From contig CAJCBL010000277.1 of assembly GCA_903960515.1 (NCBI GenBank), positions 1-49,014 of the forward strand: DNA of 49,014 bases, read 5' to 3'. The notes under the pieces are model-generated. The model searched no databases, was not told where the DNA came from, and was given only the letters and a program-made list of their open reading frames with translations. How positions within the stretch are numbered: the stretch's first letter is position 1; the number at the start of each line of letters is the position of its first letter. A program made the position numbers and the translations under genes. This DNA comes from an uncultured Verrucomicrobiota bacterium (lineage in GTDB: Bacteria > Verrucomicrobiota > Verrucomicrobiia > Opitutales > Opitutaceae). Below, one piece after another: positions 1 through 49,014 of this stretch.

Positions 1-225
1 ACGCGTATCTTCGCGACATTCTCACCCGACTGCCGGCGATGACCACCAAGGACGATCTGGCCCCGCTGCTGCCCAAGAATTGGCAACCGGGGAGCTAAAC
101 GGTGGCGATAGAGGGAAGGGAGTTGCATGGAGCGCAGGCCGAAGCGGCAGGAAACGGACTCGATAGCGGCAGACACGTAGGCCCTCAGCAAGCCTGCGCC
201 AAGAGGTCGCCGCCCGGACGCTTAC
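1..225 (+). mobile_element. Right end of an IS66-family insertion sequence
   Basis: The segment carries the last codons of an IS66-type transposase and then about 125 bases of non-coding tail. The tail ends in GGACGCTTAC at 216-225. Read inward on the other strand this is GTAAGCGTCC, which matches the usual IS66-family terminal inverted repeat (GTAAGCG start). The 8 bases after the end (226-233) would be one copy of the target duplication, but the left end lies outside the window so this cannot be tested. It is the boundary of a mobile element, not necessarily an active copy. Confidence 0.75.
3..98 (+). CDS. IS66 family transposase, C-terminal fragment (partial)
   Basis: An open frame enters from the left edge and stops at TAA 96-98. 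It encodes the C-terminal tail of an IS66-type DDE transposase, with YLRDILTRLPAM followed by DDLAPLLP and NWQP near the end. This short tail is characteristic of the small C-terminal IS66 domain that follows the DDE core. The catalytic part lies outside the window. It sits just inside the element's right inverted repeat, as expected for the last gene of an IS66 element. Confidence 0.8.
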   Translation, partial: AYLRDILTRLPAMTTKDDLAPLLPKNWQPGS

Positions 226-626
226 GTTCTTTTCGATCTCTGGGTTCCTTGCGGTTAATATATTCGGGGAGGCACCAAAGGGGTAAAGAATTGGCCTTCT
301 TTTAGTGCCTTGAAGGAGGCCAGCGGGGACAAGTCGAAAATTTCGAGAGCCTGCGAAAACGCGTGGGATGCCTTATCCGTTGCCGAGGAGCAGACCACCA
401 ACGATGGAGGCACCACCACTTCAACCGGGCTTGTTCAGCCTCACGCAAGCCCACGTATGGGCACGAATATATCGTCGTTGAGAGACTCCTCGACTGGAGA
501 GCCAGGTGCGGCAGACCCGCCAGCCTGGATCGGCGGATGGGGGCGGTGCTATCCCGATCCCTCCCCTTATCAAGCCAACTGCATGGTTACGGCCCGACGA
601 CCATTAAACCGCTTCGGCCTGGCGGA
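226..626. other. Non-coding stretch between IS66 end and the receiver-MBL gene
   Basis: I see no supported gene here. The open frames crossing it have no recognisable domain and run into the antisense of the receiver-MBL gene. No clear terminator for that gene (which ends at 627 on the minus strand) was found. Confidence 0.5.
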
Positions 627-2006
627 CTATACAGGCGCCGGGGCCGGGGTGCGCGGCTTGCGGTGCAGCACGATTTCCATCCCCTCGGCGGCGGCGTCGA
701 CCCTTAGCGACCCTCCAGTACGGGCCACGATCTCGCGGGCGTGCTCGACGATGCGATCAATGGCATCGTCGTTGTGGGTGGGATCGTGGTGGAAGAGGAT
801 GAGATGTTTCACCCGCGCCTGCAGGGCGAGATGCACGGTGTCGTCGATGCAACTGTGCCCCCAGCCTATGCGGCCTTCGTATTCTTCGGCGGTGTACTGG
901 GCGTCGCAGATGAAGAGCTCGGCCCCTTGGGCGAACTCGGCCAGAAGCTGGTTCTTGTAGGTGTTGAAATTCTGGGTGTCCTCGTTGGCCGTGGCGCCTG
1001 GCGGCGTGGTTTTCCCGGGACGGGGCCGAGGGTAGGGCAGCACTTCGGTGTCCGGCATGAAGACCACCCCGCCTCCGGGCGTGGACAGCCGGTAGCCCAG
1101 CGTGATGCCGGGGTGGTGGGTGAAGATCGCCTGCACTGGCACCCGGCCCGCCCGGAACTCGAGCCCATGCAACTCCCGCACCGTGAGGCCGCCGGCCACC
1201 TGGTCGAGCCCTACGGGGAAGACTGCGCTGTCCATCTGGGCGGAGAGGGTCTTGAGCAGGCTTTGCCGCGCACCCTCGTAGCCGAGCACGGTGATGCAAC
1301 TGCCGGGATCGTGGATGGGGCCGAAAAAGGGCAACCCCTGGATGTGGTCCCAGTGGGTGTGGGTGAGCAGCAGATGCGCTTTCACCTGCCGGCCGGAAAA
1401 CTCGCGGCGCAGCTCTTCGCCCAGAAGCCGGATACCGGTGCCGGCGTCCAGCACGACGATGTCCTCGCCCACTCGCACTTCCACACAGGTGGTGTTGCCC
1501 CCGTAGCGCACAGTGTCCGGGCCCGGGGTGGCGATCGAACCGCGCACCCCCCAGAAGCGCACGCGGGCCGAATCCGCCTCGCTGCGCACGGGGCGCGGCG
1601 CGGCGTTCTCGCTCGAGCAGTCGCAATCGCAGTCGCAGGGGCGGGCCTGTACGGAGGCGAGGATAGCTGCGATTTCCTTGGGGCTTACAGGCTTTACGAG
1701 GTAATGGGTGGCCCCGGCCTCGAGCGCATTCTGGCGGTCCGCTGGAAAACTGCTGCCGGTGGTGACGATGATGGTGATGTTGCCGAGTTCGTCTCCTCGG
1801 GCGCGGATGGCACGGCATACGTTGAAGCCGTTGGTGCCGGGCATGAGCAGATCGCAGAGCACGGCCACCGGGCGGTGGGTGCCCACGAGGGCGATACCCT
1901 CGTCGCCGTTGTCGGCCTCGAATACGCGCCAGCCCTGCGCTTCCAGGTGGCGAACCAACATCTCGCGGATGACCGGTTCGTCGTCGATGACAACCAAGGT
2001 TCTCAT
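627..2006 (-). CDS. Response regulator: receiver domain fused to MBL-fold phosphodiesterase-like hydrolase
   Basis: The protein has 459 residues. Residues 1-120 are a CheY-like receiver: acidic pair D8/D9, phospho-acceptor D52 in CDLLMPG and K105 in VKPVSP. A linker at 124-130 reads CDCDCDC, an unusual Cys-Asp run that could bind metal. Residues about 148-450 are a metallo-beta-lactamase fold of the Lactamase_B_2/PhnP-like type. It opens with GVRGSIATPG and has the metal motif HTHWDH at 216-221, then HHPG, PDTE, DAQY and GWGHS. Phosphorylation would therefore gate a hydrolase instead of DNA binding; the substrate is unknown, with cyclic or linear phosphodiesters as the family precedent. I chose the ATG at 2006 because the receiver starts there; a 56-residue upstream extension is low-complexity. 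The likely partner kinase lies at 4212-5411. Confidence 0.88.
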   Translation of the reverse strand: MRTLVVIDDEPVIREMLVRHLEAQGWRVFEADNGDEGIALVGTHRPVAVLCDLLMPGTNGFNVCRAIRARGDELGNITIIVTTGSSFPADRQNALEAGATHYLVKPVSPKEIAAILASVQARPCDCDCDCSSENAAPRPVRSEADSARVRFWGVRGSIATPGPDTVRYGGNTTCVEVRVGEDIVVLDAGTGIRLLGEELRREFSGRQVKAHLLLTHTHWDHIQGLPFFGPIHDPGSCITVLGYEGARQSLLKTLSAQMDSAVFPVGLDQVAGGLTVRELHGLEFRAGRVPVQAIFTHHPGITLGYRLSTPGGGVVFMPDTEVLPYPRPRPGKTTPPGATANEDTQNFNTYKNQLLAEFAQGAELFICDAQYTAEEYEGRIGWGHSCIDDTVHLALQARVKHLILFHHDPTHNDDAIDRIVEHAREIVARTGGSLRVDAAAEGMEIVLHRKPRTPAPAPV

Positions 2007-2366
2007 GCTTGGTGGTCGATAAGGCTCCAGGGGGCCGACTGGCAAGGGTGCTGTTGCTGGGCTGCGCCCATGCAGGCGAGGCTCGCTACGGGGATGGGGC
2101 GAGGCAAGCTGGAGTGTCGTGGCGGGGCGGATGGCATCGGGGCGGCCGGCAGTAGCCGGGGCCCCATTACTCACGGGCGGCGGGTGCGAGTCAAAACCCG
2201 ATTGCGGTGGCGCCGCGATGCCACCGGGCGCCGGCCCGGCTCATGCGTAACCGTGCAATGGTGCCGGTTCAGAGCGCCTCCCTGGAAGCCCGGTGGAAAC
2301 GCCGCCCCGCTGCGGAGGTTTCGGAAACGGTGCGCTCTGCGGCCTGCGCCGCCCCGGTCCTTCGCT
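2007..2366. other. Gap with no supported gene
   Basis: The 360 bases lie between the receiver-MBL gene and the Cys-tailed repeat protein, both on the minus strand. Open frames here lack domains. A promoter for the receiver-MBL gene may lie within it, but I could not pick out convincing boxes. Confidence 0.4.
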
Positions 2367-3341
2367 CTAGTTTTGGCAGCAGCCGTCGCCGCCGTCACAG
2401 CCGGCACAGGACGAACACGCCTCGCGGATTACCCGCCCCCGGGGGAAAGTAGTGATCGTGGTGTGCGCCATGTCGAAGTTGTGAGTGTGCTGCGCAACGA
2501 CCCGCACCTTGCCGGCCCCGAAATCGATCTGCATCGGCACCGTGCGCATGCCCTCGTCGTCGATGCGGCTGATTGTCTCGAAGGGCTCAATGAGCGTTTC
2601 ATTTCCGTCGGCATGCCGCACTCGCAGGCCGGTGTGGATGGTTTTCACCGAAAGGAGTGCGCCGGACGGGGCGAATTGGATGGAGTTGAGATCGGCGCTC
2701 ATGCCCACCATCTCCGCATCGAAGGCTTTCACGGTGCCGATCGGTGTGTCCAACTCTTCCACCTTGGCAGGTTCCAGTGAGCGCAGCGTACCATCTTCAT
2801 GGAGGGAAAAACCCTTTCGGACGCGCATCGGCCCGGTCGTTGTATGGATGGTGAGCCGTTCGCTTGGCCAGAGAGTCAAAGATTTGAGTACACCGCTGGG
2901 GTAGAAATGGAGGCTGATGACCTTGGCGCGGAACTTCCCCACCGGCAGGTCGAAGTCCATGGGCTCTGCGAGCTCCGCCTCCTTGCGCTCCGACCAGTAG
3001 CCGTCGATCTGGCCATTCAAGGGGAAGAGGCGGTTGATCGCCCCGTTCTCGTGAAAGCTGACCGCCTCGGCCTTGATGAGCCCCAAGGGTGTTTGCAACG
3101 GCATCGCCTGGTCTAGCGCTATGCTTTTGATTCGGCCGTTTTCAAAGAAGCCCAGCGAGCGCCGGTCCTTCTTGTTGCGTTCGCCCAGCTCGGCCATCCG
3201 GTAGAGCGGAATGATCTCCCCGAAAGGGGTTTGGAGGCGGTTCTCGGCGGCCACTCGGCACGATTTCACCGCCCCTCCGGCGTAGGTCGCCCGATCCGCG
3301 ATGCCGGAGACCGTCCCGTAGGTTGTTTCGATGGTATCCAT
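2367..3341 (-). CDS. Conserved repeat protein with Cys-rich C-terminal tail
   Basis: The protein has 324 residues and no signal peptide. It contains about five degenerate copies of a beta-rich unit. Each begins with a T-P-x-G turn (about residues 38, 84, 132, 168, 199) and continues to an F-x-x-x-G-x-L-x-S-L strand (about 66, 96, 146, 180, 223). This resembles MORN/YwqK-type antiparallel repeats. The last 16 residues hold five cysteines (C309, C312, C315, C321, C322), a likely metal or cluster site. Function is unknown. It lies downstream of a nitrogen-fixation-associated small gene, with a dispersed repeat element between them, so a nif-linked metal role is possible but only inferred. The start is the ATG at 3341; the longer open frame upstream crosses the repeat element and is not protein-like. 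Confidence 0.75.
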   Translation of the reverse strand: MDTIETTYGTVSGIADRATYAGGAVKSCRVAAENRLQTPFGEIIPLYRMAELGERNKKDRRSLGFFENGRIKSIALDQAMPLQTPLGLIKAEAVSFHENGAINRLFPLNGQIDGYWSERKEAELAEPMDFDLPVGKFRAKVISLHFYPSGVLKSLTLWPSERLTIHTTTGPMRVRKGFSLHEDGTLRSLEPAKVEELDTPIGTVKAFDAEMVGMSADLNSIQFAPSGALLSVKTIHTGLRVRHADGNETLIEPFETISRIDDEGMRTVPMQIDFGAGKVRVVAQHTHNFDMAHTTITTFPRGRVIREACSSCAGCDGGDGCCQN

Positions 3342-3444
3342 GGTGAGGCTCGTAGTGCAGGTCCCGCGCCGCTGCAGGAGCGGTTCGTGAATTTCTGTGC
3401 CCAACTGCGGAATGTTGCCGGAGTGTAGTGGTCCCAACGCCTGA

Positions 3445-3575
3445 GCCGTGACCATTCGTAGGAGCGTGCTTGCACGCGATTCAGAGCGCAGATCGCGTGC
3501 AAGCACCCTCCTACGGCGGGCACCGGAGTTTGTGCATTGCCAGAGCGCGAAGCGGTACGACTGCATGGCCACGCC
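3445..3575 (+). repeat. Dispersed palindromic element, copy 1 (about 130 bp)
   Basis: The outer ends GCCGTGACCAT (3445-3455) and ATGGCCACG (3565-3573) form imperfect terminal inverted repeats. Inside, GTAGGAGCGTGCTTGCACGCG pairs with a matching arm ending near 3524, giving a stem of over 20 bp around a loop that includes AGAGCGCAGA. A second motif, CAGAGCGCGAAGCGGTACGA, lies at 3541-3560. Two further near-full copies lie at 34076 and 38754. The element sits between the Rop-like gene and the Cys-tailed gene. It is MITE- or REP/BIME-like and carries no gene. Confidence 0.85.
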
Positions 3576-3640
3576 TGAGCAGGGGACAGTGGGCCCCGCG
3601 TACTGTCGCGGCGAAGCCGGCCGGGTCGCGAGCCGGAGGG

Positions 3641-3838
3641 TCAGCCGCTGAGCGCGGACAGCTTCTGTTTGGCTGCCGCGAGGCTTTGGTGGGGCTGGAA
3701 AGTTCTTTGCGCCACCTCGGGGATGCGCTGCCAGTCGGTCGGCAGCTCCTCGGAGAGGTCGTGCAGGTCCATCTCGGTCTGCACCGCGAGGGAACTGAGC
3801 TTCTTGATTTCGGCTTTCAGTGTTTCGAGCGTGTCCAT
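3641..3838 (-). CDS. Small Rop-like helical protein of the nitrogen-fixation-associated CCE_0567 family
   Basis: The protein has 65 residues and is almost entirely helical. It has an early TLETLKAEIKKL helix and then the conserved segment MDLHDLSEELP, W36 and VAQRTFQ. This matches the short Rop-like (PF05082, DUF683) proteins that form four-helix dimers and are found almost only in nif gene clusters, where they are thought to bind metal or assist nitrogenase cofactor work. The start is ATG 3838, preceded by GGAAAC. A sigma-54-like promoter lies 26-42 bases upstream of the start codon, which fits nif control. No nifHDK genes are in the window, so the rest of the cluster may lie to the left, beyond the insertion sequence, or elsewhere. 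Confidence 0.75.
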   Translation of the reverse strand: MDTLETLKAEIKKLSSLAVQTEMDLHDLSEELPTDWQRIPEVAQRTFQPHQSLAAAKQKLSALSG

Positions 3839-4211
3839 GTTTCCGGGGGGAGTCGCTGCCCGAGAGCAGTCCGGGTGCCAGCCTTCGGGCCTCCTGCCGG
3901 TTCATGGTGGGCAACCGAAGCCGGGCCGCATTCCCGGACGCCTCTATTCGGAAATTACACGGGCCGCAGGCGTTAAGGCTGCTGCTTGCTGTGGGTGCGT
4001 GGCGTGTCCCGCGTACGGCAGCGGGCTTCTGTGTCGCCCAGGGGAGCATCCATGAATAGCAGATACTGCTCGGGCGCTCGTGGGAGACCCGGGGCATGTG
4101 CGGCGGCCAAGGCCGTGGCGCGCAGGGCCTCCCAATAGGCTGAGGCGTTTCCTCCGGGTCCACCAACTCGATACTCCGTGCCTCACCAAGGCGCAGTTGG
4201 ACGTTTACCGT
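3839..4211. other. Intergenic region upstream of the Rop-like gene
   Basis: There is no supported gene. It contains the sigma-54-like promoter described separately. I looked for a NifA-type activator site (TGT, ten bases, ACA) and did not find one between the promoter and the kinase gene. Confidence 0.5.
3864..3880 (-). promoter_or_regulatory. Sigma-54 (RpoN) type -24/-12 promoter
   Basis: Read on the minus strand the site is TGGCAC, five bases, CTGCT. The GG and GC dinucleotides are separated by exactly ten bases, as in the consensus TGGCAC-N5-TTGC, with one mismatch in the -12 box. It points at the Rop-like nif-associated gene, and initiation about 12 bases downstream would leave a leader of roughly 15 to 20 bases. 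Assignment is from sequence match only. Confidence 0.6.
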
Positions 4212-5411
4212 TCAGTTCGGGAGCGTGAAGCGGAAGGTGGTGCCTTCAACGACCGAGGATGCAAACTCGACTCGCCCGCCCAACAATTGCTCGCCGATGA
4301 GCTTCATCGAAAATGTGCCAAGACCCCGGCCCAGTGAGCCTTTGGTGCTGAAATTGCGCTGGAAAACACGGCGCGCGTTCGCGGGGGGAATCGCAGTTTC
4401 GTTCCAAACTTCGAAGCTCACCCTCTCGGGCGTCACCCCTACCTGCATTCGGATCTCGCCTCCAGGGGGCGTGGCTTCCAGGGCGTTGATCGCCATATTT
4501 CCCAGGACCCGCAGCAAAAGGGTAGTATCCGTAGTCACAGTTATGGCGCATTGCGGCGAGGTGATGGCCGTGCGTTTGCCGCTGGAAGCGGGATGGTGGG
4601 TGATGAGGCTGCGCCAATCATTGATGATTGCGTCAAGTGGTGTCGCCTTCGGAAGGGGCCTCAGGTTGTCGACCGACGCGTTGGATGTGAGTTGGCGCTG
4701 GAGTTCGAGTTCGCGGACAACCCGTTCGGTGAGCTGGAAAACCTCGCTAGCCCCAGCGACCTGGGAGCCGGTTGCTTCATGGGCCAAGGTTAAACTGGCG
4801 TAGAAGAGGCTGGTGAGCGTGTTGTTCAGATCGTGGAAGAATGCGCGCTCGGCGAACGCGCTCTGCTGCTGGCGGGTGATGTCGTCAATGAACACCAGAA
4901 TTAGGTGACGGCCCTCGAGCCCCAGCGGCGTGGCCCGCACCCGCAGGAATAGCGGAGTGGTGACACTATTTTGGACCGTCTCAAGGGCGCAAAAGCGTTC
5001 GGCCTCCCGGTGGTCGTGGAGGGCGACGGTCTGGGCAATGGCCGCTCCACAGGTGCTGCAGAACTTGCTGGTGCCGCACCCTGCGTCCATTTCGCTGGCA
5101 TGGGGGCACTGGAGCGCCTCGCCCAGGCGCAGGCCGAGCAGCTTCTCGGCGGAGTCCAGCCCGAGGAATCCGAGCAGGGTCTCGTTGATTGCCAGGATCT
5201 GGCGGTGTTCGTTCACGATGGCCAGCAGGCCGCCGACCGTTTCGAGCAAAGTGCCGAGCAGGGGGTGGCCACTGAGCTCCTGGAGTTGCTGCTTCAGCTC
5301 GTGCTCGTCGAGTCGTTCGGGCTTGGCGAAATAGGTGCCCGGCGCGCCGGGCATTTCATTTGTTGAACCGAGGGGATCGGCGGGGGCGGAACCTTCGAGG
5401 GACGTTGGCAT
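4212..5411 (-). CDS. PAS-domain sensor histidine kinase with Cys/His cluster
   Basis: The protein has 399 residues and no membrane segment, so it is probably cytoplasmic. A PAS domain (about 52-178) contains an inserted metal-type motif: C102-P-H104, then GCGTSKFCSTCG with C112, C118 and C121, suited to Zn, Fe-S or redox sensing. The dimerisation helix carries the phospho-acceptor H193 in FFHDLNN. The catalytic domain has the N-box around NMAINALEA (305-313) and the glycine lid GRGLGTFS (361-368), followed by a normal C-terminus. The start is ATG 5411; upstream frame is Pro/Arg-rich shadow. The nearest response regulator is the receiver-MBL protein at 627-2006 on the same strand, with the nif-associated small gene between them. 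Pairing is inferred from proximity. Confidence 0.88.
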   Translation of the reverse strand: MPTSLEGSAPADPLGSTNEMPGAPGTYFAKPERLDEHELKQQLQELSGHPLLGTLLETVGGLLAIVNEHRQILAINETLLGFLGLDSAEKLLGLRLGEALQCPHASEMDAGCGTSKFCSTCGAAIAQTVALHDHREAERFCALETVQNSVTTPLFLRVRATPLGLEGRHLILVFIDDITRQQQSAFAERAFFHDLNNTLTSLFYASLTLAHEATGSQVAGASEVFQLTERVVRELELQRQLTSNASVDNLRPLPKATPLDAIINDWRSLITHHPASSGKRTAITSPQCAITVTTDTTLLLRVLGNMAINALEATPPGGEIRMQVGVTPERVSFEVWNETAIPPANARRVFQRNFSTKGSLGRGLGTFSMKLIGEQLLGGRVEFASSVVEGTTFRFTLPN

Positions 5412-5536
5412 CGGGGGGCGGGGCGCTGGCGCGGCGGAGTGGACCCCGGGGCCGGATTCGTATTCGAGCGGTGGAATTGAGGGGAATCCGCGGTGAACTG
5501 GGGAAACGGCGACGCTCGTGGGGCGTGGGCTCCGGG

Positions 5537-6367
5537 TCAAGCGAGCAGGCCGTCGAGCTGTTGCCATACGGGCGCCGGGATCTGTTCGGGCCGGGAGAGC
5601 AGGCTCAAGCCGGCGGCCTCCAGGGCCGGCAACCAGAGGGCTGCGGTCTCGGGGGAGTGGCGGCGCAGGAGCGCTCCGATCTGCTTGCGGCGCTGCTGGA
5701 AGCAGGCGCGGATGAGCTGGCGGGTGGTATCGGAAAACCGGTATGGGTGTGGCCGGCGCTGGAGGTTGAGCAGGTAGGAGTCGACCTCGGGCACGGGGTG
5801 GAAACAGTTCCGGCTCACGGCGTGTCCTGGGCCGGCCGTGAAGGCCGACTGGAGGAATACGGAGATGGCGCCGAAGCTTTTGGTGCCGGGGGAGGCGAGG
5901 AAACGGTCGGCGGTCTCTCGCTGCACCATGAGCACGGTGCAAAGCGGCAGGGGGCCGGCGAGCACCCCCTCGAACCAAGGGCTGGAGATGACGTAGGGCA
6001 GGTTGGCCACGATTGTGAAGTCGCCCGTGGCGGCCTCGTAACCGGCCAACGGATGCTCTACGGCGTCGCCTTGCATCAGATGCAGCCGGCCCTCGGCCCG
6101 GGGCAGGAGCTCGGCGCTGAGGTGGGCGTGCAGGCGGGCATCGAACTCCACGGCCCACACCTCGGCGCCGGCCTCCAGCAGCGCGCCGGTGAGGGTGCCC
6201 AAGCCGGGCCCGATCTCCACTACGCGACTACCCGGGTGCACGCCGGCGAGTTCGAGCGATTTGCGCACGATGTTGCCGTCGATGAGGAAGTTTTGCCCGA
6301 GCTGCCGGTTGGGCCGGTGGCCGAGTTGCTCCAGCAGAGCGCGGGTGGAGGAGGGGGAGAGCGGCAT
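5537..6367 (-). CDS. rsmA: 16S rRNA (adenine1518-N6/adenine1519-N6)-dimethyltransferase
   Basis: The protein has 276 residues, normal for the family. RsmA/KsgA dimethylates two adjacent adenines in helix 45 of 16S rRNA during late 30S assembly, using SAM. It has the entry LGQNFLID, the SAM-binding VVEIGPGLGTLTGAL, the acidic loop GDAVE, and the catalytic NLPYVISSP typical of N6-adenine methylation. The C-terminal helical domain is present. ATG 6367 is chosen because the family N-terminus begins just after it. It lies downstream of the pseudopilin gene but is separated from it by a terminator, so it probably has its own promoter. Confidence 0.95.
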   Translation of the reverse strand: MPLSPSSTRALLEQLGHRPNRQLGQNFLIDGNIVRKSLELAGVHPGSRVVEIGPGLGTLTGALLEAGAEVWAVEFDARLHAHLSAELLPRAEGRLHLMQGDAVEHPLAGYEAATGDFTIVANLPYVISSPWFEGVLAGPLPLCTVLMVQRETADRFLASPGTKSFGAISVFLQSAFTAGPGHAVSRNCFHPVPEVDSYLLNLQRRPHPYRFSDTTRQLIRACFQQRRKQIGALLRRHSPETAALWLPALEAAGLSLLSRPEQIPAPVWQQLDGLLA

Positions 6368-6403
6368 CGCAGCGAGGGTAGGGGCCGGTGGCCCGGCGCG
6401 GCG

Positions 6404-6436
6404 AAAACAAAAAGGGCCTCCGGTGGCGGAGGCCCT
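6404..6436 (-). terminator. Rho-independent terminator of the pseudopilin gene
   Basis: There is a perfect 10-bp stem (6413-6422 with 6427-6436) around a 4-base loop. On the minus strand it is followed by TTTTTGTTTT. It lies just downstream of the pseudopilin stop. Confidence 0.88.
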
Positions 6437-6522
6437 TGGGGCTGGGCGGAGGTGTGGGCGGATGGGAGTGGCGGGGCCAGAGGCGAGGGCGCTCCGCGCC
6501 AGTTGCGTATCCGGCTGTCGTG

Positions 6523-7329
6523 TTACGGAGTGCCGGTGGCCGGGGTGTTGTGGGCAAGGCCGGCGCCGGTGCCGGCACCGGTGGAGGAGAGCACTCGCGG
6601 GGTTTGCCACGCTCCGGCTCCGCTGAGCACGGGGGCGGCCGACAGGAGTTGCCGGGTGCGGTTGCCGTTCACGGCGACCAGGCGGCCGTTGGCATCGTCG
6701 GGGCCCAGGTTGTCGAAGAACTGCACGTTGCCCCCGAGGAAGAAGACGTGGCCTCCGTCGCTGCCGTAGACGGAGTTTTGCCGGTCGTTGTCCCAGGCAC
6801 CGGTGGCGGCGGCCAGCCCGCGTGTCCAAACTACGGGGGTGGTGGCGCCCATCGAGGTGCGCAGCCCGCTGAAGGCCTGGAAGCTGAGCGTGGCGCCATC
6901 GAAGGCCGGGGTGGTGGAGGCGAAGCCCCGGGGCTGGGCGTTGTCGAGGATGGTCGAGAGGCCCTGGGTGCCTACGAGGTCGGAGGGCGAGACCCATACT
7001 GCGGCGTTGTTGAGCCCGCCGCCCAGAGCCAAGGCCGCTGCATAGGAATAGAGCGTAGTGGTGGAGGCAGTGCCGGAGGCGATGAAGCCGGTGGTGCCGG
7101 CCGCCGCAGGCAGGTTGGTGGGCGGGAGGCTGCCGTTGTGCTCGTGGGCGTAGACGAGGGCCGCTTGGCCGATGCTGCGGATGTTGGCGAGGTCGGAGGC
7201 GCGCTGGGCGGTCTCCCGCACCTTTCCCACCACGGGGATGAGGATGGCGGCAAGAATACCGATGATCGCGATGACCGTGAGCAGTTCGATGAGCGTGAAT
7301 CCTTCGCGCGGACTATTTGTAGAACGCAT
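6523..7329 (-). CDS. Type IV pilin/type II secretion-like pseudopilin
   Basis: The protein has 268 residues. A class III signal peptide is present: short basic leader, then GFTLIELLTVIAIIGILAA, with cleavage expected after G and methylation of F, and E at +5. The hydrophobic helix is followed by a coiled N-terminal stalk (KVRETAQRASDLANIRSIGQ). The Ala/Gly/Thr-rich globular part contains GSDGGHVFFLGGNVQFF, the H-x-G strand pair typical of the abundant Verrucomicrobia/Planctomycetes pseudopilins. The last 40 residues are low-complexity. The substrate and assembly machine are not encoded nearby. The start is ATG 7329; a TTG two codons upstream is less likely. Confidence 0.9.
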   Translation of the reverse strand: MRSTNSPREGFTLIELLTVIAIIGILAAILIPVVGKVRETAQRASDLANIRSIGQAALVYAHEHNGSLPPTNLPAAAGTTGFIASGTASTTTLYSYAAALALGGGLNNAAVWVSPSDLVGTQGLSTILDNAQPRGFASTTPAFDGATLSFQAFSGLRTSMGATTPVVWTRGLAAATGAWDNDRQNSVYGSDGGHVFFLGGNVQFFDNLGPDDANGRLVAVNGNRTRQLLSAAPVLSGAGAWQTPRVLSSTGAGTGAGLAHNTPATGTP

Positions 7330-7438
7330 AACCAAACGGGTTGGAGTTTGCGTGGGGCTTGAGGGCGCGGGGGGCGGGCCTGTATTTGTTCAAGCCCGTA
7401 TCAACAGCAAGCCGGATTCCGCTATTCAGGACCGGCGC

Positions 7439-8350
7439 TCAATGACTGTCGGTTTTGCCGGCCGAGGCGCGGGCGTGGGCGAAGAGGTATTGCTGCGCCA
7501 GCCCGGCGAGCGGCCCGAAATGCACCCGGCCAAACTGCGCCAGTTGCGCCGGGCTCCACCCCGCCAGGCCGTAGCCGGCAGCCAAGGTCTTGAGTATCCA
7601 GACATCCACGGGGAATGACTCCAGCCGGCCCGCACCAAAGAGCAGCACGCAGTCGGCCACCTTCTCGCCCACCCCGGGCAGGGTAACCAGCGCCGCTCGG
7701 GCCTCGGCATAGGGCAGTGCCTCGACGCGCGCGAGCCAGCCGGGGTGCCTGGCGAGGAAACGGGCCGTTTCGGCCACATAGGCTGCCCGAAAGCCCAGCG
7801 CGCAGCTGCGCAACTCCGGCTCGCCTACGGTGGCTAGGGCGGCCCAAGTGGGCAGGCCTCGGATACCCTCGGCGAGCCCGGGCCCGAAGCGCTCCGCGAG
7901 CGTATCGCACATTTGGCGTATCTGTGGGATGCGTTTGGTGGAGCTGAGGATGAAGCCCAGGAGAGTCTCCGCAAAGGGCTGGCGCAGCAGGATCAGCCCG
8001 GGGCAGGAGGCGATGGAGCCGGCGAGCACCGAGTCGCTCTGCAGCGGCAGGCGGGCAAGGGCGGAGGGGAGCTGCGGCGCCATCTCCAGATAGTGGTGTA
8101 GGGCGGTGCGGGCGCCGGCGGCGCAGGTGGCGGCGCGGAAGTGCAGCTCGGGACCGTTCTGGGCCTCGCCGCCGCTGTGGAGCCGCAACTGGACGGCGTG
8201 CTCGGCGAAAACGCCCTGCCACGCGGCAGGCTCGGGTTGCCAGCGCCAGCGGAAGGCCTGCCCGCCGTCGAGGGTCTCGGCCAGGCTGTGGGCGGTAAAA
8301 CCGTGGGCAAGGCCCAGCGGCTCCCATGGCGACCATTGTGGGGCGGCCAT
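7439..8350 (-). CDS. OGG1-type 8-oxoguanine DNA glycosylase/AP lyase
   Basis: The protein has 303 residues. It removes oxidised guanine from DNA and cleaves the abasic site. The N-terminal OGG domain has the GGQAFRWR signature (29-36). The C-terminal HhH-GPD domain has the hairpin LPGVGEKVADC with catalytic Lys at K230 and the catalytic Asp in FPVDVWI at D249, the same layout as eukaryotic OGG1. This form is less common in bacteria than MutM. ATG 8350 is chosen since the OGG domain starts about 10 residues later; the 43 residues further upstream are not domain-like. It is preceded on the same strand by a secreted-protein gene 44 bases away. Confidence 0.88.
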   Translation of the reverse strand: MAAPQWSPWEPLGLAHGFTAHSLAETLDGGQAFRWRWQPEPAAWQGVFAEHAVQLRLHSGGEAQNGPELHFRAATCAAGARTALHHYLEMAPQLPSALARLPLQSDSVLAGSIASCPGLILLRQPFAETLLGFILSSTKRIPQIRQMCDTLAERFGPGLAEGIRGLPTWAALATVGEPELRSCALGFRAAYVAETARFLARHPGWLARVEALPYAEARAALVTLPGVGEKVADCVLLFGAGRLESFPVDVWILKTLAAGYGLAGWSPAQLAQFGRVHFGPLAGLAQQYLFAHARASAGKTDSH

Positions 8351-8394
8351 TGCGGGGGGCTGGGCCACGGTGGATGAGCGCGGAGTGGCGGCAC

Positions 8395-8865
8395 CTACTT
8401 CGAGGCGGGCACGCGCCACAGGAAACTTGGCGAGTCGGCCAGCACAGTGCCGTCGGCCGTGCGAACACTCACGCGCCAAGCGGAGGGGCGGGTCTGCACG
8501 CTGGGCCAGTCGGCGCCGGTGACGCCGATGTGGAAGACCTTCCCGCCGGAGGGGATGTCTACGGGGAAGGAGAAGGTGCGCACCGCCGGGCTGCCGGGGA
8601 TCACCACTTCCAGTACGAGGGTGGCGGCGGGCTGGGGGGCGTCGGCCTTAAGGCGGGTGAGAAAGTAGCAGCCTACGTGCGAATCGGGCTTGGTGCGCAG
8701 AAGGGTATCGCGGCCGCTGCTTTCGGAGCCGCTCATGTATTCAGAGATGCGGCGGAAGGAGTCGGCAGTGCGTTGCGACGGCCATACGTGCACGATGGAG
8801 ACACCGGCGTGGGCCAGTGCGGGCAGGGCGAACAGGAGGATCGCGGCAACAAAACGCGGAGACAT
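8395..8865 (-). CDS. Secreted protein of unknown function
   Basis: The protein has 156 residues. The signal peptide runs M1 to about A20 (hydrophobic FVAAILLFALPALAHA with AHA cleavage). The mature part looks like a single beta-sandwich domain with alternating strands and several Trp residues; one Cys remains. I do not recognise the family. It lies between the L27 gene terminator and the OGG1-type glycosylase on the same strand, so it may start the transcript that includes the glycosylase. The start is ATG 8865; the first Met of the longer frame adds 12 residues in front of the signal peptide. Confidence 0.75.
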   Translation of the reverse strand: MSPRFVAAILLFALPALAHAGVSIVHVWPSQRTADSFRRISEYMSGSESSGRDTLLRTKPDSHVGCYFLTRLKADAPQPAATLVLEVVIPGSPAVRTFSFPVDIPSGGKVFHIGVTGADWPSVQTRPSAWRVSVRTADGTVLADSPSFLWRVPASK

Positions 8866-8916
8866 GGGCGAGCGATTAGCGGGTTTGGGGCGGAGAGGCA
8901 AGGGCCGGGCCGGGAC

Positions 8917-8947
8917 AAAAAAAAGCGCACCGCGGGGGCGGTGCGCT
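8917..8947 (-). terminator. Terminator of the rplU-rpmA operon
   Basis: There is a perfect 10-bp GC-rich stem (8924-8933 with 8938-8947) around a 4-base loop. On the minus strand it is followed by eight T. It sits 22 bases past the rpmA stop. Confidence 0.92.
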
Positions 8948-8968
8948 GGAAAACGAGGTCGTTGCTGC

Positions 8969-9208
8969 TTAAACCAAGCAGACCTTGCGGTGCTTCTTGT
9001 CGAAGTTCACCACGCCGTCCACGAGGGCGAAGAGGGTGAAGTCGCGACCGATACCAACCCCGGCTCCGGGGTGATAGAGAGTGCCGGCTTGGCGGAGGAT
9101 GATGTTGCCGGCGATGGCTGTCTCGCCGCCGTACAACTTCACCCCGCGGCTCTTTGGCCGACTGTCGCGGCCGTTGCACGATGTGCCCTGTCCTTTTTTA
9201 TGCGCCAT
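8969..9208 (-). CDS. rpmA: 50S ribosomal protein bL27
   Basis: The protein has 79 residues. It begins [16 protein letters not shown], the mobile N-terminal arm that reaches the peptidyl-transferase centre, and continues with [19 protein letters not shown] and the conserved [16 protein letters not shown]. There is no N-terminal extension of the kind cleaved in Firmicutes. AAGGAA lies seven bases before the ATG, one of the better ribosome sites in the window. It is co-transcribed with rplU, 9 bases upstream. Confidence 0.97.
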
Positions 9209-9217
9209 GACGATTCC

Positions 9218-9532
9218 TTAGGCGGAAATGGTTTTGATTTTGATGACGGAGAGCTCTTGGCGATGCCCTTGGCGGCGCTCGTAGCCCTTGCGTTTGTTCT
9301 TCTTGAAGATGATGACCTTCTTGCCGCGTTTGTTCTCGAGGATTTCAGCGGTCACAGAGGCACCGGCCACCGTGGGAGTGCCGATCTTGATCTCGGCGCC
9401 CTCACCGACGGAGAGGACATCGTTGATTTCAACCGTGCCTCCCTTTTCGGATTTCTGAAAACGGTTGACGAACAGCACATCGCCTTCGCTAACGACGAAC
9501 TGCTGCCCCTGTGTCTTGATGGTGGCTTTCAT
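9218..9532 (-). CDS. rplU: 50S ribosomal protein bL21
   Basis: The protein has 104 residues, normal length. It begins with [15 protein letters not shown] and ends with the family signature [17 protein letters not shown], which contacts 23S rRNA. It is the first gene of the rplU-rpmA operon. The 186-base gap to the divergent Memo/AMMECR1 gene must hold both promoters. No L21 leader structure was recognised. Confidence 0.97.
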
Positions 9533-9718
9533 TGGAAAAGCCCGTGACCAAACGGCCCGGAGGGAGGGGTGGCAAGACCTTTTTGAACAAGTTTGAGGAC
9601 TTCTGTGATTTTGCTGCGTTGGCCGGCCGGTGGGGCGGTTGAGAATGCCTGGCTTTGGCCCCATCGTTGCCCACGGCCGAGCTCGCTGCGCAGGTGCAGC
9701 GGCCGAGGCCTAAGGAAC

Positions 9719-11077
9719 ATGAAAACCAAGGTGGATAGCGGGCACAAGGGCGGGGTGGTATTCGCAGTCCTCATGCCGCATGCGCCCATACTGGTGCCGG
9801 CGGTGGCCGGCGAGCGCATCGCCGAGTGCAGGACCACGGTGGAGGCGCTGGGGCGGGCTGCGCGGAGGCTGGTGGCTGCGCGGCCGGAGGCGGTGGTGTT
9901 GCTTTCTCCCCACGCTCCCAGGGTGGCTCGGGCCTTCGGGGTTACCCGGAAAACGGTTACGGGTTCACTGGCCGCGTTCCTCGCCCCTCAGGAGTCCGTG
10001 GAGCTGCCGGGCGATGCGGCGCTGGCCGGGGCTATCGGTGCCGCCGCAGCGCAGCGAGGGATAGGTACCACTGAACTGGAGTCGATGAAGCTCGACCATG
10101 GCAGCGTGGTGCCGCTCTGGCACCTCGCAGCTGCCGGCTGGCGTGGCTCCACGGTGGTGCTCTCCCTTGCCTGGGACGACAATTCCCGGGTGGGGGATCT
10201 GGGCGAGGCGGTCGCTGCGGCGGCGCCTCAGCTTGGCAGGCGCGTGGCCGTGGTGGCCAGCGGCGACATGAGCCACTGCCTCAAGCCCGGGGCCCCCGCT
10301 GGATACGACCCGGGCGCCGCCCGCTTCGACGCCGCCTTTGTCGCGCAACTGCGCCACGGCGCCACCCGCGGGCTTGCGGCCGCAGTATCCCTGCTTCGGG
10401 AATGCGCCGCCGAGGACGTGGTGGAGTCGACACTGTTCGCCCTTGGCGCCTCCGGGTGGCGCGCCGATGGGCGCGAGGTGCTTGGATACGATGGCCCCTT
10501 CGGCGTGGGCTACGGGGTGGCGGTGCTCTTCGACTCCAGCGCGGCCTCAGCCCCAACCCCGCCCGATCTGCCGGCGGTGGCCCGGGCCGCGATCGCAGCG
10601 GCGCTGGCCACGGGAACTACCGAGGCCCCGCAGCTCGGCGGGTTCCCCTCCTCCAACGGGGTGTTTGTCACCCTGCATGGGGCCGACGGCCGGCTCCGCG
10701 GCTGTATAGGAACAATGGTTTCGCATTCCGGTGATCTTGCGGTGGAGACTTGGCGGATGGCCCAGGAGGCCGCGCTGCGCGACGGGCGCTTCGCGCCGGT
10801 GCAGCCTGCCGAGCTCCCCGGTTTGCGGATCGAGGTGACCGTGCTCGAGGCACCGGAGGACATCGAGTCGCCAGCCGAGCTGGATCCGCAGCGCTGGGGC
10901 GTGGTGGTGCGCGCTCCCGATGGGCGCCGCGGAGTGCTCCTGCCGGGGCTGCCGGAGGTGACCGCTGTAGACCAGCAGGTCGCCATCGCACGGGCCAAGG
11001 CCGGAATCGGGCCGCATGAAGCGGTGCGCCTGCAGCGATTCGGAGCCCGGCGCATCGAGGAGGGGCCTCTGGCATGA
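9719..11077 (+). CDS. AmmeMemoRadiSam system proteins B and A fused (Memo-like plus AMMECR1)
   Basis: The protein has 452 residues. Residues about 13-272 are a Memo-like domain related to class III extradiol dioxygenases, with His at H21 (MPHAP), H65 (SPHAP), H127 (DHG) and H186 (GDMSHC), which would form the metal site. Residues about 285-452 are an AMMECR1 domain with the signature LRGCIG at 326-331 followed by the WRMAQEAALRDGRF helix. The two are usually separate genes; here they are one chain. The overlapping downstream gene is the radical SAM member. The system is widely conserved in bacteria and archaea; to my knowledge its chemical role is unsettled. AAGGA six bases before ATG 9719 supports the start. 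Confidence 0.9.
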   Translation: MKTKVDSGHKGGVVFAVLMPHAPILVPAVAGERIAECRTTVEALGRAARRLVAARPEAVVLLSPHAPRVARAFGVTRKTVTGSLAAFLAPQESVELPGDAALAGAIGAAAAQRGIGTTELESMKLDHGSVVPLWHLAAAGWRGSTVVLSLAWDDNSRVGDLGEAVAAAAPQLGRRVAVVASGDMSHCLKPGAPAGYDPGAARFDAAFVAQLRHGATRGLAAAVSLLRECAAEDVVESTLFALGASGWRADGREVLGYDGPFGVGYGVAVLFDSSAASAPTPPDLPAVARAAIAAALATGTTEAPQLGGFPSSNGVFVTLHGADGRLRGCIGTMVSHSGDLAVETWRMAQEAALRDGRFAPVQPAELPGLRIEVTVLEAPEDIESPAELDPQRWGVVVRAPDGRRGVLLPGLPEVTAVDQQVAIARAKAGIGPHEAVRLQRFGARRIEEGPLA

Positions 11078-12117
11078 AGGCGCCCGGCTTGCGCCCCGAG
11101 GCCCGCTGGTGGAGTCCGCTGAGTGGCGACAGGATCGTGTGCACCCTGTGCCCGCGAGGCTGCAAGCTGCGCGACGGGCAGGACGGATTCTGTTCGGTGC
11201 GAGGCAACCGAGGCGGCACGATGCGGCTGCTGGCCCACGGGCGCAGCAGCGGGTTTTGCATCGACCCGATCGAGAAGAAGCCGCTGGCGCAGTTTCTGCC
11301 CGGTTCCCGGGTGCTTTCGTTCGGCACGGCCGGTTGCAATCTCGCCTGCCGGTTCTGCCAGAACTGGCGGATCAGCCGAGCCCGGGCGGAGATGCTGGAC
11401 GGCGAGCCTGTCGCGCCGGAGTGGATTGCTGCGGAGGCGGTGCGGCTGGGCTGCCGGTCGGTGGCTTTCACCTACAACGACCCGGTGGTGTTCGCCGAGC
11501 AGGCGCTGGAGGTCGCTGCGGCCTGCCGGGCGGCGCGGGTGCGCACCGTGGCGGTGACCGCCGGCTACATCTGCCCCGAGCCGCGGGCGGAGTTCTTCGC
11601 CGGCATGGATGCGGCCAACGTCGACCTCAAGGGCTTCTGCGAGGAGTTCTACCGCAGGCAATGCGGTGCGAGGCTGGGCCCGGTGCTCGAAACCCTCGAA
11701 TACCTGCACCGGCAGACGCGGGTGTGGCTGGAGGTCACCACGCTGCTCATCCCCGGCCTTAACGACAGCTTGGCCGAGTTGGACCGGGCAACGGATTGGT
11801 TCGCGGCCCACCTGGGGGCGGAGGTGCCGTGGCATTTCTCGGCCTTCCACCCCGACTACCACATGCTGGATATCCCGCCCACCGCGCCGGAGAGTCTGGC
11901 GCGGGCCCGCCACCTCGCCCTGTCGAAAGGGCTGCACTACGTCTACACGGGGAACGTGCGCGACCTCGACGGCGGCCGCACCTGGTGCCCGCAGTGCGGC
12001 CGGTGCGTGATCGATCGTGACGGATACCGGCTTACCGAGTGGCACCTGCGCGCGGGGCGCTGCGGCTTCTGTGGTGGCGAGATAGCCGGGGTGTTCGAGG
12101 AGGAGCGGGCCGGGTGA
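11074..12117 (+). CDS. amrS: AmmeMemoRadiSam system radical SAM enzyme
   Basis: The protein has 347 residues. The radical SAM cluster motif CxxxCxxC is at C88, C92 and C95 (GCNLACRFCQNW). An N-terminal Cys set (C23, C26, C30, C40) and a C-terminal zinc-ribbon-like set (WCPQCGRC, then CGFCGG) suggest extra metal sites, typical of this family and related to pyruvate-formate-lyase activators. Its ATG overlaps the stop of the B-A fusion (ATGA, 11074-11077), so translation is coupled and the products probably act together. The barrel motifs FTYNDP and NVDLKGF are present. Confidence 0.93.
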   Translation: MKAPGLRPEARWWSPLSGDRIVCTLCPRGCKLRDGQDGFCSVRGNRGGTMRLLAHGRSSGFCIDPIEKKPLAQFLPGSRVLSFGTAGCNLACRFCQNWRISRARAEMLDGEPVAPEWIAAEAVRLGCRSVAFTYNDPVVFAEQALEVAAACRAARVRTVAVTAGYICPEPRAEFFAGMDAANVDLKGFCEEFYRRQCGARLGPVLETLEYLHRQTRVWLEVTTLLIPGLNDSLAELDRATDWFAAHLGAEVPWHFSAFHPDYHMLDIPPTAPESLARARHLALSKGLHYVYTGNVRDLDGGRTWCPQCGRCVIDRDGYRLTEWHLRAGRCGFCGGEIAGVFEEERAG

Positions 12118-12150
12118 AACGAGGAGCGGTTGCCTGGGGACCGGTCCCGG

Positions 12151-12187
12151 AAAAAGCAAAACCGGCCCACGAAGGGGCCGGTTTTGC
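12151..12187 (-). terminator. Terminator between convergent genes
   Basis: There is a perfect 12-bp stem (12156-12167 with 12176-12187) around an 8-base loop. On the minus strand it runs into TTTTT, so it mainly serves the coiled-coil gene ending at 12209. The T run inside the arm may let it also stop the radical SAM transcript from the other side. Confidence 0.85.
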
Positions 12188-12208
12188 GGATAGGGCTGGA
12201 AGGAAGTA

Positions 12209-12904
12209 TTACTTTTTCGGTGCCGGCTTGTCGGCGGGCTTGGCCTCCGCCTCGGGCGTGGCCAGCAGGCCGGCGTTCATGAGCTCCACGTTCATGTAGT
12301 AGTGGCGACGGCGCTTGTAGTCCTCGGGGAAGACCATGCGGTCGATCTGGTGGCGGGCTGCGGCGGCGGCAAGGGCGTCGAGTTGCTGCTGGCGGCGCAG
12401 CGACTCGAGGCGGGCCTGTTCGCGATCCACGGCGCTCTTGCGCTCGTTTTCGGCGTCCTCAAGCGACTTGATCGCGGCGAGGCGTTTGGCCTCGGCGTCG
12501 CGCGTCTCCTGCTCGCGCAGGGCGGCGCTGCGCTGGGCTTCGAGCTCGGCCTGCGAGGCGGCGAGGCGGCGGGCATCGCGTTCGGCAGCGAGGCGTGCGG
12601 CATCCTTCGCGGCGGCGAGGCGTGCGGCTTCGGCGGATTCGCGTTCCAGGCGTGCGGCTTCTGCGCGACGGGCGGCCTCATCGGCGTCCTGTTTGGCCTT
12701 CAGGTCGGCAAGCCGCCTGGACTCGGCGTCGGCCTCGGAGCGGCGCAGGGCTTCGAGGCGGGAGCGCTCGGCATCGCGGGCGGAGTCGGCTGCGCGGGCG
12801 GCCTCCTTTTCGCGGGCGACGCTGTCGGAGTGGCTCCTGTAGGCAAAGAGGCCGGCAAGTGCGAGCAGCAGAATGATGATACCTATGATGACGCCACGTT
12901 TCAT
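12209..12904 (-). CDS. Membrane-anchored coiled-coil protein
   Basis: The protein has 231 residues. A single N-terminal membrane segment (VIIGIIILLLALAGLFAY, about 5-22) is followed by roughly 150 residues of uninterrupted charged Ala/Arg/Glu-rich helix with repeating E-A-A-R-L-A type heptads. A less charged tail contains VFPEDYKRRRHYYMNVELMNAG and a Pro/Lys end. The layout suggests a periplasmic or cytoplasmic coiled coil tethered to the inner membrane, similar in style to TolA-like stalks. I do not recognise the family, and low complexity makes homology searches unreliable. The start is ATG 12904. Confidence 0.75.
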   Translation of the reverse strand: MKRGVIIGIIILLLALAGLFAYRSHSDSVAREKEAARAADSARDAERSRLEALRRSEADAESRRLADLKAKQDADEAARRAEAARLERESAEAARLAAAKDAARLAAERDARRLAASQAELEAQRSAALREQETRDAEAKRLAAIKSLEDAENERKSAVDREQARLESLRRQQQLDALAAAAARHQIDRMVFPEDYKRRRHYYMNVELMNAGLLATPEAEAKPADKPAPKK

Positions 12905-13104
12905 GGAACAGTATGGTTGGTTTGGATGTGCAGGCGGACAGCGCTCTCTTGGCAGTTTGTGCGCCCGTCGGCAAGGACAGCGAAGGGGCCGAAGGTGCGA
13001 AATACGGACTTTTCGCAGACACGCGGCCAAGGTCGGCACCTGCGACCGGTCCCGGGCGGGAATGTTCGCCCGGGAAGGAGGAGAGGCTGCGGCCCTGGTT
13101 GGGG

Positions 13105-14016
13105 TTAGGTCGAACCGGCCGGTAGCGGGAATTCGGCGATGCCCTCGTGGGCGGCGTTGGAGGCGGCCAGAGGGAGCGCGAAGGCGAGGGCCTCCGGCCA
13201 GGGCTTGCCGAGGTGGAAATGCGCGTGCAGCAGCGCTGCGAGCAGCACATCGCCCGAGCCGGTGGATGAGGACTCGCGAACCGGCGGCGGGCGCAGGGTG
13301 GTGGTGGCGCCGTCCTTGATGGCGCACCAGACCGGCTTTGCGCCGTCGCTGATGATCCAGGCGGCCACTGGCCAGCGGGCGGCCGCCTCGGCCAGGCGCA
13401 TGGTGAAGGCGAGCTCGGAGATGTCTTCAGGGTCTGGTGGCACGAGGCGGTCGAACTCCTCGCGGTTGATCTTGACCAGGGCGAGCGGGCGCTCGACCAG
13501 CCACTTGAGCGGGGGGCCGTAGGTGTCGGCCACGAGGGGGCCGTTCCAGCGTTTGAACCACTCGCGGAAGGCGGCGCCGGTGGGCCCCTCCCAGCCGGGG
13601 ATGCTGCCGCACACGGCCAATACGCCGCCTGGCGCCTCAGTGGAGAGGGCGGTTGCTGCGGCGCGCACGGCTTCGGCGGCCACCGGTTCGTCGGGGCCCA
13701 GGAAGGTGGTCTCGGTGCGCAGGCTGCGGATGACTACGCCGCTGCGAGTCTCGGGCTTGGCGGCGGGGAAGGAGCGCAGGGAGAAACCGCGCTGGCGCAA
13801 CCAGCCTTCAACCACGGCTCCAGTGTCCCCGCCGGGGAAGCAGACGGCGCTGTGCGGGGTGCCCAGGCGAGCCAGCATTTTGGCGACGTTGATGCCCTTG
13901 CCTCCGACCTGGAAGGAGGCACGGGTGGCGCGCTGGGTGCGGCCGGGTTGCCACTCATTGTAGAACAGGGTCTGCTCCCAGAGGAGGTTGGCGGTGACGG
14001 TGAACAGGTGCGGCAT
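13105..14016 (-). CDS. PfkB-family sugar kinase, 1-phosphofructokinase-like
   Basis: The protein has 303 residues. It phosphorylates a sugar or sugar phosphate with ATP. The first PfkB signature GGKGINVAKMLARLG lies at about 38-52, as in 1-phosphofructokinase and tagatose-6-phosphate kinase. The anion-hole and catalytic-base motif reads STGSGDVLLA, with the Asp being catalytic. The middle contains VKINREEF, where the family usually has K-x-N-x-x-E. No PTS or sugar operon is adjacent, so the substrate is open. It is divergent from the alkyladenine glycosylase gene with 46 bases between starts. Confidence 0.85.
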   Translation of the reverse strand: MPHLFTVTANLLWEQTLFYNEWQPGRTQRATRASFQVGGKGINVAKMLARLGTPHSAVCFPGGDTGAVVEGWLRQRGFSLRSFPAAKPETRSGVVIRSLRTETTFLGPDEPVAAEAVRAAATALSTEAPGGVLAVCGSIPGWEGPTGAAFREWFKRWNGPLVADTYGPPLKWLVERPLALVKINREEFDRLVPPDPEDISELAFTMRLAEAAARWPVAAWIISDGAKPVWCAIKDGATTTLRPPPVRESSSTGSGDVLLAALLHAHFHLGKPWPEALAFALPLAASNAAHEGIAEFPLPAGST

Positions 14017-14062
14017 GGGAAAGGGATGGATTCGGCGAACGAAGGTGGCAATCTGCCGGGGC

Positions 14063-14764
14063 ATGGGCGCCACGGCAAATGCGTTTCCGCCGGCCTTCAG
14101 GGTGCTGGCTCCGGAGCATTGGCAGGGGTGCGGAACGGTGCGGCTGGCCCGCGGGCTTCTGGGGAAATACCTCGTACGCACGCTGGCCGGCGGGGCTACG
14201 CTGGCACGGATGATCACCGAGGTGGAGGCCTACGACGGGGAGCGAGACCGGGCCTGCCACGCCCGCGCCGGCCGCACGGGGCGCACCGAGGTGATGTACC
14301 GGAGGGGCGGATGCTGGTATGTGTATCTGTGCTATGGTGTGCACGAGATGCTCAATCTTGTGACCGGGCCGGAGGGCTGGCCGGCGGCCGTGCTGATCCG
14401 GGGAGTCGAGGGGGCTGCGGGGCCGGGGCGGGTGACCCGGGCGCTGGGGATAGGCCGCGGGCTCAATGGTGCACTGGCCGAGCCGGCAAGCGGGTTGCAT
14501 GTCGTGGACCGGGGGATTCGTGTGCCCAGGGCTTGGGTGCAGGCGGGGCCTCGGGTGGGCGTGGCCTACGCGGGGCCGGTTTGGGCGGCCAAGCCGTGGC
14601 GCTTTGCGATCGCCCCGGAACGGATTGGTGAGGTTGGTCGCGGGGTGGGCGCGCCGGCAGAGGCGGAAGTTGGCGGCGGCGGCGGGGCGCACGCGGCTAC
14701 TTTGCGGGCTCTGGAGCCGGGGCGGGCTGCGGAGCGGCCGGGGGCAGGGTCTCGTCCCTGGTGA
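14063..14764 (+). CDS. DNA-3-methyladenine glycosylase (AAG/MPG family)
   Basis: The protein has 233 residues. It excises alkylated purines from DNA as a monofunctional glycosylase. Family landmarks are LARGLLGKYLVR, the catalytic region ITEVEAYDGERDRACHA (E is the general base), YVYLCYGVHEMLN, and VLIRGVEG. The core ends near WRFAIAP at about residue 187. The remaining 45 residues are Gly/Ala-rich and extend through the stop region into the 3' end of the opposing DUF3108 gene, overlapping it by 68 bases. The tail is longer than usual for the family. Confidence 0.88.
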   Translation: MGATANAFPPAFRVLAPEHWQGCGTVRLARGLLGKYLVRTLAGGATLARMITEVEAYDGERDRACHARAGRTGRTEVMYRRGGCWYVYLCYGVHEMLNLVTGPEGWPAAVLIRGVEGAAGPGRVTRALGIGRGLNGALAEPASGLHVVDRGIRVPRAWVQAGPRVGVAYAGPVWAAKPWRFAIAPERIGEVGRGVGAPAEAEVGGGGGAHAATLRALEPGRAAERPGAGSRPW

Positions 14765-15554
14765 GCAGGGCGGTGATGGTGCCTATCTTGGTCTTGGTAT
14801 CCAGCCGCACGATTTGCGGCCGGTTGCCCTTGGAGATCCAGATTTTAAGGGCGCCGCCCTTCTCGAAGAAACTTGTCGATTTGCCGACCGGCCTGGGCTC
14901 CAGCACCACCGATTCGAAGGTGCCGGCGGGCGTCTTCACCTTCTCCTCACCAATGGCGACGACCTCGATGGGGAAGAACTCCTCGTCGTTTACGCAGAGC
15001 ACGCGGCGCGACTCCCCGGGCTTGAGCCTCCAGTCGCGGGCCTGGAGCATGGCGACCATGAGGTCGTAGGCGGGCTCGGGGGGCAGGGGCACGGTGGCGT
15101 TGTACTTGGGGCGGATGGAGTTTACGTGGACCGCCAAGCCCTTTTCGTAGTCGAAAGTGGTGGTCTTCTCGGTGAGGCGCCGGCCGTTTTTCCCCTTGGT
15201 CGTGAGCGTGAGAGGGCGGCCGGTGGCGGCATCGAGCACCGACTCGGAGTCGTTGGTGACCGGGTAGACCATGTCCACGAGTCCCCGGCTTTTGGTGGCA
15301 ACGCGGATGCGGAAGCGCGGGCCGGCAGGCGAGGGCTCTGCGAGGGTTTCGATGCGGGTCGTGCCTGCGGTGCCTAGAAGGCCGTAGCTCATGCGCAGCT
15401 CGACGACCTCTCCGGGGCGCATGAAGGCGCAGGGAAGGGCGGGCGCCGCGGCGATGGCGGCGGGCTGCTGCGTCTGGGCCGCCGCCGGGGGTTCCTCTGC
15501 TCGGGCGGCAAGCAGGCTAAGGGCGAAGGCGAGAAGGAGTGGGGCACGGGTCAT
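14697..15554 (-). CDS. Secreted DUF3108-family protein
   Basis: The protein has 285 residues. A signal peptide (LLLAFALSLLAARA, about 5-19) is followed by a Pro/Ala-rich spacer. The beta-rich DUF3108 domain (about 45-265) has GEVVELRMSYG, YPVTNDSESVLD, TFDYEKG and the closing WISKGNRPQIVRLDTKT strand pair. Such proteins are periplasmic or outer-membrane-associated and poorly characterised. The C-terminus is a short Pro/Ala tail. It is the last of three same-strand genes (ArsR-methyltransferase, MBL protein, this one) with gaps of 65 and 83 bases. Its 3' end overlaps the convergent glycosylase gene. Confidence 0.85.
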   Translation of the reverse strand: MTRAPLLLAFALSLLAARAEEPPAAAQTQQPAAIAAAPALPCAFMRPGEVVELRMSYGLLGTAGTTRIETLAEPSPAGPRFRIRVATKSRGLVDMVYPVTNDSESVLDAATGRPLTLTTKGKNGRRLTEKTTTFDYEKGLAVHVNSIRPKYNATVPLPPEPAYDLMVAMLQARDWRLKPGESRRVLCVNDEEFFPIEVVAIGEEKVKTPAGTFESVVLEPRPVGKSTSFFEKGGALKIWISKGNRPQIVRLDTKTKIGTITALLTRDETLPPAAPQPAPAPEPAK

Positions 15555-15637
15555 GGGAACGGCGGGGGCTGGGACCACGGAAGCGGCGGGGCGTGCCCTG
15601 CGCCAGCGGCAATTTCGGGGCGGGCGCGGCGGCTCGG

Positions 15638-16618
15638 TCAGCCCAGGCCGAACTCGAGCTGGTTCTCCTTGCCGATGGCCCATGCCTCCACTCCCCGGGC
15701 ACGCAGGGTCTGGGCGAACTCGGCGGCGAAGCCGTGCACGGTGAGCACCCGGCGGGGTTGCACGCGCTCGACGAACTCGAGCAGTTCGGGGTAGTCCGCG
15801 TGGTCGGAGAGCGGGAAGGCGGCGTCGCAGGAAGTGCGGTACTTCGTGGAGGAGTCGACGGCCCAGCCGGTGATCATCGCGCTGCGGCGCGGGGCGATGC
15901 GGGCCAACCACGCCTGGTTGACCTGAGGTGGGGCGACGACGACATGGCCGGGGGCGGCGAGCGCGTCGAAGTCGCGGTAGGCGGGGAAGGTGAGGCCGAG
16001 TTGTTCGCACACCCGGGTGAGGCGCAGGATCTCAGGATGGAGCATCACCGGCAGTTCGGCGCCGGCGAGGCTGGCGAGGATCTCCTGGGCCTTGCCCAGG
16101 CTGTAACCGAAAAGTATGGGCACCGCCTTGGCCGCCAGCGTCTCGCGGCAGAAGGCGATGATGGCGGCGATCACCTCCTCGGCCGGGGGCATGCGGTACT
16201 TGGGCAGGCCGAAGGTTGTCTCCATGATGAGGACATCGGCGCGCGGGGTGGCGCAGACCTCGGCGGCGCGGCCGGGGCGCAGCTTGAAGTCGCCCGAGTA
16301 GAGCAGGCGGCCGTGCTCGGACTCGGCCAGGAACTGGGCGGAGCCGAGGATGTGCCCGGCGGGCACCAGCGTCACGCGGCAGCCGGGGGTGAGTTGGTGG
16401 GGGCGATCGAAGGGCAATGCGATGAGCTCGCGGCGGGCGGGTTGGCGGGCGTGTAGCAGCCGGGCGGTGGCGTCGGTGCAGAGGGTGAGCCGGTGCTTCG
16501 CCATGTGGTCGAAGTGGGCGTGGGAGATGAATCCGCACGAGGAGGGGCGGGGGGCGTCGAGCCACCAGTTGATCTGGGGCAGGTAGAGCCCCTGGCGCAG
16601 TTGCACATCCCACGGCAT
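15638..16618 (-). CDS. MBL-fold nuclease-like protein (CPSF/exonuclease type)
   Basis: The protein has 326 residues. Metallo-beta-lactamase landmarks of the nucleic-acid-processing branch are HAHFDH (33-38), PAGHILGSA, YSGDF, GYSLGKAQEI and SDHADY. AGHxLGSA and SDHADY are characteristic of CPSF73/SNM1-related and ligase-associated exonucleases. It is shorter than full beta-CASP proteins and no DNA ligase gene is next to it. It likely hydrolyses DNA or RNA ends in the cytoplasm. The start is ATG 16618, just ahead of the first strand; the longer frame adds 23 low-complexity residues. Confidence 0.82.
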   Translation of the reverse strand: MPWDVQLRQGLYLPQINWWLDAPRPSSCGFISHAHFDHMAKHRLTLCTDATARLLHARQPARRELIALPFDRPHQLTPGCRVTLVPAGHILGSAQFLAESEHGRLLYSGDFKLRPGRAAEVCATPRADVLIMETTFGLPKYRMPPAEEVIAAIIAFCRETLAAKAVPILFGYSLGKAQEILASLAGAELPVMLHPEILRLTRVCEQLGLTFPAYRDFDALAAPGHVVVAPPQVNQAWLARIAPRRSAMITGWAVDSSTKYRTSCDAAFPLSDHADYPELLEFVERVQPRRVLTVHGFAAEFAQTLRARGVEAWAIGKENQLEFGLG

Positions 16619-16683
16619 CGCGACAGCAAGTGGCCGAGCCGGGCCGCGGTCAAACGGCGAACGGGCCGCCGCCGCGGGCGGGG

Positions 16684-17622
16684 TCACGGGGCCGGCTTGA
16701 GTCCGGCGGCCAGGAGGGTTTCAAAGTGTGGGGCCTCGGGCTCGCGGGCGACCACGGCCACGTCGACCTGCACAAAGCCGGCCTTTTGGATGAAGCCGTG
16801 GAGGGCGCTCTCCTTGAAGCCCAGCCAGCGGTCGGCGTAGAGCTCGCGGGCTTTTTCGAAATCGTGGGCCTTGAGGTCGAGGACGATGAGCTGGCCACCC
16901 GGCTTGAGGATACGGAAGGCCTCCTCCACGGCGCGCTGCGGGTGCTCGGCGTGGTGTAGGGCCTGGCTGAGGATGGCGAGGTCGACGCTGGCGTCGCCCA
17001 AGGGGACTGTTTCGATGTCGCCCAGCAGGTAGCGGAGGTTTTCGAGCCCGTTGCGGCGGGCCAGGTCGGTGCCCACTTCGACCATACGAGGGGAGTTGTC
17101 CACACACCACACCTGCGCGGCGCGGCGGGCGAGCAACTGCGAGATCATGCCTTCGCCAGCACCCAGATCGGCCACCACGATGGAGGGCACCAGGCGCAGC
17201 GCGAGGTGGCCGATCGCCTCCCAGGAGCGGCCGGGGCAGTAGTTCTTGCCCAGGCGGCCGGCCACCAGGTTGAAGTATTCCTCCGACTGGCGGCGGCGGC
17301 GGGCGAGAATGCGGTCGAGATTGGCGCGGTCGTCGGCGGACTCGGGTTGGTCGGCGATGGTTTCGCAGGCGGTGCGCAGGAGGGTGAGTTGGCGCGGATC
17401 GATGCCGGGGCGTAGCGAGTAGTAGGCGCGTTTGCCGTCGCGGCGGTCGACCACGAAGCCGGCCTGGCGCAGCAGCGAGAGCTGCGAGGAGATGCGGGAC
17501 TGGGCCATATCCAAGATCTCCTGAATTTCGGCCACTGAGATCTCCTCCCGCAGCAGCAGGGCGAGCAGTCGCAGCCGAGTGGGGTCGGCGAGGATCTTGA
17601 GGGTGTCCCAGGGGGATTTCAT
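16684..17622 (-). CDS. ArsR-type regulator fused to SAM-dependent methyltransferase
   Basis: The protein has 312 residues. Residues 1-95 are a winged helix of the ArsR class (ILADPTRLRLLALLLREEISVAEI, then SRISSQLSLLRQAGFV as recognition helix and wing). Residues about 140-300 are a class I methyltransferase: VADLGAGEGMISQLL binds SAM, with LDLKAHDF and LKPGGQLIVLD following. In known examples of this fusion the protein controls methionine/SAM-cycle genes by sensing SAM or SAH; here no such genes are adjacent. The ATG overlaps the stop of a 32-codon upstream frame (17619-17717). It is divergent from a lipoprotein gene across 212 bases. Confidence 0.87.
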   Translation of the reverse strand: MKSPWDTLKILADPTRLRLLALLLREEISVAEIQEILDMAQSRISSQLSLLRQAGFVVDRRDGKRAYYSLRPGIDPRQLTLLRTACETIADQPESADDRANLDRILARRRRQSEEYFNLVAGRLGKNYCPGRSWEAIGHLALRLVPSIVVADLGAGEGMISQLLARRAAQVWCVDNSPRMVEVGTDLARRNGLENLRYLLGDIETVPLGDASVDLAILSQALHHAEHPQRAVEEAFRILKPGGQLIVLDLKAHDFEKARELYADRWLGFKESALHGFIQKAGFVQVDVAVVAREPEAPHFETLLAAGLKPAP

Positions 17623-17717
17623 CGCCTGGGGATTTGGCACGGAAGTCGGGGCGATTGCACGACCGAATCCGCCGGAGCGCCGGAGTAGTGGAAATCTGAC
17701 CGCGGTAGAAGTCGCAT
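17619..17717 (-). CDS. Possible 32-residue leader peptide upstream of the ArsR-methyltransferase
   Basis: An ATG at 17717 opens 32 codons that end in TGA overlapping the ArsR-methyltransferase start as ATGA. GGAGGA lies about 13 bases before the ATG, which is rather far. The peptide is basic and Pro-rich with no recognised motif. It could couple translation to the regulator or be chance. Confidence 0.25.
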   Translation of the reverse strand: MRLLPRSDFHYSGAPADSVVQSPRLPCQIPRR

Positions 17718-17834
17718 CTTTTTGTTTATTTCCTCCGGGGAAGCAGCAAAGCTTCCAATAACCTTTGCCTGAAATATGGCTAGGGTGGCCGCATTTCATC
17801 CTCATCGCAGTCCCTTCAAATCCCTAATCAGCTA

Positions 17835-18566
17835 ATGAAAAGCACTGTTCTAGTCTTCGGTGTCAGCCTTGGCGCTCTTTTGATCGCCGGTTGCTCGACG
17901 GCCCCCCAAACAAAGGCAGCTCCCGCCCCCGCCCACACGGCCGCTCCAGCAGCCCTCTCCGAGCCGGTCGCCACTTCCGCGGCACCGATCATGCAGTCTG
18001 CTGCGGCGCCGGAGATCCCGGTCGCCATCAGCCCGGCGGCCGCTGCGGTGGTCGAGCGTTTTACCCAGGGGACAGGCGATACTCTCCAACACGAAAAAGC
18101 GGAGACCACTGGTTTCCCTGCTGCCTTGGCCACCTTGCAGGCAGGAGTGGCGGCGCCGGGCGTGGATAAGATCCAGAGTAACCGCAGCCAGCCTCCGACT
18201 CGCGGCCTGACCGCCGACGGCCGTTCGGCCGAACTGGTGGAGCGCGACTGGAGCGGAGTGGTCCTGGTGCCGGTGATCGCCCAGGTCTCCAAGGCCTATA
18301 CGGCCGGAGTGAGGTTGACGGCCATCGAGGCGCATCCGCTCAATGACGGTCGGGTGCGCGTTTGGACGCGGGTGCGCAACATCACCGGAACGGCGATTGC
18401 GGCCGAGGTGGCCTGCACCTTCCGCATGCAAGGGGCTTCCGATATGTCGATGCCGAGGTTCTATTTCTTGCAGCTTCCCGCTGGTGAATTTCGCGATGTG
18501 TTCTTTGTCTGCGGCGCAGGCGAGATCAACAACTACACGGTGCTGGTTCGCAGCTCTGGTCGATGA
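17835..18566 (+). CDS. Lipoprotein, DUF1425/YcfL-like
   Basis: The protein has 243 residues. The signal peptide ends in a clear lipobox, LIAGC, with Cys at about residue 20. There follows an Ala/Pro-rich linker of about 90 residues and a C-terminal beta domain (about 130-243) with VRVWTRVRNITG and the YFLQLPAGEF turn, resembling the DUF1425 fold of YcfL-type lipoproteins. It is probably anchored in the outer membrane. The role is unknown. It is transcribed alone, with a strong terminator downstream. Confidence 0.82.
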   Translation: MKSTVLVFGVSLGALLIAGCSTAPQTKAAPAPAHTAAPAALSEPVATSAAPIMQSAAAPEIPVAISPAAAAVVERFTQGTGDTLQHEKAETTGFPAALATLQAGVAAPGVDKIQSNRSQPPTRGLTADGRSAELVERDWSGVVLVPVIAQVSKAYTAGVRLTAIEAHPLNDGRVRVWTRVRNITGTAIAAEVACTFRMQGASDMSMPRFYFLQLPAGEFRDVFFVCGAGEINNYTVLVRSSGR

Positions 18567-18655
18567 CCGGCTGACGGGCCCGGTCGGAAGCCGGACCTGC
18601 TGAGAGAGGGCGCGAGTGGCGCCCACCCGAGAGCATCCAGCATTTCCCTCCATAT

Positions 18656-18691
18656 AGGCGGCCGCCCCGAATCGGGGGCGGCCGCCTTTTA
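18656..18691 (+). terminator. Terminator of the lipoprotein gene
   Basis: There is a perfect 13-bp GC-rich stem (18656-18668 with 18675-18687) around a 6-base loop, followed by TTTTATTT on the plus strand. Confidence 0.9.
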
Positions 18692-19020
18692 TTTGCGAAG
18701 CAGCGCGGGGCGGACTGCGAGCAGCCTGGCTCAGCCGCAAGAAGGCAGCTCGACTGCAGTATCGCTCTGATCGGTTCTCCAGCGGTGGTGTAGTGGCGTC
18801 GCGGCGCTTCGCTAACGCAGAGCGATGATGAACGCGGAACTCAAACAGACTGAGCCCGGAGCGGGTAGTGAGTAGTGCGTAGCCCTCCGGTATCAGCCTT
18901 CCGGGTTCGGCACTCTGCCTTCTGCACTCTTCATTTTTCGTTAGGCCCGCCGCCTACGTCTCGGTCGCCCCGGGTACGGATGCACGGTGCGACCCCACAA
19001 TCGGGCTGCCTGGCGACGGC
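18692..19020. other. Intergenic region with a degenerate short-tandem motif
   Basis: There is no gene. At about 18895-18938 lies a run of the related words TTCGGCACTC, TGCCTTC and TGCACTCTTC. This CATTCCGC/CACTCTGC-like microrepeat style is seen in several Verrucomicrobia-Planctomycetes genomes. The rest has no feature I can support. Confidence 0.4.
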
Positions 19021-20187
19021 TCAGAACGAAGCCAGCATCTTCTGCAGGTCGACGTGCTCCATGACCAGCCGCTTGATGATCGGGATCTTGTCGGCGTCAT
19101 GGGGCTGGGTCTTGATCGTCATGCTGTTGATCTTGGAGGCCACGGCGTAGGCCTCGCTGTCGACGGCGACCACGGGGATGGGCGTCTGTGAGAGCAGTTC
19201 GAGCACGCTGGGATGGGGGAGGGACTGGCCGGTGAGCACGATGCCGGATACCACTTTGCGGCTGGAAAGGCCCGCGGTGGACATCGCGGCAAAGAGGATG
19301 TCGTCGCGATCGCCGGGGGTGACGAGCAGCACTCCGGGCTGGAGGATGTCGACAACGCCCTTCGCGGTCATAGCGCCGATGACTACATTTTCGATACGCT
19401 CGTGGGCCCCGGTGGCGCGGCCGTTGAGCCAGCGCCCGCCGATCTCCTCGACGATCTGGGAAAGATTGGGCGAGGTGAGGGCTTTGCGGATCGGGAGCAC
19501 TCCGAGCAGCGGCACGCCGAGGCGGGCGAGTCCGCGGCCTGCGTACTCGGCGATGAAGGCGAGCTTGTCGGGTTCGACCTTGTTGACGATGGCCCCGATG
19601 ACCTCGACGCCTTCGCGGTCGAAGAGTGCCTTGTTCATCGCGATCTCGTCGATGGGGCGGCCGATGCCGCCGGAGGACACGAGGATGACCTTGGCGTCGA
19701 GCAGGCGGGCCACGCGGGCGTTGGAGAGGTCGAATACGGAACCCACCCCGGCGTGGCCGGTGCCTTCGATCAGGGTGAAATCCTTCTCCCAGGAGACGCG
19801 GTCGAAGGCGCGGCAAATGCGGTCGACCAGGACGGGGAGAGTGCCGGTGGGGTCGGCGAGGTAGCGGCGGGTGAACTTCGCGTCGACGGCCACCGGGCTC
19901 ATGCTCTCGATGGGGACCTGAACGTGGTAGATGGTGTCCAGCAGCACGGAGTCCTCGTCGATCTGGTGGCCCTCGACCTCCACGAAGCGCTGGCCCACGG
20001 GCTTGATGAAGCCGACACGAGGATACAGAGATTGCAATGCGGCGAAGAGGCCCAGGCAGGTGGTGGTCTTGCCCTCGTTCATCCGTGTGCCGGCCACGAA
20101 GATACGCTTTGTGCGGACGTTTGTGGGTTTTTCCAGGAGGCCGGCGGGGGCCTCTCGGAAGCTGTCGGGCATGGCGGTGGTGGGCAT
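19021..20187 (-). CDS. Pta-type regulatory protein: BioD-like P-loop plus DRTGG domain
   Basis: The protein has 388 residues. It corresponds to the N-terminal half of long phosphate acetyltransferases (E. coli type). A dethiobiotin-synthetase-like P-loop domain has FVAGTRMNEGKTTTCLGLF (Walker A) and VILVSSGGIGRPIDEIAMN. A DRTGG domain (about 220-340) includes ENVVIGAM and VLLVTPGDRDDI. The catalytic PTA_PTB domain is absent and is encoded by the gene immediately upstream (47 bases). It probably acts as a separate regulatory or scaffold subunit for that enzyme. Two possible starts lie five codons apart (20187, 20172). Confidence 0.85.
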   Translation of the reverse strand: MPTTAMPDSFREAPAGLLEKPTNVRTKRIFVAGTRMNEGKTTTCLGLFAALQSLYPRVGFIKPVGQRFVEVEGHQIDEDSVLLDTIYHVQVPIESMSPVAVDAKFTRRYLADPTGTLPVLVDRICRAFDRVSWEKDFTLIEGTGHAGVGSVFDLSNARVARLLDAKVILVSSGGIGRPIDEIAMNKALFDREGVEVIGAIVNKVEPDKLAFIAEYAGRGLARLGVPLLGVLPIRKALTSPNLSQIVEEIGGRWLNGRATGAHERIENVVIGAMTAKGVVDILQPGVLLVTPGDRDDILFAAMSTAGLSSRKVVSGIVLTGQSLPHPSVLELLSQTPIPVVAVDSEAYAVASKINSMTIKTQPHDADKIPIIKRLVMEHVDLQKMLASF

Positions 20188-20233
20188 GGGGCGGGGACGA
20201 GTGGCGGGGCTGGCGGACTGGACTTCTGGGCCT

Positions 20234-21265
20234 TCAGTCGTGGCCGTAGAGGAGGTTGTGGCTGATGGCCTGGACTCCGACGATGGCGGCGGCGCCGAAG
20301 ACGTCGTGGGCGCTGGAGCCGCGGCTGATCTCGGCGGCGGGGCGTGAAAGACCGGTGACGATCTGGCCGAAGGCGTTGGCCCCGGCCAAGACCTGGATGA
20401 GCTTGAAGGCGATGTTGCCGGAGTTGAGGTCGGGGAAGATGAGCACGTTGGCCCGGCCACCCACGCCGCCGCCTACTTTCTTCATCTCTGCGGTGCGGGG
20501 GTCCAGGGCGGCGTCGACCTGCATCTCGCCGTCGATCTCGATGGGGAACTTCTGCTCGGGGATTTTGGCGCGGGCCAGTTCGGTGGCCGCGCGCATCTTG
20601 AGCACGGAAGGGTGCGAGGAGGAGCCGTGGCTGGAGTAGCTGAGCAGGGCCACCCGGGGAGTGTCGTTGGTGAGGTGATGGGCGATACGCGCGGCGGTGA
20701 TTGCGATGTCGGCGAGTTGCTCGGCGGTGGGGTCGGGGATTACGCCGCAGTCGCCCAGGAAGAGAGCGCCGTCGAGGCCGATCTTGTTCTCGTCGAAATC
20801 GAGGACCATGACCGAGGAGGCGGTGTTGACGCCCTCCTGCATGGGGAGGATCTGGAAGAGAGGGCGCAGGGCGCTGGAGGCGGTGACGGTGGCCCCGCCG
20901 ATGAGCGCGTCGGCCTGGGCGGTGGCGAGCATCATCGTGGCGTAGTAGCCGGGGTCGGTCATGATCATGCGTGCCTCGGCCAAGTGGAGACCGCGGTCCT
21001 TGCGCAGTTCGTAGAAGCGCTGGGAGAACTCGTCGAAGTCGGCCGAGCGTGCCGGGTCGATGAGGCGCATGCCCTGCAGGGAGATGTCGAGGCGGGCGGC
21101 GGCGTCCTTGATGAGGCCGCGGTCGCCCAGGAGGATCGGCGCCCCCATGCGCCGGGTGACGATCTGGCGGGCGGCTTGGAGCACGCGAGGATCGCCGCCC
21201 TCCGGAAACACGAAGCGTTTCGGGTGGCGTTGGAGTTTTTCGACAAGCCGGGGAATAAGCGGCAT
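20234..21265 (-). CDS. pta: Phosphate acetyltransferase, catalytic domain only
   Basis: The protein has 343 residues. It transfers acetyl between CoA and phosphate, linking acetyl-CoA to acetyl phosphate and acetate. Family landmarks are FVFPEGGDPRVLQAA, ADALIGGATVTASSALRP, FLGDCGVIPDPTAEQLADIA, LSYSSHGSSS, and the closing NVLIFPDLNSGNIAFKL and GLSRPAAEISRGSSA motifs. It is the short form of the enzyme; the BioD/DRTGG regulatory half follows as a separate gene, in the opposite order to the fused protein. No acetate kinase gene is in the window. Confidence 0.95.
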   Translation of the reverse strand: MPLIPRLVEKLQRHPKRFVFPEGGDPRVLQAARQIVTRRMGAPILLGDRGLIKDAAARLDISLQGMRLIDPARSADFDEFSQRFYELRKDRGLHLAEARMIMTDPGYYATMMLATAQADALIGGATVTASSALRPLFQILPMQEGVNTASSVMVLDFDENKIGLDGALFLGDCGVIPDPTAEQLADIAITAARIAHHLTNDTPRVALLSYSSHGSSSHPSVLKMRAATELARAKIPEQKFPIEIDGEMQVDAALDPRTAEMKKVGGGVGGRANVLIFPDLNSGNIAFKLIQVLAGANAFGQIVTGLSRPAAEISRGSSAHDVFGAAAIVGVQAISHNLLYGHD

Positions 21266-21453
21266 GGAGCGGGGAGGCTGCGGATGGGCTCCCCGGCGGT
21301 CAATGCCCGACGATGGGTACCCGGCGCAGCGTTTTGGATGCGCTCCTGCGCCTCGTGGGCTCCGTTCATGTGGATACGGCGGATGCCGGCCAGGGCATGC
21401 AGATCAGCCCGGCTGGCGAAAACTTCGCATTGTAGGCGGCGGCGGGTTCGGGC

Positions 21454-22734
21454 ATGGGGTTGCCCCCTCCCATGAGCGTATCCTGCCGCCACTCCTTCTC
21501 CGCCCTCGGGCAACGCGCCACGCCGCCGATCATCGCGCGGTTGATGACGGCTGCTCTGGAGAACCCGCGGCTGCTCTCGCTGGCTGCCGGATTCACCGAC
21601 AACGCCACTCTTCCAGTCGAGACCTTCGGCGAGGCTGTGGCCGCCCTCACTGCGCCGGGCGCTTCGCCAGAGCTTCTCCAATACGGCACAAACCAGGGCC
21701 GGCCGCGCCTGCGCCAGTTGCTGGCGGAGCGCTTGGCCAGGGAGGAGGGGCATGATCCCAGTTGGGCCGAGGCGGGCCGTTTGCTGGTGACCAACGGCTC
21801 GCAGCAGGCGCTCTACCTGGCGATGCAGGTGCTCTGCGATCCCGGCGACATCGTGCTGGTGGACCGGCCGAGCTATTTCGTGTTTCTTGAGATGCTGCGC
21901 GGGCTGGGCCTGGAGGCGCGTTCGCTGCCGGTGGGCGCCGATGGCCGGCTCGATCTTGCGGCACTCGATGCGAAGCTGACCGCCTGGCAGCGCACGGGCG
22001 ATACGGCGAGAATCAAGGCCGTCTATCTCGTGGGGTATTTCTCCAATCCGTCGGGACGCTCGCTCGAGGTTGATGAAAAGCGCGGTCTCGCCCGGTTGCT
22101 CTCCGCCCACCGGCTGGTGGTTCCCACGATCGAGGACGCCGCCTACCGCCAGATGGCTTTCGATGGCAGTGCGGGGGCACCGAGCGTGCTAGCCTTGGAG
22201 GAGTGGTCGGCCTTCCCCCGGCTTTACGCGGGCACGCTCACCAAGCCGTTCGCGACTGGGCTCAAGGTGGGGTACGGCTATTGCACCGACGACGAGTGGC
22301 GATCGCGGATGTTGCACGTGAAAGGGCATCAGGACTTCGGGTCGGCCAATCTCAACCAGGCCGTGCTGGAGCGGGTGCTTGGCGACGGCTCGTTTGACCG
22401 GCATCTCGGGCGTATCCGGCCGGCCTATGCCCGCAAGATGCAGGTGCTGCATGCCGCCCTGGTCGAGGGTGGTTTGCAGCGGCTCGGCTGGTCGTGGGCG
22501 CAGCCCCAGGGAGGGCTCTACCTCTGGCTTCAGGCTCCGGCAGACGCCGACCTCGGGCTGGATACGGCGTTCTATCGCGCCTGCGTGGGGGCCGGGGTGC
22601 TCTATGTGCCGGGCGAGCTTTGCTATGGCGACGTGCCGGCGAAGAATACGGCGCGCCTCACCTTCGGCGTCCTGGCCGAGGAGGATTTGCGCGAGGCGGC
22701 TCGACGTTTCTGCTACGTGGCCGCAGGGAGCTGA
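21454..22734 (+). CDS. PLP-dependent aminotransferase, class I/II (MocR/LysN-like catalytic domain)
   Basis: The protein has 426 residues (420 if the second ATG at 21472 is used). It is a fold-type I aminotransferase. LLQYGTNQGRPRLRQLLAERL is the substrate-entry region, VTNGSQQALYLAMQVL the cofactor phosphate region, VDRPSYFVFLEML and YFSNPSGRSL (Asn to PLP) follow, and the Schiff-base Lys is about K264 in GTLTKPFATGLKVGY. The layout matches 2-aminoadipate/aromatic aminotransferases related to MocR C-terminal domains, but there is no GntR DNA-binding domain. The amino acid is not deducible. It stands alone and is divergent from pta. Confidence 0.87.
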   Translation: MGLPPPMSVSCRHSFSALGQRATPPIIARLMTAALENPRLLSLAAGFTDNATLPVETFGEAVAALTAPGASPELLQYGTNQGRPRLRQLLAERLAREEGHDPSWAEAGRLLVTNGSQQALYLAMQVLCDPGDIVLVDRPSYFVFLEMLRGLGLEARSLPVGADGRLDLAALDAKLTAWQRTGDTARIKAVYLVGYFSNPSGRSLEVDEKRGLARLLSAHRLVVPTIEDAAYRQMAFDGSAGAPSVLALEEWSAFPRLYAGTLTKPFATGLKVGYGYCTDDEWRSRMLHVKGHQDFGSANLNQAVLERVLGDGSFDRHLGRIRPAYARKMQVLHAALVEGGLQRLGWSWAQPQGGLYLWLQAPADADLGLDTAFYRACVGAGVLYVPGELCYGDVPAKNTARLTFGVLAEEDLREAARRFCYVAAGS

Positions 22735-22792
22735 ACCGCGGCGCGGACTGATCTCCTCCGCACGAGGTGAGCGGGGCGACGCCGGGGCCGAA

Positions 22793-23380
22793 TCATTGGC
22801 CGCGCTGGTCGGGGCGAATGAAATCGGAATTGTCCCGAAGGTCGGTGACGAGAGCAAACAGGTGGAGACCAACTTTCTCCAAGACCGGCCGGATCAATGA
22901 TTCCATGACCTTGGTGTTGATCTCGCGCTCGTTGGTGAGGAAGGCCTTGCCGGTGGGCGATTTGAGGAAGGCGAGTACTCCATCGAGCTGCTCCTGTGTG
23001 TAGTGCTCGCGGTAGAATCGGAGCACCTGGGGCTCCAGTTTTGTCCAAGCCAGCTCCTTCTGAATGAGGGCGCCTACGTTGGTTTTGCATCTCTCGATCG
23101 CCGCCTTCTGCGGGGGATTGAGCGGCATGCCGTACGGGTCGGTGGTGCCGATGGTGGCTTGCTTGAGTTGAACTTCGCATTGGGCAAGAGAGTCGGTGAA
23201 CTCCCTCATCGCACCGGTGATGCCGATCAGTTCGTGGATGGACGCGTCGCAGGCCGGTCCGGTGGCGGGCTTCACGGCCGGTGTATTGGGATCCGTGGCG
23301 TGGGCGGTCTTCTTGGCGGGCTCTTTGGCGGCGAAGGCGGTGGTGCAGGCCAGGGCGAGGAGGACGACGAGGGGTTTCAT
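22793..23380 (-). CDS. Secreted DUF2059-family protein
   Basis: The protein has 195 residues. The signal peptide is M1 to about A18 (VVLLALACTTAFA). The C-terminal half carries the DUF2059 signature: FYREHYTQEQLDGVLAFLKSP followed by TGKAFL and a long helix. Two Cys in the middle helices (CEVQ and RCKT) may pair. The domain is periplasmic, helical and of unknown biochemical role. The start is ATG 23380. It is convergent with the aminotransferase gene, 58 bases apart. Confidence 0.83.
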   Translation of the reverse strand: MKPLVVLLALACTTAFAAKEPAKKTAHATDPNTPAVKPATGPACDASIHELIGITGAMREFTDSLAQCEVQLKQATIGTTDPYGMPLNPPQKAAIERCKTNVGALIQKELAWTKLEPQVLRFYREHYTQEQLDGVLAFLKSPTGKAFLTNEREINTKVMESLIRPVLEKVGLHLFALVTDLRDNSDFIRPDQRGQ

Positions 23381-23516
23381 TTCACGGGGTATGCGGGGTG
23401 GGCAAGGGGAGGGGGATGGCCAAGCGTGGTGGGTTTTCCGGACGATGCCCAGCGGAAGTTCTTCCGTGGGTGCTCGGCGGGGAACGAGGCGTGGCAAACT
23501 GGGAGGTTGCGGGCGC

Positions 23517-23546
23517 AAAAAAGGGCGCCGCAGATTTGCGGCGCCC
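23517..23546 (-). terminator. Terminator of the cyclophilin gene
   Basis: There is a perfect 10-bp stem (23523-23532 with 23537-23546) around a 4-base loop, followed on the minus strand by six T. It lies 31 bases past the cyclophilin stop. Confidence 0.9.
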
Positions 23547-23577
23547 GGGAGATGATTCGGAAGTGTTAGGAAGGTGA

Positions 23578-24090
23578 TTACTCCGCGACGATCTTGACCG
23601 ACTTCACGCCGAGACGCGCGCTGGGCGTGCTCTTCTCGCCGCCGTTGCCGGAGGTCACCGGGGAGGTGGCGATCTTCTCCAGCACGTCGTCGCCGGCGGC
23701 CAATTTGCCAAAGGCGGTGTACTGGCGGTCGAGGAATTTGGCGTCGCCGTGGCAGATGAAGAACTGGCAGCCGGCGGAGTCGGGGCTGGCGGAGCGAGCC
23801 ATCGAGATCACGCCGCGCACATGCGGACGGTCGTTGAACTCCGCCTTCACCTTGTAGCCAGGGTCGCCGGTGCCGGGGATGCCCTTGGCGCCTTCTTTGG
23901 TGTTCGGGCAGCCGCCTTGGATCATGAAGCCTTTGATCACGCGGTGAAACGCCGTGCCGTCATAGAAACCGCCTGTGGCGAGCTTCTTGAAGTTTTCGAC
24001 GGTCTTGGGAGCGACCTCGGGCCAGAACTCGATCTTGATGTCTCCGTGGTCGGTGCTGATCACGGCATATTCTTTTGTGGTGGACGACAT
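23578..24090 (-). CDS. Cyclophilin-type peptidyl-prolyl cis-trans isomerase
   Basis: The protein has 170 residues and no signal peptide, so it is probably cytoplasmic (PpiB-like). It catalyses proline isomerisation during folding. It has the cyclophilin motifs FHRVIKGFMIQGG (catalytic Arg and Phe/Met/Gln pocket), GVISMARSASPDSAGCQFFI and KFLDRQYTAFGKL. The Trp that binds cyclosporin in human CypA is replaced by R-Q-Y here, usual for bacterial forms. It is a single-gene unit ending in its own terminator. Confidence 0.94.
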   Translation of the reverse strand: MSSTTKEYAVISTDHGDIKIEFWPEVAPKTVENFKKLATGGFYDGTAFHRVIKGFMIQGGCPNTKEGAKGIPGTGDPGYKVKAEFNDRPHVRGVISMARSASPDSAGCQFFICHGDAKFLDRQYTAFGKLAAGDDVLEKIATSPVTSGNGGEKSTPSARLGVKSVKIVAE

Positions 24091-24441
24091 GGGAGGTGAG
24101 GGAAGCGGCGGCGGTTTGAGCGCGCAAGGCGCGAATCACCGTCGATCACTTGGCTGCCCGGTTGGGAGCGACGCCTGAAAGCTTCGGCAGGCAGGCGAAC
24201 CCCGCCCAAGGACCAAGTTCGTGTCTAGTGAAAGGGCATCGGATACGGAGGCGGGCAGCGAGCGGTTCCCGCTCCACCTGATACCCGCCGGGGGCGCTCA
24301 AAGGGCCACTGGGGGTAGTAACCGGAAGTTGAAGCCAAGCCCAGACTGCGGCCCTGGGTTTTCGCAGATGCCAAGAGCTTCGTGCTTTGGGCGCCGCCGC
24401 CACGTAGCCTGATCTTGGGTGCGCAGGGCTTCTGCTGCGGG
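24091..24441. other. Gap with no supported gene
   Basis: The 351 bases between the cyclophilin start and the TPR gene end hold only a 5-bp hairpin near 24163-24182 and short open frames without domains. The cyclophilin promoter should lie in its left part; no convincing boxes were seen. Confidence 0.4.
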
Positions 24442-26094
24442 TTAGCGATCGTCGGGCAGGGGGGCGGGGGCGCGGTCGAGAGCGGTTTGGATGGTATCGA
24501 TCATCTCGTCGCGGCCGGCGATGAAGAGGAAGCGGTCGCCGGCCAGCTTGCTGCGGGCGGACTGAAGCAGTTCGGGGGAGGGGCGGCGCATGGCGAGCAG
24601 CCGGCGCAGGTTGGCGTAGAGTTCGTCGGGAAGGCCGCCCTCGAGGTCGAGGTCGATCAGCCGGGTAAGGGCGGTCTGGTTGCGGAGGTCGGTGGTTACG
24701 GCTTGGGCGAGCACGCGCCGGGCGGGGGCACGTTCCTTGAGGGCGAGGAGGCGGTTGGCGATGGCTATGAGCTGTTCGGCGCGCAGATTGGGCTGGGCAA
24801 GGAAATGGTTGAGGTAGAGCTCAGCGTCTTCGCGCTGGCCCAGGCCGAAGCAGGCCACCGCTTGGAGGCCATCGACGAAGCCTTGGGATTTTTGGAGCCA
24901 CTCGCGATGGGCCTCGCCGAACTCCGAAAGGAAAGCGAGGGCGGGGCGGTATTCGCGGGCGACAATGTGGGCCTCGGCGACCATGAGGGCCAAGGGCTCG
25001 GTGCTGAGCTGGTGCTCCGCGCAGTGGCGGTATATCCGCATTGCGAGTGCGGGATCGCCGCTGCTTGTGGCGAAGTTGCCCAACGCTTGGAGTGCGTTTT
25101 GGTCGCCGGCGAAATCGCGCATCACCGCCTCGATGCCGCGTTGGAGCTGGGAGGTGTTGTTGGTCCTCTGGTACGCTTGGAGCAGTTCGATGCGTGCGGC
25201 GATGCTGCGCGGGTTGGCGAGTTCGCGCAGGAAGGCGAATTTCTCGGCCTCGCTGTCGTGGCCCAGTTCGCGGTGGAAGGCGGCGAGCTGGCTGTAGAAA
25301 TCCTCGTCGTTGGGGGAGGCCGCGCTGTAGGAGCGCAGTTGGTCGAGTGCGGTGTTGTGCTGGCCGCGTTCCCACGCTATGCGGGCGAGCAGCAGGCGGC
25401 CGTCTTTGGTGCGCAGGAGCTCATAGTCCTTGATGAGGGCTTCGGCGGCATCGCTGTTGCCCCGATAGAAATGGGAGGAGGCGGAGGCGAGGGCGATGAG
25501 CTGGTTGCGGTCGTTGATCAGGGGGCGGGAGGGCAGGAGTTGGGCGGCGATCCGGCGGATCTCATCATCTTCCTGATACTGCAGGAGGAACCCGAAGAGC
25601 GCTTTGAGGTAGTTGGTGTTGTTTGGGTCGTAGGGCAGGCCTTCGACCAGTGTGCGCTGGGCCAGCTCGACGCGCCCAAAGAGCGCGAAGAGTTGGGCGA
25701 GAATGAGGCGCCCCTCTGTGTTCGATGGGGATGCCGCCACGCCCACTCGCAGGTGGTGGATCGCGTCGGACCACTTCTGCAGTTTGAGCTCCTGCTGGGC
25801 CTGCTTGATGTAATAATTGCCGCGCGACACCCGATAGGTGGCCCAGCGCTGGGGCAGCAGGATGTCGACGATGCGCGCCTCGGAGAAGCCTCGGCCGTAT
25901 TTCACCCAGCCAAAGAGCGAGACTCCGGCCAGAAGCCAAGCGGCCACTACGGCCATGAACAGCATCTGGATCAGCCGAGCCCAGGCGACGTGAAGCCTCA
26001 GACCCGAGGCTTCGCGGGTGATCGAAATGGGGAAGGTCCACCAGGGCTGCCTAGGGGTGGTGGGCTTGGTGATTTTCTGATGTTGGGCGTCCAT
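24442..26094 (-). CDS. Membrane-anchored TPR protein linked to exopolysaccharide export
   Basis: The protein has 550 residues. A transmembrane segment near the N-terminus (LIQMLFMAVVAAWLLAGVSLFGW, about 41-63) is followed by roughly 480 residues of helical tetratricopeptide-like repeats. Clear units include NYYIKQAQQELKLQKWSDAIHHL, EGRLILAQLFALFGRVELAQ and DPALAMRIYRHCAEHQLS. The TPR part is likely periplasmic. It is divergent from the export operon with a 116-base shared promoter region. TPR scaffolds (AlgK, PelB, BcsC type) typically join inner- and outer-membrane polysaccharide machinery, so a similar bridging role is inferred. Confidence 0.82.
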   Translation of the reverse strand: MDAQHQKITKPTTPRQPWWTFPISITREASGLRLHVAWARLIQMLFMAVVAAWLLAGVSLFGWVKYGRGFSEARIVDILLPQRWATYRVSRGNYYIKQAQQELKLQKWSDAIHHLRVGVAASPSNTEGRLILAQLFALFGRVELAQRTLVEGLPYDPNNTNYLKALFGFLLQYQEDDEIRRIAAQLLPSRPLINDRNQLIALASASSHFYRGNSDAAEALIKDYELLRTKDGRLLLARIAWERGQHNTALDQLRSYSAASPNDEDFYSQLAAFHRELGHDSEAEKFAFLRELANPRSIAARIELLQAYQRTNNTSQLQRGIEAVMRDFAGDQNALQALGNFATSSGDPALAMRIYRHCAEHQLSTEPLALMVAEAHIVAREYRPALAFLSEFGEAHREWLQKSQGFVDGLQAVACFGLGQREDAELYLNHFLAQPNLRAEQLIAIANRLLALKERAPARRVLAQAVTTDLRNQTALTRLIDLDLEGGLPDELYANLRRLLAMRRPSPELLQSARSKLAGDRFLFIAGRDEMIDTIQTALDRAPAPLPDDR

Positions 26095-26210
26095 TCGAGG
26101 CTGAGTGGCGGGGGACCCTAGGGTATCGTCGCGCAATTGCTACCCAATTTGGCCTTGCCGTCGGAGTATCCGCCTTTTTGGCTGTGGCCGGCTCAAACCC
26201 AAACTTTATT

Positions 26211-26669
26211 ATGAACAAACGCTTCTTCCCCATCCTGCTGAGCGTCTCGATCGCGGCTCTGGCCGCGCGTGCCGAAGTGAATATCGATTCCGTGGTTACT
26301 GCGGCCAAGGCCGACACCACCAAGGCTTCGGCCATGATCGCCAAGGCGGCGGCGGACAACCCGGAGGCCGCCGTGAAGCTGGTCTCGGCCACTGTAACGG
26401 CGATTCCGGACAAGGTGGTTGAGATCGTTTGCGCCGTTTGCAAAGGCCTGCCCAAGCTTTCCCCCGAGTTGGTGCGCGCCGCGCTCGACGTGTATCCGGA
26501 CCGCTCGGCCGAGATCGTCGTGGGCGTGACCGATTGCGTGCCCGCCGATTTGCGCGAGGCCCTCGCCGCTCCCTCCAGCGCAGTTGCCGCGCCCGGTGCA
26601 CCGGAAGGCCCCAAGTTCATTCCCCAGCCGCTCCTGAATCCCGACGGCCCCGTCAGCCCCTCCAGCTAA
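26211..26669 (+). CDS. Secreted protein with 15-residue helical repeats
   Basis: The protein has 152 residues. The signal peptide is M1 to about A21 (FFPILLSVSIAALAARA). The mature part has prolines at exactly 15-residue spacing (51, 66, 81, 96, 111), each followed by a hydrophobic helix such as PEAAVKLVSATVTAI or PDKVVEIVCAVCKGL. This is a short-helix repeat with consensus P-x-x-A/V-x-x-I/L-V. The last 35 residues are Pro/Ser-rich and extended. Three Cys fall in the repeat region. I do not recognise a named family. It is the first gene of the export operon, 21 bases before the beta-barrel gene, so a periplasmic or cell-surface role in polysaccharide export is likely. No clear ribosome site precedes ATG 26211. 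Confidence 0.75.
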   Translation: MNKRFFPILLSVSIAALAARAEVNIDSVVTAAKADTTKASAMIAKAAADNPEAAVKLVSATVTAIPDKVVEIVCAVCKGLPKLSPELVRAALDVYPDRSAEIVVGVTDCVPADLREALAAPSSAVAAPGAPEGPKFIPQPLLNPDGPVSPSS

Positions 26670-26690
26670 GCCTTAGTTCCTATACCTTCC

Positions 26691-27833
26691 ATGAGTTGCA
26701 AATCGATCTTGGGGATCGCCGCGTCAGCGTGCGTCCCGGCGTTGGCTTTTGCCGGCAGCGGTTTTGTTTTGAATGATGACACCACGCTCCACCTCACCGG
26801 TGTGGGCCAGGTACGATTCGAGGACAATGTTCTCCTGACCAAGCACAACACCAAGTCCGACACGATCTTCTCGATCATCCCGGGCGCGGAGTTGGACTAC
26901 AACGGCGGCCAGAGCAAGGGCGTGGTGACGCTCAGTGAGGATTTCGAACGCTATGCGAGCAATGGGCATATGGATGCTGAGCTGTTCTCCGGGATCGGGG
27001 AGCTCAAGTACGACAGCGGCATGACCAAGATCGATTCGCGTATTGGCTACCGTCAGATGAACCAGGGAAGCAGCTCGGCCCGCAATGCCGACCAGACGGT
27101 TCGTCACGATCTCTTCGATGCCTCGGTCAATGGCAACTGGTCGGCTACGGCCAAGACCAGCATCGGCTCCGGCATCATGTACGATAGAACAAATTACGCA
27201 GGAGCCGGCTACGCAGACAACGAGCACTTCAGCCTGCCCCTCGACGTCTACTACTCGGTTTCGCCCAAGGTGGATGTTAGTTTTGGGTACCGGTACCGCA
27301 GCACGAAGATCGAAGAGCTGCCGGCTGTGCCAGTGAACTACGATTCGAACGACCACTTCTTCAACGTGGGCGCCCGCGGCGAGTTCACTCCGAAGCTCAA
27401 GGGCCAGTTCCGCGTGGGTTACGGGATTCGCGATTTCGACCACCAGGATACGACCGATCAGCTAGGCCTTTCGGGCGGGTTGACCTATGTCTATTCCCCT
27501 AAGACCTCGTTCGATTTTTCGGTATCCAACGATTTCGACAATTCCGTGGTCGGCACCTCGCAGGAGGTTTTCGCGGTGCGCACGGGCGGCAAGTTCGCAT
27601 TTACCCCGCAGTGGAGCGCCCAGGCCGGCCTGAGCTTCGAGTCCACCAAGTATGCAAACTCAACTCGCACGGATGACTTCTTCGTGGGGGATGCCGCCGT
27701 GGCCTACGCCATGAACGAAAGCGTTTCCATCCAGGGGGCATACTCCTACCGGACCAGCTCCAACTCCAAGACCTACAGCGTTTACGACTTCAATAGCAAC
27801 TTGCTCAGCCTGGGGATTTCGCTCCGCTACTGA
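26691..27833 (+). CDS. Outer-membrane beta-barrel protein, candidate polysaccharide exit pore
   Basis: The protein has 380 residues. The signal peptide ends near ALAFA (about residue 21). The whole mature chain alternates amphipathic strands with polar turns (VGQVRFEDNVLLTK, KVDVSFGYRYRSTK, KGQFRVGYGIRDF, FDFSVSNDFDNS) and ends LLSLGISLRY. The terminal aromatic residue is the usual BAM recognition signal. By strand count it could form a barrel of about 16-18 strands (PF10082-like). It lies immediately before a short OPX protein that cannot cross the outer membrane itself. OPX proteins of that class are known to need a separate porin, so this is the best candidate. Confidence 0.85.
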   Translation: MSCKSILGIAASACVPALAFAGSGFVLNDDTTLHLTGVGQVRFEDNVLLTKHNTKSDTIFSIIPGAELDYNGGQSKGVVTLSEDFERYASNGHMDAELFSGIGELKYDSGMTKIDSRIGYRQMNQGSSSARNADQTVRHDLFDASVNGNWSATAKTSIGSGIMYDRTNYAGAGYADNEHFSLPLDVYYSVSPKVDVSFGYRYRSTKIEELPAVPVNYDSNDHFFNVGARGEFTPKLKGQFRVGYGIRDFDHQDTTDQLGLSGGLTYVYSPKTSFDFSVSNDFDNSVVGTSQEVFAVRTGGKFAFTPQWSAQAGLSFESTKYANSTRTDDFFVGDAAVAYAMNESVSIQGAYSYRTSSNSKTYSVYDFNSNLLSLGISLRY

Positions 27834-27891
27834 AGTGACTGGTTTCCTGCTTGCTTGTTCTGGGGCCGGGATTGATGTGCGTTGTACTCCG

Positions 27892-28488
27892 ATGTCTTTC
27901 GCACGACGATTCACGGCCCTTTGTTTTATCCTCCTGCTGGCTGCCCCCGCCTGCTCGTGGGCGGTCGACAAAGCCGCGGCTGCCAAGGATTACACCTTGG
28001 AGCCGGGCGATGTGGTGGCGATCAAGATATTCCAAGAGCCCGATCTGGATCGGGAGTTGCGAGTATCGCAGGAAGGGGAGCTGTATTTCCCCCTCATCGG
28101 CAAAGTGGCGGCTCGGGGCCATTCGCTGGTCGAGGTCGAACAGTTCGTGCGCGAGGCCTACGACCGCGATTTCCTGGTCAACCCCCAGGTCAATGTCGTC
28201 GTGCTCAAATATCAGATTCGCACGGTGAACGTGCTTGGCGCCGTGAACACGCCCCAGGCCGTCGAGTATCCGCCCGAGCAGCGGCTCACGCTATTGGACG
28301 CCATTTCCCGCGCCGGCGGCTTCAACCGGCTCGCCGATCGCCGCCGGGTGCGCCTTACCCGCACCTTGGTTGACGGACGCGTGGAGAACTCGGTGATCAA
28401 CACCGACGATCTCATGTCCGGCGTCGCCAAGGATCCCCTTGTCCTCCGCAAGGATGACGTCGTGTTTGTTCCCGAAAGAAGGCTATGA
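27892..28488 (+). CDS. Short polysaccharide export (OPX/Wza-like) protein
   Basis: The protein has 198 residues. A signal peptide (FTALCFILLLAAPACSWA) is followed by the Poly_export (PES) domain at about 34-106 (YTLEPGDVVAIKIFQEPDL, then LYFPLIGKV), one SLBB domain at about 111-160 (VNVLGAVNTPQAVEYP) and a closing strand pair VLRKDDVVFVPERRL. Wza has 359 mature residues and a C-terminal amphipathic helix forming the outer-membrane pore; none of that is present here. The sequence PAC at residues 19-21 is not a good lipobox. It is therefore a periplasmic class of OPX protein. The stop overlaps the next start (ATGA). The start is ATG 27892. Confidence 0.92.
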   Translation: MSFARRFTALCFILLLAAPACSWAVDKAAAAKDYTLEPGDVVAIKIFQEPDLDRELRVSQEGELYFPLIGKVAARGHSLVEVEQFVREAYDRDFLVNPQVNVVVLKYQIRTVNVLGAVNTPQAVEYPPEQRLTLLDAISRAGGFNRLADRRRVRLTRTLVDGRVENSVINTDDLMSGVAKDPLVLRKDDVVFVPERRL

Positions 28489-30725
28489 CCAACGGAGACG
28501 CTTCAGATCAGGGTAAGTCCGGATACGGACAAGCTCGCAATCCCCAGCCGGGCCCAGGTGGGGCCGAGGCCAGCTATAGCTACGGCTACGGCGACAACGC
28601 CGGTGCCGCCGAGAGTGCGCAGCACCGCAACATGCGCGATTATCTTCTGATCCTGCGCGAGCGGATGTGGTACGTACTGGTGGTCTTCCTCGTGGTCTTC
28701 TCGGCCACCCTGGTCTACACCTTCAGCCGCACCAAGATGTACACTGCCGGTGCCACCATCGAAATCATGCGCCGCGACGCCGTGGTGATGAAGGTGGAGG
28801 AGGTGCGTGACAACGACATACGTGGCCCCGAGGATCTTAATACACAGGTCAAGCTTCTCGAGAGCCTGGCGATCATTCAGAAAGTGTCCGAGCGGCTCGT
28901 GGGTGCGGAGGCCAAGGCCTTCCTGGCTCCCTACGAAACCGGCGGCAGCGGCGACCCGATCTCGCCGCGCGAGATTCTTGGCCGTGAGCGCAAGGTCATG
29001 CCGGTGCGCCAGACGCGCCTGATTTTGGTGACCTACAGCCATCCCGACCCTGAGGTGGCCGCCAAGGTGGCCAATCTATTCGTGGATGAGTTCGTCACCT
29101 ACAATACGCGGCAGCGCATGAACGAGTCGATGACCGCCGTGGAGGCTTTGCGCAACCGCGCCGATAGCCAGAGCCAGAAGGTGCAGGAGTTGGCCATCAA
29201 TCTCCAAGGCTACAAGGAGCGCAACAACATGGTCTCGCTCGACCAGCGCAAGGACATCGTCACCGAGAAGCTCAAGGCGCTCAACATGCTGCTCACCCAG
29301 TCCTCCGCGAAGCTCCAGGAGTCCGAGGTACGCTGGACCCAAGTGCAGGAGTTTCGCAAGAGCGGCACCAGCCTCGCCGACCTCACCTTCATCGCCACCG
29401 TCCCGCTCATCCAGAGCCTTTCCCAGCAGGTGGCAGCCCAGAAAATCGCCGTGGCGCAACTCCAGCAGCGCTACCGTGCCAAGCATCCCAAGATGCATGA
29501 GGCCCTGCAGTCCCTCAGCCAGACGGAGACCGAGTTCAACCGGGCGCTGGATACCGTGGCCAACAACGTCCGCAGCGAATACGAGACCAACCGCCGCACC
29601 TTTGAACAGGCCCGCACCGATCTCGCATCCCAGGAAACCGAGGCACTCAAACTCGATCGCATGATGGTCGAGTATCAGTCGCAGCGCAACGCCATGGACG
29701 TCAACGAGCAGTTGCTGGCCAACATCGTGGGCCGCATGCGCGAAACCGCCATGAACGCCAACATCGAGACCCAGAACGCCCGCCGTCTCGACCAGGCCGT
29801 AGCGCCCCGCCCTCAGGACTATTCATCCCCCAAATACCTCATCTACATCTCGATGGGTTTTATGGGCGGGCTGGGGCTGGGGTTGGTTTTCGCCCTTTTC
29901 GTGGCCTTCATCGACGACCGCGTGAAGAGCGCCTTCGACATCGAGGCCGTGGTGGGTTTGCCGCTCATCGCCATAGTGCCGCAGATCCGCAATATGGAGC
30001 CCTTGGAAAAGAGCCAGGTCGCGGTTTCCAACGCAGATCCACAGGCCTCCGAGGCCTTCCTTTCTCTGCATTCCAATCTGCGCCTCAAGGATGAGAGCAA
30101 GAACGCCAAGGTTATCATCGTCACCAGCACCACGCCGAGCGAAGGCAAGTCCTTCATCACCTCGAATCTGGCACTGACCTTCGCCGCCCACGGTGAGCGC
30201 ACCATCATTGTCGACTGCGATCTGCGCAAGCCCAACGTCCACCGCTCCTTCGGGGTCGAGAATATCAAGGGCGTTATCGACTATTGCGTCACCGGCACCC
30301 CCTTGGACGCCCTGCTCATCAGGGACCACCAGCCCAACTTCGACATTCTTCCCGCCGGCGGCCGCGCGAAGAACCCCACTCAGATTCTCAACGGCAAGAA
30401 CTTTGAGCTGCTCATTGCCGAACTGCGTACCCGCTATGACCGCATCCTTATCGATACCCCGCCGCTTGCTGCGGTGAGCGACGCGATGCTGGTGCTGCCG
30501 TTGGCCGACGGCTCGATCTTCACGATCATGTTCAACCACGTCCGCCGCAAGGCCGCTCAGTTCTGCGCCCACCGGCTCATGGACTCCAACGTCCCGTGTT
30601 TTGGCGCCGTGCTCAATGCACTGAACCTTTCGGTGAGCGGTTACTACTACGCGCAGTACTACGACAAATCCTACAAGGATTACTTCGTGGTGGCCGACGA
30701 CGGCAGCGTCTCCGAGAAGCAATAA
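28485..30725 (+). CDS. Polysaccharide co-polymerase/BY-kinase (Wzc-like)
   Basis: The protein has 746 residues. Its polar N-terminus is Gly/Tyr-rich. TM1 is at about 61-80, then the Wzz periplasmic domain with long coiled coil (about 200-430), then TM2 at about 449-472. The cytosolic bacterial tyrosine kinase domain has Walker A STTPSEGKS (about 546), Walker A' IIVDCDLRKPN (about 573) and Walker B ILIDTPPL (about 653). A Tyr cluster near the C-terminus, YYYAQYYDKSYKDYF, is the autophosphorylation site typical of Wzc. Together with the OPX protein it should span the periplasm and control chain length and export. It is the last gene of the operon. Confidence 0.95.
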   Translation: MTNGDASDQGKSGYGQARNPQPGPGGAEASYSYGYGDNAGAAESAQHRNMRDYLLILRERMWYVLVVFLVVFSATLVYTFSRTKMYTAGATIEIMRRDAVVMKVEEVRDNDIRGPEDLNTQVKLLESLAIIQKVSERLVGAEAKAFLAPYETGGSGDPISPREILGRERKVMPVRQTRLILVTYSHPDPEVAAKVANLFVDEFVTYNTRQRMNESMTAVEALRNRADSQSQKVQELAINLQGYKERNNMVSLDQRKDIVTEKLKALNMLLTQSSAKLQESEVRWTQVQEFRKSGTSLADLTFIATVPLIQSLSQQVAAQKIAVAQLQQRYRAKHPKMHEALQSLSQTETEFNRALDTVANNVRSEYETNRRTFEQARTDLASQETEALKLDRMMVEYQSQRNAMDVNEQLLANIVGRMRETAMNANIETQNARRLDQAVAPRPQDYSSPKYLIYISMGFMGGLGLGLVFALFVAFIDDRVKSAFDIEAVVGLPLIAIVPQIRNMEPLEKSQVAVSNADPQASEAFLSLHSNLRLKDESKNAKVIIVTSTTPSEGKSFITSNLALTFAAHGERTIIVDCDLRKPNVHRSFGVENIKGVIDYCVTGTPLDALLIRDHQPNFDILPAGGRAKNPTQILNGKNFELLIAELRTRYDRILIDTPPLAAVSDAMLVLPLADGSIFTIMFNHVRRKAAQFCAHRLMDSNVPCFGAVLNALNLSVSGYYYAQYYDKSYKDYFVVADDGSVSEKQ

Positions 30726-30851
30726 GCCTGGCCCTATTCGGGCCGGCTGTGGGCGGGGCACCTTCCCGTGCCTTGCCTTCGGAGCCGCGGGGCTCCGGCA
30801 GAGGCCCCCTGGAGCGCCGCGGGTGGGGCTTCTCGCCCTCGCCGGTAGTCG

Positions 30852-30880
30852 GGGATGAGCGTTGAGCCAACGCCCATCCC
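30852..30880. repeat. Inverted repeat between convergent Wzc and pyrE genes
   Basis: GGGATGAGCGTT (30852-30863) pairs with AACGCCCATCCC (30869-30880) with one G-T wobble around a 5-base loop. There is no T run on either side, so it is not a textbook terminator. The surrounding 236-base gap holds no gene I can support. Confidence 0.55.
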
Positions 30881-30961
30881 AGTGGTCCCGGAAGGGGGGC
30901 TGGGTGCCCGCGATTTCGGGACCAGATCGCCCTGCATGCACGCCCTGCGCTGAATAGTCGC

Positions 30962-31531
30962 TCAGCTGCCCGGTTTTTCGGCGGGCGTGGCTGCCAGTTC
31001 CGGCGGCAGTTGGTCGGCCGCAAAAGTGGGGAAACTCAATTGCAGCAGCGGAATCATCGGCACGGCAAAGCGGGTCTTGCCCTCGCTACGGTCCACCAGC
31101 ATCGCCACGCCCACGACAACTCCGCCCAAGCCTTGGATGATGTCGAGGCACTCCTGCACTCGGCCTCCACGGGTGACGACGTCCTCCACGACCAGAATAC
31201 GCTCACCGGCGGCGATCTTGAAGCCGCGGCGCAGCACGAGCCGATCGTTTTCCTTTTCCGCGAAAATGAAGCGCGACTTGGTGCGCCGCGCCACTTCCTG
31301 GCCGATCACCAGGCCGCCCATCGCCGGGGAGAACACGGTGGTGAACTGCACCCCTGCGAGCTTGCCCACGAGCAGCTCGGCGAGGCGTTCCACCTCCGGC
31401 ATGTATTGGCATACCTGGGCGCACTGGAAGAAGTGGCCGCTGTGCAGGCCGGAACGGAGCACAAAGTGGCCGCGCAGCAGGGCGCGGGTGCGCGTGAAGA
31501 TGTCGAGAACCTCGGTTTGCGTGTCGGACAT
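30962..31531 (-). CDS. pyrE: Orotate phosphoribosyltransferase
   Basis: The protein has 189 residues. It joins orotate and PRPP to form OMP in pyrimidine synthesis. Landmarks are GHFVLRSGLHSGHFFQCA near the start, FSPAMGGLVIGQEVARR, FAEKENDRLVLRRGF (the flexible catalytic loop) and the PRPP signature VVEDVVTRGGR. Chain length is normal. ATG 31531 is used; a Met three codons upstream is also possible. The gene is convergent with the Wzc gene and divergent from the HTH-MBL gene across 78 bases. Confidence 0.93.
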   Translation of the reverse strand: MSDTQTEVLDIFTRTRALLRGHFVLRSGLHSGHFFQCAQVCQYMPEVERLAELLVGKLAGVQFTTVFSPAMGGLVIGQEVARRTKSRFIFAEKENDRLVLRRGFKIAAGERILVVEDVVTRGGRVQECLDIIQGLGGVVVGVAMLVDRSEGKTRFAVPMIPLLQLSFPTFAADQLPPELAATPAEKPGS

Positions 31532-31609
31532 GCAGCCCACCGTGAAGAGTTCGCGGCGGATTGAAAATCCATTTTGCGGCGGGCCGGCGCCGACCTACTA
31601 TCGCGGCGC

Positions 31610-32449
31610 ATGACGATCGCTCCGTTTCTGGAAGACGAGCTAGGCGACGTCCTCGACAAAGCCCTGCAGCACGCCGGCCTTACCGAGGACCAGCTCGCCG
31701 CGGCCACCGGGATCGAGGCCAACCGTATCAAGGATGCCGAGGATTATCGCTACGACTTCACCTGCGCCGAGCTGCAGAAGCTCGCCGTGGCACTCGGGCT
31801 CAACGAGGTGGGGGTGTGTGCGATGAGCGAGGGCAAGTATCCGCTGCCTGAGCTGCCTGCACTGCCCTTTGCCCTGCACACGATAGCGCTGCCCTACGGG
31901 ATCGGGCGGGTGAACGCCTTTGTGCTCCAGGATTTCGTTACGCAGCGCACCATTTTGGTTGATACCGTCGACCGCCCTGAGCGGCTCGCCGCCGCCTGGC
32001 CGGCCGGGGTGGCGGCGCCGGCCGCCGTGCTGCTTACCCACTGGGATCGCGACCACGCCGGTGGCCTGCCGGCGGTGATACTGCCGCAACCAGGGCTGTC
32101 CGTGCTCGCCCCCGCCTCTCGGTCCGGGGTTGCGGTGGATGTGCTCGGGGAGGGCGACGAACGCTGCGTAGCCGGTTTCCAAATCCGGGCTTTTCGCACT
32201 CCCGGGCATATCGCCGAGCACAATGCCTACTTTGTCACCTCCGAGTCGGCGTCGGGCCCCGGGGTGCTCTTTTCCGGTGATCTCATCTTTGCCGGTTCTC
32301 TCGGCGGAGCTTTCTACTGCTGCCAGACGCTGCACAAGGAGGCCCGGCGGGTGGTCGCCGCGTTGCCCGGACAGACCATCGTGGCCCCGGGTCACGGCCC
32401 GCTCACCACGATCGCCAACGAGCGCCGGTTCAACCCCTTCCTAGGCTAG
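31610..32449 (+). CDS. MBL-fold hydrolase with N-terminal HTH-like domain
   Basis: The protein has 279 residues. Residues about 8-75 look like an Xre-type helix-turn-helix fold: LDKALQHAGLTEDQLAAATGIEANRIKDAED, then LQKLAVALGLNEVGVCAM. Residues 85-279 are a glyoxalase II-like metallo-beta-lactamase with HWDRDH at 144-149, PGHIAEHNAYFV, FSGDLIFAGSLGG and PGHGPLTTIANE. The substrate is unknown. Fusion of an HTH module to a hydrolase could mean DNA binding or use of the fold as a protein-interaction module. It stands alone between pyrE and an HDOD gene. Confidence 0.83.
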   Translation: MTIAPFLEDELGDVLDKALQHAGLTEDQLAAATGIEANRIKDAEDYRYDFTCAELQKLAVALGLNEVGVCAMSEGKYPLPELPALPFALHTIALPYGIGRVNAFVLQDFVTQRTILVDTVDRPERLAAAWPAGVAAPAAVLLTHWDRDHAGGLPAVILPQPGLSVLAPASRSGVAVDVLGEGDERCVAGFQIRAFRTPGHIAEHNAYFVTSESASGPGVLFSGDLIFAGSLGGAFYCCQTLHKEARRVVAALPGQTIVAPGHGPLTTIANERRFNPFLG

Positions 32450-32553
32450 CCGGGACTTCAGCGCCTGGGCGGCGCGCGGGCCGGGGCGGATCGACCTCTT
32501 CGCCCATCCGCTGGCCCGAATCGGGTGGAGGTCTGCCGGCCTCCGGAAATGAA

Positions 32554-32596
32554 GGATGCGCCGGTAGCTGGCTAAGCCGAGCGTACCGGCGCATCC
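32554..32596. repeat. Perfect 13-bp inverted repeat between convergent genes
   Basis: GGATGCGCCGGTA (32554-32566) pairs exactly with TACCGGCGCATCC (32584-32596). The 17-base loop contains a smaller GGC/GCC stem. It lies between the convergent HTH-MBL and HDOD genes. No T run follows, so it may be a processed 3'-end structure or a binding site, not an intrinsic terminator. Confidence 0.6.
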
Positions 32597-32673
32597 ACGA
32601 TCCCCCTTGGTACGGCGACCACCTTCCTGTTGGCCGCCGCACAAGATGTTGAAGTTTTGGGGGCGGGGGAGTC

Positions 32674-33522
32674 CTACCAGTTTTCGATTTCGCGGATGTG
32701 CGCGGCGATCTCGTCGATCCACTGGTTGCCGCTGGGGATGTAGGCGGTGTCGGACCCGGGAGCGGGCAGGGCGGCCACGATATCGGCGGCCATCGAACGG
32801 GCTTCACCGAGCAGCAGGGCCATGGCGCGCTGGTGCGGGGCGCTGGCGGGGTTGAACTGGAATTCGATGGGTTCGACAACCTCCTCGCTGACGTTCCAGC
32901 TGCGTAGGATGAATGCGGCGACTTGGGCCTGGCTCATGCCGGTGAGTTCGAATTCTTGACGGTCGAGCGAGGGGTGCCCGTGAACCCGGGTGAGCGGGCC
33001 GTTGGCGACGCGCAGGTGATGGTCTATGAAGACCATTCCCATGGCGTGGAGCAGGCCGATGGTGTAGGCCACGCGGTCGTCGAGTTGGGCTGCCGGGGCG
33101 AGGTCGACCATGGCCAAGGCGCAGGCAACCGACTGCCGCCAGAAGGTGCGCGGATCCACTCCGTAGACCTGCAGGTGGGTATTGAGGAACTGGCTCATCG
33201 CCACGGTGGCGGTGAGTCGGTAGGCCTCGTGGGAGCCCAGGCGGAAGAGAGCCTCGTCGAGGCTGCGCACCGGTTCGCCGCGGGAGCAAACGGTGGTGCC
33301 GGCGGCGTGGATGAGGCGGGCGGCCAGGGCGGGGTCGATGCGGACGAGTTCGAGGACTTCGCTGGTTTCAAAACTGTCGTTGAGCAGGAGAGATTGGAGG
33401 CGGGGCAACACTGCGGGCGCCACCGGCATCTCGCCCAGATAGGAGGTGAGCAGGGCGGGGCTGAGGCGGGCGGATCGCACGGGCTTGCCGAGGAGGGAGG
33501 CGGAGGCGCAGGGGAGTGACAT
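32674..33522 (-). CDS. HDOD-domain signalling protein
   Basis: The protein has 282 residues. The HDOD domain (about 25-225) is an HD-related helical domain without the metal-binding HD pair, found in signalling and regulatory proteins. It shows PVAPAVLPRLQSLLLND at the start, EVLELVRIDPALAARLIHAA, VRSLDEALFRLGSHEAYRL and AYTIGLLHAMGMVFIDHHL. A C-terminal helical stretch follows. No receiver or output domain is fused. The start is ATG 33522. It is preceded by a long non-coding stretch. Confidence 0.88.
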   Translation of the reverse strand: MSLPCASASLLGKPVRSARLSPALLTSYLGEMPVAPAVLPRLQSLLLNDSFETSEVLELVRIDPALAARLIHAAGTTVCSRGEPVRSLDEALFRLGSHEAYRLTATVAMSQFLNTHLQVYGVDPRTFWRQSVACALAMVDLAPAAQLDDRVAYTIGLLHAMGMVFIDHHLRVANGPLTRVHGHPSLDRQEFELTGMSQAQVAAFILRSWNVSEEVVEPIEFQFNPASAPHQRAMALLLGEARSMAADIVAALPAPGSDTAYIPSGNQWIDEIAAHIREIENW

Positions 33523-34075
33523 GGAGAGGAAGGCTGTTGGCGTTTGGAGTGCTCCTGGCGCGGGGAAGGCGGGAACACTCGGGGATCGTTTGCTGACTCG
33601 CAGAGCCTACTGCGACCGGCTTCGCGCTGCTGCGGGTTGCATCCCCTATTCGGAGTCGGTGGGGGCCCCAGTGAGGGCGGCGGGGCACCCCGCCTGCGGT
33701 CCGGCGGTCACCCGTACCCGTAAATTTGGATACTCGGCACTGCCTGCGGCAGCCCGGTGGAGGCGGTGCGGCGGCGGGGGGGCTCGGTTCCTCCGCTCGG
33801 GTAGTTGGATTCCGGGTTCGCCTTGGGCTGGCGCGGCCGCGCGTACGATTGGCGGTTGGCTCCGCTCCCGTTGTGGTTGTTGGCCCGAGGCCCTTGGGCT
33901 CAGCGCCTATGGGAAACGCCAGTGCACCCGGGGAAAGCGGCACTGGGTCCAGTATTTGGGTACGTTGTTCCGGATCCGGCAGCGGTTTGCCGGTGTACTG
34001 GGTGCCGCCTGCTTCAGGCGCTGGTGTCCGGGGTGCTTGTACGAATTGGCGAAATCTTTGGGCGAGCCTGCTTGG
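33523..34075. other. Long non-coding stretch before the CheX gene
   Basis: The stretch is about 550 bases with no supported gene, continuing through the dispersed repeat to 34397. Several open frames cross it, but all are Gly/Arg/Pro-rich without domain signatures. Short GC-rich self-complementary words occur (for example GCGGGGCACCCCGC near 33680), none with a terminator-like T run. Confidence 0.45.
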
Positions 34076-34211
34076 GCCGTGACCATTCAGTCAGCAGGAG
34101 CGTGCTTGCACGCGGTTCAGAGCGCAGATCGCGTGCGAGCACGCTCCCACGGCCGACTCCGGAGTTTGGGCACCGCCAGAGCGCAAAGCGGTACGAGTGC
34201 ATGGTCACGGC
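34076..34211 (+). repeat. Dispersed palindromic element, copy 2 (about 136 bp)
   Basis: The terminal inverted repeats GCCGTGACCAT (34076-34086) and ATGGTCACGGC (34201-34211) are exact complements over 11 bp. The interior repeats copy 1 closely: GGAGCGTGCTTGCACGCG, AGAGCGCAGATCGCGTGCGA, then CCGGAGTTTGG and CAGAGCGCAAAGCGGTACGA. This is the best-preserved copy and defines the ends. Confidence 0.9.
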
Positions 34212-34397
34212 TCGGGGTGGCGGGATTCCACGAACTTGTTGCCGGGGGCGCGGCGATTCGGAGCGGGTTTTGCGGCGCCGAAGAAAATAAATCGCTCGCT
34301 GGCGGGCCTCCGAAAGGCGGGATTCACCAATTCGCGCTAAAGCCGCGCCAAATCGGCCGATTATAGCGTCACGCGGATAGCCCTCCTCCGCCCCTGC

Positions 34398-34919
34398 ATG
34401 CCAAGCGCCGCACCAATCTCCGACACTGTCCTTCGCGATCTCGTTACCAAAGCGATGTCCGATGTGCTGATCACCATGCTGGCGTTGAACTCCAAGCTGG
34501 TCTGGGTCTCCGACGACCACCCCGGCGAGGATCCGCCTCAACTCTGCCAGAACACACCCATCGTGGTGGGTGCGGTAGGCTTCATTGGCGACGTCAACGG
34601 CCTGATCTATCTGCATCTCGAAAGCGAGTTCGCCAAGTTGGTGACATGCAAGCTCACCGGACTCGAGCCCGCTGAGGTCGACGCCGAGGGCGACGAGGTG
34701 GTCAACGATGCGATCGGCGAGCTCACCAACATGACTGTGGGTGGCTTCAAGAACGCACTCTGCGACATGGGCCTGCCCTGTAACCTCACCATCCCTTCGA
34801 TCCTGCGCGGCAGCAATTTCACCATCGAACCGGCCAGCAGCGCGCTCCGCCACGTCTATCAATTCGAGGCCGAAGGCCGGCGAATGACGGCCGATCTGCT
34901 CCTTCAATACGCCGAATAA
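34398..34919 (+). CDS. CheX-like CheY-phosphatase
   Basis: The protein has 173 residues. The CheC/CheX phosphatase signature D-x3-E-x2-N is present as D104, E108 and N111 in NDAIGELTNMTVGG, in front of a conserved helix. It should remove phosphate from a receiver domain. The next gene (17 bases downstream, same strand) encodes a protein with a functional-looking receiver, the obvious substrate. No chemotaxis operon is nearby, so this is probably a dedicated phosphatase-receiver pair. Confidence 0.87.
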   Translation: MPSAAPISDTVLRDLVTKAMSDVLITMLALNSKLVWVSDDHPGEDPPQLCQNTPIVVGAVGFIGDVNGLIYLHLESEFAKLVTCKLTGLEPAEVDAEGDEVVNDAIGELTNMTVGGFKNALCDMGLPCNLTIPSILRGSNFTIEPASSALRHVYQFEAEGRRMTADLLLQYAE

Positions 34920-34936
34920 CTCAGTTTCCTTTCTCC

Positions 34937-36094
34937 ATGCGCTACAAGATTCTCACCGTGGACGACTCCAAGACCGTCCGCATCATCGTCAAAAAGGCGT
35001 TCAAGGGCTACGATTGCGACATCCTCGAAGCCGCCAACGGAGTCGAGGGACTTGCGCTGGCCGCCAAGGACCCGCCAGACGTTGTGCTCCTCGACATCAC
35101 CATGCCCGTGATGGACGGCGTGGAGATGCTCACCAAGCTCAAGGCTGACCCCCTGCTCAAGAGCATCCCGGTGGTCATGCTCACCGCAGAAGGCGGCCGC
35201 GAGCATGTGCTCAAGATCGCCAAGATCGGCGTGCGCGACTACATCGTGAAGCCCTTCAAGGAGGAGCTGCTGGTCGAGAAGGTGATGCGCATCATCGACA
35301 TCAAGCCCCTGAGCGAGGCCAACCAGCGCACCAAGACCATCTTCGACCCGGCCGAGATCCTGGTGGTGGAGGACAAGCCCGCCATCGTCATGCAGATCCA
35401 GGACGGCCTGAAGCACACGCCCTGGCGCGTCCACGGAGTGAGCACCACAGGTGAGGCCATCGACTTCTGCGGCCGCACGATTCCCGATCTGGTCCTCTCC
35501 AGCCTCTCGCTGCCCGAGGATGGCGGCTTCACGCTGTTCCGGATGTTGCGCACCAACATCAAGACGAAGTTCACCCCCGTATTCGCACTTGTGGTGAAGA
35601 CCGAGACGGCCTCCCAGCAGCAGGCGCTGCAGGTGGGGTTCTCGGCGATCATCACCAAGCCCATCGAGTTCTCCGAACTGGAGAGCCGCATGGCCAAGGC
35701 GATGAACCTCGACACCTCTCTGCGCTACTACTCGCTGGAGGAGGGCACGATGGTCCTGCGGTTGCCGGAAACTGTCGGCGCGGTGACCATCAACGAGGTG
35801 TCCGGGTACATGAAGGTGAAGGTATCCACCGCGGTCGACACAGGCGTGTCACGAGCGATCATCGACGTGAGCAAGCTCAAGGCCCTGGACATGCCGGTGA
35901 TCAAGTTGCTCTTCCATTTCATGCAGACCTGCGCCGAAGTCTCGATCCAGTACATACTGGTGGGCAACGCCATCGTGGCCAAGGAGTGCAAAGGATTTGA
36001 GGACACGAAGAACTGGACCTTCTTCGACTCGGTAGAGCAGGCGAAGGCCAGCTACAAGAGTGAGCCGGTCCCGGCGGCGGCCCCTGCAGCCTGA
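34937..36094 (+). CDS. Response regulator with receiver, pseudo-receiver and C-terminal STAS-like domain
   Basis: The protein has 385 residues. Receiver 1 (1-122) is complete: D9/D10, phospho-acceptor D53 in LLDITMPVMDG, T83, K105. Receiver 2 (about 139-258) keeps the fold and the Lys (K241 in TKPIE), but the acceptor position is Ser189 in DLVLSSLSLP, so it should not be phosphorylated. Residues about 272-370 resemble a STAS/anti-sigma-antagonist fold (INEVSGYMKVKVSTAVDTG, then ALDMPVIKLLFHFMQTC). A Pro/Ala tail ends the chain. It forms a two-gene unit with the upstream CheX-like phosphatase and is closed by a strong terminator. Confidence 0.85.
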   Translation: MRYKILTVDDSKTVRIIVKKAFKGYDCDILEAANGVEGLALAAKDPPDVVLLDITMPVMDGVEMLTKLKADPLLKSIPVVMLTAEGGREHVLKIAKIGVRDYIVKPFKEELLVEKVMRIIDIKPLSEANQRTKTIFDPAEILVVEDKPAIVMQIQDGLKHTPWRVHGVSTTGEAIDFCGRTIPDLVLSSLSLPEDGGFTLFRMLRTNIKTKFTPVFALVVKTETASQQQALQVGFSAIITKPIEFSELESRMAKAMNLDTSLRYYSLEEGTMVLRLPETVGAVTINEVSGYMKVKVSTAVDTGVSRAIIDVSKLKALDMPVIKLLFHFMQTCAEVSIQYILVGNAIVAKECKGFEDTKNWTFFDSVEQAKASYKSEPVPAAAPAA

Positions 36095-36135
36095 GCTTCT
36101 CGGGCTCCAGGCCTAGGTTGTTCGAATCTCTTCCG

Positions 36136-36165
36136 GCCCGGCATCCATGGATGCCGGGCTTTTTT
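36136..36165 (+). terminator. Terminator of the CheX/response-regulator operon
   Basis: There is a 9-bp perfect stem (36136-36144 with 36151-36159), loop CCATGG, followed by six T on the plus strand. Confidence 0.9.
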
Positions 36166-36524
36166 GCGCCGGCCCGGAGGTGGTTCGTTGTCGCACCAGC
36201 CCCAGCACGGAGGTCGGTCGCGTCCTCGTGCAGTCGCCCCTAATGCAGCTCGGACCCGTTGTCGCCCGGATCTGTTTTCCACCGAAGATGGTGCAGGGTT
36301 GCCGCCAGCGGGGGCGCGGGGGCTGCGATTGAACCGGCTCGGGCGCAAGGTCCGGCTCCTCTTATCTGAACTGCCTGATACACGGCGTATGCCAAGTGGG
36401 GGCATCGGTGGACTCTGCTGCCAGTTGGCAGCGTCATCCTAGCCCGTCGGTTAGAAAACCGCGCTCGCTAGCGAGCCTCGTTCAAAACCGAGTGCATGCT
36501 CGCTGCTGACACGAACAAGCGTCA
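36166..36524. other. Gap with no supported gene
   Basis: The region lies between two convergent units. A segment near 36440-36500 (GCTCGCTAGCGAGC and TTCAAAACCGAG) looked tRNA-like at first, but no cloverleaf can be drawn. No gene is supported. Confidence 0.4.
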
Positions 36525-36558
36525 GCCCTCGCAGAGGACCGCAATCCTCAGCGAGGGC
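36525..36558 (-). terminator. Hairpin after the carboxyltransferase gene
   Basis: GCCCTCGC-A-GAGGA (36525-36538) pairs with TCCTC-A-GCGAGGGC (36545-36558), a 13-bp stem with one A/A mismatch, starting 12 bases past the gene's stop. On the minus strand it is not followed by a T run, so it may act as a 3'-end stabiliser or a weak terminator. Confidence 0.5.
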
Positions 36559-36570
36559 GGGGCAGGCGGC

Positions 36571-38070
36571 TTAGCTGGCGATTTCCTCGACGGCCACACC
36601 GAAGGTGCGACCGTTGAGGGTGATCGAATACTGGGAGCCAGGGCCGGCGGGCGCCGGGATCGACGAGGGCCCAGTGGCCGCCTGCGCCACCGGAGTTGCC
36701 ACTGCAGCCGGAGCGGCGGCGGGGGCCGGAGCGGGCTTGAGCAGCTTGTCCAGCTCCTGCGGGAACATGGCGTGGAGCACGGCCATCTCGTCGGTATCCG
36801 CGAAACCCTTGGCACGGAGCTCGCCCTTGAGCTTGGCCATGCGAGGAGCCAGGAGGTCGGCCTGGCGCTCGCCCGAGCGCTTCTGGCCGGACTTCTTCTC
36901 GACCTCGGCGAGCAGGTCGGCGTCGACCGTGCCGGGGGTGGCGCCGTATTTGCCCAAAAGGACGTCGACGGTGGGCTGGGCGATGTTCTTCCAGCGGCCG
37001 AACTTCACGTTGAGCATGGCCTGGGTGCCCACGATCTGGGAGGTGGGGGTGACCAGCGGTATCCAGCCCAAGCATTGGCGCACGTAGGGGATTTCCGCGA
37101 GCACGGCATCGAGCTGGCCGTCCATTTTCTGCTCCTTGAGCTGGTTGCGGAAGTTGCTGAGCATGCCGCCGGGCACCTGGTAGATGAGCGTGGCGGTGTC
37201 GGTGCGCTCGTTGGCGGGGCTGGTGAACTTGCCCAGTTCGGCGTAGACCTTCTCGAAGTGTTTCTCGAGGGCGATGAGCGTGGCGCGGTCGTAGGAGGGG
37301 CAGCGTTCGAGGCCTTCGAGCACGGCGAGCATGCGCAGTGTATCGGGCTGTCCGGTGCCGTTGGCGAAGGGGGCGATGGAGGTGTCGATGCCGTCGACGC
37401 CGGCCTGGGTGGCGGCGTGGTAGGAGGCGGCGGCAAGGCCGGCCGTATCATGGCTGTGGAGGAACACGGGGAGCTTGGTGCGCTCCTTGATGCCCTTGAC
37501 CAGGGCGCGGGCGGTCTCGGGCTGGATGAGCCCGGCCATGTCCTTGATGCAGATCGAATCGCAGCCGAGGGCGGCGATGTCGTCGGCCAGTTGGAGGAAC
37601 TTGGCTACGGTGTGCACCGGGCTGATGGTGTAGCAGATGGTGCCCTGGGCGTGCTTGCCGGCCTTCTTCACCGCGCGGATGGCGGTACCCAGATTGCGGA
37701 CGTCGTTGAGGGCGTCGAAGATGCGGAAAATGTCCAGGCCGCGAGCGGCGGTGGCGGCGACGAAGGCCTCGACCACGTCGTCGGGGAAAGAGGTGTACTG
37801 CACCAGGTTCTGGCCGCGCAGCAGCATCATCTGCGGGGTTTTCGGGGCGGCTTTCTTAAGGGCGCCGAGGCGCTCGAAGGGGTTCTCCCCCAGATAACGG
37901 AGACAGGAGTCGATGGTGGCGCCGCCCCAGGTTTCGAGGGCGCCGAAGCCGAGCGAGTCGAGCTGGGCGCAGGCGGGGAGCATCTGGGCGGTGGTCATGC
38001 GGGTCGCGGCGAGCGACTGATGACCGTCGCGAAGGACGGTGTTGTTGAAAACGACGGCCGTGGTTTTCAT
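36571..38070 (-). CDS. Oxaloacetate decarboxylase alpha/pyruvate carboxylase B-type carboxyltransferase, no biotin domain
   Basis: The protein has 499 residues. The TIM-barrel carboxyltransferase domain opens NNTVLRDGHQSLAATRM and contains FRIFDALND, CIKDMAGL (the carbamylated-Lys region) and FLHSHDTAGLA. The conserved carboxylase domain follows (PGGMLSNFRNQLKEQ, GTQAMLNVKFGRWKN). After a Pro/Ala linker the chain reads YSITLNGRTFGVAVEEIAS and stops just where the biotinyl domain normally begins; no AMKM-type lysine motif is present. Biotin must then be on a separate carrier, as in some Na+-pumping decarboxylase systems. No beta subunit or carrier gene is in the window. The start is ATG 38070. 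Confidence 0.92.
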   Translation of the reverse strand: MKTTAVVFNNTVLRDGHQSLAATRMTTAQMLPACAQLDSLGFGALETWGGATIDSCLRYLGENPFERLGALKKAAPKTPQMMLLRGQNLVQYTSFPDDVVEAFVAATAARGLDIFRIFDALNDVRNLGTAIRAVKKAGKHAQGTICYTISPVHTVAKFLQLADDIAALGCDSICIKDMAGLIQPETARALVKGIKERTKLPVFLHSHDTAGLAAASYHAATQAGVDGIDTSIAPFANGTGQPDTLRMLAVLEGLERCPSYDRATLIALEKHFEKVYAELGKFTSPANERTDTATLIYQVPGGMLSNFRNQLKEQKMDGQLDAVLAEIPYVRQCLGWIPLVTPTSQIVGTQAMLNVKFGRWKNIAQPTVDVLLGKYGATPGTVDADLLAEVEKKSGQKRSGERQADLLAPRMAKLKGELRAKGFADTDEMAVLHAMFPQELDKLLKPAPAPAAAPAAVATPVAQAATGPSSIPAPAGPGSQYSITLNGRTFGVAVEEIAS

Positions 38071-38141
38071 GGGTGGCAAGAGGTGAAGGCGAGGATTGGA
38101 GTTTGCGGGTCGGAAAGGGATGGATCTAGCATGGGGAACCC

Positions 38142-38681
38142 ATGACAGTCGAAGAACGTTTGGACAAACATCTTGGCCGAGATCCTCAGATCGATCCGTC
38201 GGCCTATGTTGCGCGAGGCGCGATCATCGTCGGCGATGTTCGCGTCGGGCCACGAGCGAGCATTTGGCACAATTGCGTGCTTCGCGGCGATATCAATTCC
38301 ATCGAAATCGGAGAGGGCAGCAATGTGCAGGACGGCACGATGGTGCACCTGGCCGACGAGTACGGGGTGAAGGTGGGCAAGCACGTGACCATCGGTCACG
38401 CTGCGATGATCCATGCCTGCACCATCGGCGATGAATGCCTGATCGGCATGCACGCCACCATCCTCGACGGTGCGGAGATCGGCGAGCAGTCGATCGTCGG
38501 TGCGCATTCGCTGGTGACCAATGGCACGAAGATCCCCCCGGGTTCGTTGGTGATGGGCGTGCCGGCCAAGGTGGTGAAGCAGCTCACGCCTGAGGCGCGC
38601 GCCAAGATCCGCACTTGGGCCGAGAAGTATGAAAAGGTTTCAGCCTTCCACAAAGCGAAGTTCGGCCAAGGCACAGGGTGA
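38142..38681 (+). CDS. Gamma-carbonic anhydrase family protein
   Basis: The protein has 179 residues. It is a left-handed beta-helix of hexapeptide repeats ([IV]-G-x-x at six-residue steps, for example IIVGDVRVGPRASIWHN and IEIGEGSNVQDGTMVHL). The Zn-type histidines are in MVHLA and GHAAMIHACTIGDECLIGMHA. A C-terminal helix (ARAKIRTWAEKYEKVSAFHKA) closes the trimer. It may be an active gamma-CA or a CaiE/PaaY-like thioesterase; sequence alone does not separate these. It is divergent from the carboxyltransferase gene across 71 bases, an apt neighbour if it supplies bicarbonate or CO2. Confidence 0.9.
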   Translation: MTVEERLDKHLGRDPQIDPSAYVARGAIIVGDVRVGPRASIWHNCVLRGDINSIEIGEGSNVQDGTMVHLADEYGVKVGKHVTIGHAAMIHACTIGDECLIGMHATILDGAEIGEQSIVGAHSLVTNGTKIPPGSLVMGVPAKVVKQLTPEARAKIRTWAEKYEKVSAFHKAKFGQGTG

Positions 38682-38753
38682 ATCCGCAGGGCTGGGGCAA
38701 CGTCCGGCGCTGCTATGGATGCCAACGCTGCTACAGATGCCAGGACCCTGCTC

Positions 38754-38886
38754 AGTCGTAACCATGCACTAGGCGGTTTTCCGCTCTTGCGAGGGCAAGT
38801 GCTTGCAGGAGCGTGCTCCCACGCGATCTGCGCTCGGAATCGCGTGCAAGCATGCTCCTACGACGGAACGGTCGCGGCTCAGTGCG
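38754..38886 (-). repeat. Dispersed palindromic element, copy 3 (reverse orientation)
   Basis: Left edge GTAACCATGCAC (from 38758) and right edge ACGGTCGCGGCTCAG (38869-38883) match the outer ends of the other copies. The interior holds GGAGCGTGCTCCCACGCGAT and AATCGCGTGCAAGCATGCTC flanking TCTGCGCTCGG. The element reaches the 3' end of the YbgC thioesterase gene and its right end contains that gene's stop codon (38879-38881). Confidence 0.8.
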
Positions 38887-39292
38887 GCCGCTGCTCGAAG
38901 AGCTCCCTCATCCTCTCGACGAAGGTGGCGGGAGGCCTCACCGGCTCTCCCTGGCGGTTGATGAAGGCATGGAGCGTGTGGCCGGTAACCAGTTTCTGAC
39001 CGCGGGCATGCACCTCGTAGTCGAGGCGCAGGCGCACGGCGGGCCGCTCTTTCATCCGGGAGACGATGGTGACCACGTCGTCGTAGAGGGCGGGCCGCAG
39101 GTAGCGGGCCTGCACCTCGATGACCGGCAGGCGGTAGCCGGCCTCCTCGAGGTCTCGGTAGGGGATGCCGTGCTGGCGCAGCAGTTCGGTGCGCCCCACC
39201 TCGAACCAGGCCAGGTAGTGGGCGTGGTAGACGATGCCCATCATGTCGGTCTCCGCGTAGCGGACTCGCAGTTCGGTCTGGCCTTCGATCAT
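38879..39292 (-). CDS. YbgC-type acyl-CoA thioesterase
   Basis: The protein has 137 residues in a single hot-dog 4HBT domain. The catalytic signature YAETDMMGIVYHAHYLAWFEVGRTE (residues about 12-36) has the Asp and His-containing HxxY pattern typical of YbgC/FadM. It hydrolyses acyl-CoA in the cytoplasm; YbgC itself is usually in the tol-pal operon, but not here. The last residues and stop lie in a dispersed repeat element, which may have replaced the original 3' end. The start is ATG 39292. Confidence 0.9.
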   Translation of the reverse strand: MIEGQTELRVRYAETDMMGIVYHAHYLAWFEVGRTELLRQHGIPYRDLEEAGYRLPVIEVQARYLRPALYDDVVTIVSRMKERPAVRLRLDYEVHARGQKLVTGHTLHAFINRQGEPVRPPATFVERMRELFEQRPH

Positions 39293-39374
39293 GTCGCAGT
39301 GTGGCGCGAAAGGCCGGCGCAGGCCAAGTCCGGAGCAAGGGCCAAATGCCCTGTGCCAGCCCGCAGGTGCCGGC

Positions 39375-40358
39375 CTACCGGCTCCAGTCCAGCATGCGCT
39401 GAATCGGGGCGAGGGCGCGGGCGATGGTGTCGGCCCCAAGGGTGATCTCCGGGGCGCGGTGCTTGAGGGCGTCGCGCAGCTTCTCGACGGTATTTAGCTT
39501 CATGTACTTGCAGTCGTTGCAGGCACAGGTGTCGGTGGGGCCGGCGATGAAGGTCTTGTCGGGCACCTCGCGGCGCAGGCGGTGCAGCATCCCGGATTCG
39601 GTGACGACAATGATGCGGTCGGCAGGCGACTGGCGGGCAAACTTCACCATGAGCTCGGTGCTGCACACCTCGTCGGCGAGATCGCGTACGGCCTCGACGC
39701 ACTCGGGGTGGGCGACGACCGGTGCACCGGGAAACTGGAGTTTCACCTTCTCAAGGGCCTGCACGGTGAAGAGCACATGGGCGTAACAGCTCCCTGCCCA
39801 CAGGCGCATCTTGCGCCCGGTCTTTTTCATGACCCAGGCGCCCAGGTTCTGGTCGGGCACGAAGAGGATCTCCCGGTCGGCAGGGATGCGCTCAACGATC
39901 TTCACGGCGTTGGCGCTGGTGCAGATCACATCGCTGAGCTCCTTCACCGCGGCCGAGCAGTTGATGTAGGCCACGACGTAGAGGCCTGGGTTGGCGGCCT
40001 TGTAGGCGGCGAGTTCGGACGCGGGGCAGGAGTCGGAGAGCGAGCAACCGGCCTCAAGGTCGGGGAGGATGACGGGCTTGGTCGGGTTGAGGATCTTGGC
40101 TGTCTCCGCCATGAAGTGCACGCCGCAGAAGACGATCATGTCGGCCTGCGACTGGGCGGCCTGGTAGGAGAGGCCGAGGGAGTCGCCCACATAGTCGGCC
40201 ACGCGCTGGATCTCCTCGATCTGGTAGTTGTGCGCGAGGATCACGGCGCGGCGCTCGCGCTTGAGTGCGAGGATCTCCTCCTGGATGGCGGTGAGCGGCG
40301 GCAATACGCCGCGCTGTGGCGGGAGGACGAAGGGTTCGTAGTTGAGGATCGTGGGCAT
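39375..40358 (-). CDS. nadA: Quinolinate synthase
   Basis: The protein has 327 residues. It condenses iminoaspartate with dihydroxyacetone phosphate to quinolinate in NAD synthesis, using a 4Fe-4S cluster. Landmarks are AVILAHNYQIEEIQ, VFCGVHFMAETAKIL, LPDLEAGCSLSDSCP, YINCSAAVKELSDVICTSAN, ILFVPDQNLG, AHPEC, VTESGMLHR and the C-terminal CACNDCKYMKLNT. The Cys in FCGV, the second-domain Cys in EVCSTE and one in the CACNDC cluster are the usual cluster ligands. nadB and nadC are not adjacent. Confidence 0.96.
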   Translation of the reverse strand: MPTILNYEPFVLPPQRGVLPPLTAIQEEILALKRERRAVILAHNYQIEEIQRVADYVGDSLGLSYQAAQSQADMIVFCGVHFMAETAKILNPTKPVILPDLEAGCSLSDSCPASELAAYKAANPGLYVVAYINCSAAVKELSDVICTSANAVKIVERIPADREILFVPDQNLGAWVMKKTGRKMRLWAGSCYAHVLFTVQALEKVKLQFPGAPVVAHPECVEAVRDLADEVCSTELMVKFARQSPADRIIVVTESGMLHRLRREVPDKTFIAGPTDTCACNDCKYMKLNTVEKLRDALKHRAPEITLGADTIARALAPIQRMLDWSR

Positions 40359-40513
40359 CGGAGAAAGACGGGATGGCTGAAACGGGAAAACAAGGACTGC
40401 AGGACACAGAGAACGAAGCGGCCGAGGCGGAGATGGGGGCGGGCGGACCTTTGATACTTGTTACTTGGAACTTCCCCTTTGTGGCTGGGTGTCGGCCCCT
40501 GCGATTCGCGGCG

Positions 40514-40981
40514 TCAGGGGCCGCGATGTTTGCATGTGCCCGTTTTCTGGAACTCGGTGCAGCGGGCGTGGACTTGCAGTCGCTGGCTCACCGGCTCCAG
40601 GCCGAGTTTCGAGGAGACGGAGGCTCCGTACCATTCCATGAAGGGCGCTGCGATCTCGAAGATCCGGTCGCAGTCGAGGCAGACCACCTGGGCGTGGTGG
40701 GTGGGTGCGGCGTCGCGGTTGGCAACGTAGAACTTGTTGCCGGTGCCCACATCCACTTCGCGCAGCACAGCGCACTCGGTGAGGATGGGCAGCGAGCGGT
40801 AGACGGTGGCGCGCGACACGGAGTCGTCGAGGGCGCGGGCGGCGGCGAGTAGTTGCTCGGCCGTGAAGTGCTCGGGCTGGGCCGCCGCTGCGTCGAGGAT
40901 GGCGACACGCTGGTTGGTCATGCGCAGCCCGCGGGCTGCGAGGAAGGTGCGGAATTTGTCGCGGTTGGCCTCAGGACTCAC
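40514..40981 (-). CDS. Fur-family metal-responsive repressor
   Basis: The protein has 155 residues from a GTG at 40981 ([10 protein letters not shown]); a GTG at 41038 would add 19 residues that do not look like the family. The winged helix has [26 protein letters not shown] and the recognition helix [12 protein letters not shown]. The dimer domain has the metal site [17 protein letters not shown] (Cys pair as in Fur/PerR/Zur). The second Cys pair near the C-terminus is spaced C-x8-C ([10 protein letters not shown]) instead of the usual CxxC. Which metal it senses is not clear; no uptake genes are next to it. Confidence 0.87.
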
Positions 40982-41216
40982 GGCCGCGAATCTTTGGGCG
41001 GGCCCAAACGCTGTCAAACCTTGGGGTATGCAGAGCACGGGGCCGGAGCGCGTAACGGCAGGCCGCGGTCGCGGGCGGCAGACAAGTCGCGCAGCGGTTC
41101 AGCAGTGGGGGAAGCCGAGCGGAGGCGTGCCGTTGCGGCTCCCTGGACACCGGCGCCTCACTTCCTGCGGGCCGCTCTACAATAGCGTTTTGCCGGAGGG
41201 GGGGCGACGGTACGGT

Positions 41217-41804
41217 TCAGTGGGCTAGCAGGGGGAACGACTCGAGCAGGCGATGGACCGCCCCAGTGGGTTGCAGTTCACTAGCGTAGAGAGCAAACCG
41301 ATCCACCTGGAAGGGCGGGGCGGCGAACTCCCGATGTAGATGTCTCCACTGGGCTATTGCGGCCGGGGCGGCCGTGCTCACTCGCGCCAGAGTGAAATGG
41401 GGCACAAAGCCCTCCATGTCGGACTCCAGGCCCAGGGCCTGGAGAGCGTCGTCCACGCGCTGGCGTAGTTGGCGTAGGTGCGGGAGGCCTTGGCCCACGC
41501 CGCACCAGAGTATCCGCGGCTGGCCTCGCGGCGGGAATACCCCGATGCCTTCGACAGGCAGGATGAACGGTGCCACTCGAAGCGCCCGTAACCGTTCGCA
41601 CAATGCGGGGATGCGCTCTGTGGGGGTGGCGCCCAGGAAGCGCAGTGTGAGGTGCAGGCGCTCGGGCGGGGTCCACGCGATGCCTGCTATCGGGGTGCCC
41701 AGGGCGGCAATCAAATGGCAGACGCGCTCCGGCGCGTCGATTGCCAGAAACAGGCGGGAGGTGTCCGCGGACTTTGTACGATCGGAATGTACAACCGTAG
41801 CCAT
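41217..41804 (-). CDS. thpR: RNA 2',3'-cyclic phosphodiesterase (LigT/ThpR family)
   Basis: The protein has 195 residues. It carries two H-x-T-x motifs, HLTLRFLG (about 51) and HFTLARV (about 137), the catalytic pair of 2H phosphoesterases, plus RLFLAID at the start of the fold. It opens 2',3'-cyclic phosphate ends of RNA. ATG 41804 gives a short N-terminal tail before the first strand. It is transcribed alone. Confidence 0.9.
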   Translation of the reverse strand: MATVVHSDRTKSADTSRLFLAIDAPERVCHLIAALGTPIAGIAWTPPERLHLTLRFLGATPTERIPALCERLRALRVAPFILPVEGIGVFPPRGQPRILWCGVGQGLPHLRQLRQRVDDALQALGLESDMEGFVPHFTLARVSTAAPAAIAQWRHLHREFAAPPFQVDRFALYASELQPTGAVHRLLESFPLLAH

Positions 41805-41865
41805 GTTTACAGGCCGGGCTTTGCGCCCGGTTTCCTTGGGGAATGGCGGAAAGCCGCTGACCTGC

Positions 41866-41940
41866 GACCGACACCGTAGGCGGTGTGCTTACACGCGCTT
41901 TCTTCTCTGAATCGCGTGCAAGCTCACTTCAGCCCCGAAC
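41866..41940. repeat. Degenerate trace of the dispersed palindromic element
   Basis: GTGTGCTTACACGCG and GAATCGCGTGCAAGCTCAC face each other as in the central stem of the full copies, but the outer terminal repeats are missing or diverged. It lies upstream of thpR, between it and the receiver gene. Confidence 0.5.
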
Positions 41941-41991
41941 GCCGGACCCGTTAGTGGGCAGGCCAAATCCCGTCCTCTGCGTAGCTGCGTA

Positions 41992-43131
41992 TCAGGACCG
42001 TTTCACCAGGCGTACGATAGCGCTGACGACCACCTCGTCGGCAGTGAAGGGGAAACTGAGTACCTGATGGGCGAGCAGATAGTTGGGCACCACAGTGGAG
42101 GCGGCGGGTTGGCTGCTCAGCAGCACGGCGGGCAGGTGGCCCCGGCCGGGGATGGCATGGGTGCGGCGCACAAAGTCGCCGCCTGCTGGTTGCGCCAGAT
42201 CGAGCCCGGCTACGAGGATCTCGACGGGATTGTCCTCGATGAAGGTCAGGGCGGAGGCGGTGTCGCGGAAGGCCACCGCCGGCTGGCCTGCGGTGCGCAG
42301 GGCCTCGGCCAGCAGGGGGGCGACGCCGCGCTGGTTGTGGACCACCAGCGCGAGGCAGGGTGGCTCGAACTCCTGGCCGGCGCGCGGAATGAGCAGCGGC
42401 GGGATGACCTCGACGGCGCGGGCGAGAGTGCGGAAGGTGCCGGCAGTGATCTCGTCGGGGTGCTCGCGCAGGTCCTCCAACATGAAGGTGACGGCGCGGC
42501 TCAAAATGGACAGTCGGGGCAGGGCGGCGTGGTCGGAGGCGATTCGCAGCCGGTCGAAGCTGGTGCGTAGCGGGTCGATGGTGGCGATGCGGTCCGGCCC
42601 CGCAGCCGAGGAGGCGAAGGACTGCAACTGGTTGTTGATGCGGTTTTCGGTGGCGGAGGCCTCGCGGGCGAGAGTGGCGCGCAACTCTTCGCGGCTGGTG
42701 CTGGGCGCAGGCACGGCGGAGGGCCGGGCTGGTGCTGGGCTGGCCATGGCGGCGGCCGATCCGCTGCTGCCGAGGGCGGCGCGCACGATTTCCATGAGCC
42801 GGTTGGGGCTCACGCTGTTCTTGTTCAGACACTGAATCGCCCCGGCGGCCCGTGCAGCTTCGATGAGCTTCTCGTCGAAGCTGTGTGAGAATACGATTAC
42901 GGGGAAGTCGGCGCAGCCGGGCAAGGTGCGGATGTGACCGAGCAGTTCGACACCGTTCATGCCGGGCAGCATCAGATCGAGCAGCGCCAAGGCGGGTTGA
43001 GAGGTGCGCAGCAGGGCGAGGGCGGCCGGCCCGTCGGCGGCGACTTCGACCACCAGCCCTTCGGTTTCGAACTTCTTCTGGTAGACCTTCAGGATGAATT
43101 GGTCGTCGTCGATGATCAGGATTTTATTCAT
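41992..43131 (-). CDS. Response regulator with N-terminal receiver and C-terminal pseudo-receiver
   Basis: The protein has 379 residues. The N-terminal receiver is complete (D8-D10, acceptor D52 in LLDLMLPGMNG), though the conserved Lys region reads CLNKNSV. A Pro/Ser linker (about 122-145) leads to a helical middle region (about 147-250) of Hpt-like character, without an obvious phospho-His motif. The last 125 residues fold like a receiver, but the acceptor position is Gly in ILVAGLDLAQPAGG, so it is probably inactive. It lies 118 bases downstream of the large hybrid kinase on the same strand and is the likely phospho-acceptor. Confidence 0.83.
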   Translation of the reverse strand: MNKILIIDDDQFILKVYQKKFETEGLVVEVAADGPAALALLRTSQPALALLDLMLPGMNGVELLGHIRTLPGCADFPVIVFSHSFDEKLIEAARAAGAIQCLNKNSVSPNRLMEIVRAALGSSGSAAAMASPAPARPSAVPAPSTSREELRATLAREASATENRINNQLQSFASSAAGPDRIATIDPLRTSFDRLRIASDHAALPRLSILSRAVTFMLEDLREHPDEITAGTFRTLARAVEVIPPLLIPRAGQEFEPPCLALVVHNQRGVAPLLAEALRTAGQPAVAFRDTASALTFIEDNPVEILVAGLDLAQPAGGDFVRRTHAIPGRGHLPAVLLSSQPAASTVVPNYLLAHQVLSFPFTADEVVVSAIVRLVKRS

Positions 43132-43249
43132 AGCGGAGACGGGAGGCTGGGCGGTGCACGGTTGGGGACGATGTTCCCTTTTCGGATCAGTGCGGGGGTT
43201 CTGAAGCTCGGGGAGTCGAAATGGGTGGGATCGGTGGATACAATTGCGG

Positions 43250-45844
43250 CTATTTCAGGCCGGGCAGGAGGGCGTGGGCGGCGGTGCGGGTGGCGGCGAG
43301 CACCCGGCGGGCCTCGTGGATGAGGTCGCGGGTGTGGGCGAGTTCACCGGCCTCGATGGAGCGCTCCATGCGGCGCATGACATTTTGCGCCTGCATCATG
43401 CCGCAAGTGGCACAGGAGCCGGCTCCGGTATGCGCGTGGCGGCGGGCTTCGACCAGGTCGCCGGCGGCGAGGGTGCGATCGATATCGGGGAAAAGCTCCT
43501 CCATGCGTTCGAAGAAGAGCAGTACGATCTCCCTCAGGGTGTCGGGGTCGCCCGAGCTGAGCTCATCCAGGCGGGAGCGGTCGAGGAGCACAGCCTGCTG
43601 CGTGGCCAGTTGGGAGGTGCCGGTGGTCAGCGGGCCGGGTGGTTGGAAACTGGGGATGAATTTCTGCAGGGATTCGCGCAGCCTGGCGTCGTTGACGGGC
43701 TTGGTCGCGTAGTCGTCGAAGCCGGCGGCCAGACCGGCCTCGCGGTCGCCGGGCATGACCTTGGCGGTGATGGCCACCACGGGCAGGCGGCGCACCGTCT
43801 GGCCGGCGGCCTGGCGTTCGCCCTCCACCCGGCGGATTTCGCGCACGGTCTGGATGCCGTCCATACGGGGCATCATGATGTCCAGGAAGAGCACATCGCA
43901 GGGGCCGGACGCGATGAGGGTGAGGGCTTCCAATCCGTGTGAGGCCAGGCGCACTTCGCAGCCGAGGCGTTCGAGATAGGTGCGCATCACCTTCTGGTTG
44001 ACCATGTCGTCGTCGGCCACGACCACGCGGGCCCGGGGAGGGGAGGCGGGCTTCGAGGCTGCGAGGTTGGATGCAGGCGCGGAGGCCACCGTGGTGGGAG
44101 CCGCTGGGGAGGCGGCGGCATGTACTGCAGGAGCGGAGGCGGCGTGCGCAGCCGGCGCGACAGGGACGGCGTGGGCTGGCTGGCCTTGGGGAATGGGTTT
44201 GGCGGGGTGCGGGCGGGGGGCGCGGCAGAGGCACTCCAGCAGGGTTTCGGGGGCGAGGGGTTTGAGCAGGATGTCGGTCTGTTCGATACCGGCCTTGGCT
44301 TCCGGGGGCCTCGAGGCGAACACAATCGGTCGAGGGGCGGGGTGCAGTTGGCTGAGTGAGCGCAGGATGGCCAGCCCCTGGGCGTGGGGCAGGTCGAAGT
44401 CGACGAGGGCCACGGCGCAACGATTGCCGGCCTCAGTCCAGGCGAGCACCTCGGAGGCGTTTTGGAGGAGCTTGGGTTTGCCTCCCCAGCCTGTCACCCA
44501 GCTGCGCATCAGTTCGGCCAGTCGGGGGTTGTCCTCGACGAGTAGTATTTCGCGGCCGTCCACCTGCACATGACGCTGGGTCCATTGAGGCGGGGCGGAG
44601 TTCTCGACCGGCTGATACGGCAGGGCGAGCAGGAAGGTGCTGCCTTGGCCGGCCTCGCTCTCGAACCAGAGGCGGCCCCCCATCAACTCGGCCAGTCGGC
44701 GGCTGGTGGCCAGTCCTAGGCCGGTGCCACCGTAGAGACTGTAGGTGGAGGAGTCGGCCTGGGTGTAGGCCTGGAAGATGCGGTCGCGCTTCTCCTGCGG
44801 AATGCCGATGCCGGTGTCGCGTACAGAGAAACGCATTTCGCGGGCGGCCGGGTTTTGAGTGGAGGGCTCGCACCACACCCGGCAGTACACCTCGCCGCGG
44901 TCGGTGAACTTGAGGGCGTTGCTCAGGAGGTTGGCGAGGATCTGGCGCAGGCGCAGCGGGTCGGCGTAGATCATGGCCGGCAGGGCCGGGTCGACCTCGA
45001 AGGCGAGATCCAGATGCTTCTCGGCGGCGCGGGCGGCCTGGCCGCGGAGCATCTCGCCCAGCAGCGAGCTGAGCTCCACTGGCTGGGGGGTGATCTCGAG
45101 TTTGCCCGCCTCGATCTTGGCGAGGTCGAGCAACTCGTCGGTGAGGGTGATGACGCTCTCGGCGCTGTCGACCACCGAGCGGGCCAGCTCCAGTTGTTGG
45201 GGATTGAGCTCGGCCTCCAGCAGCAGGTTGGCCATGCCGAGCACGCCGTTCATCGGCACTCGGATGTCGTGGCTGAGCATGGCGATGAACTCGGAGGTCA
45301 TCCGCGCGGCCCGGGCGGCGGTGTCGCGCTCGGTGGTAAGGGTGAGTTCGCGGGTCTTTTGCTCGGTGATGTCGGTGAGGAGTGCCAACACGTAGTGCTC
45401 GTCCAGCGGGCTCAGTAGCCAGCCGATCCAGACGCTGCCGCACTTGTGTTCGAGCACGGCATGGCGGTGGGTTTTGGCACAATCGCGGATACGAGCGGCC
45501 AGCCCGGTGGGCACGGCCTGGGTGGCGGAGAGCTCACGGTCGGCGAAGAATTTTGCCGAGGCGGCGTTGGATGCGTGCCACTGGCCGTCGTGGTCGTAGG
45601 CCAGTGCCGGCATGGGCAGCCGGTCCAAGGTCAACTCATCGGCCTTGGCCTGGGCGGCGGGCGAGGTGGAGGCATCGGAGCCGGGCCCGCGGCGATGGGC
45701 GCGCTGCCAGATCCAACCCAGCGCTACGCCGGCTGCGAGGGCGACCACCCAGCCGATGAATCCGGCCATCGGAGACATTCCCTGTGAGGCAGGCTCGGCA
45801 GCGGCGAGGAGAACAGGGGCTTTCAGCAGAAGTGGGCCGGTCAT
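43250..45844 (-). CDS. Hybrid sensor histidine kinase with two receivers and an Hpt domain
   Basis: The protein has 864 residues. Order: one membrane segment (about 27-46), PAS-like domain (about 72-165), HisKA with H192 in MLSHDIRVPMNG, HATPase (N-box ILANLLSNALKF about 302-313, G1 DTGIGIP, G2 GGTGLGLA), receiver 1 (acceptor D482 in VDFDLPHAQG), a 60-residue Ala/Pro linker, receiver 2 (acceptor D655 in FLDIMMPRMDG, K715), and an Hpt domain with candidate H805 in RRHAHTGAGSCATCG. The Hpt motif is off-consensus (HTGAG for HTLKG). It is an ArcB/BarA-like phosphorelay protein. The input is unknown; there is no sizeable periplasmic domain. The start is ATG 45844. Confidence 0.92.
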   Translation of the reverse strand: MTGPLLLKAPVLLAAAEPASQGMSPMAGFIGWVVALAAGVALGWIWQRAHRRGPGSDASTSPAAQAKADELTLDRLPMPALAYDHDGQWHASNAASAKFFADRELSATQAVPTGLAARIRDCAKTHRHAVLEHKCGSVWIGWLLSPLDEHYVLALLTDITEQKTRELTLTTERDTAARAARMTSEFIAMLSHDIRVPMNGVLGMANLLLEAELNPQQLELARSVVDSAESVITLTDELLDLAKIEAGKLEITPQPVELSSLLGEMLRGQAARAAEKHLDLAFEVDPALPAMIYADPLRLRQILANLLSNALKFTDRGEVYCRVWCEPSTQNPAAREMRFSVRDTGIGIPQEKRDRIFQAYTQADSSTYSLYGGTGLGLATSRRLAELMGGRLWFESEAGQGSTFLLALPYQPVENSAPPQWTQRHVQVDGREILLVEDNPRLAELMRSWVTGWGGKPKLLQNASEVLAWTEAGNRCAVALVDFDLPHAQGLAILRSLSQLHPAPRPIVFASRPPEAKAGIEQTDILLKPLAPETLLECLCRAPRPHPAKPIPQGQPAHAVPVAPAAHAASAPAVHAAASPAAPTTVASAPASNLAASKPASPPRARVVVADDDMVNQKVMRTYLERLGCEVRLASHGLEALTLIASGPCDVLFLDIMMPRMDGIQTVREIRRVEGERQAAGQTVRRLPVVAITAKVMPGDREAGLAAGFDDYATKPVNDARLRESLQKFIPSFQPPGPLTTGTSQLATQQAVLLDRSRLDELSSGDPDTLREIVLLFFERMEELFPDIDRTLAAGDLVEARRHAHTGAGSCATCGMMQAQNVMRRMERSIEAGELAHTRDLIHEARRVLAATRTAAHALLPGLK

Positions 45845-46017
45845 AGGAGAGGGCAATCGACAGGATTTACTCGGCTCGGACGGGGTTTCCTCAAGGGGAA
45901 TGCGAGTGGGCCGACGCTAATTCAGGCTTCTCTGCGTTGGCAAGGTCGCTGCGTAAGGGAAAGCGCCTTGCCGCCACTGTGTCCGGCGCATCATTTTCGA
46001 GGACTCGTCCTACTTCC

Positions 46018-46323
46018 ATGCTCATCGTTCATGTCCTCGTGCAGGTGAAACCAGAATGCGTCGACGCCTTCCGCGCCGCCACCTTGGCCAATGCCCGGGC
46101 CAGCGTGCTGGAGCCGGGTATCGCCCGTTTCGATGTGTGTCAGCAGGCCGAGGTGCCTACGCGCTTTGTGCTCGTAGAGGTCTACCGCGATGCCGGCGCG
46201 CCTGCCCTGCACAAGGAGACTGCGCACTACGCGGCTTGGCGTGATGCCGTGGCGCCGATGATGGCCGCCCCGCGCAGCAGCGAGAAGTTCGCCAATGTTT
46301 TCCCCGAAGATGCCGGCTGGTGA
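46018..46323 (+). CDS. Antibiotic biosynthesis monooxygenase-domain protein (LsrG/YgiN-like)
   Basis: The protein has 101 residues in one ABM ferredoxin-like domain. Landmarks are [41 protein letters not shown] and [10 protein letters not shown]. Such proteins act on quinones, or isomerise or degrade small signals (LsrG). It overlaps the following Fe-alcohol dehydrogenase gene by 29 bases if that gene starts at 46295, suggesting a two-gene unit for metabolism of a reactive carbonyl or quinone; this is inferred from pairing only. Confidence 0.88.
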
Positions 46324-47599
46324 CGTTAACGCGGGTGAGCGCGGCGGCGCGCCGTTTCCGGCAACGGCGGCGGCTGCGCCGGTGGTGGCGGTGAAGCGCC
46401 CCGCCGCAGAGCAGGTGGCCGGGGCTGGGCCGGCCGCAGTGACTCCGCGCTTTGAATTCGCCACGGCTCAGCGCATCGTCTTTGGCGAAGGCGCGGCGGG
46501 CGAGCTGCCTGCGCTGGTGTCCGGGCTGGGGCGGCGGGTGTTTTTCGTGGGCGGCTCCGATCCCCGGCGCCAGGGCGGCTTGCTGGCGGCGCTGGCCGCA
46601 ACGGTGGACGCCCTTGAGGTATTCGCGGTGTCGGGTGAGCCCACTGTGGCGCTGGTCGAGGAGGGCGCTCGGCAGGCGCGCGCTGCGCGGGCCACTGTGG
46701 TTGTTGCTGTGGGCGGTGGCAGTGCGATCGACGCGGGCAAGGCCATCGCCGCGCTGGCTGCCAATCCGGGCCAGGCGCTCGACTATCTGGAGATCGTGGG
46801 CCGCGCGCAGCCGCTGGCGGTGCCGCCCCTGCCCTTTATTGCAGTGCCCACCACAGCGGGTACTGGAGCTGAGGTTACGCGCAACGCCGTGCTCGCCGTG
46901 CCGGGGGCCCGGTTGAAGGTGAGCCTGCGCAGCGCGGCGATGCTGCCGCGGGTGGCGCTGGTCGACCCGGCGTTGGCGCTCGGGCTGCCGGCCGCAGCCA
47001 CGGCAGCCACGGGGATGGACGCGCTCACGCAGTTGGTGGAGGCCTACCTTTCATGTCGCGCTAATCCGATGACCGATGCGCTTTGCCGCGACGGGATTGG
47101 GCGGGTGGGGCGGGCGTTGCCTCAGGCGTTGGCCCAGCCGCAGAATCTAGCGGCGCGCTCGGACCTGGCACTGGGGGCGTTGTACAGCGGTATTGCGTTG
47201 GCCAATGCCGGACTGGGGGCGGTGCATGGTTTCGCGGCGCCGATCGGAGGGCTTTTCCCCGCGCCGCACGGTGCGGTGTGCGCAGCGCTGTTGGCACCGG
47301 TGTTGGGGGCCAATCTGGCGGCACTACGGGCGCGGGCTCCCCGGCACCCGGCGCTGGCGCGCATAGGCGAGGTAGCTCGCTGGCTCACCGGCGATGCGGC
47401 GGTGGAGGCCGACGAAGCGGCGCGCTTCTGTGCTGCGCTCAGCCGCAGTCTGGCGATTCCGTCGCTGGGGGCCTGGGGGGTGAGCAGTGGCGATGTTTCC
47501 GTGATCGTCGAGAAGGCGGCGGCAGCCAGCAGCATGAAGGGCAACCCGCTGGTGCTCACGTCCGCCGAGCTGGCCGCCGCGCTGGAAGCGGCCCTGTGA
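46295..47599 (+). CDS. Iron-containing alcohol dehydrogenase
   Basis: The protein has 434 residues from ATG 46295. The recognisable enzyme begins only at [18 protein letters not shown], so GTG 46439 (386 residues) is an alternative start; the first 48 residues are Ala/Pro-rich. NAD-binding [13 protein letters not shown] and [11 protein letters not shown], metal-binding region [15 protein letters not shown], and [16 protein letters not shown] (His ligands) place it in the Fe-ADH/maleylacetate-reductase family. The ATG at 46295 has GAGAAG seven bases upstream, which is why it is listed. It follows the ABM-domain gene on the same strand. Confidence 0.88.
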
Positions 47600-47709
47600 G
47601 CGCGGCCGAGCGGGATCTCGAGTGAGCGGATACGCGGGCCGGACCACCGGGGGCAGCTGGCACCGAGGCGTATGACCGAGGGCAAAGGCTCGGTTCCGCT
47701 GCTTTCCGG

Positions 47710-48612
47710 CTAGGCACCGGGAGTCATCCACTCTTTCTCTTTGCGGGTCATCATCGTCCAACGAAGGGCCCGGAACCAGGCCGGCCTTGAGCGAGGCAGG
47801 AGGTAGTGGGAAACCCAGAGGCGCCACAGTTGCGGTGTCCTCCACGGGTGGATTTGCCTCCGCTTGGTCGAGCGGCAATAGGCGTTGAAATAGAGCTGGT
47901 TGTCGCGCACGAGCCTGTATTGTTCCATGGGAGCCTGGATCGTGTGAGCTTCGCCATGCCGCCGCCATTGGGTCCATGGTTGGTTTAGCGTGGCCACCCG
48001 CCCGAAAAGCGGCGCGATCACAGCCAGCCGCCCATCGGGCCACAGGTGCAAACCATCGTCGGTATTCAGCGGCAGACGTGCGTGGAGATAGTCGCGCGAG
48101 AACGCCAGGGTGCTCGTTGGATAGTGGAGATTGAGGTATCCGTCCTTATAGATTGAGGCGAGGGGATCGTCCTGGTGGTTACGCGGATAGTATTCGAGCC
48201 CAAGACTGCGCCCGTGGAGGTCGATGCGCTGGGCCGGGGCCTGCACCATCACTATCGAGGATTCGCTGGCAAACGCTTCGCAATAGCTGGCGACCTTCCC
48301 GGGCAGAAACGCATCATCGCCATCCAGCAAAAAGACCAAATCGCCGGTGCTCTCGCGAAAGGCTTCAGCGATGGCGAGGGCTTGGTTTGTGGTCGGCTTG
48401 CCGGCCCCATGCGGCCGCGCGAGCAGTCGGACTCGCGGACCATAGCCCCTGACCACATCGGTGCTGCCGTCGGAGCTGCCATCGTCGTAGACAATCACCT
48501 CGTCGGGAACCCGGGACTGCTCAAGCACCGAGTCGAGACAGCGAGGCAAATAGCGGGCGTGGTTGAAGGTGTTGACCAGTACAGATGTGCGAGCGGGCTG
48601 GTGTGAGTTCAT
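47710..48612 (-). CDS. Glycosyltransferase family 2
   Basis: The protein has 300 residues. The GT-A fold has SVLVNTFNHARYLPRCLDSVLEQ, nucleotide-binding VYDDGSSDGS and the metal-binding D-x-D in FLLDGDDAFLPGKVA (about 95-109). A variable acceptor domain follows, then a basic Trp-rich C-terminal region (LWRLWVSHYLL). It transfers a sugar to an unknown glycan acceptor at the cytoplasmic face. The start is ATG 48612. It is not in an operon with the export locus, 17 kb away. Confidence 0.9.
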   Translation of the reverse strand: MNSHQPARTSVLVNTFNHARYLPRCLDSVLEQSRVPDEVIVYDDGSSDGSTDVVRGYGPRVRLLARPHGAGKPTTNQALAIAEAFRESTGDLVFLLDGDDAFLPGKVASYCEAFASESSIVMVQAPAQRIDLHGRSLGLEYYPRNHQDDPLASIYKDGYLNLHYPTSTLAFSRDYLHARLPLNTDDGLHLWPDGRLAVIAPLFGRVATLNQPWTQWRRHGEAHTIQAPMEQYRLVRDNQLYFNAYCRSTKRRQIHPWRTPQLWRLWVSHYLLPRSRPAWFRALRWTMMTRKEKEWMTPGA

Positions 48613-48918
48613 GGGAACAATTGGTGGGAGGTCCGGGCTGTTGAACTTTGCCGTGCGCGCGGTTGGCTCGGCGTCGGCAGGCATCCGGACTGGCGCTTCG
48701 CGCGCTGCTCGCCGGTGCTACTTCACCACTACTCAGGCTTCGGTCAATGTTTAGGATGCCCGGCCGGCGGGCACCGCGGGTGGATACCGGCCACCTTTTG
48801 GCGCGGTACGGACACAATGTCCGGACCTATCCTTCAATGGGGACAGGTCCTTGAACATGCACCACCTCGGTTGGGGGGCCTGAAATAGGGCCGGTTGCCC
48901 ACCGGCGCGGGGGGCGGG
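48613..48918. other. Intergenic region upstream of the glycosyltransferase
   Basis: There is no supported gene. Around 48809-48855 are nested short inverted repeats (CGGACA with TGTCCG; GGACCT with AGGTCC) that could be an operator or an insertion-sequence end, but there is not enough to decide. Confidence 0.4.
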
Positions 48919-48975
48919 TTTCCTCCTCTGAGGAGGAAAATCCTGAAGCTAGGTTGCCAGTTTACGTGGCAACCT
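48919..48975. repeat. Two adjacent perfect inverted repeats
   Basis: TTTCCTCCTC (48919-48928) pairs with GAGGAGGAAA (48930-48939) about one central base. AGGTTGCCA (48951-48959) pairs with TGGCAACCT (48967-48975) around a 7-base loop. They lie just before a possible gene start at 48980 and could be operator sites or RNA hairpins in its leader. Confidence 0.6.
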
Positions 48976-48979
48976 GAGC

Positions 48980-49014
48980 ATGAGCTTTCCGCTATTCAAA
49001 GTCCGCCGCTTCCT
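48980..49014 (+). CDS. Possible 5' end of a gene cut by the window edge
   Basis: The ATG at 48980 opens a frame that reads MSFPLFKVRRF and continues out of the window. Eleven codons are too few to identify anything, and no good ribosome site precedes it. The structured sequence just upstream is the only hint that this is a real start. Confidence 0.25.
   Translation, partial: MSFPLFKVRRF

What the first reader, a model, noticed from the sequence alone, without database searches (positions are those of the whole stretch)
26094..30725. Minimal exopolysaccharide exporter with a short OPX protein and its own beta-barrel
The operon encodes a secreted 15-residue-repeat protein, an outer-membrane barrel with a C-terminal aromatic residue, a 198-residue Wza-like protein and a Wzc-like kinase; a TPR scaffold gene is divergent. 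The OPX protein ends after one SLBB domain and a strand pair, so it has no outer-membrane helix ring. OPX proteins lacking that region are known to depend on a separate barrel porin, which would be the adjacent 380-residue protein. No sugar transferase, Wzx or Wzy is linked, so the exporter is genetically detached from its synthesis genes. The TPR and repeat proteins may be unrecognised parts of the trans-envelope bridge.
Basis: partly seen in the sequence, partly recalled or inferred. Interest (0 to 1): 0.62.

Follow-up and report, generated by a model that had tools for sequence, protein, structure and literature searches.

The report
Orphan sugar-polymer exporter of Opitutales
Neighbouring genes in a verrucomicrobial genome encode a machine that probably pushes long sugar chains out of the cell; its core is of a type described in 2022, but here it sits apart from the genes that make the sugar and keeps a conserved extra partner protein whose role is unknown.

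Summary
The genes are real. Window 26691-30725 encodes an AlgE-like 18-strand outer-membrane barrel (model), a short OPX protein of two periplasmic domains and a Wzc-like kinase: the D1D2-OPX/beta-barrel composite translocon reported in 2022 (EpsX/EpsY, VpsM/VpsN). The core is therefore not new. Three things add to it. (1) The divergent TPR gene is a conserved partner: beside the barrel in 21 of 26 core loci and, starting from TPR genes instead, in 26 of 30; in one genome TPR and barrel stay together while OPX and kinase lie on another contig. All 36 genomes with a hit, of 288 drawn from the phylum, are in the same family or order. (2) No listed sugar-transferase, flippase or Wzy/ligase hit lies within 30 kb of any of 26 core loci, as far as contigs reach, against 27 of 84 other OPX matches; 16 of 26 adjoin Sua5 and rpsR, so the module looks inherited. 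(3) The small repeat protein is an accessory (6 of 26) built of 15-residue helices; 10 of 11 members end in SP[STA]x. Export itself and the roles of the TPR and repeat proteins are inferred. New variant of a known kind.

The parts
24442..26094 (-). TPR protein, 550 aa from ATG, one predicted membrane segment near the N terminus; conserved divergent partner of the barrel gene
26095..26210 (.). intergenic stretch between the divergent genes, presumably holding promoters of both (not tested)
   Evidence: coordinates; inference
26211..26669 (+). small protein with a signal-like N terminus, 15-residue helical repeats, Pro-rich tail ending VSPSS; accessory
26691..27833 (+). outer-membrane barrel, BBP2_2 family, 18 strands in the model
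27892..28488 (+). short OPX protein (D1 and D2 only), 198 aa from ATG
28485..30725 (+). Wzc-like polysaccharide co-polymerase with BY-kinase domain and Tyr-rich tail

Best explanation
This is a composite polysaccharide export machine. The Wzc-like kinase sits in the inner membrane and controls polymer length and export. The short OPX protein forms a ring in the periplasm. The AlgE-like barrel supplies the outer-membrane pore that the OPX protein lacks. The divergent TPR protein most likely works with the barrel, as an inner-membrane-anchored periplasmic scaffold. The small repeat protein is an optional accessory. The polymer is made by enzymes encoded elsewhere, and the exporter is inherited as a core module. 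Shown: gene content, where the OPX domain ends, barrel fold (model), conserved linkage, no listed synthesis genes nearby. Inferred: ring assembly, OPX-barrel contact, that the cargo is a polysaccharide, TPR topology and scaffold role.
For: Domain content and order match the described translocon (PMC9601211 abstract and sections 10-11). Barrel: pLDDT 89.2, 18 long strands, no plug domain; AlgE ranks first, Z 19.8, as the paper reports for EpsX. Barrel-OPX-kinase order in 26 core loci and in all 70 complete named loci. TPR beside the barrel in 21 of 26, 37 of 54 named loci with enough upstream DNA, 26 of 30 TPR-first loci. TPR gene in 24 of 26 genomes with a core locus and 4 of 31 without; one of the 4, G051, keeps TPR and barrel together apart from OPX-kinase. 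Detachment: 0 of 26 against 27 of 84 within 30 kb. Sua5 and rpsR follow in 16 of 26 loci.
Against: No experiment. 17 of 54 named loci and 5 of 26 core loci lack the TPR gene beside the barrel, and G005 and G008 have no TPR hit at 1e-28, so it is not always needed. Ten of the 15 regions outside the core group have a barrel near OPX by profile and none has the TPR gene, so the TPR partner belongs to this group only. Porins of other function score nearly as high as AlgE (18.8). TPR flanking charges hardly favour a periplasmic domain: more K/R before the membrane segment in 9 of 19, after it in 4, equal in 6.
Confidence: 0.72

Rival explanations
1. The core is the composite exporter, but the TPR protein is a regulator or assembly factor (for the barrel, or cytoplasmic like LapB) and not a scaffold in the polymer path.
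For: Topology is not settled by flanking charges. The TPR gene is divergent and in some genomes unlinked (G026, G027, G056) or not found (G005, G008).
Against: Close linkage to the barrel gene and the G051 pair point to a partner of the barrel. The N-terminal part before the membrane segment is long and net positive in most members, which argues against an outside N terminus.
Confidence: 0.3
2. The machine exports the product of a synthase-dependent pathway, with OPX and kinase added, and not a Wzx/Wzy or ABC polymer.
For: AlgE is the best fold match; a TPR protein is a component of synthase exporters (PMC9601211, introduction passage); G043 has a core locus but no PF02397 or PF01943 hit.
Against: OPX and a Wzc-like kinase accompany the barrel in all 26 core loci, and these belong to Wzx/Wzy or ABC pathways. 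EpsX is AlgE-like too but serves a Wzx/Wzy pathway (PMC9601211). No synthase was searched for genome-wide.
Confidence: 0.12
3. The synthesis genes only look detached because draft contigs are cut or because families other than the three searched are linked.
For: Several core loci lie on short contigs (for example 7.4, 10.5 and 18.5 kb). General glycosyltransferase families were not searched.
Against: Five core loci lie on contigs of 3.7 Mb or more with no hit within 30 kb. The recurrent neighbours identified are housekeeping genes.
Confidence: 0.12

Closest known systems
Myxococcus xanthus EpsX/EpsY with co-polymerase EpsV (PMC9601211; the same OPX is called WzaX in PMC9603273)
   Same: D1D2-only OPX, 18-strand barrel with AlgE as nearest structure, Wzc-like co-polymerase.
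   Different: Here a constant divergent TPR gene, sometimes a repeat protein, a BY-kinase domain in the co-polymerase, and no linked synthesis genes.
Vibrio cholerae VpsM/VpsN (named in PMC9601211) and the kinase VpsO (PDB 6u1q)
   Same: Barrel, short OPX and kinase; the kinase profile matches VpsO at 6e-52.
   Different: The Vibrio genes belong to a biosynthesis cluster (recalled); here none is linked.
XrtA/XrtB PEP-CTERM exopolysaccharide loci (EpsL, EpsE, EpsF, EpsG, PrsT models)
   Same: Same kinds of parts; best NCBIfam matches include EpsL, EpsE, EpsF and PrsT.
   Different: All these equivalog scores are far below cut-off. The genome's exosortases lie on other contigs.
AlgK/AlgE and PgaA synthase-dependent exporters
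   Same: TPR protein plus AlgE-like barrel.
   Different: OPX and kinase present; no synthase among the window proteins scanned; here the TPR protein has a membrane segment near its N terminus.

Membership tests
D1D2-OPX/beta-barrel composite translocon | OPX with PES motif and SLBB (D1, D2), at most 280 aa, no outer-membrane helix | tested here: met
   PF02563 and SLBB_2; 198 aa; PDB match reaches residue 215 of 217; no hydrophobic segment after the signal region
D1D2-OPX/beta-barrel composite translocon | Barrel gene within five genes of the OPX gene | tested here: met
   adjacent, 58 bases to the OPX ATG; PF10082
D1D2-OPX/beta-barrel composite translocon | 18-strand AlgE-like barrel | tested here: met
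   model only: 18 long strands, AlgE Z 19.8
D1D2-OPX/beta-barrel composite translocon | OPX and barrel stabilise and bind each other; polysaccharide secretion depends on them | not testable with these tools
   needs mutants and pull-downs
Wza-type (Class 1) OPX | C-terminal helix forming the outer-membrane pore | tested here: not met
   protein ends after D2
BY-kinase (Wzc) co-polymerase | Walker A, A' and B motifs, membrane segments, C-terminal Tyr cluster | tested here: met
   TIGR01007 141 bits over cut-off 108; Wzc and VpsO in the PDB
XrtA/XrtB PEP-CTERM export proteins | Score over the curated NCBIfam cut-offs (EpsL, EpsE, pepcterm_export, PrsT) | tested here: not met
   47.7 of 275, 97.5 of 262.65, 90.3 of 180, 48.4 of 312.2 bits
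Synthase-dependent exporter | Linked inner-membrane synthase | tested here: inconclusive
   none among the 29 window proteins scanned; not searched genome-wide

The most novel reading that the evidence does not exclude
The TPR protein is a structural part of the translocon: an inner-membrane-anchored periplasmic solenoid bound to the barrel that spans the gap left by the short OPX, giving a hybrid of the Wzx/Wzy exporter (kinase, OPX) and the synthase exporter (TPR, AlgE-like barrel). It would serve a polymer shared by many Opitutales and made by unlinked genes, with the repeat protein as an optional periplasmic part whose C-terminal SP[STA]x docks into the machine.
Probability: 0.3. Interest if true: 0.6.

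Novelty: new variant of a known kind. Interest (0 to 1): 0.42.

Why it matters
The 2022 work raised the question of how a two-domain OPX spans the periplasm and proposed long co-polymerase helices (PMC9601211, section 10). A conserved TPR partner of the barrel suggests a second, testable answer. An exporter inherited apart from a synthesis cluster also makes it possible to ask which unlinked pathway feeds it, and hints at a polysaccharide common to many Opitutales.

Tried and rejected
Conserved flanking genes as parts of the system: rejected; those identified are an aminotransferase, Sua5, rpsR, a HAD hydrolase, an SBF symporter and a CorC-type protein. Candidate synthesis loci in the window genome: C101 is a sugar-modification cluster with PF02397 and DUF3485 genes, and C51 has a sugar transferase beside type II secretion genes; neither could be tied to this exporter. 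The larger barrels of other OPX loci (557, 915 and 914 aa) as TPR-barrel fusions: no TPR match at E 0.01. Fold search with the repeat-protein model: no match at E 0.001, best 0.99; mean pLDDT 69.1, so only the helix pattern is used. A longer periplasmic part of the kinase as compensation: the stretch between the membrane segments at 63 and 458 is about 375 residues, but I made no measured comparison with Wzc, so no claim is made. Positive-inside test of the TPR protein: weak. PDB matches of the TPR profile are generic TPR proteins and the barrel profile has none significant (best 0.036).

Rows dropped and limits. Core loci: kinase hit of E 1e-143 or better with a barrel hit beside OPX, 26 of 41 regions (window plus L033-L072). 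The other 15 are weaker paralogues or lack a barrel hit; among them L056 is the split G051 locus. Of the OPX rows, 110 were used; 14 further matches inside the same or a neighbouring protein were left out. In one search the PF02397 rows typed were only those on contigs that carry an OPX match, less one beside another typed row. One search did not list its weakest matches. Row L154 is not a repeat protein and was discarded; L109 is cut by its contig start; the screen is not exhaustive. Genomes are related, so the Fisher values are not independent tests.
Full report
Setting. The window is one whole contig (C277) of a 5.5 Mb draft genome in 379 contigs. The closest named relatives by the kinase are two MAGs called Verrucomicrobia bacterium WAS_Bin_16 and Opitutaceae bacterium nzgw611 (75 and 74% identity). 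Among the named matches is Geminisphaera colitermitum TAV2, family Opitutaceae, order Opitutales. The window's own record is not named.

The genes. Left to right: a TPR gene on the minus strand (24442-26094), then on the plus strand a small repeat protein, a barrel, a short OPX protein and a Wzc-like kinase (26211-30725). The gaps are 21 bases, 58 bases to the OPX ATG, and a 4-base overlap, so the four plus-strand genes look like an operon. The kinase has strong membrane segments at 63 and 458 (a weaker one follows at 480), Walker A, A' and B motifs and seven Tyr in its last 90 residues; its profile matches Wzc and VpsO in the PDB.

Structure. The best PDB match to the OPX protein is a 186-residue polysaccharide export protein, over residues 44-215 of 217, E 2.3e-23; Wza chains match it over the same part only. 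The barrel model from 26 sequences has mean pLDDT 89.2 and 18 long strands with no plug domain. VIA-align ranks AlgE first (Z 19.8, rmsd 5.2, 320 residues); other porins follow from 18.8, so the fold alone does not prove function. All 31 barrel homologues listed end in Tyr or Phe.

What is known. Schwabe et al. 2022 (PMC9601211; I read the abstract, passages and sections 10 and 11) describe D1D2-OPX proteins that work with an 18-strand barrel whose closest structural homologue is AlgE, in M. xanthus and, by genomics, in 10 phyla; VpsM/VpsN is another pair. They assign 185 such pairs to Wzx/Wzy and 14 to ABC pathways and leave 287 unassigned because the closest biosynthesis gene is a co-polymerase, so exporters without obvious synthesis neighbours were already visible. 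Saidi et al. 2022 (PMC9603273; passages only) call such OPX proteins Class 3. The core of this finding is therefore of a known kind. The word stem 'verrucomicrob' does not occur in the main text of either paper.

Conservation. OPX homologues occur in 48 of 57 relatives, the window's genome included. I fetched 40 regions around hits; with the window, 26 of 41 are core loci with barrel, OPX and kinase in that order on one strand, and 21 of the 26 have the divergent TPR gene beside the barrel (in L040 it is broken by stop codons). In named genomes 80 loci were fetched by the kinase; 70 hold all three genes, in that order each time; of 54 with at least 2.6 kb upstream, 37 have the TPR gene there and 17 do not; of 16 with less, 5 show it. 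Searching the phylum with the TPR profile gave hits in 36 of 288 genomes at E 1e-20, all in the same family or order. Of the 30 loci returned, 26 have the barrel divergently beside the TPR gene; one of these is the window itself, some others were seen before, and one miss (L178) is at a contig end. Across 57 relatives the TPR gene (E 1e-28 or better) is in 24 of 26 genomes with a core locus and 4 of 31 without. One of those 4, G051, has a TPR-barrel pair on one contig and OPX-kinase on another, which ties TPR to the barrel in particular. Against a general role: 10 of the 15 non-core regions have a barrel near OPX by profile, and none has the TPR gene.

Detachment. PF02397 hits lie within 30 kb of 0 of 26 core OPX genes and 14 of 84 other OPX matches. 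With PF01943 and PF04932 added it is 0 of 26 against 26 of 84 within 10 kb and 27 of 84 within 30 kb. Contig ends limit some distances, but five core loci lie on contigs of 3.7 Mb or more. General glycosyltransferase families were not searched. The window genome offers a contrast: its second OPX locus (C163) carries an exosortase, a BBP2-type barrel, a Wzy_C protein and a Wzt-like ABC protein. In 16 of 26 core loci a Sua5 gene runs convergently right after the kinase, with rpsR about 1.0 to 1.35 kb on; in 16 of 26 an aminotransferase lies upstream. These neighbours recur in several families of the order, so the module looks vertically inherited. The window's copy, among others, lacks them.

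The repeat protein. It lies between TPR and barrel in 6 of 26 core loci (window, L033, L034, L037, L048, L050). Related genes lie upstream of the barrel in L085, L109 (partial), L124, L156 and L163 among the named loci. A profile search of 57 genomes found it in 4, at this locus each time, all four contributors to the profile; it missed the divergent copies of G007 and G025, so it is not exhaustive. The model shows helices at 15-residue steps, block pLDDT 72-87 over residues 21-110, and a disordered tail. Ten of 11 members end in SP[STA]x; shuffled tails give 0.09 on average and never more than 3. The members were first seen by position and composition, not by this motif. Function is open; contact with the exporter through the C terminus is a guess.

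The TPR protein. Each of 19 members examined has one membrane segment near the N terminus and no other. The charged tail before it suggests N-in with the TPR domain in the periplasm, but flanking charges hardly discriminate. PrsT, a TPR lipoprotein of the PEP-CTERM system (PMC1569441, passages), scores 48 bits against a cut-off of 312, so it is an analogy. The title of PMC9384988 (search listing only) calls the TPR domain of PgaA a scaffold that binds PNAG, the nearest model for function.

Literature on this combination. Four searches with OPX, TPR, barrel, exopolysaccharide and Opitutales or Verrucomicrobia terms listed no paper whose title or shown abstract start reports a TPR partner of the OPX/barrel exporter in this order. 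The library holds open-licence papers only, and one search listed 12 of 27.

Verdict. A real, conserved exporter of a described class, in an Opitutales variant with a conserved TPR partner and no listed synthesis genes nearby. Interest is moderate; it rises if the TPR protein proves to be part of the conduit.

Noticed in passing
L168:9556-12674 (G051:C4) and L056:4566-7614 (G051:C10): In one genome of the order the exporter is split: TPR and barrel genes together on one contig, OPX and kinase on another.
   Followed up: partly
L080:1-15666 (G000:C51): A PF02397 sugar transferase (562 aa) directly follows type II secretion-like genes (secretin, T2SSE, T2SSF), with AlgX-like and MBOAT genes on the other strand nearby.
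   Followed up: no
L070:4456-10452, L071:9611-15552, L072:1002-6871: OPX loci of a second kind (with an exosortase in L070) carry BBP2-type barrel proteins of 557, 915 and 914 aa; the long N-terminal parts of the two larger ones match nothing in Pfam at E 0.01.
   Followed up: partly
G000 contigs C163, C363, C111, C301: Four exosortase (PF09721) matches in the window's genome.
   Followed up: no
window 9593-12117: A 494-residue protein with LigB (Memo-like) and AMMECR1 domains, overlapping by a few bases a radical SAM gene.
   Followed up: no
window 36496-38145 and 2367-4166: Long ORFs (549 and 599 aa) with no Pfam match at E 1e-4; whether they are genes was not tested.
   Followed up: no
L040:11797-13502 (G022): The TPR gene is interrupted by stop codons in one genome although barrel, OPX and kinase are intact there.
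   Followed up: no
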